A stretch of 41,800 nucleotides of DNA from Aquificaceae bacterium (GCA_015490155.1 WFYI01000091.1:1-41800), one strand, 5' to 3'; shown: positions 1 to 41,800, numbered from the stretch's first letter. Numbers and translations are program-made. The notes: a model not told the origin generated them from the sequence alone.

Positions 1-181
1 AGAGTTTTATTTGTACTGGTTGGTGGAGTGCTTTTGTGGTCATGTAGAGGGAGAATATGAAGGAGAAGGCGCTTCCTAATACTGCTATTATGCTCGATGG
101 TAGGTCTCCTATTCTCCTCCCAAATATCCCTATTATGAGAAAGGCTATCAGTGGTGAGAGTATTACCCAGATTCCTTCCAT
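1..181 (-). CDS. nuoL: NADH-quinone oxidoreductase subunit L, N-terminal fragment
   Basis: This is the first 60 codons of a gene cut by the window edge. The translation begins MEGIWVILSPLIAFLIIGIF and shows two hydrophobic helices (about residues 4-20 and 31-50) separated by a short basic loop, as at the start of NuoL. NuoL is a large antiporter-like membrane subunit of complex I that takes part in proton translocation. The ATG sits 3 nt after the nuoK stop, and the GAGG in the nuoK tail can serve as ribosome binding site. Identity rests on the helix pattern plus position straight after nuoK; NuoM is less likely because nuoL normally follows nuoK. Confidence 0.8.
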   Translation of the reverse strand, partial: MEGIWVILSPLIAFLIIGIFGRRIGDLPSSIIAVLGSAFSFIFSLYMTTKALHQPVQIKL

Positions 182-184
182 CAC

Positions 185-487
185 CTAATCCCTCAAGTGC
201 GTAAGCTCCGAGGAGCCTTCGTAGCCCTTCAGCCTGAATATGGCTACCACAAGCCCCAAACCTACCGCCACCTCAGCGGCGGCAACCGTTATCACGAACA
301 GGGAAAAGACCTGCCCGTCCACCTTTCCCAACCAGGAGTCAACCGCCACGAGGCTAAGGTTGACCCCGTTAAGCATAATCTCGGTACTTACCAAAACCGT
401 AATAAGGTTTTTTCGGATTATAACACCTAAGAGGCCTATCAAGAATAAAGCTATGCTTAAGATGATATAAGCCTTTTCTATGGGCAT
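185..487 (-). CDS. nuoK: NADH-quinone oxidoreductase subunit K
   Basis: Small complex I membrane subunit of 100 residues, the usual NuoK length, with three predicted transmembrane helices. The family core is visible as TEIMLNGVNLSLVA, where the Glu of TEIMLN is the conserved proton-path residue, followed by VITVAAAEVAVGLGLVVAIF, which carries the second conserved Glu. It starts with ATG 2 nt after the nuoJ stop and ends 3 nt before nuoL, so the three are translationally close-packed in the nuo operon. The call is secure. Confidence 0.96.
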   Translation of the reverse strand: MPIEKAYIILSIALFLIGLLGVIIRKNLITVLVSTEIMLNGVNLSLVAVDSWLGKVDGQVFSLFVITVAAAEVAVGLGLVVAIFRLKGYEGSSELTHLRD

Positions 488-489
488 TC

Positions 490-978
490 TTAGTCCTCCT
501 TCCTTCCCAGAAGTATCGCTCCTATCATTGCGACCAAGAGTATCACGGAAGCCACCTCAAAGGGAAATAGGTAAGAGGTAAAGAGCGTCTTTCCCAAGTC
601 TCTAACGTTGTCCTTTACCAAGTTAACGGGCTGGGCTAACTCCCCCCTATAGACCATGTATCCCATAATCAGCAAGGATACTGAGAGAACAGGTAGGGAA
701 AAGAGAAGCTCTTTTTTATAAATTCCCTCAAAGCGCTTTACCTTTTCCCAAGGTATAGTGGTAATCACCAGAACGTAAAAGACCACTATGGCAACCGCGT
801 ATATAATTAGCTGAAGTCCCGCAAGCAGTTCCGCCCCCAAGCTCAGAAACAGGGCGGATATGGCTATAACGCTTGATAGGAAGAAGAGTATGGAATGCAC
901 AGGATTTCTAACGAACACCGCTCCCAAGGCGGAAGCTACAAGCCAAAAGCCCAAAACTCCTAAGATTATCCACTCCAC
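490..978 (-). CDS. nuoJ: NADH-quinone oxidoreductase subunit J
   Basis: Complex I membrane subunit of 162 residues with five hydrophobic helices. The NuoJ signature helix reads LQLIIYAVAIVVFYVLVI, and the N-terminal helix is followed by NPVHSILFFL. The start is a GTG, not ATG, and the reading frame overlaps the end of nuoI by 13 nt, with a GGGGGAAG stretch upstream that can act as ribosome binding site. Compared with the common LIYAGAIVVLF version, the Gly in the pi-bulge helix is Val here, a small deviation in a region thought to matter for coupling. Confidence 0.95.
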   Translation of the reverse strand: MEWIILGVLGFWLVASALGAVFVRNPVHSILFFLSSVIAISALFLSLGAELLAGLQLIIYAVAIVVFYVLVITTIPWEKVKRFEGIYKKELLFSLPVLSVSLLIMGYMVYRGELAQPVNLVKDNVRDLGKTLFTSYLFPFEVASVILLVAMIGAILLGRKED

Positions 979-1574
979 TCTATCTTCCCCCAGAGTTTTT
1001 CGCGTTCCTCGTCCTTAGGCCAAATTCTGTCAGGCTCTTCTCCTCTACGATGCTTGAAGTCTATGGCAAACTCTTCCAGCGTATCCATCTTGAGAACCTC
1101 GTTCCTCCTTGAATAGCCTGCAAGCTCGTAGATGTCTGTCATGGTCAAACAGCCGACCGGGCACGCATCAACGCATAGCCCGCAGAAGAGGCAGTTGAGC
1201 AGGTTCATATCAAACCTCGTTACTTTCTTACTGCCATCGGGCAGTTGAACTGCCTCTATCCTAAAAAGGGTAGGCATGGGGCATGCCGTTTGACACATGT
1301 AGCAGGCAACGCACCTACTTTTGCCCTTCTCGTAGCTCATAAACTTCTCTATTGCTTTAAGGGAATCTGGTTCGGTACCGTCCCAAACAAAGTGTCCGTG
1401 CGCTCCCCTGAACCTTTTAGGTGGGGTTAGCTTCTCCTTGGGATACTGCGTAGTTATGGGTTTTCTGAATAGATTCCTAAGCGTAACCGAGAGCCCCTTC
1501 ATAAAGTCTATAAAGAAAACCGTCTCCGCTAAGTTCAAAAAGTCCTTCCTGCTAAGCCTTTTAACCTTCATCAT
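966..1574 (-). CDS. nuoI: NADH-quinone oxidoreductase subunit I, 2x[4Fe-4S]
   Basis: Peripheral-arm ferredoxin-like subunit that carries clusters N6a and N6b, passing electrons toward NuoB. It is 202 residues long. Two CxxCxxCxxxCP motifs are intact: Cys 88, 91, 94 and 98 (CVACYMCQTACP) and Cys 128, 131, 134 and 138 (CLFCGLCVDACP). The first ATG forms a 4-nt ATGA overlap with the nuoH stop; a second ATG follows immediately, so the exact initiator is ambiguous by one codon. The C-terminus overlaps nuoJ by 13 nt. Confidence 0.97.
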   Translation of the reverse strand: MMKVKRLSRKDFLNLAETVFFIDFMKGLSVTLRNLFRKPITTQYPKEKLTPPKRFRGAHGHFVWDGTEPDSLKAIEKFMSYEKGKSRCVACYMCQTACPMPTLFRIEAVQLPDGSKKVTRFDMNLLNCLFCGLCVDACPVGCLTMTDIYELAGYSRRNEVLKMDTLEEFAIDFKHRRGEEPDRIWPKDEEREKLWGKIEWSG

Positions 1575-2590
1575 TTGCCTCCCAATACATAAACAACCAC
1601 AGCGGTGACTATCAAGTTAGCCAACGCCAACGGAAGCATTATCTTCCACGCTATCTCGGTTATGTCCTTTGCTTGAAATCTGGGCAGAGTCCAGTGAAGC
1701 CAGAGGACGAAGAACACCAAAGAGAAGGTCTTAAGTAAGAACCATATGTAAGGTGAGAATGCCCCGAATATGGCGGGACCCGACCATCCTCCAAAGAAGA
1801 GTATTACCGCTATGGCTGATAGGGCTATGACATTCAGATACCACTCCGCCAAGGGAAAAGCTCCGAACTTCATTCCTCCGTACTCAACGTTGTAGCCAGT
1901 TACCAGCTCTGCTTCTGCTTCCTGTATGTCAAAGGGAACCCTACCGGACTCCGCAAGCATGCAGAACAGAAATAGAACGAAGGCAACGGGTTGGTAGAGT
2001 ATATACCAAACACCACTCTTGATTTGAGACTCAACTATCTCTACAGTACTTATGGTACCTGCCAAGAGTATCACACCCAAAACGGCAAAACCCAAAACCA
2101 CCTCGTAGGCGATTATTACGGAAGCCTTACGCAGAGAACCTATAAAGGCGTACTTGGAGTTGGAAGCCCAACCGGAGAATATGGTTCCGTACACCGCAAG
2201 GGAACCCATAGCGAACACTATTAGTATGCCTATGTTAACATCCGATATAAGGGGCTTTATCTCCTTTCCAAAGAGAGTAAATTCTGGACCAAAGGGTATA
2301 ACCGAAAACAAGAGCAGGGAGGGAACTAAAGCCATAGCTATCGCAAGGTAAAAAACTGGAACGTCCGCCCCCTTGGGAACTATAGGCTCCTTGGTGGCTA
2401 ACTTTATTGCATCGGCGAGGGGTTGAAGAAGTCCGAAGGGACCTACCACGTTGGGACCCAGTCTCGCTTGAATGTGTCCCGCGAGCTTTCTCTCAAACCA
2501 AGTTAGGTATGCACTAACGCCCAAAACCACCCCTACAAGGACACCTACCTTTATCAGAGTTGCAATCAGCGCTATTCCGAATTCAGCCAT
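1571..2590 (-). CDS. nuoH: NADH-quinone oxidoreductase subunit H
   Basis: Complex I membrane subunit of 339 residues that forms much of the quinone chamber at the junction with NuoB and NuoCD. Eight or so hydrophobic helices are visible, with the conserved acidic loop reading DIQEAEAELVTGYNVEYGGM and the early motif WFERKLAGHIQARLGPNVVGP. The reading frame stays open for 18 more codons upstream, but the chosen start (MAEFGIAL) has a strong GGAGGTAAGG ribosome binding site, while the longer version adds a non-family sequence. The start overlaps the end of the Uma2-like gene by 8 nt, so its ribosome binding site lies inside that gene. Confidence 0.96.
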   Translation of the reverse strand: MAEFGIALIATLIKVGVLVGVVLGVSAYLTWFERKLAGHIQARLGPNVVGPFGLLQPLADAIKLATKEPIVPKGADVPVFYLAIAMALVPSLLLFSVIPFGPEFTLFGKEIKPLISDVNIGILIVFAMGSLAVYGTIFSGWASNSKYAFIGSLRKASVIIAYEVVLGFAVLGVILLAGTISTVEIVESQIKSGVWYILYQPVAFVLFLFCMLAESGRVPFDIQEAEAELVTGYNVEYGGMKFGAFPLAEWYLNVIALSAIAVILFFGGWSGPAIFGAFSPYIWFLLKTFSLVFFVLWLHWTLPRFQAKDITEIAWKIMLPLALANLIVTAVVVYVLGGK

Positions 2591-3116
2591 CCTTACCTCC
2601 GAGCAGGTCAGAGAGTCTGAGCTTAACTTCGGGCAGTATCTCAAACTCCTGTGTAAAGTCCATGATGGAAATCTTCCTATCTTCGTCTATGAGGGTCAGC
2701 TTTCTCAAGCCCGGGTCTATAAGGACTATCCTCCCTACGCCAAACCTCATGTAGTCGGCAACCTTCTCTTCAACCTCCTCAAAGGTGTTAGAGGGAGATA
2801 TTATCTCAACCACCAAGTCCGGCGGAACCTCTACAACACCCTTGGGAACCTCTGACAGTCTGTCCTTTGAAATATATACGATATCCGCACCCCTGATGGT
2901 TAGCGGCTTCCTTGATATAAGGAGTCCCACCTCTCCCACTAAGACGTAGCCTTTTTGTTCCAGCTTCTCATCAACCTTTCTTGCAACCTTTTGCTCAATA
3001 AATCCATGCTCTCCACCTGTAGGTGCCAACTCTCTCAACCTCCCTTCTACGACCTCGCAGTTCTCGGGCAGAGTGTCTATATCCTCGTAAGTAAGCAGTC
3101 TCTCTTCCACTTTCAT
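2583..3116 (-). CDS. Uma2-family (DUF820) endonuclease-like protein inside the nuo operon
   Basis: A 177-residue protein with the Uma2/DUF820 layout, a PD-(D/E)XK nuclease fold seen mostly in cyanobacteria and some thermophiles. Recognisable pieces are EVVEGRL near residue 22, RGADIVYIS (Asp78), PPDLVVEIISPSNT (Asp100, Glu104), an EKVADYMRFGV helix with Lys118, and VLIDPG. The catalytic-type residues look intact. It is joined to nuoCD by a 4-nt ATGA overlap and to nuoH by an 8-nt overlap, so it must be co-transcribed with complex I genes. It stands where nuoEFG would often lie. No complex I role is known for the family; its presence may be an insertion fixed in the operon. Substrate unknown. 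Confidence 0.85.
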   Translation of the reverse strand: MKVEERLLTYEDIDTLPENCEVVEGRLRELAPTGGEHGFIEQKVARKVDEKLEQKGYVLVGEVGLLISRKPLTIRGADIVYISKDRLSEVPKGVVEVPPDLVVEIISPSNTFEEVEEKVADYMRFGVGRIVLIDPGLRKLTLIDEDRKISIMDFTQEFEILPEVKLRLSDLLGGKDG

Positions 3117-4870
3117 CTGTCCGTCTCTCCTACAACGGGGTCTAAGCTTCCCAAGAGAGCTATTGCATCGGCTATGGTTCTTCCCTGTATTAGCTTCGGG
3201 AATATAGAGAGGTTGTACAAAGCTCCCGACCTAATTCTAAGCCTGTAAGGTCTGCCTCCACCTTTGGAGTATATGTAAAACCCGAGCTCTCCCCTCGGAT
3301 TTTCGGCGCTTACGAACACCTCCTCCGCGGGGGCAGACTCTCCATGAACCACCACCCTGAAGGACTGCACCATGTCCTCAAGGCTCATAAACACGTCCTC
3401 TTTTGGTGGTATAACCGCGGGATGGGATTTGTTTATGTAAGGTGCGTCCTTCGGCATTTTCTCGAGCTTTTCTACGCACTGCTCAATTATCCTTACACTC
3501 TGAGCCATCTCCTCCATTCGCACCAAGTACCTGTCGTAAACGTCCCCCACTTCCCCTACGGGTATGTCAAAGTCAAGCTCGTCGTAAGCAGCGTAAGGCT
3601 CAAGCCTTCTAAGGTCGTAAGCCACACCGGAAGCCCTCGCCACAGGACCCGAAAGCCCGTAGTTGTAAACGTCTTCCCTCGTGATTATGCCTACCTCTTT
3701 CGTTCTCCTGAGCCATATACGGTTTCTTGTAAGAAGCGTATGATACTCCTTGAGTTTGTTCACAAAATCTTTAACAAACGCCTTGACAACGTCTAAGGTT
3801 CCTTCCGCAAGGTCGTAGTGGACTCCCCCTATCCTCAAAAACGCGGAGGTTAGCCTAAAACCCGCGTTTCCCTCAATTATGTCCATTATCTTTTCTCTTT
3901 CTCTGAAGCAGTAAAGAAATACGGTCAAAGCCCCGAGGTCTAACGCTCCGGTTCCCAGCCATAGGAGATGGGAGTTTATCCTCTGAAGCTCTGCGAACAT
4001 AGTCCTTATATACCTAGCTTTTTCGGGAACCTCTATCTCCAAGAGTTTCTCAACTGCGCTCACGTAGGAAAGCTCGTTGCATATAGCCGAGATGTAATCC
4101 ATTCTGTCCGTGTAGGGGAGAAATTGAAAGTAGTAGAGGTTTTCTGCAATCTTCTCCATACCCCTGTGGAGCTGACCGAGGATAACATCACTCTGGAGAA
4201 CGCTCTCCCCTTCAAGGTCAAAGAGAAACCAAATAGTCCCGTGAGTCCCGGGGTGAAGGGGTCCCCAGTTCAGAACCAGCTGAGCCTTTTTCCTAAGGCG
4301 TTCCTTTTCAGTCCTCTCTATATCCTCAAGCGTCGGAACCTTCGTGTGAACAAGCTCAAAATCGTGGGAAGGGGGGTCTGTTCTGCCGTTCATTATCTCG
4401 GTTATGGAGGGAAGTTCTTCCTCGGGGATACCCTGAATAGGGAAATCCTTTCTAAGGGGGAAATGCTCGTAGCCCTCCCACATGAACATACGCTTCAGGT
4501 TGTCATGCCCATCGTAGATAACCCCGAACATGTCGTAGGCTTCCCTCTCAGCCCACTTCGCACCCGCCCAGATGTCCTCTACAGTTGGGAGAGAACCACC
4601 TTCAGCCCAGCTCTTTACGATTACCCTCTCGTTTTGCTCAGGGTTGTAAAGTATGTAAACACCCTGAAATCTATTCTCACTCTCGGGAAAATCTATAACC
4701 GTATGGTCTATAAAGTGAACGAACCTCTCTTTGTCCCTCAGAAATCTGAGAAAACCCTTTAACCTATCCTTTGATACCTCAAACCCTCTTAGGTGTTTAC
4801 CCTCAAAAGCCCGGACACCTTCAAACTCGTGAAGGATTCTTTCTAAGGTTCCCTTGTTTATCCAAGGCAT
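3113..4870 (-). CDS. nuoCD: NADH-quinone oxidoreductase fused subunits C and D
   Basis: A 585-residue fusion of NuoC (about residues 1-160, with EREAYDMFGVIYDGH and RRM-like LRKDFPIQG) and NuoD (about 195 to the end, with NWGPLHPGTHG, QLHRGMEKIAE and the C-terminal SLDPVVGETDR). NuoD provides the quinone-pocket His and Tyr and descends from the large subunit of [NiFe] hydrogenases; the nickel-binding cysteines are absent, as expected. The fusion resembles the enterobacterial arrangement. The ATG has a good AAAGGAG site 11 nt after nuoB. The gene overlaps the Uma2-like gene by 4 nt downstream. Confidence 0.97.
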   Translation of the reverse strand: MPWINKGTLERILHEFEGVRAFEGKHLRGFEVSKDRLKGFLRFLRDKERFVHFIDHTVIDFPESENRFQGVYILYNPEQNERVIVKSWAEGGSLPTVEDIWAGAKWAEREAYDMFGVIYDGHDNLKRMFMWEGYEHFPLRKDFPIQGIPEEELPSITEIMNGRTDPPSHDFELVHTKVPTLEDIERTEKERLRKKAQLVLNWGPLHPGTHGTIWFLFDLEGESVLQSDVILGQLHRGMEKIAENLYYFQFLPYTDRMDYISAICNELSYVSAVEKLLEIEVPEKARYIRTMFAELQRINSHLLWLGTGALDLGALTVFLYCFREREKIMDIIEGNAGFRLTSAFLRIGGVHYDLAEGTLDVVKAFVKDFVNKLKEYHTLLTRNRIWLRRTKEVGIITREDVYNYGLSGPVARASGVAYDLRRLEPYAAYDELDFDIPVGEVGDVYDRYLVRMEEMAQSVRIIEQCVEKLEKMPKDAPYINKSHPAVIPPKEDVFMSLEDMVQSFRVVVHGESAPAEEVFVSAENPRGELGFYIYSKGGGRPYRLRIRSGALYNLSIFPKLIQGRTIADAIALLGSLDPVVGETDR

Positions 4871-4881
4871 GAAAAGCTCCT

Positions 4882-5421
4882 TTAGACCTTCACCTCTTGG
4901 GGAACGAATATTCCCTCTTTCTCTATATCCCTTCTGAACCTCTCAAACTCTCTGTCGTACTTGGTAACGCCTTGTTCCTTTATCTTTTTCTGAAGTTGAA
5001 GAATTCCGTATATCAACCCCTGCGGGGTAGGAGGACAGCCGGGAACGTAGACGTCAACGGGGATTATTCTATCCATACCTTGAAGCGTTGAGTAGGTAGG
5101 AAAGGGTCCTCCTGCGCTTGCACAGCCTCCCATCGTTATACACCACTTGGGGTCGGGCATCTGGTCCCATATAAGCTTAAGCATGGGCGCAACTTTGTTT
5201 ACCACAGTTCCCGCAACTATGAGAACATCCGACTGACGGGGAGATGCCCTGAATATTATCCCCAATCTATCCAAATCAAACCTTGAAGCTGCCGTGTGCA
5301 TCATCTCTATTGCACAGCAAGCCAGCCCAACCGTAACGGGCCAGAGAGCATTTCTCCTACCCCACTTTAAAAGCTCGTCCACCGTTGTCGTAACAAAGCC
5401 GTTAGAATTTATCGCAGCCAT
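4882..5421 (-). CDS. nuoB: NADH-quinone oxidoreductase subunit B, cluster N2
   Basis: Complex I subunit of 179 residues that holds [4Fe-4S] cluster N2, the last electron carrier before quinone. The tandem Cys35-Cys36 (GLACCAIEM), Cys100 (MGGCASAGG) and Cys129 (VPGCPPTP) are all present. The frame could extend 12 codons upstream, but the chosen ATG has AAGGAGGTATTTATC directly before it and gives the usual family N-terminus; that ribosome binding site overlaps the nuoA stop codon. Quinone-site motif RASPRQSD is intact. Confidence 0.97.
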
Positions 5422-5434
5422 GATAAATACCTCC

Positions 5435-5794
5435 TTAAGTTTGCCACTTAAGGGCACCCTTCTTCCAGGCGTAAACGAAGCCTAAACTTAATATAAAGAT
5501 AAATAAAACAGCTTCTATGAGACCGTAAAGTCCTATATCCCTGAAAACTACAGCCCAAGGGAATAGGTAAGCCGCCTCTATGTCAAAGAGTATTAGGAGT
5601 AAACCCAGAAGGTAGTAGCCCTGTTTAAAAGTTCCGCGGGCTTCGGGGTCGTAGAGGGGAACTCCACACTCGTAAGGGTAATCCTGATGGGGGTCTTTTC
5701 TCTTTACGCCTATAAGCTCGTTCAAGAACGTCTGAGCAAGAGCTATGACTATAGCTACTATAAGGAAAACAAGGAGCGCCCCGTACCCGTCCAT
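5435..5794 (-). CDS. nuoA: NADH-quinone oxidoreductase subunit A
   Basis: First gene of the complex I operon, 119 residues with three transmembrane helices. The conserved loop reads [14 protein letters not shown] with the reactive Cys, and the second helix reads [17 protein letters not shown], which carries the conserved Asp and Glu. ATG follows an AGGAGGAACGGTGT ribosome binding site. A good promoter lies just upstream, overlapping the mat stop codon. Confidence 0.97.
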
Positions 5795-5823
5795 ACACCG
5801 TTCCTCCTAAAAATGCCTTCAAA

Positions 5824-5852
5824 AATATAACAGCGTTTAACTTACAAGTCAA
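5824..5852 (-). promoter_or_regulatory. Predicted sigma-70-type promoter of the nuo operon
   Basis: On the minus strand TTGACT (5847-5852) and TATATT (5824-5829) are separated by 17 nt, a near-consensus pair placed 30 nt upstream of the nuoA ATG. The -35 box overlaps the stop codon of mat. This suggests the nuo genes have their own promoter even though mat, ffh and ino1 run in the same direction just upstream. Confidence 0.6.
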
Positions 5853-7051
5853 GCAACGGAGAACTCTCTGTTAAGGAACCTCTTCCAAGTGGTGGGCATC
5901 TTATCCAACTCCTCTTGGACTATCTTCGAGACCTGAGCTTCAATACCCTTTACATCCCTTGAAGTCCTAACCTTAACGTCGCATACCTGAGGCTCGTTTA
6001 TAGGCTTGCCTATCTGGGAAACTATGTAGCAGTATGCCTCCTCAACCTCATCAATCTCCTTTACGACCCTCTCGGCTATTATGTTCGCCACCACGTTGTA
6101 TATCTTACCTATGTGGGATACGGGGTTTTTCCCTGCCGCTGCCTCAAGACTCATGGGTCTGTAGGGTGTTATAAGTCCGTTAACCCTGTTTCCTCTTCCC
6201 ACCTGTCCGTCGTCTCCCTGCTCGGCGGAGGTTCCGGTAACCGTTATGTAAACTGAACCCTCCTTAGGGTTGTCCGCGGTGTTAAAGAATATCTCGACTT
6301 CCCTGTCAGCCAAAGACCTTGCAAGCTCTTTGACCTTACCCTTTACCATCTCTTTCTTACTCAGGTAATCATCAAGGTTTTCAAGGTACCTATCAACGAA
6401 GGCACAGGCTACTGTTATTCTTATCCTGTCCCCGATTCTAACGCCCATGACCTTTATATCCTCTCCTACCTCCGGGTGTTCCGTTTTGAACCCCTTGGAG
6501 TTCAGGAGTTTTTCCGTTTCAAAAACTATCCTTTCAAGCTCGTCCAAGGGAGCAAATCCTACACCGAAGGAGGTATCGTTGGCAAGGGGTGCCTTTCCAC
6601 TTTTCTGAAACCTTATAAACAGGTCGACCAAATCGGAGCTTCCGGGCTTTATTCTCGGCTTCACTATTATGTGCCTGTCCGGGTCGAGGTTCCTGACATT
6701 CTCTCTTATCCACTTTCTCGTTATGTCTATAGCTATCTCCTCAACGGGTAGAGGCTTTCCATCCTTGCTGTTCAATGCCCTTCCCACGAGGTACAGCTCT
6801 ATGGGAGATATCACTTCACCTCCGCCGAAAGCTGGGCGCGCTATACCACCCACGAGGAGAGCCTTATCTACGTTATGGTGCATAATAGCACCGAACTCCT
6901 CTATGTAGAGCTTTGATAGCTCTACAGAAAGCTCTTCCGCCAATGTGTCGCATATAGTATCGGGATGTCCTATTCCCTTACGCTCAACAATCTCTGCACC
7001 CGCGGTGTAAACGGGCTCAAAGGTCATGGGAGTAACAACTATATTCGCCAA
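5849..7051 (-). CDS. mat: S-adenosylmethionine synthetase, archaeal type
   Basis: Makes S-adenosylmethionine from methionine and ATP in the cytoplasm. The 400-residue protein carries the archaeal-type signature ([49 protein letters not shown]), not the bacterial MetK layout; the two share little sequence. The start is TTG, supported by GGAGGTAGCAGG seven nt upstream and by an N-terminus of family-like length; the next candidate, Met9, would cut into it. It lies 21 nt after ffh. Use of the archaeal form in a bacterium fits thermophilic lineages such as Aquificales and suggests old transfer from archaea. Confidence 0.95.
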
Positions 7052-7072
7052 CCTGCTACCTCCAAAAGGGTT

Positions 7073-8383
7073 TTAAAACTTAAAGGGAAACTTGGGCATA
7101 GGCAACCCCGCCCCGCCCTTTAGCTTCCTCATCATCTTCTTCATGTCTTGGTACTGCTTGAGTAGTTTATTTACGTCGGAAACCTTTGTTCCGCTTCCGG
7201 CGGCTATCCTCTTCTTGCGGCTCATGTTGATTATCCTTGGATTGCTCCTCTCCTCGGGAGTCATGGAGTTTATTATTGCCTCTATCCTTTTAAACTGTTT
7301 CTCGTCCACCTTAACGTTTTTAAGCTGTGCGCCCACTCCCGGAATCATGGAAAGTAGCTTATCTAAGGGACCCATGTTTTGAATCATTCGGAGCATCTCT
7401 CTGAGGTCGTTAAGGTCAAAGTCGCCCGCCATAACCTTTGTGGAGAGAACCTGTGCGTCCTCCTCGGATATAGCCTCCTGCGCCCTTTCCACAAGGGATT
7501 GAATATCACCGAGTCCCAGAATCCTTTGGGCTATCCTGTCGGGATAAAAAGGCTCTATGTCCTCAAGCTTTTCTCCAACACCTATGAACTTTACGGGGAC
7601 ACCTATGGACTCCCTTACCGACAGAGCCACTCCTCCCCTCGCATCGCCGTCCATCTTAGTTAGAACTACACCTGTCAGTCCGAGCCTTTCGTGGAAAGCC
7701 CTTGCAACATTAAGAGCCTCCTGTCCCTGCATAGCGTCCGCAACGTATATGACCTCAGAAGGGTTTACAGCCTTCTTTATACTCTCTAACTCCTCCATAA
7801 GCTCTTCGTCAACGTGGAGTCTGCCCGCGGTATCGAGGAGCAGGTAATCCATACCCTCTTCCCTTGCCCTTTGATAAGCCCTTCTGGATATATCCTCTGG
7901 AGAAAGCCCCTCCTCAAATCCGTAGTAGGGAACTCCGATATTTTCGGAAAGTCTCTGGAGCTGGAGCATCGCTGCAGGTCTTCTAACATCCGTTGAAGAT
8001 ACAGCTACCTTTGAGCCGTTTTTCTTAAGGAGGTTAGCTATCTTACCTATTGTGGTAGTCTTTCCCGTTCCCTGAAGACCTACGAAAAGGACAGTACCTT
8101 TTTTTAAATCCTCTTTCTCACCACCGAGTATATTTACCAGCTCCTCATAGACTATGGTTATTACGGTCTCCGCAGGGTCTAAACCCTTTTTCACCTCGGA
8201 GCTGAGCGCCCTCTCTCTTACCCTCTTCAAGAACCTTTTGGTGACGTCGTAATCTACATCCGCCTCGAGGAGGGCTAACCTTATGTCCCTCAGGGCGTTG
8301 TTGACCACCTTATCGGTTAGCTTCCTTACCTTTTTGAGCTTAGAAAGTGTACCGCTGAACTTTTCCGTAAGTAAGTCAAGCAT
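7073..8383 (-). CDS. ffh: Signal recognition particle protein Ffh (SRP54)
   Basis: GTPase that binds signal peptides with 4.5S RNA and delivers ribosomes to FtsY at the membrane. In its 436 residues are the N domain (1-90), the G domain with GLQGTGKTTT (about 102-110), DVRRPAA, DTAGRLH and TKMDGDARGG, and a Met-rich M domain (about 300-430) with SMTPEERSNP and RKKRIAAGSGT. Length and motifs are normal. The gap to the upstream ino1 is 9 nt, and only a weak AAGGT site precedes the ATG, so translation may depend on coupling to ino1. Confidence 0.97.
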   Translation of the reverse strand: MLDLLTEKFSGTLSKLKKVRKLTDKVVNNALRDIRLALLEADVDYDVTKRFLKRVRERALSSEVKKGLDPAETVITIVYEELVNILGGEKEDLKKGTVLFVGLQGTGKTTTIGKIANLLKKNGSKVAVSSTDVRRPAAMLQLQRLSENIGVPYYGFEEGLSPEDISRRAYQRAREEGMDYLLLDTAGRLHVDEELMEELESIKKAVNPSEVIYVADAMQGQEALNVARAFHERLGLTGVVLTKMDGDARGGVALSVRESIGVPVKFIGVGEKLEDIEPFYPDRIAQRILGLGDIQSLVERAQEAISEEDAQVLSTKVMAGDFDLNDLREMLRMIQNMGPLDKLLSMIPGVGAQLKNVKVDEKQFKRIEAIINSMTPEERSNPRIINMSRKKRIAAGSGTKVSDVNKLLKQYQDMKKMMRKLKGGAGLPMPKFPFKF

Positions 8384-8392
8384 ACTTCTATT

Positions 8393-9499
8393 TTACCTTT
8401 CCCTTTCTCCTTTTATAAACTCTTCCACCATCCTCTTTGCCTGCCAGTCGGGATACTGTATCGGGGGATGTTTCATCGTGTAGGCACTTATAGAGTACAA
8501 GGCTCCCCCTATTCCCCTATCTCTGGCAAGCTTCACGCACCTTACAGCCTCTATCATAGAACCCGCACTATTTGGGGAATCCTCAACGTCAAGTTTTAGT
8601 TCCGCATACATGGGAACGTCTCCGAAGAGTTTGCCCTCCATCCTTATGTAGGCGAGCTTCCTGTCCTTTAGCCAAGGAACCCAATCCGAGGGTCCTATGT
8701 GAACGTTCTCCCAACCTATATCGTAGGGAAGGACGGAGGTTACAGCCTGTGTTTTGGACACCTTCTTTGTAGCAAGCCTTGACCTTTCAAGCATGTTGAG
8801 AAAGTCCGTATTTCCACCGAAGTTAAGCTGGTAAGTTCTCTCTACCTTTACTCCCCTGTCCACGAAGAGCTGAACCAAGGTTCTGTGAACTATCGTAGCT
8901 CCCACTTGAGACTTTATATCGTCTCCCACCACGGGTATGCCCGCTTCCTCAAACCTCTTAGCCCACTCCGTATCTGAAACTATAAAGGTGGGCATAGCGT
9001 TTATAAAGGAGACACCCGCTTCAAGGCAGGCCTGAGCGTAAAACCTCGCGGACTCTTCCGCTCCGACGGGAACGTAGTTTATGAGAACCTCAGCATCGGT
9101 TTCCTTCAAAACTCTTACAACATCCTCAAGCTCGTCTTCCTTTTCCTGTGCGGGGACAAAAGACCTTTCGGGCGGATAATCTTTCATGTGCTGTGCAAGC
9201 CCGTCAAGAATCTTACCCATTCTGACCTTAACACCCGTTCTGGGAACTTTCGGCTCAAAAACAGCGGTGCAGTTAGGCTGGGAGTATATGGCTTCGGATA
9301 CATCCCTGCCCACCTTCCTCTCGTCTATATCCCATGCGGCTACAACCTCTATATCCCACGGCTTGTAGCCACCTATCTCCTCGTGCATCAGACCGCTTAC
9401 GTCCACAGTACCTTTTTTGGCGTAATAGTAAATTCCCTGGACCAGCGAGCTGGCACAGTTCCCCACACCTGCTATAGCTACCCTTATCTTTTCTGACAT
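8393..9499 (-). CDS. ino1: myo-inositol-1-phosphate synthase
   Basis: NAD-dependent isomerase that turns glucose-6-phosphate into L-myo-inositol-1-phosphate. The 368-residue protein opens with the nucleotide-binding turn [16 protein letters not shown] and contains [17 protein letters not shown]-like segment [26 protein letters not shown] and the long conserved [13 protein letters not shown]. This is the compact prokaryotic form shared by archaea, actinobacteria and hyperthermophiles. In thermophiles the product feeds di-myo-inositol phosphate (a heat-protecting solute) or inositol phospholipids; which applies here cannot be seen, as no DIP synthase gene is in the window. It has a good GGAGG site. 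Confidence 0.95.
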
Positions 9500-9580
9500 A
9501 CCAGTTAAACCTCCTATCTACCCCCACGGTGCAGTATCAAAACCTCTTATAAAATATGCGGGGCAGACAAGCGTATTCCT

Positions 9581-9597
9581 ATTATACCTTGTAAGGT
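9581..9597 (-). promoter_or_regulatory. Possible ino1 promoter -10 with adjacent inverted repeat
   Basis: A perfect TATAAT occurs on the minus strand at 9581-9586, about 80 nt upstream of the ino1 start. No good -35 is found at the right distance. Directly next to it on the upstream side is a short inverted repeat ACCTT-GT-AAGGT (9586-9597), which could be an operator, for example for osmotic or heat control; that is a guess. Confidence 0.35.
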
Positions 9598-9633
9598 TAT
9601 ATTAATAGGTTGGAAAAGTGAAAGGGGTAACAT

Positions 9634-9689
9634 TTGACGGCATATATTAGAGTATTAATATATATTTATATACTAAATTAAGGAGGTGA
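9634..9689 (+). promoter_or_regulatory. Predicted promoter and ribosome binding site of pdo
   Basis: TTGACG (9634-9639) and TAATAT (9656-9661) lie 16 nt apart, inside a very AT-rich stretch, followed by AAGGAGGTGA (9680-9689) six nt before the pdo ATG. The promoter is divergent from that of ino1 within a 196-bp gap that has no other evident gene. Confidence 0.55.
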
Positions 9690-9695
9690 ACGAAG

Positions 9696-10373
9696 ATGCT
9701 TTTGGGATTGGACGTTAGAGCCCAGATAAAGGAGGTTTTTGATAAGGAGTTTCAGGAACCCGTAAAGCTAATCTTGTTTTCGCAAGCCATAGCCTGCGAA
9801 TCCTGTGAGACGGCAGAGGCTCTCTTAAAGGAACTCGTGGACACGGTTGGGGAAGACAAGCTGTCCTTAGAGATATACAGCCCCCTCGTTGATAAGGAAG
9901 AGGCGGAAAAGAAAAATGTGGAGAGAGTTCCAACGATAATAATAGAAGGAGACAAGGACTACGGCATAAGGTACATAGGTCTTCCTGCCGGCCTGGAGTT
10001 CAGCACGCTCGTTCAGGGAATAATAGACGTTTCCCGTAGGGTTCCGAAGCTCTCCGACAGAACCCTTGAGTTCTTATCCAAGGTGGACATTCCCATAGAG
10101 CTTATGGTCTTCGTTACCCAGTCCTGCGGATACTGCCCCGCCGCCGCAACTATGGCGTGGAAGTTCGCCATGGCAAACGACAACGTAACCGCAACGGTCA
10201 TAGACGCAGGTGAAAACCAGGACTTGGCACAGCTCTATCAAGTTGTGGGTGTTCCTAAGATAGTCATAAACAGGGGAGTGGCTGAGTTCGTAGGAGCGCA
10301 GCCCGAAGAGGCTTTCCTCGGATATGTATCCGCCGTATATGATAAACTCAGGAAGGAAAAGGAAAATGGATAG
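9696..10373 (+). CDS. pdo: Protein disulfide oxidoreductase, two thioredoxin folds
   Basis: Intracellular disulfide-forming and isomerising enzyme of thermophiles, 225 residues, the family length. Two tandem glutaredoxin/thioredoxin-like domains are visible: the first has Cys34-Glu-Ser-Cys37 (IACESCETA) and cis-Pro in ERVPTIII, the second has Cys144-Gly-Tyr-Cys147 (QSCGYCPAA) and cis-Pro in VGVPKIVI. No signal peptide is present, so it acts in the cytoplasm, where hyperthermophiles use disulfides for protein stability. It begins the plus-strand gene run and overlaps the TPR gene by 8 nt. Confidence 0.95.
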   Translation: MLLGLDVRAQIKEVFDKEFQEPVKLILFSQAIACESCETAEALLKELVDTVGEDKLSLEIYSPLVDKEEAEKKNVERVPTIIIEGDKDYGIRYIGLPAGLEFSTLVQGIIDVSRRVPKLSDRTLEFLSKVDIPIELMVFVTQSCGYCPAAATMAWKFAMANDNVTATVIDAGENQDLAQLYQVVGVPKIVINRGVAEFVGAQPEEAFLGYVSAVYDKLRKEKENG

Positions 10374-10686
10374 GCTGGCTTACTTCAAAGGACTTTTGGA
10401 GAAGGCTCCCCAGAACCCGATGGTTCATTACTCCCTTGCACAGGAGTATTACAAGCTCAAAGACTACGAAAACGCTATAAGACACCTCAAGGAGTACCTA
10501 AGCCTCCACGAGGACGAAGGGGCAGCCTACAGGATACTCGCAAAGTGCTACGAGGAGATGGGGGAGCTTCAAAAAGCTATAGAGGTTCTACGGGAGGGAA
10601 TTGAAAGGGCTATGAAGTACAACCATCCCTCCATGGCACAAGAGTATAAAAATTGGATAGAAGAGCTGCAAAGCATGTCTTTCTAA
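10366..10686 (+). CDS. Small TPR-repeat protein
   Basis: A 106-residue protein built of about two and a half tetratricopeptide repeats, seen as PMVHYSLAQEYYKLKDYENA, GAAYRILAKCYEEMGELQKA and a C-terminal capping helix. TPRs bind partner proteins; no partner can be named. No signal peptide. The ATG (MDRLAYFKG) overlaps the end of pdo by 8 nt and has GGAAGG upstream; an ORF start 42 nt earlier is unlikely as it lies well inside pdo. Co-translation with the oxidoreductase suggests a link to protein folding, which is inference. Confidence 0.8.
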   Translation: MDRLAYFKGLLEKAPQNPMVHYSLAQEYYKLKDYENAIRHLKEYLSLHEDEGAAYRILAKCYEEMGELQKAIEVLREGIERAMKYNHPSMAQEYKNWIEELQSMSF

Positions 10687-11444
10687 TCTGCCTATTCCTT
10701 TTTTCTTTCCCTTTAGCAAGGGAGTTAGAAACCTGTTACAGGGTCTATTACGTGTTCTTTCCGGTTGCAGAAAACTGCATGAAATACAAAATTCAAGACA
10801 AGGAACTTATAGTCGAAGCTTCAGCCAAGACCGTGGTAATAGGGAAACTCGTCAAGCCCATACACAACTGGGGTGTTGCGGTGTCCAATGCATCAACTTT
10901 GAAAACTAAGGAGTTTCTCTTTTACCAAAGAGAAGGAAATTTCAAGAGAGACCACGTTTACAAGTTTTATGACGGACTTGTTAAGGTGAAGATAACAAAG
11001 TACAGAAAGAACTCCGATAAGATAGAGAGGGTTCTGGAAAAAATAGTAAGCGTGGGCGATTACGTAGACCCCTTCACGGCTTCCATAGCTATATACAAAC
11101 ACATTCCTTATAAAAAAGAGGGGAGGATAAAGGTTTTTTACGATGGTAAAAGGCAAAGTATAGATTACAGGCTTGTGGGAGAAGAAAGGGTAAAAACGGA
11201 CTTGGGTAAATTCAATACTTGGAAGGTGGAACTCTTCCCGAACATATCTACCAGAGGACTTTTGAAGCCTAAGGGTAGATGGTTTATATGGATAGACAAA
11301 AAGAGGAAAATACCGGTAAAGCTGAAGATTTCCTTCGTAATAGGAACCGCTGTAGGTTTAATTTACAAGCTCAAGGGATACGAGCAGCTCTTCTCAGAAG
11401 ACTTGATAGATTTTGATAAGGGACTTAAAAAAGGAGGGCTTTAG
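10653..11444 (+). CDS. DUF3108-like exported protein
   Basis: About 263 residues with an N-terminal signal peptide (HVFLICLFLFSFPLARE). The mature part has the DUF3108 look: ETCYRVYYVFFPVAENCMKY, repeated beta strands, and near the C-terminus PKGRWFIWIDKKRKIPVKLK, typical of a periplasmic beta-rich protein of unknown function. The only in-frame start before the signal sequence is a TTG at 10653, which gives a 34-nt overlap with the TPR gene and has no clear ribosome binding site, so the start is tentative. Likely localised to the periplasm. Confidence 0.7.
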   Translation: MDRRAAKHVFLICLFLFSFPLARELETCYRVYYVFFPVAENCMKYKIQDKELIVEASAKTVVIGKLVKPIHNWGVAVSNASTLKTKEFLFYQREGNFKRDHVYKFYDGLVKVKITKYRKNSDKIERVLEKIVSVGDYVDPFTASIAIYKHIPYKKEGRIKVFYDGKRQSIDYRLVGEERVKTDLGKFNTWKVELFPNISTRGLLKPKGRWFIWIDKKRKIPVKLKISFVIGTAVGLIYKLKGYEQLFSEDLIDFDKGLKKGGL

Positions 11445-11446
11445 CT

Positions 11447-11701
11447 ATGTACGGAGTAATCCTTTCTATTCTCCTAACGGCTTCCCTTTCCCTTGCATGG
11501 GAAAGATGTATAGGCGATTCGGTAAACATAAGGAAGGCTATAGATAACGCCCGTCCCCACACGGGCAAAGTTTACAGCGTAAAGCTGTACCTAAAGAAAA
11601 AGACCGGCGAGTGTCTATACAGCGTCAGGGGCGTTAACGGGTACGCCACCGTTGACGCAAAAACGGGAGAGATTCTGAGGTTTACAAAGAGAAGAAGATA
11701 A
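11447..11701 (+). CDS. Small exported PepSY-like protein
   Basis: 84 residues. A signal peptide ([15 protein letters not shown]) is followed by a single PepSY-like fold: NIRKAIDNARPHTGKVYSVKLYL, GECLYSVRGVNGYATVDAKT and GEILRF. The strand ending in VDAKTGEIL is the PepSY hallmark. Two cysteines remain in the mature protein (in WERCIG and GECLY) and could form a disulfide. PepSY domains often bind or inhibit periplasmic proteins; no target is known. AAGGAGGGCT gives a good ribosome binding site overlapping the end of the preceding gene. Confidence 0.7.
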   Translation: MYGVILSILLTASLSLAWERCIGDSVNIRKAIDNARPHTGKVYSVKLYLKKKTGECLYSVRGVNGYATVDAKTGEILRFTKRRR

Positions 11702-11708
11702 ATATAAT
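11681..11708 (+). promoter_or_regulatory. Predicted promoter of tRNA-Leu and downstream genes
   Basis: TTTACA (11681-11686) and TATAAT (11703-11708) are 16 nt apart, 11 nt before the tRNA. The -35 box lies in the last codons of the PepSY-like gene. Transcription should begin around 11715, just ahead of the mature tRNA 5' end, and would continue into coaBC, glyA and the EAL-HDOD gene since no terminator is visible between them. Confidence 0.65.
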
Positions 11709-11719
11709 AATCCTTCTGA

Positions 11720-11806
11720 GCCGGAGTGGCGGAACTGGCAGACGCGGTGGATTCAAAATCCTCTGCCCGCAAGGGCGTGCGGGTTCGACTCCCGCCTCCG
11801 GCACCA
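11720..11806 (+). tRNA. tRNA-Leu, anticodon CAA
   Basis: A complete class II tRNA with the CCA end encoded. Acceptor GCCGGAG pairs with CTCCGGC, the D stem is GCG/CGC, the anticodon loop is TTCAAAA with anticodon CAA at 11754-11756, the long variable arm is GCCC-GCAA-GGGC (11765-11776), and the T arm is GCGGG-TTCGACT-CCCGC. It would read UUG leucine codons. The anticodon stem GTGGA/TCCTC has one T-T mismatch (11748 against 11762). It lies 18 nt after the PepSY-like gene and only 5 nt before coaBC. Confidence 0.97.
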
Positions 11807-11811
11807 GAAAA

Positions 11812-12966
11812 ATGAGTAAAGTTCTCGTCGGCATAACCGGAGGAATAGCCGCCTACAAGTCCGCATACCTCGTCAGGGAGCTCAAAAAGGCAGAGTTTGA
11901 AGTAAAGGTGGTAATGACACCCTTTGCAGGGAAGTTCGTATCTCCTATGACCTTTGAAACACTTTCCGGAAACAAGGTTTATACGGATTGGGATGAGGAA
12001 CCCCTCGCACACATAAACCTTGCACGCTGGGCGGACACCTTTTTGATAGCACCCTGCACCGTTAACACACTCTCAAAGCTCGCCTGCGGAATAGCGGACA
12101 ACCTTTTGCTCACAACAGCCTTGGCTTACGATAAACCCCTCATAATAGCCCCCGCAGCCAACACAGTAATGTACAAAAACCCGGCGATTCAGGAGAACAT
12201 AAACAGGCTCAGAGATATGGGACACATGATAATAGAGCCTGAGTTCGGCGTACTCGCCTGCGAGGAGGTGGGAGAGGGCAAGCTCGCAGATACAGAGAGA
12301 CTTATGGACTGGATTTTTTACTCCTTAGAAGACAAACCGCTTCGCGGTAAAAAAATATTTATAACCTGCGGCGCAACGAGGGAGTACATAGACCCAGTCA
12401 GGTTCATATCAAACGATGCAAGCGGGGAGATGGGCTTTTCCCTCGCAAGGGTTGCGAGGTGGTGGGGGGCGGAGGTTAAAGTGATAGCCGGGTTTACCAC
12501 AGCAAAGGAGCCGCCGGAGGTAGAGCTGATAAGGGCAGTTTCGGTAGAGGAGATGTTCAGAGCGGTTATGGAAAACCTGAGCTGGGCAGACGTATTTATA
12601 ATGAACGCCGCGGTATCCGACTTCATTCCGGCAACCAAGCACGAGAGCAAGATAAAAAAGAAAGAGGGGCTTACCCTCAAGCTCGTAAAAGGTGTGGACA
12701 TACTCAGGGAAGTGGGCAAGAACAAGGAAGATAGGTTCGTAGTGGGCTTTGCTTTGGAAACAGAAAATATTCTTGAGAATGCAAAAAAGAAGCTAAGGGA
12801 GAAGAACTTAGACATGATAGTGGCGAACACTCCCGACAGTATAGGGAGCAAGTCCCATAAAGGCTTCATACTTACGGAAAATACCCTTGAGGAGTTTGAC
12901 AGCCTGAGCAAGCTTGAAAGTGCCAGAAGAATTCTAAAAAGGGTTTGTGATAACATATCTTTATGA
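11812..12966 (+). CDS. coaBC: Bifunctional phosphopantothenoylcysteine synthetase/decarboxylase
   Basis: Two steps of coenzyme A synthesis: joining cysteine to 4'-phosphopantothenate (CoaB) and decarboxylating the product (CoaC). The CoaC flavodomain (about 1-175) has [10 protein letters not shown], catalytic His67 ([11 protein letters not shown]) and Cys150 ([10 protein letters not shown]). The CoaB part (about 180-384) has [11 protein letters not shown] and AAVSDFIP with KIKK. One motif is unusual: the FMN/substrate segment normally PAMNxxMW reads PAANTVMY here. The ATG comes 5 nt after the tRNA-Leu CCA end and has no Shine-Dalgarno sequence, so after tRNA processing the mRNA would be almost leaderless. 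Confidence 0.95.
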
Positions 12967-14252
12967 GACACATACTAAAAACCGACCCGGAAATATTTGA
13001 GGTAATATCTAAGGAGTACGACAGACAGTTCTACCACTTGGAGATGATAGCCTCCGAAAACTTCACATCCCTCGCTGTCATGGAGGCGCAGGGTTCCGTG
13101 CTTACCAACAAGTACGCCGAAGGTCTACCCTTCAAAAGATATTACGGCGGTTGTGAGTTCGTGGATATAGCCGAGGACTTGGCTATAAAGAGGGTCAAGG
13201 AGCTTTTCGGGGCGGAGCATGCCAACGTCCAACCCCACTCGGGCTCTCAGGCTAACATGGCGGTTTACCTGTCAGTTCTGAAGCCCGGTGACACCATAAT
13301 GGGCATGAACCTTGCCCACGGGGGACACCTGACCCACGGTGCAAAGGTAAACTTCTCCGGAAAAGTCTTTAACGTTATTCAGTACGGAGTTGACCCGGAA
13401 ACGGAGCTAATAGATTACGACCAGATGTACGAGCTTGCAAAGGAACACAAGCCTAAACTCATAGTTGGCGGTGCATCTGCCTACCCGAGGGTGATAGACT
13501 GGGCAAAGATGAGGGAGATTGCGGACAAGGTAGGGGCGCTCTTTATGGTGGACATGGCTCACTACGCGGGGCTTATAGCGGGCGGTGAGTATCCTAACCC
13601 CGTTCCTTACGCGCACTTTGTAACTTCAACCACGCACAAAACACTCAGGGGACCCAGAAGCGGGTTTGTATTGTGCAAAGAGGAGTTCGCCAAGCAGGTG
13701 GACAAGACAGTGTTCCCCGGCATTCAGGGAGGACCCCTCATGCACGTCATAGCCGCAAAAGCCATAGCATTCAAAGAAGCCATGACTGGGGAGTTCAAAG
13801 ACTACGCAAGACAGACGATACTCAACGCAAGGGTTCTCGCAGAGGAACTCATGAGGGAAGGTTTCAAGGTAATATCGGGCGGTACGGACAGCCACATAGT
13901 TCTCGTGGACTTGAGGAACTTCAACCTAACAGGTAAACAGGTTGAGGAAGCCCTCGGAAGGGCGAACATAACTGTGAATAAGAACGCGGTTCCCTTTGAC
14001 CCACAAAAGCCTACGATAACGAGCGGTATAAGAATCGGAACGCCTGCACTTACCACAAGAGGAATGAAGGAAGAGGAAATGAAATTGATAGCCGGATTCA
14101 TAGCCCGTATAGTAAAAAACATAGACAGCGAGCAAGTGATAAACCAGATTAAAGAGGAAGTAAGGGAGCTTTGTGAGAGATACCCTCTGTATCCCGAACT
14201 CAGGGAGGAACTGAATGAGCTTCGTAATAGCGAGGCAGCCGATATACGATAA
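12963..14252 (+). CDS. glyA: Serine hydroxymethyltransferase
   Basis: PLP enzyme that interconverts serine and glycine and supplies methylene-tetrahydrofolate. It is 429 residues long. The PLP lysine is Lys226 in [13 protein letters not shown]. Other family motifs are [40 protein letters not shown] and [13 protein letters not shown]. The start forms a 4-nt ATGA overlap with coaBC, and the end overlaps the EAL-HDOD gene by 38 nt. Confidence 0.98.
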
Positions 14253-15447
14253 AGAAGGGGAAATCTTCGCCTACGAGGTTTACCTGAGAAGAAAGGGCGA
14301 CCTAAACCGCTACCCCTCCGACGTACCCTTTAATAAAGCAACTTACATACTCGCAGAAATTCTATCCGAGTTTGGGCTTGAAAAGGCGGGCAGCGGTAAG
14401 AGGGTTTTTATGAATGTGTCCCTTGACTCGGTTCTCAACAAAACCTTGGAGATATTAGACCTGTCTAAAATGGGTTTTGAGATAATACCTTCCCAGATAG
14501 AGATAGGTAGTGCCGTCTACGGAAACGTACTTAAGAAGCTGGAAGAACTTAAACAGAAAGGTGTTGTATTGACACTTAACGAAAAGCTCTATTCCTCAAA
14601 GTACATAGAACTCTTTAGGCTAAGCGACATAGTAGAAATATCCGTAAAGGGGTTTAGCGAGGAAAAAGCCGAAGCTATAAAGAGAAATGGAAAGAAGCTT
14701 TTGGTAAACATGATAGAGACTGAAGAGGAAAAGAGCCAAGTAGAACCCTTTGCAGATTATCTGGAGGGCAACCTGTTGGGCGCACCGCAGGTTATAAAGG
14801 AGTTTGAGATTGCACCCTTCCTTAAAGGAACGCTCATGAGATTGATATCAGCCCTCAACAGTGCGGACAGCCTAAAGGAGTTCGCCCAGATAATAGAGAG
14901 CGATGTGGGAATGGCGGCTAAACTGCTCAGGTTTGTGAATTCCGCTTACTTTGTCCGCCGAAAGGAAATACAGGACATCTACCAAGCTTGCTCTTATATA
15001 GGTATGGACAACCTCAAAAAGTTCATACTTCTCTTAGCCACCAACGACTACGTTGTAGTAGAAAATCCGGAGCTATGGAAAAGGTCTCTTATAAGGGCTA
15101 TAATCGCTGAAGAGATTGCTAAAAAGATAAACGCCTCACTTAAAAACGAGGCTTACATAGCGGGGCTTTTCTCACTCATAGACGAGATACTCAACGTGGA
15201 TAGGATTGAGTTCCTAAAGGAAACCGGTGTAGATGAGAAGATAATAAAAGCCTACACCGGAGAGGAAAAACTTTTAGGTGAGATACTTACCATAGCCGTT
15301 GCGTTAGAAGACGCTTATCAAAGGGGAAGTGAAGCCCTTACCACGATAGCTGAAGAAATATCGGAGCAGGTAAACATACCTGCCATAGAACTTGAGATAG
15401 TAGTCAACGATGCGGTCAAACAGGCGGAAAATGTAATCAGGATTTAG
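14215..15447 (+). CDS. Degenerate EAL plus HDOD domain protein (YuxH-like)
   Basis: A 410-residue signalling protein. Residues 1-195 follow the EAL fold ([22 protein letters not shown], then VFMNVSLDS), but the EAL triad reads YEV and metal-binding residues later in the domain are not recognisable, so cyclic-di-GMP hydrolysis is unlikely. Residues 200-390 form an HDOD domain ([35 protein letters not shown] style core). This pairing occurs in the YuxH family, which has regulatory roles, sometimes tied to motility or chemosensory systems. The ATG has GGGAGGAACTGA before it, placed inside glyA. Its 3' end overlaps the converging rhodanese gene by 11 nt. Confidence 0.88.
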
Positions 15448-15760
15448 CCACGCCTGATTCTTTGTCGTAGGGCCAGGAAATTATACCTCCTGCGAGGTTG
15501 TAAGCTTCGTAACCTAACTGTCTGAGAAAGTAAGTTGCAAAAGCGCTCCTTTCTCCACTTCTACAGTAAACTATGTACTTTTTATCCTTCGGAAGCGATT
15601 GAGCTTCAAACCTAAGGTTATCCAGAGGTATAAGCTCCGAGTTGGGTATACGCACCTGTATATGCTCGGGCGGGGTTCTAACATCTAAGAGAACCACATT
15701 TTCTTCTTTATCGAGAAGTTCTTTTGCCTCCTGGGGGTTAACTTCCGGAACGCTAAACAT
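15437..15760 (-). CDS. Single-domain rhodanese-like sulfurtransferase
   Basis: 107 residues forming one rhodanese domain: VVLLDVRTPPEH (CH2A-like), the active-site loop YCRSGERS with Cys66, and YNLAGGIISW at the end. No signal peptide is seen, so it is probably cytoplasmic. Such proteins carry persulfide sulfur between partners; in a sulfur-using thermophile this could serve sulfur oxidation or cofactor synthesis, but the sequence does not say which. It follows panD by 19 nt with a good GGAGG site and shares an 11-nt convergent 3' overlap with the EAL-HDOD gene. Confidence 0.92.
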   Translation of the reverse strand: MFSVPEVNPQEAKELLDKEENVVLLDVRTPPEHIQVRIPNSELIPLDNLRFEAQSLPKDKKYIVYCRSGERSAFATYFLRQLGYEAYNLAGGIISWPYDKESGVAKS

Positions 15761-15779
15761 AACAATTTACCTCCAAGCT

Positions 15780-16169
15780 CTAAAGTGTTTTTTCCATAAA
15801 GGCGTCCATATCTCTGTGAACCGCCTTCACTTCGTTGTTTTCATCAACGTAAACGAGTATTGGCTTATAGCTTTCAAGCTCCTCTTCAGAATACTCACCG
15901 TAAGAGGCTATTATTACAAGGTCTCCCTTTTCTCCGAGTCTCGCTGCGGCTCCGTTTAGCCTAACTTCTCCCGACCCTGCAGGCGCCGGGATTACGTAGG
16001 TTGAAAAACGGGCACCGTTGTTCACGTTGTAAACATCTATCTTCTCAAAGGGCAGCAGGTCTGCAAGCTTCATGAGCTTCTCATCAAGGGAAAGGCTTCC
16101 CTCGTAGTGTAACTCCGCGCCTGTAACCGTAAGTCTGTGAACCTTGGACTTGAGCATAACTCTCTTCAT
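15780..16169 (-). CDS. panD: Aspartate 1-decarboxylase (pyruvoyl enzyme)
   Basis: Makes beta-alanine for pantothenate. The proenzyme has 129 residues and self-cleaves between Gly24 and Ser25 ([10 protein letters not shown]) to create the pyruvoyl group. [27 protein letters not shown] and [13 protein letters not shown] match the family. A GTG two codons upstream lies inside the GGAGGTGCGT spacer, so ATG at 16169 is the better start. Together with coaBC 4 kb away on the other strand it belongs to the coenzyme A pathway. Confidence 0.96.
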
Positions 16170-16205
16170 ACGCACCTCCGAATAGGTAAAAGAGGAATAA
16201 ATAAT

Positions 16206-16233
16206 AATATAATAAATTGCTTATAAGTGCCAA
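16206..16233 (-). promoter_or_regulatory. Predicted promoter of panD-rhodanese
   Basis: On the minus strand TTGGCA (16228-16233) and TATATT (16206-16211) are 16 nt apart, in the 79-bp AT-rich gap between the DUF72 gene and panD, followed by GGAGG before the panD ATG. Confidence 0.5.
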
Positions 16234-16248
16234 GAGTTTGTATTACAC

Positions 16249-17073
16249 TTACTCCCAAAGCCTCTTCGTGTGAGTAGCGTAAAGTCCCTTGGGAATGCTT
16301 CCTACACTTTGACCGAACATCTCCTTTAATTGTAGGGCGTTCAGGGCGCCCTTGCCTCTGTAATGGTTGTTAAAAAACACATAGGTTTCCTTACCGCCGC
16401 GTATTTTCTCTACACGCCTTTTTATCTCACCCAATTCCTCCTCGGAGTAAAGATAGTCGTACCTTTCGTACGCCTTTTCATGCTCAAACCACCTGTTTGA
16501 GCTCCTGCCGTGCAAACGAACGTAATTTATATCCCCTACCGAAAGCCACGGACCCACTAAAATACCCTTGACCCTCGGAGCGTCGGTGTTCACCAAGGAA
16601 AAGCCCAGCTCTTGCAGACTCTCTAAAAAGTCCCTCCTGCCAAAGCTCCTGCTCCTGAACTCTACCACCCTATCTATTCCTTCAAAGCTCTTGGAAAGTC
16701 TCCGTAAATACTCTACGTTATCCTCGCTGAAGTGAAAACTTTGAGGAAACTGAAAGAGAACCGCCACCAGCTTGTTGGCTTCCATGTAAGGCTCAACAGC
16801 TTTTATAAAAAGGGAAACTTCCCTATCCGTGTAGCTCCTGTCGTGGGTAAAAACTCGGTTGGCTTTAACGGAAAATCGCATGCGGGGGACTCTTTCGAGA
16901 AAGCTCTTTGCTGTATGAGGGTGGGGCATAGAGTGAAAGGAGTAGTTGAGTTCCACAACGTCAAAGTACCTTGAGTAGTAAGTAATCATCTCCCTTTCAG
17001 GGATATTTGATGGGTAAAAGGTTCCTTTCCAGTCCTTGTAAGAAAAACCGCTACATCCTATACGTATATTCAT
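16249..17073 (-). CDS. DUF72 (YecE-like) TIM-barrel protein
   Basis: 274 residues of the DUF72 family, widely conserved in bacteria and archaea with no settled biochemical role. The family opening is clear: IRIGCSGFSYKDWKGTFYP, then YYSRYFDVVELNYSFHSMP and later YVRLHGRS and YVFFNNHYRG. It lies 32 nt after atpA on the same strand. The gap contains a GC-rich palindrome that covers the only purine-rich stretch able to act as a ribosome binding site. Confidence 0.92.
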   Translation of the reverse strand: MNIRIGCSGFSYKDWKGTFYPSNIPEREMITYYSRYFDVVELNYSFHSMPHPHTAKSFLERVPRMRFSVKANRVFTHDRSYTDREVSLFIKAVEPYMEANKLVAVLFQFPQSFHFSEDNVEYLRRLSKSFEGIDRVVEFRSRSFGRRDFLESLQELGFSLVNTDAPRVKGILVGPWLSVGDINYVRLHGRSSNRWFEHEKAYERYDYLYSEEELGEIKRRVEKIRGGKETYVFFNNHYRGKGALNALQLKEMFGQSVGSIPKGLYATHTKRLWE

Positions 17074-17080
17074 AGCGGGA

Positions 17081-17096
17081 GGGGAGGAACCTCCCC
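17081..17096 (-). other. Perfect palindrome between atpA and the DUF72 gene
   Basis: The sequence reads GGGGAGG-AA-CCTCCCC, seven-base arms around a two-base centre, or five-base arms with a six-base loop when folded as RNA. There is no T-run after it, so it is not a standard intrinsic terminator. On the transcript of the minus strand the GGGGAGG arm is the only candidate ribosome binding site for the DUF72 gene and would be hidden in the hairpin. It could also attenuate readthrough from atpA. Confidence 0.45.
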
Positions 17097-17105
17097 CGAT
17101 AGCTT

Positions 17106-18617
17106 TTAAGCTACGAATTTAGATTTAAACTCTTCCAGAGCGTTCTTAATCTTTTCCTTCAGCTCTTCGTCTATCTTCTTCTTATCCCTTATATCCTGAA
17201 GTACATCTGGCTTCTCGTTATCAAGGAATACGTAAAGTTCTTTTTCAAACTTTCTAACCGCCTCCGGCGGTAGGTCATCAAGGTATCCGTTGGTTCCCGC
17301 GAATATGGCAACTATCTGTTTCTCAACGGGTATGGGGTTGTAAGGCTCCTGCTTGAGAAGCTCTACCAGCCTAAGACCCCTGTTTATGGTCTGCTGAGTT
17401 GCCTTATCCAATTCGGAGGCAAACTGCACGAAGGCTTCCAGCTCCCTGAACTGGGCGAGGTCAAGCCTGAGTGTTCCCGCAACCTGCTTCATCGCCTTTA
17501 TCTGAGCCGCACCTCCTACCCTTGAAACGGAAAGTCCCACGTTAATAGCTGGTCTTACACCCTTGTTAAATAGGTCCGGCTCAAGGTAGATTTGACCGTC
17601 TGTTATGGATATAACGTTTGTAGGAATGTATGCCGCAACGTCCCCGGCTTTTGTCTCAATTATGGGCAGTGCGGTGAGCGAACCTCCTCCGAGGTCGTCG
17701 TGGAGCTTTGCCGCACGCTCAAGGAGACGGGAGTGCAGGTAAAAGACGTCTCCGGGGTAAGCTTCCCTTCCCGGGGGTCTTCTCATGAGCAGGGATAGCT
17801 GCCTGTAAGCCTCCGCGTGCTTGGAGAGGTCGTCGTAAACCACGAGGGCGTGCTTGCCGTTGTCCCTGAAGTACTCTCCCACCGTACAGCCGGTAAAGGG
17901 TGCGAGGTACTGCAAGGAAGCGGGGTCTGTGGCTGAAGCCACGACAACCGTGGTGTACTCCATAGCTCCCTCTTTCTCGAGGAGTTCTATGAGCCTTGCG
18001 GTTGTGGAGCGCTTCTGCCCTATTGCCACGTATATGCAGTAAACGTCCGTGTCTCTCTGATTGAGTATGGTATCTATCCCTATGGTAGTCTTACCGGTAG
18101 CCCTATCTCCGATTATCAGCTCCCTCTGTCCCCTACCTATGGGAATCATGGAGTCTATCGCCTTTATTCCCGTCTGAAGAGGCTCGTGAACGGGCTGTCT
18201 CTTCACAACTCCGGGGGCTATCTTTTCTATGGGAGAGCGGTACTCAAACTTTATCTCCCCTTTGCCGTCCAACGGGTTTCCGAGGGGGTCTATAACCCTA
18301 CCTACCAGCCCCTCACCGACGGGCAGGTCAAGGATTCTTCCCGTTTTTCTAACGATAGAGCCTTCCCTTATCCCCGACTCGCTTCCGAGGACTATGATAC
18401 CCACGTTATCCTCTTCAAGGTTAAAGGCTATGCCCTTCGTTCCTCCTTCAAACTCAACGACTTCCATAGCCATGGTGTTTTCAAGTCCGTACGCTCTGGC
18501 AACTCCGTCACCGACGTAATAAACAACTCCCACCTCTTCCATCTTCGCCTGAGCTTCAAAGTCCTGTATCTGCTGTTTAAGAATTTCCAGAGCCTCTTCG
18601 TAGCTGAGCATACCCAT
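17106..18617 (-). CDS. atpA: ATP synthase F1 subunit alpha
   Basis: Non-catalytic nucleotide-binding subunit of the F1 head, 503 residues. It has the N-terminal beta-barrel, the P-loop [13 protein letters not shown] (usually GDRQTGKT, so one Gln-to-Ala change), and the signature [17 protein letters not shown]. Start chosen at MGMLSY with AGGAGGTTTCTGGC upstream. No other atp gene is nearby: upstream is the divergent yceD-rpmF operon and downstream DUF72. A lone atpA, split from the rest of the F1 genes, is a known arrangement in Aquificales. Confidence 0.97.
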
Positions 18618-18648
18618 GCCAGAAACCTCCTGAGTTTAATCCCTCAAA

Positions 18649-18657
18649 ATTATACCA
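18649..18657 (-). promoter_or_regulatory. Predicted extended -10 promoter of atpA
   Basis: On the minus strand TGGTATAAT (18649-18657) gives a perfect TATAAT with a TGn extension and no good -35, about 30 nt before the atpA start. The remaining AT-rich gap up to 18725 must hold the promoter of the divergent yceD operon, which I could not resolve. Confidence 0.5.
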
Positions 18658-18725
18658 CGCCGACCCCAAAAGGTTTATATTTAAAATATTTAAAAACTAT
18701 TCAGAAAACCAAAAGGGAAGAAACC

Positions 18726-19241
18726 ATGATTACCTTGAACCTAAAAGAGATTTTCGAAAGCAGGGACAACTTTTCAAAGAGCTACATCTTAAAACCTTCG
18801 GATATCAAACTGCCTTCAGAACTTGGAGAGATAAAAGAGGAGACCTTCGTAAACGTGAACATAAGGAAGGTAAAGGGAGGATACGCCATAGACCTTGAGA
18901 TAGAGAGCGGAATTTACCTCGAGTGTAGTAGGTGTTTAGAGGTTTACAGAAAAGAGGTTGAGCAAAGTTCGGCGAGGAAGCTCGAAAACCCCTCCCACGA
19001 AAGGGAGATTTTCCTAAGCGAGAAAGACCTGAACGTCTCCTTCATGGAAGAGCCGGACATACTTAACTTGACAGAGCTTGTAAGGGAAGAGCTTATCCTT
19101 AGCGTACCTATGAAACCTCTGTGTAGTCCCACCTGCAGCGGCATAAACCCCGGCGTTGTGGAAGATTACAAGCAATCACCCGCAGACCCAAGATTTGCTA
19201 TACTAAAAAGTCTGTTTGCCGAAAAGGAGGTTAGCGAGTAA
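18726..19241 (+). CDS. yceD: YceD/DUF177 family protein
   Basis: 171 residues of the DUF177 family, linked to 23S rRNA accumulation in plants and bacteria, and nearly always next to rpmF. Four cysteines are present: Cys67 and Cys70 in [10 protein letters not shown] and a second pair in PLCSPTCSG, a probable metal site, although the usual C-terminal CxxCG extension is missing. The start [10 protein letters not shown] is chosen because the longer open frame upstream runs through atpA. It ends in a TAATG junction with rpmF. Confidence 0.9.
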
Positions 19242-19429
19242 TGGCTGTTCCCAAAAGGAAAACTTCCAAGTGGAGAAGAAACCAAAGAAGAGCGCAGAGC
19301 TTTTTTTCAAGACTAAAGTCTCCTTCCTTATCCGAATGCCCCGAGTGTGGGGAAAGGATACTTCCCCATAGGGTATGTCCCTACTGCGGAAGTTACAAGG
19401 GTAGGGAGATACTTCCGGAAACAAAATGA
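19241..19429 (+). CDS. rpmF: 50S ribosomal protein bL32
   Basis: 62 residues. The N-terminus [18 protein letters not shown] is the standard bL32 opening, followed by a zinc ribbon with Cys33, Cys36, Cys46 and Cys49 ([18 protein letters not shown]). The ATG shares one base with the yceD stop and is preceded by GGAGGTTAGCGAG. Overlaps plsX by 4 nt. Confidence 0.97.
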
Positions 19430-20460
19430 ACCCTTCCGTAAGCGTAGCCTTAGACTGTATGGGGGGGGACTACGCACCCCACGAGATAGTAAAAGGGGGC
19501 GTTTTGGCAGCTAAAAAGTTCGGCTACAAGGTGTTCCTCGTAGGGGAAGAGGAAAGCATAAACAAGGTTTTAGAGTCCTTGGGGGAGAAAGAAAATTCAC
19601 TGCTGGAGGTAGTTCCTTCGGAAGAAAACATAGACATGCACGAACCACCCTCTAACGTTCTCAGGAAGAAGAAGTCCTCACTTTACGTAGCGGGGAAGCT
19701 CGTTAGAAACGGTATGGCGGATGCGCTCGTATCTGCGGGAAACACGGGAGCCGTTTTGGTAGTGGGAAAGTTCATAGTAGGGGCTGAGGAACTCGTAGAG
19801 AGACCTTCAATAGGTGTTGCTCTACCGAACCCCAACGGGAAAACCGTCCTTTTGGACGTAGGGGCAAATGTGGACTCTAAACCTAAGCACTTGGTTCAGT
19901 TCGCGATAATAGGACACACCTACGCCCAAGAGATATTGGGTGTTGAAAACCCAAGGGTTGGGATTCTCAGCATAGGAGAAGAGGAGGGCAAAGGGAACGA
20001 GCTGGTAAAGGAAACCTATCCCCTACTGAAGGAAACGGGCTTAAACTTCTTGGGCAACGCGGAGGGCAGAGACATATACTCGGGTAACTTTGACGTTATA
20101 GTGTGCGATGGATTCGTGGGAAACGTGGTTCTAAAAACGAGTGAGAGCCTCGGGTTTGCGGTGCTACAGATGATAAAAGAAGAAATAAAGAAAAGCTGGC
20201 TCGCAAAGGTAGGGGCGGTTCTGATGATGCCGGCCTTTAACAGGTTCAAAAAGAAGGCGGATTTTTCCGAGTACGGAGGGATTCCCCTTTTGGGAGCTAA
20301 AAAGCCGGTTATAATTACCCACGGAAGAGCCAACGCCAAGGCGATAAGAAATGCTATAAAGGTAGCGGGCGAGTTTATAAGTCAGGACTTTAACAAGAAA
20401 CTGGTGGAAAATATAAAGATGTTCACGCCCGAGCTAAAAAAGGCATCTGTAGGTAACTGA
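19426..20460 (+). CDS. plsX: Phosphate acyltransferase PlsX
   Basis: Converts acyl-ACP to acyl-phosphate, the first step to phosphatidic acid in bacteria that use PlsY. 344 residues with [18 protein letters not shown] at the N-terminus, [24 protein letters not shown] and [11 protein letters not shown]. Starts with a 4-nt ATGA overlap with rpmF and is followed 2 nt later by fabH, the conserved bacterial order. Confidence 0.97.
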
Positions 20461-20462
20461 AC

Positions 20463-21392
20463 ATGGGAACCAAAATTCTCGGAACGGGAGTTTACCTACC
20501 CCAGAGGGTACTCACAAATTACGACCTTGAGAAAATGGTGGATACCTCGGACGAATGGATATCCACAAGAACCGGAATAAAGGAAAGGAGAATAGCCAAA
20601 GAAGAAACAGCCACGAGTATGGCTTTGGAAGCCTCAAAGATGGCTATTGAGAATGCAGGGGTAAGGGCTGAAGAGATAGAACTCATAATCCTTGCAACTC
20701 TGACACCCGATAAGAAGTTTCCCTCCACCGCTTGCCTGCTTCAAGCTGAGCTGAGGATAAAGAACAGTTTCTCTTTTGATTTATCTGCAGCCTGTAGCGG
20801 TTTTCTCTACGCCCTTGATGTGGCGGACGCTTACATAAAATCGGGGAAGGCTTCCAAAATCCTCGTCGTAGGTGTGGAAAAGCTGTCCGAGATAGTGGAT
20901 TGGGAGGATAGAAGCACCTGCGTTTTATTCGGAGATGGAGCGGGAGCTATGGTCGTTTCCTCTTCAGATGAAGATAGTGATATTCTCGCATCAAGGATGT
21001 ACTCGGAGGGTAGTTTCTGGGACATACTCTACGCGGAAAAGTGCGGGTACATACAGATGAAGGGGAAGGAGCTTTTCAAACTTGCCGTGAGAAGTATGGA
21101 AGCGGTTTGCAGGGAAGTCATGGAGAAAGCCGGGTTAAGCACGGAGGAGGTGGATATAGTCATACCCCATCAAGCGAACATAAGAATAATAAACTCCCTT
21201 GCGGATAAGCTGGAAATCCCTAAGGAGAAGGTCTTCGCCAACATAGACAGGTACGGCAATACCTCCGCTGCGTCAATACCCATAGCCTTCCACGAGGCTG
21301 TATCCACGGGAAGGTTAAAGAGGGGAGATGTAGCTCTCCTCACCGCTATGGGCGGAGGGCTAACGTGGGGAGCTACCCTTTTAAGGTATTGA
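20463..21392 (+). CDS. fabH: 3-oxoacyl-ACP synthase III
   Basis: Starts fatty acid synthesis by condensing acyl-CoA with malonyl-ACP. 309 residues with the catalytic triad Cys111 ([11 protein letters not shown]), His236 (IPHQANIRI) and Asn266 (YGNTSAAS). Last gene of the yceD-rpmF-plsX-fabH run; its 3' end overlaps the converging DUF255 gene by 20 nt. Confidence 0.97.
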
Positions 21393-23445
21393 ATACCTCT
21401 CCGAGTTCCGTAGTGGGGGTTTGACAGGAGAAGTTCCTGCACAGGTAGTAAGTTGTTTTACCGTCTAAGGGCTTTAGGTTCTTCAAAAAGGAGTTTATAC
21501 TCTCGGTGGTTTCGTCTTTGTGAATGACCAACAAGTCCGGAAGGAAGTTCTCGCGTATTTCTTTTAGAGCCTCTTCATGTTTTTCTCCTTCGGAGGGAAC
21601 TACAACAAGCTCCGAGGTTCCGTTAAGCACCAAATCTAACGCCAAAAGAGAGAAGCTGTGGGAGGAGGGATAGTTTTCCAAAACCTGAAAGTAGGACTCA
21701 AGGGTTTTAATCCCCTTATCTTCGTATTCACGCTTGTTTGTAAGACGAGAAAGCCGTATGAGGTTGTACGCCATCACCGAGTTTCCGGAGGGCAAGGCTC
21801 CATCGTAAGTCTCTTTTTTCCTTACGATAAGTTCCTCTCCGTAATCCGGCGTTTGGAAAAAGCCGTAGCCCTCTTTGTCCCAGAAGTGTTTAAGTGTATG
21901 CTCCGTAAGCTCAACAGCCCACTTAAGGTAAGCTGGCTCAAGAGTGCTTTCGTAAAGCTCCGTAAAAGCCCATATAAGGTATGCGTAGTCCTCAAGAAAG
22001 GCATCAACCTTAGCTTCACCGTCCTTATACCTGTGGTAGAGCTTCCCGTCTTCTCTGTAGAGGTTGTTGAGTATGAAGTTTGCGGTTTCCTTTGCTATCC
22101 CTATAAAGTCATCCCTGCCGAAAGCTCTACCCGCAACTGCAAAGGCTACCACCGCTAAGGCGTTCCAGTCGGTTAAAATCTTTTCGTCCCTCAAGGGTCT
22201 GACCCTGTTCTGCCGTGTCTTAAACAGCTTGTTCCTTATCTCCTCAAGCCTGCTTTTTAGCTCCTGAACTTCCATACCGAGCCTTTCCGCGTGCTTCTCC
22301 AAGGGGAAAGCCATAAAGAGTATGTTCTTGCCCGTTTTTCTGCGGGTGGCTTCCTCGAGGAAGTTTCCGTCCTCTTTAAGGTTAAATACCCGAAGGGTTA
22401 TATTAAATTCCTCCTCCGATAAAATCTCTTTAAGCTCCTTCGTATCCCAAATGTAAAACTTGCCCTCCTCTCCTTCGCTGTCCGCATCTTCCGCAGAGTA
22501 GAAAGCCCCTTCCTCTGAGCGCATGTCCCTTAGAAGGTAGTCCGCTATGTCCTCCGCGGTCTCTCTGAAGAAGTCTCCTTTCGTGATTTGGAAAGCCTCG
22601 GTGTAGGTAAGCATAAGCAGAGCGTTGTCGTATAGCATCTTCTCAAAGTGGGGCAGAAGCCACATGTTATCCGTTGAGTACCTGTGAAATCCGTGTCCCA
22701 CGAAATCCCATATCCCTCCGAGCCTCATCTTCTCTAAGGTAAAGAGAACCATTTTGAGGGCGTTCTCGTTCTGAGTTCTGTAGTAGTACCTGAGAAGGAA
22801 CATAAGGTTATGGGGAACGGGAAACTTGGGAGCCTGTCCGAATCCTCCGAATTCCTTATCAAAGGAAAAGAAGAAATCCCCGAAGGCGTCCTCTATAACT
22901 TTCTCTTTAATCTCGCTCTTTTCTGAGCTAACCGCTCCTTCTTTCAGAACGGATATAACCTTGTCAGCAGAGTTCAAAACCTTTTGCCTGTCCTCTTTCC
23001 AGAGCTGAGCTATCCTGAGAAGTAATTCCTTAAGTCCCGGTCTGCCGTAGTAACTCTCCTTGGGGAAGTAGGTTCCTGCAAAGAAGGGTTTTTTATCGGG
23101 TGTAAGTATAACCGTAAGGGGCCAACCTCCGGAGCCGGTTAGCATCTGACACACGGTCATGTACACGCTGTCTATGTCCGGTCTTTCTTCCCTATCAACC
23201 TTTATGGGAACGAAGTTCTCGTTGAGGATTTTTGCTACCTCGTCGTCTTCAAAGCTCTCCTTCTCCATAACGTGACACCAGTGGCAGGTTGAGTACCCTA
23301 TGGAGAGGAACACGGGCTTGTCCTCTCTCTTTGCTCTCTCAAAGGCTTCCTCGCTCCAAGGATACCAATCAACTGGGTTGTAGGCGTGCTGAAGCAGGTA
23401 AGGACTTTTCTCTTTTATAAGTCTGTTAGGTTTTCTTTTTTCCAT
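21373..23445 (-). CDS. DUF255 thioredoxin-fold / (alpha/alpha)6-barrel protein (YyaL family)
   Basis: 690 residues. The N-terminal thioredoxin-like domain (about 1-165) has [24 protein letters not shown] and the CxxC site STCHWCHVM (Cys54, Cys57), then [13 protein letters not shown]. The rest is a helical barrel resembling glycosidase and N-acyl-glucosamine epimerase folds ([23 protein letters not shown]-like segment [28 protein letters not shown]). The family is widespread and its reaction unsettled. Start: MEKRKPNRL is the family N-terminus; it has no ribosome binding site and a -10-like CATAAT ends 6 nt before it, so it may be leaderless. A start 48 nt upstream (23493) is the alternative. 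Confidence 0.9.
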
Positions 23446-23525
23446 CTGAGTATTATGGAGCCAAAAGCCTTTACAATTAATGAGTTTAGTCATGCAAGAA
23501 ATGACCCGTATCGGGAATTTTAATG

Positions 23526-23531
23526 TATAAT
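23526..23531 (+). promoter_or_regulatory. Predicted -10 box of rpsP
   Basis: TATAAT at 23526-23531, about 31 nt before the rpsP start, in the divergent gap with the DUF255 gene. A weak -35-like ATGACC lies 19 nt upstream. The frame is open from 23523, but that earlier start would lie in the promoter. Confidence 0.45.
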
Positions 23532-23561
23532 AGAAAACTTAGCTTTCAGGAGGAACTGGAA

Positions 23562-23891
23562 ATGGCAGTCAGAATGAGGTTTGCGAAGTTCGGGCGTAAG
23601 CACCACCCCATATACAGGATAGTGGTAATGGACGCCAGAAGCCCGAGAGAGGGAAACTACATAGACATCTTAGGAACTTACGACCCCAAGAACAAAAAGT
23701 TACTTGACATCAAGCCTGAAAGGATAAAAGAGTGGCTTTACAAAGGTGTTGAGGTAGCGTCAAGGGTCAAAGCCCTTTTACAATCGGAAGGCATACTCAA
23801 GGAGCTTATTGAAGAAGGTTGGGAACTTAAAAGGAGCGGTGATTACTGGGTAACCAAGAAGAAACGTCAGAAAGCTACAAAGGAGGTGTAA
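23562..23891 (+). CDS. rpsP: 30S ribosomal protein bS16
   Basis: 109 residues. MAVRMRFAKFGRKHHPIYRI and VVMDARSPREGNYIDILGTYDP are diagnostic of bS16. The start is set by AGGAGGAACTGGAA directly upstream; the frame extends 13 codons further but with no family match. Followed 3 nt later by khpA, as in many bacteria. Confidence 0.97.
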   Translation: MAVRMRFAKFGRKHHPIYRIVVMDARSPREGNYIDILGTYDPKNKKLLDIKPERIKEWLYKGVEVASRVKALLQSEGILKELIEEGWELKRSGDYWVTKKKRQKATKEV

Positions 23892-23894
23892 AGG

Positions 23895-24134
23895 ATGAGC
23901 CAGATGAAAGACCTCGTAGAGATTACCGCACAATCTCTGGTAGATAACCCCGAGAAAGTCAGCGTGACCGAGATAGAAGGCGAGAAGACGATAGTTATTG
24001 AGCTTAGGGTTGACCCCCCGGACTTGGGTAAGGTCATAGGTAAACAGGGCAGGATAGCAAGAGCGCTCAGAACCTTGCTCTCCGCTATGGGCAGAAAGAC
24101 GGGAAAGAGAGTAGTATTAGAAATTCTTGAGTAA
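23895..24134 (+). CDS. khpA: KH-domain RNA-binding protein KhpA
   Basis: 79 residues forming one KH domain with the GxxG loop in [19 protein letters not shown]. KhpA binds RNA and in some bacteria acts with KhpB in cell elongation and post-transcriptional control. It has AGGAGGTGTAAAGG before the ATG. The common rpsP-khpA-rimM-trmD order stops here: a terminator and an opposing gene follow, so rimM and trmD are elsewhere. Confidence 0.95.
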
Positions 24135-24161
24135 TAACCGACCCCGCTCCGCGGGGTTATT
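24132..24161. terminator. Bidirectional hairpin terminator
   Basis: ACCCCGC (24141-24147) pairs with GCGGGGT (24151-24157) around a TCC loop, and outer AATAA and TTATT bases can extend the stem. T-rich sequence on each side is short. It sits between the converging khpA and yraN genes and the yraN stop codon lies inside the right arm. Confidence 0.75.
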
Positions 24162-24495
24162 AAATATCAAAGGATACGTTCTTAAAGTGTTTAATCTCCT
24201 TTTTATGTACCGTAATTAAATCTACCCTGAAATCCGTATCTTTTCCAAGCCTCTCTAAGTAGGTGTAAGCACACTTTACAAGTCTCTCCAGCTTCCTCTT
24301 GGTAAATCTCTCCTCTGGGGAGCCAAAGTTATCACCTGCAGAACCCTTGACCTCAACTATAACCAAGGTATCCCCATCAAGGGCAACTACGTCTATCTCA
24401 GAGAACCTACAGTGGTAATTTCTCTCAAGAATTTTATAACCCAAGGACTTTAAATACTCACAGGCTAAGTCTTCGTAGCGCTTACCTTTATTCAT
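24160..24495 (-). CDS. yraN: YraN/UPF0102 family nuclease-fold protein
   Basis: 111 residues of the UPF0102 family, with a PD-(D/E)XK-like core: GKRYEDLACEYLKSLGYKIL, NYHCRFSEIDVVALDGDTL and IVEVKGS (Glu and Lys of the E-x-K). It is thought to be related to Holliday-junction resolvases but its function is not established. It overlaps hldA by 8 nt and ends at the shared terminator. Confidence 0.92.
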   Translation of the reverse strand: MNKGKRYEDLACEYLKSLGYKILERNYHCRFSEIDVVALDGDTLVIVEVKGSAGDNFGSPEERFTKRKLERLVKCAYTYLERLGKDTDFRVDLITVHKKEIKHFKNVSFDI

Positions 24496-25429
24496 TTACT
24501 TCCTGAAGAATCCTCTCCGGAGAGGCTACCGCGGTTCCGAACTCTCCGACAACTATACCCGCTGCCACATTACCCAGCTCACAGGCTAAGTCCCAGCTCG
24601 CACCCGAGAGGAATGCACAGGTAAGAACCGCTATGACCGTGTCCCCCGCACCGGTCACGTCGTAAACCTTCTTAGCCTTTGCAGGGAAAAGCTTTACCTC
24701 ATCCTCGTTAAATAGGGACATACCCTTTGCGCCTCTCGTAACAACGAGCGTTTCCACTTCCAGCTCGGATTTTAGCCTTCTGCCCAGCTCCTCAACACTC
24801 CTCTCCCTACCGCCGGACATTGCCAAAAGCTCCTTCTCGTTGGGGGTTATAAGGTTAGCTCCCCTGTACAAGAGCTTGTTCACAGGTCTCGGGTCTATGG
24901 ATACAAAAAGCCCGGAGTTAATTAAAGTGTCCATAACCTCTGACGTAATTACCCCCTTTGCGTAATCAGAAACTATAACTCCGTTAAATGCAGACTCTTT
25001 AAGTGTATTCCTTAACCTGCTTCCTATACCTTCACCGACAGGCTTTTTATCCTCTCTGTCTATCCTTAAAAGCTGTTGTGACATAGACACCACCCGCGTC
25101 TTTTGAGTAGTGGGTCTGTCCTCCTCAATCAGTAGGGAGTTTATGCCCTTTTCCCTTAGAAGACCCTTCAGCTTTTCTGCTGCGTCATCCTTTCCCACTA
25201 CGCCGAAGAGGTGTGCATCTACACCCAAAGCGGATAGATTATGGGCTACATTTCCGGCTCCACCGAGCCTGACCTCTTCCCTCTCAACCTCAAGCACGGG
25301 AACTGGAGCCTCTGGCGAAATCCTGTCCACCTTCCCGTACAGGTACCTGTCAAGTATCACATCTCCCACAACGAGGATTTTTAAGTTTTTGAACCTATTC
25401 AGTATTTCTTTCAGCTTACTCCTGCCCAT
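24488..25429 (-). CDS. hldA: D-glycero-beta-D-manno-heptose-7-phosphate kinase
   Basis: PfkB-family sugar kinase of 313 residues matching domain I of RfaE/HldE: ILVVGDVILDRYLYGKVDRI, SPEAPVPVLE, LGGAGNVAHNLSALG and the catalytic DVTGAGDTVIAV near the C-terminus. The nucleotidyltransferase half of the bifunctional HldE is absent, so a separate hldC is expected elsewhere. The product is ADP-heptose for lipopolysaccharide core. It follows the chemosensory operon by 24 nt on the same strand and may be read from it. Confidence 0.9.
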   Translation of the reverse strand: MGRSKLKEILNRFKNLKILVVGDVILDRYLYGKVDRISPEAPVPVLEVEREEVRLGGAGNVAHNLSALGVDAHLFGVVGKDDAAEKLKGLLREKGINSLLIEEDRPTTQKTRVVSMSQQLLRIDREDKKPVGEGIGSRLRNTLKESAFNGVIVSDYAKGVITSEVMDTLINSGLFVSIDPRPVNKLLYRGANLITPNEKELLAMSGGRERSVEELGRRLKSELEVETLVVTRGAKGMSLFNEDEVKLFPAKAKKVYDVTGAGDTVIAVLTCAFLSGASWDLACELGNVAAGIVVGEFGTAVASPERILQEVNE

Positions 25430-25453
25430 GGATGCTTCTTAGTATAATCTTTC

Positions 25454-25825
25454 TTAACTTATTGACTTCAGTATGTTTTCCAAAACCTCAAGGTTTATAG
25501 GCTTCACTATGTAAAGAGTGCCTCCAGACATCAATGCCTTACGTCTATCCTCTTCAGAGTCCAAGGTTGTTATAAAGACCACGGGAGTGTACCTATACTC
25601 TTCCAGCTTCCTTAGCTTCCTAACGAACTCGTATCCGTCCATCACGGGCATGTTTATATCTGACAGCACGAGGTCGTATTTAGTCTTCATCGCCATCTCT
25701 AAAGCCTCAAGCCCGTTCTCCGCAGTATCTACCTTGTAGCCGAAGTTCCTCATCAGTGAAGAGTGATATATGCGTATGGTCAACGAGTCGTCCACCACTA
25801 GAGCCTTTTTCTCCTTACCACTCAT
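25454..25825 (-). CDS. CheY-like single receiver domain (last gene of chemosensory operon)
   Basis: 123 residues, one receiver domain with acidic pocket Asp12-Asp13, phosphorylated Asp56 (LSDINMPVMDG) and Lys108 (IVKPI), so it should accept phosphate from CheA. It lacks any output domain. The ATG overlaps the cheR end by 11 nt with GGAGGACGAAG as binding site. It resembles the other CheY (30695-31051), and with no CheZ visible one of the two may act as phosphate sink. Confidence 0.95.
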   Translation of the reverse strand: MSGKEKKALVVDDSLTIRIYHSSLMRNFGYKVDTAENGLEALEMAMKTKYDLVLSDINMPVMDGYEFVRKLRKLEEYRYTPVVFITTLDSEEDRRKALMSGGTLYIVKPINLEVLENILKSIS

Positions 25826-26630
25826 CTTCGTCCTCCGAAACCTTCCTATAAACTATTGAATTTTCTATCCTTACAGGTTCAAAGAGTGAAGAAGACCTCG
25901 ATAGGCTTTCCGCATGCCCTAAGAATAGGTAGCCGCCGTCAGTCATGACGTCGTATAAGTTGTTAATCGCCTGAGACCTTGCCCTGTCATCAAAGTATAT
26001 GAGCAGGTTCTTGCAAAATACGTAGTGGAACTTGCCTAACCCTTTTAGGAAAAGCCTGTTAAGGATATTTCCTTCGTAGAAACGCACCCTCTTCTTAATT
26101 ATCTCCTTTATTTTCCATCTACCTTCATCTACTTTATAGAAGTACTTCTCAAGGTACTGAGAGGGCAATCTGGATACGCTTCTTCTTCCGTAAGTACCTT
26201 CCTTTGCCTTTGCAAGGGCATTCTTGTCTATATCTACACCCGTTATCTCAAATTTTGTAGGACTTCCCAGAACCTCGTTTAGAACTATAGCTATGCTGTA
26301 AGGTTCCTCTCCGGTTGAACAAGGTATACTCAGAACCCTTACCGGATAACCAAGGCTTTCTGTCTGAACGAGCCGTGCAAGGACTTTCAGGTGATAGTAT
26401 TCTCTGTAAAAATATGTCTCGTTAACAGTTATCTTTGAGATAAAGTCCTTGAGGACATTTTTGTCCATCTTTAGTTTAAATAGGTACTCCTTGAGCGAGG
26501 TTATACCCAGCTCCTCCATGTGCTCACTAACTCTGTTCTCCACAAAGTACTTCTTCCTTTCGTCAAAAACTATTCCAGTGTTCTCGTAAATTATCCTTTT
26601 TAGGGTGTCGTAGTAAAGCTGTGTAAGCAT
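25815..26630 (-). CDS. cheR: Chemotaxis protein methyltransferase CheR
   Basis: 271 residues. It transfers methyl groups from S-adenosylmethionine to receptor glutamates. Family motifs are NETYFYRE (about 69-76), IPCSTGEEPYSIA (SAM site), FCKNLLIYFDD and YLFLGHAESL. The N-terminal helical domain is present. No receptor C-terminal pentapeptide tether is visible on either MCP of this operon. Lies 4 nt after the HEAT-repeat gene. Confidence 0.96.
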   Translation of the reverse strand: MLTQLYYDTLKRIIYENTGIVFDERKKYFVENRVSEHMEELGITSLKEYLFKLKMDKNVLKDFISKITVNETYFYREYYHLKVLARLVQTESLGYPVRVLSIPCSTGEEPYSIAIVLNEVLGSPTKFEITGVDIDKNALAKAKEGTYGRRSVSRLPSQYLEKYFYKVDEGRWKIKEIIKKRVRFYEGNILNRLFLKGLGKFHYVFCKNLLIYFDDRARSQAINNLYDVMTDGGYLFLGHAESLSRSSSLFEPVRIENSIVYRKVSEDEDEW

Positions 26631-26634
26631 GTCG

Positions 26635-27396
26635 TCAACTTCCGAATATCTCCATATCCTTTTTTATATCCATCTCCATACCTATAGCCCGTGCGTTCTC
26701 CAAAGCTTCCGGATAAATTTCCTTGTCCCCTAAAAATACAAGTATTTTATAAATCCAGTACTTACCCATAGGGTCTTGAATTTCCTCCAATTTCTCCCTT
26801 AGAGGTTTTATTAATCTTTCGTCTTTGAAGTTTCCGTATATTATGGTTGAAGCAAGGGTTGTCAATCCGTAAAGGTCGCCCATCTGATAAATCTCTTCCA
26901 TAATCCCGTTAACCACTTCCTCTTTCATATCCGGGAAGTTTCTCATGTACTCAAGCGCTGTGAACTTTACATTTGGGTTTTCATCCGACAAAGCGGAGAT
27001 TATCTTTTCAAGGGACTCTTTCGTGTTTATGCGGGAAAGTACATCAAGACCGAACTTCCTCATGTTGTAATCTTCATGGCTTAGGAGCTCCCTTTCAATC
27101 ACATTCAGACAGGTGTTTCCGTAAGAGGAGAGTATATCTATCGCCGCATGCCGGAGCTTAGGCTCTTCTACCTTAAAGAGCTTAACTACTTCACGGCAAA
27201 CTACATCGCTCAAGTTGCTGAACGAAGAAAGAGTATTCTTTGCTGCCTCAAGAACAGCCTTACTTCTCATGCTTACCATAACCTTAACTATCTCTTTTAT
27301 TACCTCTTCATCCGGATAATCCACCAAAGTTTCTATCGCCTCCCTGACTTCCGCTTTATCCTCTGACTTAAGCTTTTTAAGGAGTTGTTCCTTCAC
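26635..27396 (-). CDS. HEAT-repeat protein between cheB and cheR
   Basis: 253 residues of paired helices in HEAT-like repeats of about 30 residues, for example EVREAIETLVDYPDEEVIKE, AVLEAAKNTLSSFSNLSD, KLRHAAIDILSSYGN, MRKFGLDVLSRINTKES and NVKFTALEYMRNFPD. No catalytic motif is visible. The GTG start forms a GTGA overlap with cheB and uses AGGAGGATAAAAAA. HEAT-repeat proteins occur in some non-flagellar chemosensory clusters, such as Che7 of Myxococcus, where they act as output or scaffold partners; a like role here is inference. Confidence 0.85.
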   Translation of the reverse strand: MKEQLLKKLKSEDKAEVREAIETLVDYPDEEVIKEIVKVMVSMRSKAVLEAAKNTLSSFSNLSDVVCREVVKLFKVEEPKLRHAAIDILSSYGNTCLNVIERELLSHEDYNMRKFGLDVLSRINTKESLEKIISALSDENPNVKFTALEYMRNFPDMKEEVVNGIMEEIYQMGDLYGLTTLASTIIYGNFKDERLIKPLREKLEEIQDPMGKYWIYKILVFLGDKEIYPEALENARAIGMEMDIKKDMEIFGS

Positions 27397-28436
27397 TTTT
27401 TTATCCTCCTGAGGAACTTCTTTATAGAATCGGCTATCTTGTAAGAGGGCAGTATCTCAAGGGCTGCACCCAGCTCTTTCGCCGCTGCAGGCATTCCATA
27501 GACCACGGCAGTCTCTTCCGACTCGGCTATAGTCGGGCAACCCCTCTGCTTCATCTTTAAAAGCCCCTGTGCTCCGTCCCTGCCTATGCCCGTGAGCAAG
27601 ACTCCCACCGCGTTGGGACAGAATATCTCCGCCACAGAGTCAAAGAGAACGTCCACGGAAGGGTAGTATATGTAGCTGTCGTCTTTAAAAAGCTTGACCC
27701 TCTTTGTAGGAGTTATCTTCATGTGCCAACCTCCAGGTGCCAGGTATCCGTATCCCCCAAGAATGCTCTGACCCTCGGAAGCATGAAAGAACTTCATTGG
27801 AGTGTATTCGCTAAGCCTCTGAGCCAGAGAGGGCGTGAACTGAGGTGGCATGTGTTGAACCACAAGGTAAGCTGTCTCATCGTCTATCTCGCAGTCTTTG
27901 AGTATGTCTATCAGCGTTGCAGGTCCCCCGGTTGATATTCCCAGAGCAACTGCATACTTAGCAATCCCCCTCTTGGCGGGACTGAAAGAAGATACAGAGC
28001 TTCTTCTTGTGAACCCCCTCTTAGCTATCCTGAACCTTGCTCTGTATGCCTCTTTGACCTTTGCAACTATTTCGTCGGCTATCTTATGTATGTCAAGGGA
28101 TATGGTTCCAGAAGGCTTGGGAACGTAATCAAAGGCTCCCATGTCCAGAAGCTCCATAGTTATGGGTGCGTCCTCTTTAGTGAGCGAAGAAACTACAACC
28201 ACAGGCAGAGGATTTTCCTCCATTATCCTTTCCAGAGCTTCTTTACCATCCATAACAGGCATATTGATATCTAACGTAACCACGTCTGGATTTAGAGTTT
28301 TAACCTTTTCTATGGCTTCAAGTCCGTTTCTGGCAACGTCTATGACTTCTATATCTGGGTCACCTTCAAGTATCTCCCTTATCGCCTTTCTCATGAAGGC
28401 AGAGTCGTCAACTACCAAAACCTTTATCTTAGACAT
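27393..28436 (-). CDS. cheB: Chemotaxis response regulator methylesterase CheB
   Basis: 347 residues: a receiver (1-120) with Asp10, Asp11 and phosphorylated Asp56 (LDINMPVMDG), a linker, and the methylesterase domain with catalytic Ser168 (GISTGGPATL), His195 (VVQHMPPQF) and Asp287 (GIGRDGAQGL). It removes methyl groups from receptors and deamidates Gln. Complete and apparently active. ATG preceded by GGAGATGAGCC, 15 nt after cheA. Confidence 0.97.
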   Translation of the reverse strand: MSKIKVLVVDDSAFMRKAIREILEGDPDIEVIDVARNGLEAIEKVKTLNPDVVTLDINMPVMDGKEALERIMEENPLPVVVVSSLTKEDAPITMELLDMGAFDYVPKPSGTISLDIHKIADEIVAKVKEAYRARFRIAKRGFTRRSSVSSFSPAKRGIAKYAVALGISTGGPATLIDILKDCEIDDETAYLVVQHMPPQFTPSLAQRLSEYTPMKFFHASEGQSILGGYGYLAPGGWHMKITPTKRVKLFKDDSYIYYPSVDVLFDSVAEIFCPNAVGVLLTGIGRDGAQGLLKMKQRGCPTIAESEETAVVYGMPAAAKELGAALEILPSYKIADSIKKFLRRIKK

Positions 28437-28451
28437 GGCTCATCTCCGAAA

Positions 28452-30698
28452 TCATTTAAGGACTTCAAGAACGTAAACTATACTCCCGTCTCCAAGAATA
28501 GTAACACCGCTTATATCATCGGAGGTTGGAATAACGTCAGGTATCGGCTTTACAACTGCATCTATAGTGCTGATTACCTCATCAACCACTATTCCCTGAG
28601 TTAGCTCGTTGTCTATAAGTAGGGTTATACTCCCGTTGGCGGTGCTGTTTATACCCAGCTTTTCCGAAAGAAACTCCAGCTCCAAGACCCTATCTCTGTG
28701 ATACACTACTCTGAGTCCCTTAAGGGTTTTAACCTTATCCCTCGTTATCTTAAATACCTCCCCCACGCTCTCGGCCGGCACGCCAAATATTACATCGCCT
28801 ATCCTGACGAGGAGAATCTTCCTTATAGCAAGGGTGAGGGGAAGAACCATCTTAACGGTTGTTCCCGCCATCTTCTTGGTCTCAACGAACACCTCACCTC
28901 CAAACTCCCGCAGCGTGCTGGCAACTACGTCCATACCCACACCCCTGCCGGAAAGCTCGGTCGCTTGGTCTTTTGTGGAAAAACCTGGGTGGAATATAAG
29001 CTGAACTATCTCCTCCTCGCTCATATTCTCCAACTCTTCTTGGGTATGCAGCCCCTTCTCTATTGCCTTTTTCTTAACCTTATCCACGTCTATGCCTCTG
29101 CCATCGTCCGCCACCTCTATAACCACGGAACCTCCTTCCTGATATGCCTTTATGGTTATGCTACCCTCAGGCGGCTTTCCGAGCTTCTCCCTCTCTTCCA
29201 AAGTCTCTATTCCGTGGTCTATTGAATTTCTTATCAGGTGAATCATAGGTTCTGCAATCCTTTCCACTATTACCTTGTCAAGCTTGGTTTCTCCCCCTTC
29301 AATATTGAGCTTTACCTTTTTATTCAATACCCTTGATAAATCTCTGACAAGTTTCGGAAACCTTTCAAAGAGAGTTGAGAGAGGTATCATCCTCATTTCA
29401 AGGACAGTCCTCTGAAGCCCCTCCATTAAACTCCTAAATCGGTGGATGTTATCCTTCAGTTCCTTTGATGCCTCTGGAACACTGTAGGTCTTCTGGAGTT
29501 TATCCACAAACAGATACATCCACTCCTTAAATACGGAAAGCTCTCCAACGATGTCCATGAGCTCCTTTACCAAGTTCTCCTCAACACGTAGATAGTTGCT
29601 CTTGGAGATATACTTGGCAGTATCAAAGCTCTTTTTATCTTCCTTTTTCTCCTCCTTCTTTTCCCTCTTGCTCTCTACAAGCTTCTGAAGGTCGTTGGCA
29701 AGTTCTTCAAGGTGTTCACAGAACTCCTTAAAATCTATGTTTCCAAAGGCATTTTGCAGGTTCTTTATTTTTTCGTTAAGTTGGTCAAATCCCAGCTCCT
29801 TGGTAAGCTTGTATAGGGTTATCAAGGCTCTCCTGAAAAAATCCGCCTCTTCTTCACTTATCTCTCCCTTAGAACATAGTTCCCTGAACAAAGGTATATA
29901 CTGAGAAGCCACATTCAACAACGCAGAAAGGTCTGAAGGCAAACCTTCCCCTTTGCCCATATCTTTACTTTTTTCCGAACTTTGTCCCAGCTCCTCAAGG
30001 AGTTCATAAACATCCTCAACGTCCTCTTCTCTACCCTCGGAAAAGGCTAAAAATAGGTCGTCAAGTCTATCAACGAGTTCTTGAAGTATCTCCACCTGCC
30101 TCGAGCTTAACCCTATACCGCCGTCCCTTGCTTTCTGTAGAACCGATTCCGCTTTATGTGTTATCTCAAAGATCGCTTTTAGGTTCGGCTCCTCTCCATA
30201 GGAGAGGATCAAACCCGTGTTGCCCTTTAGGGTATGGAAACTCCTAAAAACCTCGTTTATAAGCTCAAGACTGCCAGGAGCCTGTGCTAGCTCTTCAAGG
30301 GAAGAAGAGAGCCTTGATAGAATCTCCTCCGTCTCCAGCTTGTAGTTTTCTAAGAGAGATTCGGGAACCTCACTGGCTCCTTGCTTTTTTTCCTCTTCTC
30401 TCGTTTCTTCTTGCTCTTTAGATTGCTCTCCTCCCTCAAGCTCTTCTACCTCAACCCCGTCCTCAAGTATAAACTCCAAGAGTTCAAGTATCTCTTCCTT
30501 GGGTCTGTCTGTCTCCAAAATCACATCGGCGTGGAAGACATGTTCGTCGGTAGGTTCCTCTTCTGGCTCAGGGATTTTCTCCTTTATTATCTCAACCTCC
30601 GTATTTCCCAGCTCCCTTAAATCTTCCAAGTAGAAACGGGGGTCTATAGCCCTTTCAAAGACGCTCTTGCCAAGTCTGAACTTTATCAAGTACTTCAT
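28452..30698 (-). CDS. cheA: Chemosensory histidine kinase CheA with extra N-terminal domain
   Basis: 748 residues. Before the phosphotransfer domain is an extra module (about 1-85, with RLGKSVFERAIDPRFYLEDL) seen in CheA-like kinases of pilus-type and cyanobacterial systems. The Hpt domain (about 112-225) has His155 in FRSFHTLKGN. An acidic and helical linker follows, then dimerisation helices (about 370-430), the ATPase (N-box HLIRNSIDHGIE, VADDGRGID, ELSGRGVGMDVV) and a C-terminal CheW-like domain. No receiver is fused, in contrast to many pilus CheAs. The start overlaps the upstream cheY by 4 nt. Confidence 0.96.
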   Translation of the reverse strand: MKYLIKFRLGKSVFERAIDPRFYLEDLRELGNTEVEIIKEKIPEPEEEPTDEHVFHADVILETDRPKEEILELLEFILEDGVEVEELEGGEQSKEQEETREEEKKQGASEVPESLLENYKLETEEILSRLSSSLEELAQAPGSLELINEVFRSFHTLKGNTGLILSYGEEPNLKAIFEITHKAESVLQKARDGGIGLSSRQVEILQELVDRLDDLFLAFSEGREEDVEDVYELLEELGQSSEKSKDMGKGEGLPSDLSALLNVASQYIPLFRELCSKGEISEEEADFFRRALITLYKLTKELGFDQLNEKIKNLQNAFGNIDFKEFCEHLEELANDLQKLVESKREKKEEKKEDKKSFDTAKYISKSNYLRVEENLVKELMDIVGELSVFKEWMYLFVDKLQKTYSVPEASKELKDNIHRFRSLMEGLQRTVLEMRMIPLSTLFERFPKLVRDLSRVLNKKVKLNIEGGETKLDKVIVERIAEPMIHLIRNSIDHGIETLEEREKLGKPPEGSITIKAYQEGGSVVIEVADDGRGIDVDKVKKKAIEKGLHTQEELENMSEEEIVQLIFHPGFSTKDQATELSGRGVGMDVVASTLREFGGEVFVETKKMAGTTVKMVLPLTLAIRKILLVRIGDVIFGVPAESVGEVFKITRDKVKTLKGLRVVYHRDRVLELEFLSEKLGINSTANGSITLLIDNELTQGIVVDEVISTIDAVVKPIPDVIPTSDDISGVTILGDGSIVYVLEVLK

Positions 30699-31051
30699 CT
30701 CACAACCCTTTTTACTACCTTTACAAGGTCTTCCGGTCTAAAGGGCTTTACTATCCAGCCGGTTGCTCCCAATTTCTTTGCCTGTTCCTTTTTAGCGGCT
30801 TCTGTTTCTGTAGTTAGCATCAATACAGGCGTGGTTCTATTAAAATTTCTAAACTCCCTTAGAAATTCCAAGCCGTTCATAACAGGCATATTTATATCAC
30901 TTATTACTATGTTGTAAGTATTCCTCCTAGCCAACTCAAGAGCCTGCTGTCCGTTCTCCGCAGTATCAACGCTAAAGCCTTCAGGCTCAAGAGCCATCTT
31001 CACGAGGTTTCTCATAGTGGCTGAATCATCCACAGCGAGAGCTTTCTTCAT
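30695..31051 (-). CDS. cheY: Response regulator CheY
   Basis: 118 residues, single receiver with Asp8-Asp9, phosphorylated Asp52 (SDINMPVMNG), Thr80 and Lys102 (IVKPF). Placed directly before cheA with a 4-nt overlap, the usual pairing. It has AAGGAGGTGAGGC before the ATG. Which motor or pilus it controls cannot be told from the window. Confidence 0.96.
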   Translation of the reverse strand: MKKALAVDDSATMRNLVKMALEPEGFSVDTAENGQQALELARRNTYNIVISDINMPVMNGLEFLREFRNFNRTTPVLMLTTETEAAKKEQAKKLGATGWIVKPFRPEDLVKVVKRVVR

Positions 31052-31066
31052 GCCTCACCTCCTTTT

Positions 31067-32224
31067 TTAAAACAGCTCCACGTCCGTTTCCACGTCCTTC
31101 AGCTTCTCTCCCACAACATCTTCCTCCTTGTTTATCGTCCTGCCTTCCGACCTGGCGATAATCTCCCTCTCATCGTGCAGCTTAGGGATAGCCTTAAACT
31201 CTTCGTAGAGCTTTATAACGTTATCGTAAGCCTCTGCCACCTCTTTACTTCCCCTGAGTATGTCTTCAAACTCATCTATCATGCTTGCAAGTATCTCAAG
31301 GGCATGATGGGTATTCATAGCCCTCTGATTGGCAAGGTCAATGCTTTGGAGAACGGAGGTTATCGTATGTCTTACCTCGGAAAGCATATTCATGTCATCT
31401 TCAATTGAGTTCCTCACGTAATCTATGAAATCTATGAAGTTCTGAGTCATCCACGTTAGGTCTTTATTTAGGTCTTCGCTGAGTTCTATCTGTTCCCTCT
31501 CAAGGCTTTCCATCTCCGTATCAAATTGGGACTGCCTCTCTACCTGTTCGGTAAACCGTTTGTGAAGTGTTTTTATAGCTTCCACTATCTCCTGGGCAAG
31601 CTCGTTGGTTCTCGCAGAAGCTTTACGTACTTCATCCGCAATAACTTTAAAACCTCTTCCGTGCTCCCCAAGCCTTGCCGCTTCTATGTAAGCATTTAGG
31701 GCTATTATCTCTATAACTTCGGCTATGCTCATTATTCTCCTTGCACTATTGGTGAGCTGGGAAACCTCTCTTCCTATATCCTCTATTCCCTCTTTTAGAG
31801 ACTTAGAACTACTTTTTATAACCTTTCCGGAGTCCTTAAGAACATACAACTTTTCCAAAAACCTCTGCTTCATGTAATCTGTTGACTTCTTGCATATGCA
31901 TTCCTCCCCAGTAAAGCCGCAAACATCAATATTATCCTTATACTTCCACACCCTTTCCTTGACATCTTCGGGTATGTTGAGCAAGGAAAATCCCATCTCA
32001 CGGGTATGAGCGCAGGCAACGTATCTCTCAAATATAATAAAATCTCTAAAACTTCCTTCCACTTTAATAAAGAATTTGTTGAGCTTTTCCAGAATGCCTC
32101 CGAAAACCGAATCAAGCTCGGAGAGCTTGGCAGCCTGCAAAAGCTCAGAGGTAGCCTTGACCGTGCTGAGTATCACGTTCGTAATCTCCAGAAACTCCTT
32201 TTCCCTATCCTTTTCACCCTCCAT
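31067..32224 (-). CDS. Short soluble MCP-like receptor with cysteine cluster
   Basis: 385 residues, no membrane helix or signal peptide. Residues 160-215 form the hairpin tip (IIALNAYIEAARLGEHGRGF then KVIADEVRKASART), a shifted version of the MCP consensus. The N-terminal 150 residues match no domain I know; they hold Cys71, His73, Cys102, Cys109 and Cys111 (ACAH, then DVCGFTGEECICKK), which look like ligands of a metal or Fe-S site. The C-terminal part after the tip is long and acidic, ending in VELF. ATG chosen over a TTG two codons earlier because AAGGAG sits six nt before it. Confidence 0.82.
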   Translation of the reverse strand: MEGEKDREKEFLEITNVILSTVKATSELLQAAKLSELDSVFGGILEKLNKFFIKVEGSFRDFIIFERYVACAHTREMGFSLLNIPEDVKERVWKYKDNIDVCGFTGEECICKKSTDYMKQRFLEKLYVLKDSGKVIKSSSKSLKEGIEDIGREVSQLTNSARRIMSIAEVIEIIALNAYIEAARLGEHGRGFKVIADEVRKASARTNELAQEIVEAIKTLHKRFTEQVERQSQFDTEMESLEREQIELSEDLNKDLTWMTQNFIDFIDYVRNSIEDDMNMLSEVRHTITSVLQSIDLANQRAMNTHHALEILASMIDEFEDILRGSKEVAEAYDNVIKLYEEFKAIPKLHDEREIIARSEGRTINKEEDVVGEKLKDVETDVELF

Positions 32225-32235
32225 GTACAACTCCT

Positions 32236-33621
32236 TTAACCTTCAACCTCTAACTCATGTCCCTCCAGTAAGGATACGTCTTCATCCTTAACTATCCTCT
32301 CAGGAGAGAGGATAAACACTATGCCCCCCTCATCGGTCTTTATAATTCCTTCAAGAAACTCTTCCTCCGGCTCGTTTACTCCTTCGGCAGGCTGTATGTT
32401 CTCCTCCTCGGTTTTGAATATACCCTTCAGGTTGGACACCTTTACGCCCACCGGGAAGTCCTCAAGAACTATGACCCTGTTGGAGTCCTCGTCGCAGGAG
32501 AGTCCCAATCTCTTACAGAGGGAGATTATCACTATGACCGAGTTTCTCAGATTAAACATGCCCTCAACGTAGTCGGGAGAGTTGGGAAGCTGAGTTATAC
32601 CCGACAGCTCCACCACCTCCTTTACCTTTTCTATGGGAATTGCCATATCCACATCGTTAATGGAAAACCTAACGAAGTTTCTCATGGATTTTACCTCCGC
32701 ATGAACCTCCTCCTGAGCCAGCTCTTGGGAGTAATCCTCCTTGCCCAGCTCCTCAACGTCAAGTATCAGAACCAACTTACTGCCGCCCTCTAAGGCTATA
32801 ACACCCCTGGAAGATACACCCTCAACCTGAAGGATGGAATCTTTGCCTACCCACCTTATCTCTCTAACGTCGTCAACCGCAGCCCCGAGGCTCTTAGAAC
32901 CTACATCAATTACGATAACCCTCTTCTCTCTGTTATCAGAGTTTACTCCGAGGAACTTCTTCATGGAGTAAAGAATAAGTTCTCTATCTCTGAGCAAAAA
33001 GACACCCTCTATGTAATCCGGAGTTTTGGGAAGTTGAGCTACGCTTGAAGGATAATCCACCACTTCTCTTACGCTCTCCACGGGTATGGCAAACCACTCC
33101 TCCCCTAAGGAAAATATCACAAAGCCCTCAGTCTCCTCAATAGCCCTTGCACCATTAGAAACGTCTAAGGACTTACCCTTCTTTTTTTTTGAGCTTCTCT
33201 TTGCAGCTTTAGCCCTTTTCTCAAGAACCGGTTTTAAGTTCAAAAGCAGAAGTATTCCGCCCTCGTAGTCCAGAATCCCCCGCACGAACTCCTCTTTGAC
33301 CTCGGTAAGCTCGGCATCCTTTGCTTCTTCAAGCTCTTTTTCTTCAACGTTTATAATTCCCATAACCTTGCTTACCAGAAGCCCGACAACACCCTCTTCC
33401 TCTTCTACGATAAGCAGGGTGTCCCCGTCAAGGGGAGTGTCCCACAGGAGCTTACCCGTATCAATAACCGGTATAACGTTATTCCTAAGATTTATCACAC
33501 CCCGCAGGTAGTCGGGGGACTTAGGCACAGGGAAAATTCTGTCTACCTTAACGGTCTCTACCACCTTATCGGTTTCGTAAATAAACCTTTGCTCCCCCAC
33601 GGAGAAAACTATATAAACCAT
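32236..33621 (-). CDS. cheW: Triple-domain CheW coupling protein
   Basis: 461 residues containing three CheW domains in a row, at about 1-135, 165-305 and 330-461. Each repeats the family pattern of a first strand (YIVFSVGEQRF, FVIFSLGEEWF, FVRFSINDVDM), a PDYxxGxxxLR motif (SPDYLRGVINLRN, TPDYIEGVFLLRD, SPDYVEGMFNLRN) and later hydrophobic strands. CheW joins receptors to CheA; a three-headed version could crosslink the receptors and kinase. Domains 1 and 2 are joined by a Lys-rich linker (about 136-150). The ATG follows GAGGTGAGCT, 8 nt after the upstream receptor. Confidence 0.94.
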   Translation of the reverse strand: MVYIVFSVGEQRFIYETDKVVETVKVDRIFPVPKSPDYLRGVINLRNNVIPVIDTGKLLWDTPLDGDTLLIVEEEEGVVGLLVSKVMGIINVEEKELEEAKDAELTEVKEEFVRGILDYEGGILLLLNLKPVLEKRAKAAKRSSKKKKGKSLDVSNGARAIEETEGFVIFSLGEEWFAIPVESVREVVDYPSSVAQLPKTPDYIEGVFLLRDRELILYSMKKFLGVNSDNREKRVIVIDVGSKSLGAAVDDVREIRWVGKDSILQVEGVSSRGVIALEGGSKLVLILDVEELGKEDYSQELAQEEVHAEVKSMRNFVRFSINDVDMAIPIEKVKEVVELSGITQLPNSPDYVEGMFNLRNSVIVIISLCKRLGLSCDEDSNRVIVLEDFPVGVKVSNLKGIFKTEEENIQPAEGVNEPEEEFLEGIIKTDEGGIVFILSPERIVKDEDVSLLEGHELEVEG

Positions 33622-33629
33622 AGCTCACC

Positions 33630-35525
33630 TCAAAAAGCCTGAAGCTCATCGGCAACAGCGGCAAGCTCGTCTATCGCTTGAGCTATCTGCCTTACCGCCT
33701 GCTCTATCTGCCCTATCGCCTGAGAAAGCTCGTTTATGGTTCTTGCGCTTTCCTCGGCTGCGGTGGCTATCTGCTCCGAAGAGGATACCATCATGTCAAC
33801 TCTGCCAAGTATGTCCTTGGCACCCTTTTCCGTGTTCTCAAAGCCCGAGTATATGTTTTGAGCTACCCCTAAGGCCTCCTCCAGCATAGATAAGGTACCG
33901 GTCGTAGTGTTTATATCTATAGTGGTCTCCGAGGATGCTATGGTTATCTGAGCGTTAAAGACGTCAAACTGCTCGTCTATGCTCGTTAAGCTATCCTGCA
34001 GAGAGTCTATGTTCTCCGTGCCTTCAGTGGCAAGGTTCTTTATGTCAGAAGATACCACCTCAAACCCTTTGCCGAACTCTCCCGAGCGTGCAGCCTCTAT
34101 AAAGCCGTTGACCGAGAGCATGTTCGTCTGAACCATGATAAGCTCAAGCTTGCCGATTATCCTATTCATACTGCTGGTGGTCTTTCTAAGCTCCCTGAGA
34201 CCGTCTAAAGTGCCATCAAGCCCCTCTTTCAACTTCTGAAGGTTCGTAAATGCCCTGTTCAAAGAGCTTTTACCCTGCTTATAGGCCTCAAGGGCAGAAG
34301 ATACGGACTCAAGACTCTTTTCCGCACTCTTGACCACATTCTCAGAAGAGGTTTTTAGCTCCTTAGCCAAAGAGAACATTCCCTCCGCAGCCCTAGCCTG
34401 CTCTTCTGCAGCGGCTGAAAGTTGGTCAACCGCTTGTTTAACTTGTTCAATGCTACCGCTGAACTCCTCAACGGAGGCAGAAAGCTCCTCGGCGGCTGCG
34501 GCTACCTGTTCGGCAGCCTTATCTTCTATGGCCGGAGCGTCCTTTAGCTCCATAGCCATGCGCCTGACCTCTTCGGCAGCTGCGTTAATCTCGTCCATTG
34601 CGGTGGCAAGCTCACCCACGGAACGGGAAATCTCCTCGGCGGCGGAAGATTGCTCCGCAGCGGCGGACGCCACCTGCTCCGAGCTGCTCTTTACCTCCTC
34701 AAGGCTTCTAAGCTCCTCTCTGTAAAGGCTAATAAAGTCCTCAACCGTCAAGACGAGGTCGTTAATCATAGAGGATATGTTCCCAAACTCCTCAACTATC
34801 TGATTCATGCTCTCTACCTGAGCCTTACCCTCTTCCACCAGCTTAACTATCTGCTCTACCAGCTTCTTAATGTTTTCAACTATGACTCCCAGCAAATCTT
34901 GAATCTTGCCTGTGCTCTTCTCAGAGGCCTCCGTCATTATCCTAACTTCCTCCGCAACTACGGAGAAGCCCTTGCCGTGCTCACCGGCCTTTGCTGCCTC
35001 TATGGCTGCGTTCAGAGCCAAAAGGTTTATCCTGTCCGCAACCCTGAGGATTGAATCCGTTATCTTCTCTATATCCGTAGATATTCCCTCTATCACCTGA
35101 ACCGAGTCCGTCACGCTCTCTATCCTTTCTGCCGTATCAAGCATACTTTTGCCTAGCTTGGATACGGTATCCTTCAGATTCTCGGTTCTGTCTCGCAGGT
35201 CTAAGCTCAGAGAGTTAAGGCTGTCTATCTCCTCCAGTCCGCTTTTTACCAACTTCTCTACTTCACCTATGGCCTTCCTGTTTTCATCTGCAGACCTTGC
35301 AGCCTCTTCAGCTGCAGATGCAACCGTCTCAGCTGAGCGCTTTGCTTGTTCCGTGGCAGAGGCTATCTCTGTTATTGAGGCAGCCACCTCTTCCGATGCA
35401 GATGCAAGCCTCTCAACAAGAGCTTGTTTCTTAGCCGAGGTTCGGCTCTGCTTCTGTTGAGACAGCTTGGCCCTAATATTCGGAGGTTTGTGACCACCCT
35501 CATCAGGCGGTAGAATGTCTTTCAT
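33630..35525 (-). CDS. Soluble chemoreceptor with two tandem MCP signalling hairpins
   Basis: 631 residues, almost wholly coiled coil and without transmembrane helix, signal peptide or recognisable sensor domain. Two hairpin tips occur: one at about 166-195 ([20 protein letters not shown] then [10 protein letters not shown]), which is canonical, and one at about 463-500 ([20 protein letters not shown] then [10 protein letters not shown]), which is diverged. Each tip has its own antiparallel arms, rich in Ala-Glu heptads with possible methylation sites (for example [19 protein letters not shown]). They meet near residues 328-340 ([13 protein letters not shown]). ATG preceded by GGGAGGTGAGAT. 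Confidence 0.93.
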
Positions 35526-35571
35526 ATCTCACCTCCCATTAACGATATTCTAAACTCTAACTATATGTTTA

Positions 35572-35955
35572 CTATAACTTATCTAATACTTCCAGCACCT
35601 TATCCAAACTTATGGGGCGTCTTATCAACCCGTCCCCGTGCATAGTTTTAATTAGCTCATCTACAGCTATATCAACAGAATCCACGTTAAAGGTAAAACC
35701 GTAAACCTTACCCCCCTCACTCAAAAGTTTCTCTAACCTTAACTTTAATAACTCACTTTCTCTATGTGAACAACAGTCCAAATCGATAAATATTATCGAG
35801 TAACCGTCTCCCGGCTCGTAATTAACCCTCTCAAGTTCCTTATATGAAAGGCTATCCACACTATAATTATCGGAGCTTAGAACTATAAATTTAATAGCTT
35901 CTATGAAAAACTTTGAATCGCTCACCACAAGTAGCTTCCTTGTACGTTCACTCAT
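35572..35955 (-). CDS. Degenerate receiver-domain protein heading the chemosensory operon
   Basis: 127 residues with the receiver fold outline: KLLVVSDSKFF (only one acidic pocket residue, Asp13), SIIFIDLDCCSHRES (Asp58 or Asp60 at the phosphorylation position, then two Cys) and LIRRPISLDKVLEVL, where the conserved Lys before Pro is Arg. Loss of the Lys and half of the acidic pair suggests it is not phosphorylated normally, a pseudo-receiver. Its ATG lacks a clear ribosome binding site. It is the first gene of the operon, 46 nt before the double-hairpin receptor. Confidence 0.7.
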   Translation of the reverse strand: MSERTRKLLVVSDSKFFIEAIKFIVLSSDNYSVDSLSYKELERVNYEPGDGYSIIFIDLDCCSHRESELLKLRLEKLLSEGGKVYGFTFNVDSVDIAVDELIKTMHGDGLIRRPISLDKVLEVLDKL

Positions 35956-36340
35956 GGCTTTTTTGAATTTGAATTTAAATATAAAAAAATAAGCTTAATA
36001 TCTATAAGTCAAGTCCTATTATTCTTTTATTATTGTTTTTTTTTTGAAAAACTGGCAAGCATATATGTTATTACAGTTGACTGTTCTTATATTTACGGCA
36101 AATTACTTGTCATAACACAACAAAATGTATTTATACTACGGATCAAAGCCTACATCCTAAATTTATGGTACAGTACACATCATATATATCCTAAGTTTTT
36201 ATCAAAGCCTATGTATGATTTATAAAATCATGTAAAAATCACGCGTTATTATCTGTAAAAAGCTTTATTAGCAAGCAAACAAGTGGTTTAAAAGGGTCTA
36301 TTAGAACGAACGGAAAGTTTTTTACCAAAAGGTGGTAAAT
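35956..36340. other. 385-bp AT-rich intergenic region with repeats
   Basis: No credible gene is seen. The stretch is clearly more AT-rich than its surroundings. It holds an 11-bp direct repeat ATCAAAGCCTA (36142-36152 and 36201-36211) with ATCCTAA copies between, a 7-bp inverted repeat ATGATTT-ATA-AAATCAT (36215-36231), and a run of ten T (36036 region). It must carry the promoter of the chemosensory operon; a TTGACT on the minus strand at 36006-36011 has only a weak -10 downstream (TATTTT, 15-nt spacing). Regulator binding or a small RNA is possible. Confidence 0.6.
36321..36339 (-). terminator. Hairpin just after ubiB
   Basis: TTTACCA and TGGTAAA form a 7-bp stem with a 5-base loop immediately after the ubiB stop codon. 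On the minus-strand transcript it is followed by A residues, not U, so it is an imperfect terminator or an mRNA 3'-end stabiliser. Confidence 0.4.
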
Positions 36341-37990
36341 CTAAAACCCTTCCCTATAAAGCCTAAGTACAAGCAAGCCTATTAGGAACAGAGCTACAGC
36401 TCCGACGCCTGTAAAAAGAAGTTCCTTGTTGGGGATTGCTACGGTGTGATTGCTTATGAGTGATACGCCCAGTATGACAAAACCCAAAGCTATTATGCTC
36501 AATGAAAGTCTGTTTATATCCTTTTTTAAGGAGTTTATTATGTTGGTCTCTCCCTTATAGTTTATAGAAAGCTCGAGGGAGCCTTTTTCTATTTTATTTA
36601 GAATACCTTTAGTTTTGTCCGCGGATTGTATCAACATTTTCGCATATAAAAGCGTTCCTCTCTTTGCCTGTTTTGACAAAAACTTGGGTGATAAAAATAT
36701 CCTAAAACTCCTTTTTATATAAGGCTCTGCTACGTTTATAAACCTGAACTTTGGGTTTATCTCGGCAAGTAGTCCCTCAACCATACCTACAGTCTTTAAA
36801 AGCAGGAAAAGGTTAGGAGGGAAACGCATACCGTATCTGTTAGCAAGCCTAAAAAGGTCGTTAATCATCTTAGAAAGGCTTATTTTCTCAAGAGGTTGAT
36901 TAAGGTAATAACTAAAAAGTGTAGACAACTCCTTCCGTAGTAAGGTCTCGTTCCTTGTGTTCACTTCAACTCCCAAATCTAATAGGGCATCAAGAACCAT
37001 AGACATGTCCTCTTTGAGGATTCCGTAAAGAAGTTGCATAAAGTTCACACGCTCTATGTCTTCTAAAATCCCCACCATTCCAAAGTCTACAAGCCCTATC
37101 CTGCCTCCTTCAAGAAGGAATATGTTTCCCGGGTGAGGGTCTCCGTGGAAAAAGCCGTGTTTGAAAAACATGTCCATGTACATATCGGAAGCTGTGTTTG
37201 TTATAGATTCACTATCCATATCATCGGAGAGGTTTACATCTGAGAGCTTTACGCCGTTAAGCCTCTCCATAACCAAGACTCTCGGAGTTGTATACTCCCA
37301 AAAGACCTTCGGTATGTAAACCTTGTCGTTATCCGAAAAATTCTTCCTAAAGGTTTCGGCATTCCTCGCCTCTCTTATGTAATCCAGTTCGTTCTCTATG
37401 AGATATGAGAATTCTTCAAACATGGAGGTTAGGTCTATATCTGCACTCACACGCTTTTCCACCATTTTAACTAAGTCCTTTAAAACTACGAGGTCTTCTT
37501 TTATGGTCTTTTCCACCTCCGGTTTCTGAACTTTCACTATCACCTCTTCTCCGCTTTTAAGCTTCGCCGTATAAACCTGCCCTATAGAAGCAGAGGCTAA
37601 AGGCTCTGGGCTAAATTCCGCAAAGACCTCCTCGGGAGGTTTTCCCAGCTCGGTTTCTATAACTTTTTTAATCTCTTCCGTGGGAGCGGGAGGTATCCTG
37701 TCCTGAAGTTTCTTAAGCTCCTTTATGTATTCCTCCGATAGCAAGTCTTGCCTCGTGCTTAGTATCTGTCCGAGCTTTATAAAGGTGGGACCCAACTCCT
37801 CAAAAGCCATTCTAAGGTGTTCCCCCGCCGAGTAAGGAATTTCCCTTCTGGGATGTCCCATTATTCCCCAGTGAAAGGGGACGAGCTTACCAAGTCCAAA
37901 ATGCTCGACTAACAATCCGAAGCCGTGCTTAGTTAAAACCTTGGCTATCTGCGACTTTCTCTTTATGTGTCTCCTGCCCGGAATTATCAT
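36341..37990 (-). CDS. ubiB: UbiB/ABC1-family atypical protein kinase
   Basis: 549 residues of the AarF/ABC1/UbiB family, which helps quinone synthesis and lipid handling at the membrane. The family motifs are present: TFIKLGQILSTRQDLL (KxGQ), PLASASIGQVYTA (Ala-rich loop), VKVQKP (ATP Lys), ERLNGVKL, FFHGDPHPGN and LVDFGMVG. Two C-terminal helices (about 505-545) anchor it to the membrane. It may act in making the quinone that complex I of this genome reduces; that link is inference. Divergent from clpC. Confidence 0.93.
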   Translation of the reverse strand: MIIPGRRHIKRKSQIAKVLTKHGFGLLVEHFGLGKLVPFHWGIMGHPRREIPYSAGEHLRMAFEELGPTFIKLGQILSTRQDLLSEEYIKELKKLQDRIPPAPTEEIKKVIETELGKPPEEVFAEFSPEPLASASIGQVYTAKLKSGEEVIVKVQKPEVEKTIKEDLVVLKDLVKMVEKRVSADIDLTSMFEEFSYLIENELDYIREARNAETFRKNFSDNDKVYIPKVFWEYTTPRVLVMERLNGVKLSDVNLSDDMDSESITNTASDMYMDMFFKHGFFHGDPHPGNIFLLEGGRIGLVDFGMVGILEDIERVNFMQLLYGILKEDMSMVLDALLDLGVEVNTRNETLLRKELSTLFSYYLNQPLEKISLSKMINDLFRLANRYGMRFPPNLFLLLKTVGMVEGLLAEINPKFRFINVAEPYIKRSFRIFLSPKFLSKQAKRGTLLYAKMLIQSADKTKGILNKIEKGSLELSINYKGETNIINSLKKDINRLSLSIIALGFVILGVSLISNHTVAIPNKELLFTGVGAVALFLIGLLVLRLYREGF

Positions 37991-38066
37991 ACTTGCCCCG
38001 TAGAGAAGTATTTTAAGTTAAAATCTCCTTTACCCAGCTTTATCAAACTTGACATTAAACATGGTA

Positions 38067-38103
38067 TTGTCATCGGACAAGAGTATTGTTATCTTTAATA
38101 CTC
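38067..38103 (+). promoter_or_regulatory. Predicted clpC promoter with operator-like inverted repeat
   Basis: TTGTCA (38067-38072) and TATCTT (38090-38095) are 17 nt apart. The -10 box lies exactly inside the 9-nt spacer of a perfect inverted repeat GAGTATT-N9-AATACTC (38081-38087 and 38097-38103). A second small repeat, TTGTC-N4-GACAA (38067-38071, 38076-38080), covers the -35. The layout suggests repression by a dimeric regulator. It is neither CIRCE nor the CtsR box. GAGGT follows before the clpC ATG. Confidence 0.55.
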
Positions 38104-38118
38104 AAGTGAGGTAAAGGT

Positions 38119-40560
38119 ATGTTTGAAAAATTTACGGAAAGAGCAAGACAGGTTATACTGCAGGCAAGAGAAGAAGCCTTAGAGATGGGTCATAGTTACC
38201 TCGGTAGTGAACATATATTGCTTGCGCTTATAAAGGACGAGGACATACCTACGCTGGTTATGTCCAGGTTCGGTCTCTCGGCGGATAAGGTTAAAAAGGC
38301 GATAATGGGACAGGTAACCAGAGGCTCCCATTCTGGGGAGATACTCTTTGCCCCGGACGCCAAGAGGGTTATAGAGTTTGCCGTTGAAGAGGCAAGGATA
38401 CTTCACCACCAGTTCGTCGGTCCCGAACACCTGCTCATAGGCGTGGTGAGGGAAAAGACGGGACTGGGCGGAAGGATACTCAGGGGCTTTGGCTTGGACG
38501 AGTACTCTGTGCGCAGGGAGGTTCTTCAGATTCTCGGAGAGCTTCCGCCCCAAGAAAGCACAAAGTACGCTCCCACTCCCAACCTCGATAGGTTCTCAAG
38601 AGACCTAACCCAGATGGCAAGGGAAGGCAAGCTTGACCCTGTGATAGGCAGGGAAAGGGAGATAGAGAGGGTGGTTCAGATACTCGTAAGAAGGAGAAAG
38701 AACAATCCAGTCCTCTTGGGAGACCCCGGCGTAGGTAAAACGGCGATAGTTGAAGGTCTCGCCCAGAGGATAGCGAGCAAGGAGGTCCCCGAACCCCTTA
38801 TAAACAAGAGGGTGGTAGCCCTTGACCTTGCGGCTCTGGTAGCGGGAACCAAATACAGAGGGCAGTTTGAGGAGAGGCTCAAGAACATACTCAAAGAGCT
38901 GGAGAAGGCGCCCAACGTGATACTCTTCATAGACGAGATACACACCCTCGTGGGCGCCGGCTCTGCGGAAGGCTCAATAGACGCCTCTAACATGCTCAAG
39001 CCCGCCCTCGCAAGGGGAGAGATTCAGGTTATAGGCGCAACTACCTTGGACGAATACAGGAAGTATATAGAGAAGGATGGGGCGTTAGAGAGGAGGTTCC
39101 AGCCGGTAATAGTTGACCCGCCTTCGGAAGAGGATACCATTCAGATACTTTACGGACTCAAGAAGAAGTTTGAGGAATTCCACGGTGTTGATTACACTCC
39201 GGACGCGGTGGAGAAGGCAGTGGCTCTATCCGTCAGGTACATCACCGACAGAAACCTGCCCGATAAGGCAATAGACGTTATAGACGAAGCGGGAGCTTTG
39301 GTGAAGCTCAAGTCCATGAACCTGCCTCCAGAACTCAAAGAGCTGGAAGAGAGGATAAAGGAACTTGAGGTAGAGAAGGAAGAGGCGGCAAACGAACAAG
39401 ACTACGAAAGGGCGGCGAACATAAGGGATGAGGAGCTTAGGCTCAGGGCGAAGTTTGAGAACCTAAAAGCCCAGTGGAAGCAAGAGATGTCCCAGAACAA
39501 GCCAAAGGTGGTATCGGAGGACGTGGCAGAGGTGGTCGCCAGATGGACGGGCGTTCCCGTAAAGAGGGTTCACGAAAGCGATGTGGAGAAGCTCTTGCAC
39601 ATAGAGGACGAGTTGAAGAAGAGAGTGATAGGTCAGGACGAAGCGATAACCGCGGTAGCAAAGGCTATAAGGCGTTCAAGGGTAGGACTCAAAGGCAAGC
39701 ACAGACCCATAGGGGTGTTTATGTTCCTGGGTCCCACGGGCGTGGGTAAAACTGAGACCGCCAAGGCGATAGCGGAGTATCTCTTCGGAACCGAGGAGGC
39801 TCTGATTAGGTTTGATATGTCCGAGTACATGGAGAAGCACACCGTATCAAGGCTCATAGGCGCACCTCCCGGATACGTGGGATACGAGGAGGGCGGACAG
39901 CTGACGGAGAAGGTAAGAAGGCGTCCTTACTCTGTTCTACTCTTTGACGAGATAGAGAAGGCTCACCCTGACGTGTTCAACATATTCCTGCAGATATTTG
40001 ACGACGGAAGGCTCACCGATTCCATAGGCAGAACCATAGACTTCTCCAACACCATAATCATAATGACCTCTAACCTCGGAGCTAAGATGATAGTCCAGGG
40101 CGGAACGATGGGCTTTGAGAAGAAGTTTGGAATGATAGACTTTGAGCAGATGAAGAAGAACGTAATGGACCAGGTAAAGAGGGCGTTTAACCCAGAGTTC
40201 CTCAACAGGCTTGACGAGGTAATAGTTTACAGACCCCTTGAGAAGAAGGACATAGAGCAGATACTCCAGTTGCAGATAAAGGAGATAAACGAGAAGCTCC
40301 AAGAGTGGGAGGTTCAAGTAAAGCTCCACAAGAGCTTCGTGAATTGGATAATAGACAAGGAGTACAGACCCGAGTACGGAGCGAGGAGCCTCAAAAGGGC
40401 GCTTCAGAAGTACGTGGAAGACCTCTTAGCGGAAGAACTCCTAAAGGGTAGTCTTAAGGAGGTTGCAGAGGTAGAGCTTAGGGTTAAAGAAGATAAACCC
40501 TACATAAAACCGTTAAAAAAGAAAGAAAAGATAGAGGCTCTTTTAGAGGAACCCACTTAA
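38119..40560 (+). CDS. clpC: AAA+ protease ATPase ClpC
   Basis: 813 residues. It unfolds proteins for the ClpP protease. Order: Clp N domain with two repeats (1-150), first AAA+ module ([35 protein letters not shown]), a middle segment with a UVR-like helix ([20 protein letters not shown]) that marks ClpC rather than ClpA or ClpB, and the second AAA+ module ([40 protein letters not shown]). A MGF tripeptide about where ClpC carries its ClpP-binding loop is present (GGTMGFEKK). No ctsR or mcsAB genes are adjacent. It ends next to bamA. Confidence 0.96.
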
Positions 40561-40565
40561 GCTTC

Positions 40566-40574
40566 TGGTATAAT
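40566..40574 (+). promoter_or_regulatory. Predicted extended -10 promoter of bamA
   Basis: TGGTATAAT gives a perfect TATAAT at 40569-40574 with a TGn extension, 8 nt before the bamA GTG. The expected transcription start, about 7 nt downstream, falls next to the initiation codon. Confidence 0.55.
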
Positions 40575-40577
40575 ACT

Positions 40578-40603
40578 CCCCTGTGAAAAAGACGGCACAG
40601 GGG
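40578..40603 (+). terminator. Hairpin after clpC that contains the bamA start codon
   Basis: CCCCTGTG (40578-40585) pairs with CACAGGGG (40596-40603) across a 10-nt loop, followed by a T-rich stretch (GTTCTTCTTTCTC). It could terminate clpC transcripts. The GTG start of bamA is the last three bases of the left arm, so the same fold would also hide the start in a readthrough transcript. Confidence 0.5.
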
Positions 40604-41800
40604 GTTCTTCTTTCTCTATTAATTCTAATAGGCGTTTCTTTTTCCCAAATTGTTTCCGAGATAAGGATAGAGGGCAATAAGTACCTTACCGAGGAGCTTA
40701 TAAAATCCCTATTGGTATCAAAGGAAGGCTCAAGGTTCTCCGTTGAGAGGGTAAGGGAAGACATAAGAAGGCTCTTCTCCACGGGATTTTTTAAGAACGT
40801 GGAGGTTTACAAAGAAGGAGAAGAAGATGTAAAGCTAATCTACAAAGTGGAAGACCTGCCGGTAATATACAGCATAGAGTTTCAGGGGAACAAAGAGATA
40901 GACAGCGACGACCTTTCCCAAAAGCTGGGCATAGAGACCAAGGTTGGAGAGTTAGACCCGGAGGAGCTTTTGAAGGATTACACATCAAGCCCAGCGGTAG
41001 AGGAAAAGCTTCAGATACAGAGAAGGTTAAAGCTCGGAAGGGTTCTATCCCACAAGGAAATAAAGGATATAGAAAAGAGAATAAAGGATATATATCTCGA
41101 AGAGGGCTATCCCGAGGTTCAGGTAAGCTATCGCATAATACCAAAAAAGGGAGCCTCTAAACTCCTCTTCATAATAAAAGAAGGTGAGGAAAGATATGTG
41201 GGGGATATTGAATTCATAGGTAACAAAACCTTTAAGTCCAGAAAGCTCAAAAAGCTCTTAAAAACCGAAGATAGGAACATATTCCTTTTTAGGTGGAAGC
41301 CCACCTTCAGTGAGGAGGTTCTTAAGGAAGATATAGAAACCTTAAAAGAGTTCTACAAAGACGAAGGCTTTTTGGAGGTAAATATATCTTACAAGGTTGA
41401 GGCTAAAAACGGGAGAAGGGACATAAAGATTTTTATCGAGGAAGGCAGTAGGTACAAACTCGGTAAGTTTGAGATTGAAGGCAACACGCTTTTTGCTTAC
41501 AGCGAGCTTGTTGGTGACCTCCTCAGGAAGAACAAGGGAGGTTTTTACAAAAAAAGTTTAATAGAGGGTATAAAAGGCAATGTAAAAGCAAGGTATTCCG
41601 AGATAGGCTTCGTCACCGCGCAAGTTCAAGAGGAAAAGCATGTAAATGTAAAGGATAAGAAAGTAGATATAAAACTAAAAATTAAAGAAGGTAAACCGGT
41701 TTACGTTGACAAGATAGAGATAAGGGGTAACTACGAAACGCGCGATTACGTTCTTAGGAGAGAGATGAGGGCTCACGAAGGGAGCTTAGCTTCTAAAAAG
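40583..41800 (+). CDS. bamA: Outer membrane assembly factor BamA, N-terminal POTRA region (partial)
   Basis: 406 codons up to the window end, frame open throughout. GTG start, then a signal peptide (QGVLLSLLILIGVSF) and about five POTRA repeats, each beginning with an ISxIxIEGN-like strand: VSEIRIEGNKYL, IYSIEFQGNKEI, VGDIEFIGNKTF, LGKFEIEGNTLF and VDKIEIRGNYET. POTRA domains guide outer membrane proteins to the barrel, which lies beyond the window. The presence shows a diderm cell with an outer membrane, in line with hldA. A TamA homologue is less likely because five POTRA repeats fit BamA. No ribosome binding site precedes the GTG. Confidence 0.92.
   Translation, partial: MKKTAQGVLLSLLILIGVSFSQIVSEIRIEGNKYLTEELIKSLLVSKEGSRFSVERVREDIRRLFSTGFFKNVEVYKEGEEDVKLIYKVEDLPVIYSIEFQGNKEIDSDDLSQKLGIETKVGELDPEELLKDYTSSPAVEEKLQIQRRLKLGRVLSHKEIKDIEKRIKDIYLEEGYPEVQVSYRIIPKKGASKLLFIIKEGEERYVGDIEFIGNKTFKSRKLKKLLKTEDRNIFLFRWKPTFSEEVLKEDIETLKEFYKDEGFLEVNISYKVEAKNGRRDIKIFIEEGSRYKLGKFEIEGNTLFAYSELVGDLLRKNKGGFYKKSLIEGIKGNVKARYSEIGFVTAQVQEEKHVNVKDKKVDIKLKIKEGKPVYVDKIEIRGNYETRDYVLRREMRAHEGSLASKK

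Follow-up and report, generated by a model that had tools for sequence, protein, structure and literature searches.

A very likely class F9 chemosensory operon in an Aquificaceae bacterium and its candidate second receptor

To which class does a chemosensory operon belong, and what does it control, when its receptors are soluble and no flagellar gene lies in its neighbourhood? This question is raised by a locus of an Aquificaceae bacterium, found on the minus strand at positions 25454-35955 of a stretch of 41,800 nucleotides that was analysed as a whole (hereafter the window). The window is one contig (C91) of a draft genome with 1.59 Mb, 127 contigs and 96.5% completeness. In a scan of named genomes, only very close relatives matched, which are filed as Aquificaceae. 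A sequence-only reading had described the locus as ten tightly packed genes with a CheA-CheY-CheB-CheR core, and both the ORFs and the Pfam domains bear this out. All ten ORFs were found; they are separated by -11 to +46 bp, and such gaps on one strand make a single operon likely. The upstream neighbours are an ABC1/UbiB-type gene and a ClpC-like gene, while an ADP-heptose-type kinase and a YraN-like gene (named from sequence) follow downstream.

The core genes were recognised by their Pfam matches. CheA (28452..30698, minus strand as for all genes below) has 748 aa and is composed of an N-terminal domain, Hpt, dimerisation, HATPase and CheW domains; it has a single Hpt, ends in the CheW domain and contains no C-terminal receiver. 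For its N-terminal 110 aa we got no match in PDB or in the other CheAs of our panel. CheB (27393..28436) joins a receiver (PF00072) to a methylesterase domain (PF01339, E 4.7e-52), and CheR (25815..26630) is a methyltransferase (PF01739, E 2.1e-51). CheY1 (30695..31051; PF00072, E 1.7e-31) and CheY2 (25454..25825; PF00072, E 5.7e-27) are both intact receivers.

The genes that decide the class are DosM and CheW3, the two components unique to class F9 (PMC9321776). DosM (33630..35525) is a soluble receptor with two tandem signalling hairpins, seen as two MCPsignal stretches in Pfam, and has no sensor domain; a sensor is absent from 98% of DosMs (PMC9321776). CheW3 (32236..33621) contains three CheW domains (PF01584, 3 stretches, E 5e-86). 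The tripled CheW reported earlier is thus right as to domains, but they belong to one gene of 461 aa and not to three genes. A full-length CheW3 homologue with 522 aa exists in Methylobacterium currus. The claim that both receptors are soluble also stood, since no transmembrane stretch is found in either of them (the top 19-residue Kyte-Doolittle mean is 1.04 for DosM and 1.47 for receptor 2). In all 11 Aquificota DosM orthologues, 301 residues separate one tip from the other, and the figure is 300 in all eight proteobacterial DosMs, a constancy as expected if DosM sets the spacing of two baseplates. Besides, CheA and CheY occur in one cluster together with DosM, CheW3, CheB and CheR, which is the full F9 set, and the genome has a second chemosensory system and flagellar genes, a co-occurrence that is usual though not strictly defining for F9. 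Judged by gene content, the operon is very likely a complete class F9 chemosensory system forming a cytoplasmic array. The system had been called unassigned, which no longer applies as F9 is a known class. The array predicted for it is well supported by the class membership, for the F9 array of V. cholerae has been imaged by cryo-tomography and is purely cytoplasmic, double-layer and sandwich-like, with a height of about 35 nm (PMC7534058).

An assignment to the ACF or type IV pilus (Tfp) class, with a cytoplasmic receptor, was also considered. The soluble receptors and the HEAT protein had pointed the sequence-only reading in that direction, and type IV pilus-like (PilT-like) ATPases are present in the genome. 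However, the CheAs of Tfp and of many ACF systems carry multiple Hpt domains and a C-terminal receiver, which is typical but not universal (PMC10782961), while the CheA of the window has one Hpt and no receiver, and DosM and CheW3 are marks of F9 (PMC9321776). This assignment is very improbable.

The CheA tree is compatible with class F9. In a tree of the CheA core, the window CheA groups with the CheAs of four proteobacterial DosM/CheW3 clusters (support 95/94), although its branch is long. Its grouping with the flagellar CheAs of Aquificota was rejected by the AU test (p-AU 0.02). Gene content is what marks the proteobacterial references as F9, and the tree contains no CheA from V. cholerae or other class-labelled F9 CheA; because of this and the long branch, gene content was weighted above the tree in the assignment. 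The sequence-only reading had set against itself a CheA of an F class in a genome with a standard flagellar cluster and no other che genes. Half of this combination was found: CheA probably falls in a class named F (F9), but other che genes are present in the genome.

To see how widely the operon occurs, we searched 136 genomes of its phylum, the heat-loving Aquificota. Orthologues of the 748-aa CheA were found in 16 genomes from three genera of one family, with 64-95% identity, some of them cut by contig ends. All remaining CheA matches are of flagellar type (33-46% identity). The search with CheW3 returned the same three genera (15 genomes), together with weak partial matches beside other CheAs. 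CheW3 is split into two frames in one Aquificota genome. Conserved synteny in related genomes, which had been proposed as a check, is evident: eight further Aquificota genomes have the whole nine-gene order DosM-CheW3-receptor 2-CheY1-CheA-CheB-HEAT-CheR-CheY2, and the partial contigs agree with it. Wherever the locus extends far enough, the pseudo-receiver is found upstream of DosM at a distance of 35-119 bp. The genes flanking the operon vary between genomes.

Beyond the phylum, we examined eight plasmid-borne clusters of proteobacteria, from Methylobacterium currus, Methylosinus trichosporium OB3b, four Azospirillum, Eleftheria terrae and Sphaerotilus sulfidivorans, checking the domains of four DosMs, three CheW3s and three HEAT proteins. 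Their order is DosM-CheW3-CheB-HEAT-CheR-CheY-CheA. The HEAT-repeat gene of the window (26635..27396; HEAT_2, PF13646, E 5e-17) sits between cheB and cheR, and a HEAT gene takes this position in all eight proteobacterial clusters as well, which indicates that it belongs to class F9. The HEAT protein noticed by the sequence-only reading is therefore present as described, but as a standard F9 member and not as an oddity. It appears to be a conserved F9 component without mention in the F9 papers that we searched. In the literature on HEAT proteins with chemosensory clusters, we found only the haloarchaeal HEAT_PBS protein, which links the Che system to the archaellum (PMC2666748). On this gene content, DosM, CheW3, CheA, CheB, HEAT, CheR and CheY2 constitute the conserved F9 set, and the additions of Aquificota are the second receptor, CheY1 and the pseudo-receiver.

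The pseudo-receiver, REC0 (35572..35955), heads the operon. The REC0 sequence alone had no Pfam match, whereas a profile of nine REC0 orthologues matched CheY structures with E-values down to 3.5e-8. Its invariant residues are F16, F17, E19, A20, F23, I24, D58, R113 and P114. One Asp (the invariant Asp58) is kept, the acidic pocket is mostly lost and the conserved Lys is replaced by Arg, so the earlier naming of a pseudo-receiver at the operon head proved correct. As for the two intact receivers, CheY1 falls among the extra CheYs of the F9 clusters in proteobacteria, and CheY2 with the CheY that follows cheR, in 98% of bootstrap trees, with modest support values. M. currus, Eleftheria and Sphaerotilus have the extra CheY next to their F9-linked receptor, whereas in OB3b the two are apart.

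What does the operon control? The reported lack of flagellar, pilus and CheZ genes holds in the window but not in the genome, which has flagellin, FliM, CheZ and the PilT-like ATPases. The operon could be the genome's system for flagellar chemotaxis, or it could feed the flagellar motor as an additional input, with no output of its own. By gene content the genome is flagellated, flagella occur in 97% of F9 genomes (PMC9321776), CheY1 and CheY2 are intact, and the only CheR found in the draft is the one within the operon. Yet contig C106 contains CheA, CheW, CheV, CheY, CheZ, a short receptor and FliM, with the cheA cluster adjoining fliM; CheW domains occur in the genome only here and in the operon. 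This separate, complete cluster indicates that flagellar control is most likely handled there. Moreover, where a CheA match was found in the phylum, the genome in most cases carries only the flagellar type, and deletion of the V. cholerae F9 system gave no detectable chemotaxis phenotype, its function being described as elusive (PMC7534058). As for the lone CheR, in a sister genome (G063) dnaK and the flagellar cluster are accompanied by another cheB and cheR, and the draft itself has a second CheB on contig C2. The idea that the window CheR is the sole CheR for all receptors was weakened by these genes, and the absence of another CheR from the draft probably reflects a gap or loss, not a rule. 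Taken together, service to the flagellum is unlikely, the flagellar switch is probably not the first client of the F9 operon, although some cross-talk with it is possible, and the non-flagellar output proposed earlier is plausible given the second che cluster, with cheY and cheZ by fliM, and the V. cholerae result. Genes of c-di-GMP metabolism were tried as the output. Four other genomes have GGDEF/EAL genes next to the cluster and one has a PilZ gene there, but neither the genes nor their positions are shared between genomes and the operon in the window has no such neighbour, so they were set aside as a hint only.

Receptor 2 (MCP2; 31067..32230; PF00015) has an N-terminal four-cysteine domain and one signalling hairpin. 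The cysteines C73, C104, C111 and C113 are invariant in all 14 sequences, and it is a fair guess from this pattern that the domain is a metal or redox sensor; the internal redox, metal or metabolite cue suggested before is thus possible. An AlphaFold model built from four sequences (mean pLDDT 66) was uninformative on whether the cysteines meet. When the model was searched against PDB folds, the best match (E 6.5e-3) was the cytoplasmic domain of a Thermotoga receptor, and the sensor fold was not identified. Relatives of the four-cysteine sensor were also sought on plasmids and discarded, as the matches were other methyl-accepting proteins, hit mainly through the hairpin.

At residues 298-302 receptor 2 contains the motif DxxxQ, and its C-terminal end is ETDVELF. 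DxxxQ together with an [IV]ELF tail was found in 12 of 12 F9-linked Aquificota receptors; in 11 of 11, the spacing from the start of the tip motif to DxxxQ is exactly 116 residues, and the twelfth (from G008) has the motif intact. The last 37 residues (351-387) have a confidence below 50 in the AlphaFold model, as expected of a tether. In enteric receptors, the tether NWETF binds CheR and CheB, and the [IV]ELF tail recalls it by analogy. Four of the eight proteobacterial clusters also have such a receptor. In all four, DxxxQ lies 113-118 residues after the tip and is preceded by F/Y-Q, and the protein ends in IELF. F/Y-Q-DxxxQ is the catalytic signature of CheZ (PMC7750401).

It may be, however, that the DxxxQ and the ELF tail are structural features of a coiled coil and not a phosphatase site and a tether, and we put the chances of this at even. 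The profile comparison with CheZ by hhalign scored low (the proteobacterial set reached P 0.006 with a probability of 6%, and the Aquificota set gave no match at the site), and the Aquificota receptor 2 does not have the F/Y-Q found before DxxxQ in CheZ (PMC7750401). Besides, among about 24 other receptors scanned, 2 have a plain DxxxQ at the same spacing by chance. Against this, F/Y-Q-DxxxQ is present in all four proteobacterial F9-linked receptors but in only 1 of 25 other receptors of the loci scanned. Furthermore, in two genomes (G013 and G023) where we found no F9 CheA or CheW3, the receptor-2 paralogue keeps the four cysteines and the hairpin, while the Gln of DxxxQ is changed (to Glu and His) and the tail is lost; on the tree, these are two independent cases. 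G023 also retains the pseudo-receiver, immediately before the receptor-2 remnant, and the operon therefore seems cut down to those two genes. Finally, the Azospirillum F9 clusters, which have no DxxxQ/IELF-type receptor in the stretches read, carry cheC, another CheY phosphatase. Filing receptor 2 as a CheZ was rejected, for homology to the CheZ family (PF04344) was not detectable: it gave no match in receptor 2 of the window and an E-value of 2.9 in one relative.

Receptor 2 could supply the sensory partner that DosM lacks. We tentatively propose a further role, which is possible on the motif pattern: it may act as a sensory and reset hub of the F9 system, with metal or redox sensing by the four cysteines, a CheZ-type site for CheY1, and docking of CheR and CheB by [IV]ELF, and the IELF-tailed [FY]QDxxxQ receptors of proteobacteria may be the same hub with other sensors. 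By analogy with the V. cholerae F9 structure, rods of DosM would span two CheA/CheW3 baseplates and form a cytoplasmic double-layer array. Receptor 2 would be the second receptor that the array needs, the signal entering by its four-cysteine domain. CheA would phosphorylate CheY1 and CheY2, the tail of receptor 2 would recruit CheR and CheB, and its CheZ-like DxxxQ site would dephosphorylate CheY1. A receptor that both signals and dephosphorylates CheY would have a built-in off switch, a design unreported in the open papers searched, among which we found no report of a receptor with a CheZ motif. The Aquificota operon thus offers a candidate second F9 receptor in which the residues of interest are few: the four cysteines, the DxxxQ site and the tail.

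Compared with known systems, receptor 2 shares DxxxQ with CheZ, and the proteobacterial receptors also share the preceding F/Y-Q, but receptor 2 is a chemoreceptor, and outside the motif it shows no significant likeness to CheZ. The proteobacterial clusters have in common with Aquificota the DosM-CheW3 pair at the head, the cheB-HEAT-cheR-cheY block and CheAs that group together in the tree (four tested). They differ in that cheA follows the cheY after cheR and that no four-cysteine receptor is present, and in the Azospirillum clusters the receptor's place is taken by cheC and a response regulator. The predicted Aquificota form of F9 is distinguished by its gene order, CheA N-terminal domain, pseudo-receiver and four-cysteine receptor. 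Cluster I of V. cholerae (DosM VC1403, CheW3 VC1402, CheA VC1397; PMC7534058), compared by description and not by sequence, shares the soluble receptor with tandem double hairpin, the triple CheW and CheA, and it likewise exists beside a separate flagellar chemosensory system. Its DosM spans both layers of the array, and at least one further soluble receptor is needed, whose identity is still to be determined (PMC7534058). The Aquificota operon, unlike cluster I, has a second soluble receptor and CheY1 inside it, a pseudo-receiver at its head and an extra N-terminal domain in CheA. Nitratiruptor and Nautilia, which are also deep-vent bacteria, have partial F9 sets with dosM, cheW3, cheB and cheR (PMC9321776); their cluster is without F9 cheA and cheY, whereas that of Aquificota is full.

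Around the F9 chemosensory cluster of other genomes, genes for GGDEF/EAL proteins occur on the flanks in four genomes and a PilZ gene lies nearby in a fifth (loci L063, L065, L066, L068 and L073), one of the flanking GGDEF/EAL genes encoding a protoglobin-PAS-GGDEF-EAL protein. In several genomes, a small conserved protein of about 91-96 aa (KKTYIFDDxTLDMID...) is encoded upstream of the pseudo-receiver (L063:4100-4390, L067:4124-4414, L073:6967-7242 and L128:10513-10911), while none was seen in the window. The window also carries a gene for an HDOD-domain protein (14215-15447), which adjoins glyA and whose product resembles a degenerate EAL domain at its N-terminus. Its apparent orthologue in G013, an Aquificota genome without the F9 core, is directly adjoined by the paralogue of receptor 2, the second soluble receptor of the cluster.

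Genes very similar to those of the window were found on contig JALWOJ010000088.1 (L019), which is assigned to the MAG of an Acidilobaceae archaeon and has receptor 2 (89% identity), CheY1, CheA (95%), CheB and the HEAT protein. This contig most likely comes from Aquificota and was misbinned.

For the conventional flagellar chemotaxis set, a TnpB-like transposon protein of 565 aa, named from its sequence, is located between flagellar cheR and cheB in the sister genome G063 (contig C66, L094:13656-15353), and its presence could account for how scattered these genes are in the genus. In another family of the same order, CheW-like stretches which exceed one domain and are interrupted by a stop adjoin a flagellar-type CheA (L115-L120, from G071, G072, G079, G080, G081 and G087).

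The CheZ-like site may occur in receptors beyond F9, because a receptor on a plasmid of Aeromonas sp. BC14 (L164:7407-8999), adjoining a CheY inside a non-F9 che cluster, contains FQDxxxQ at the same spacing as the F9-linked receptors.
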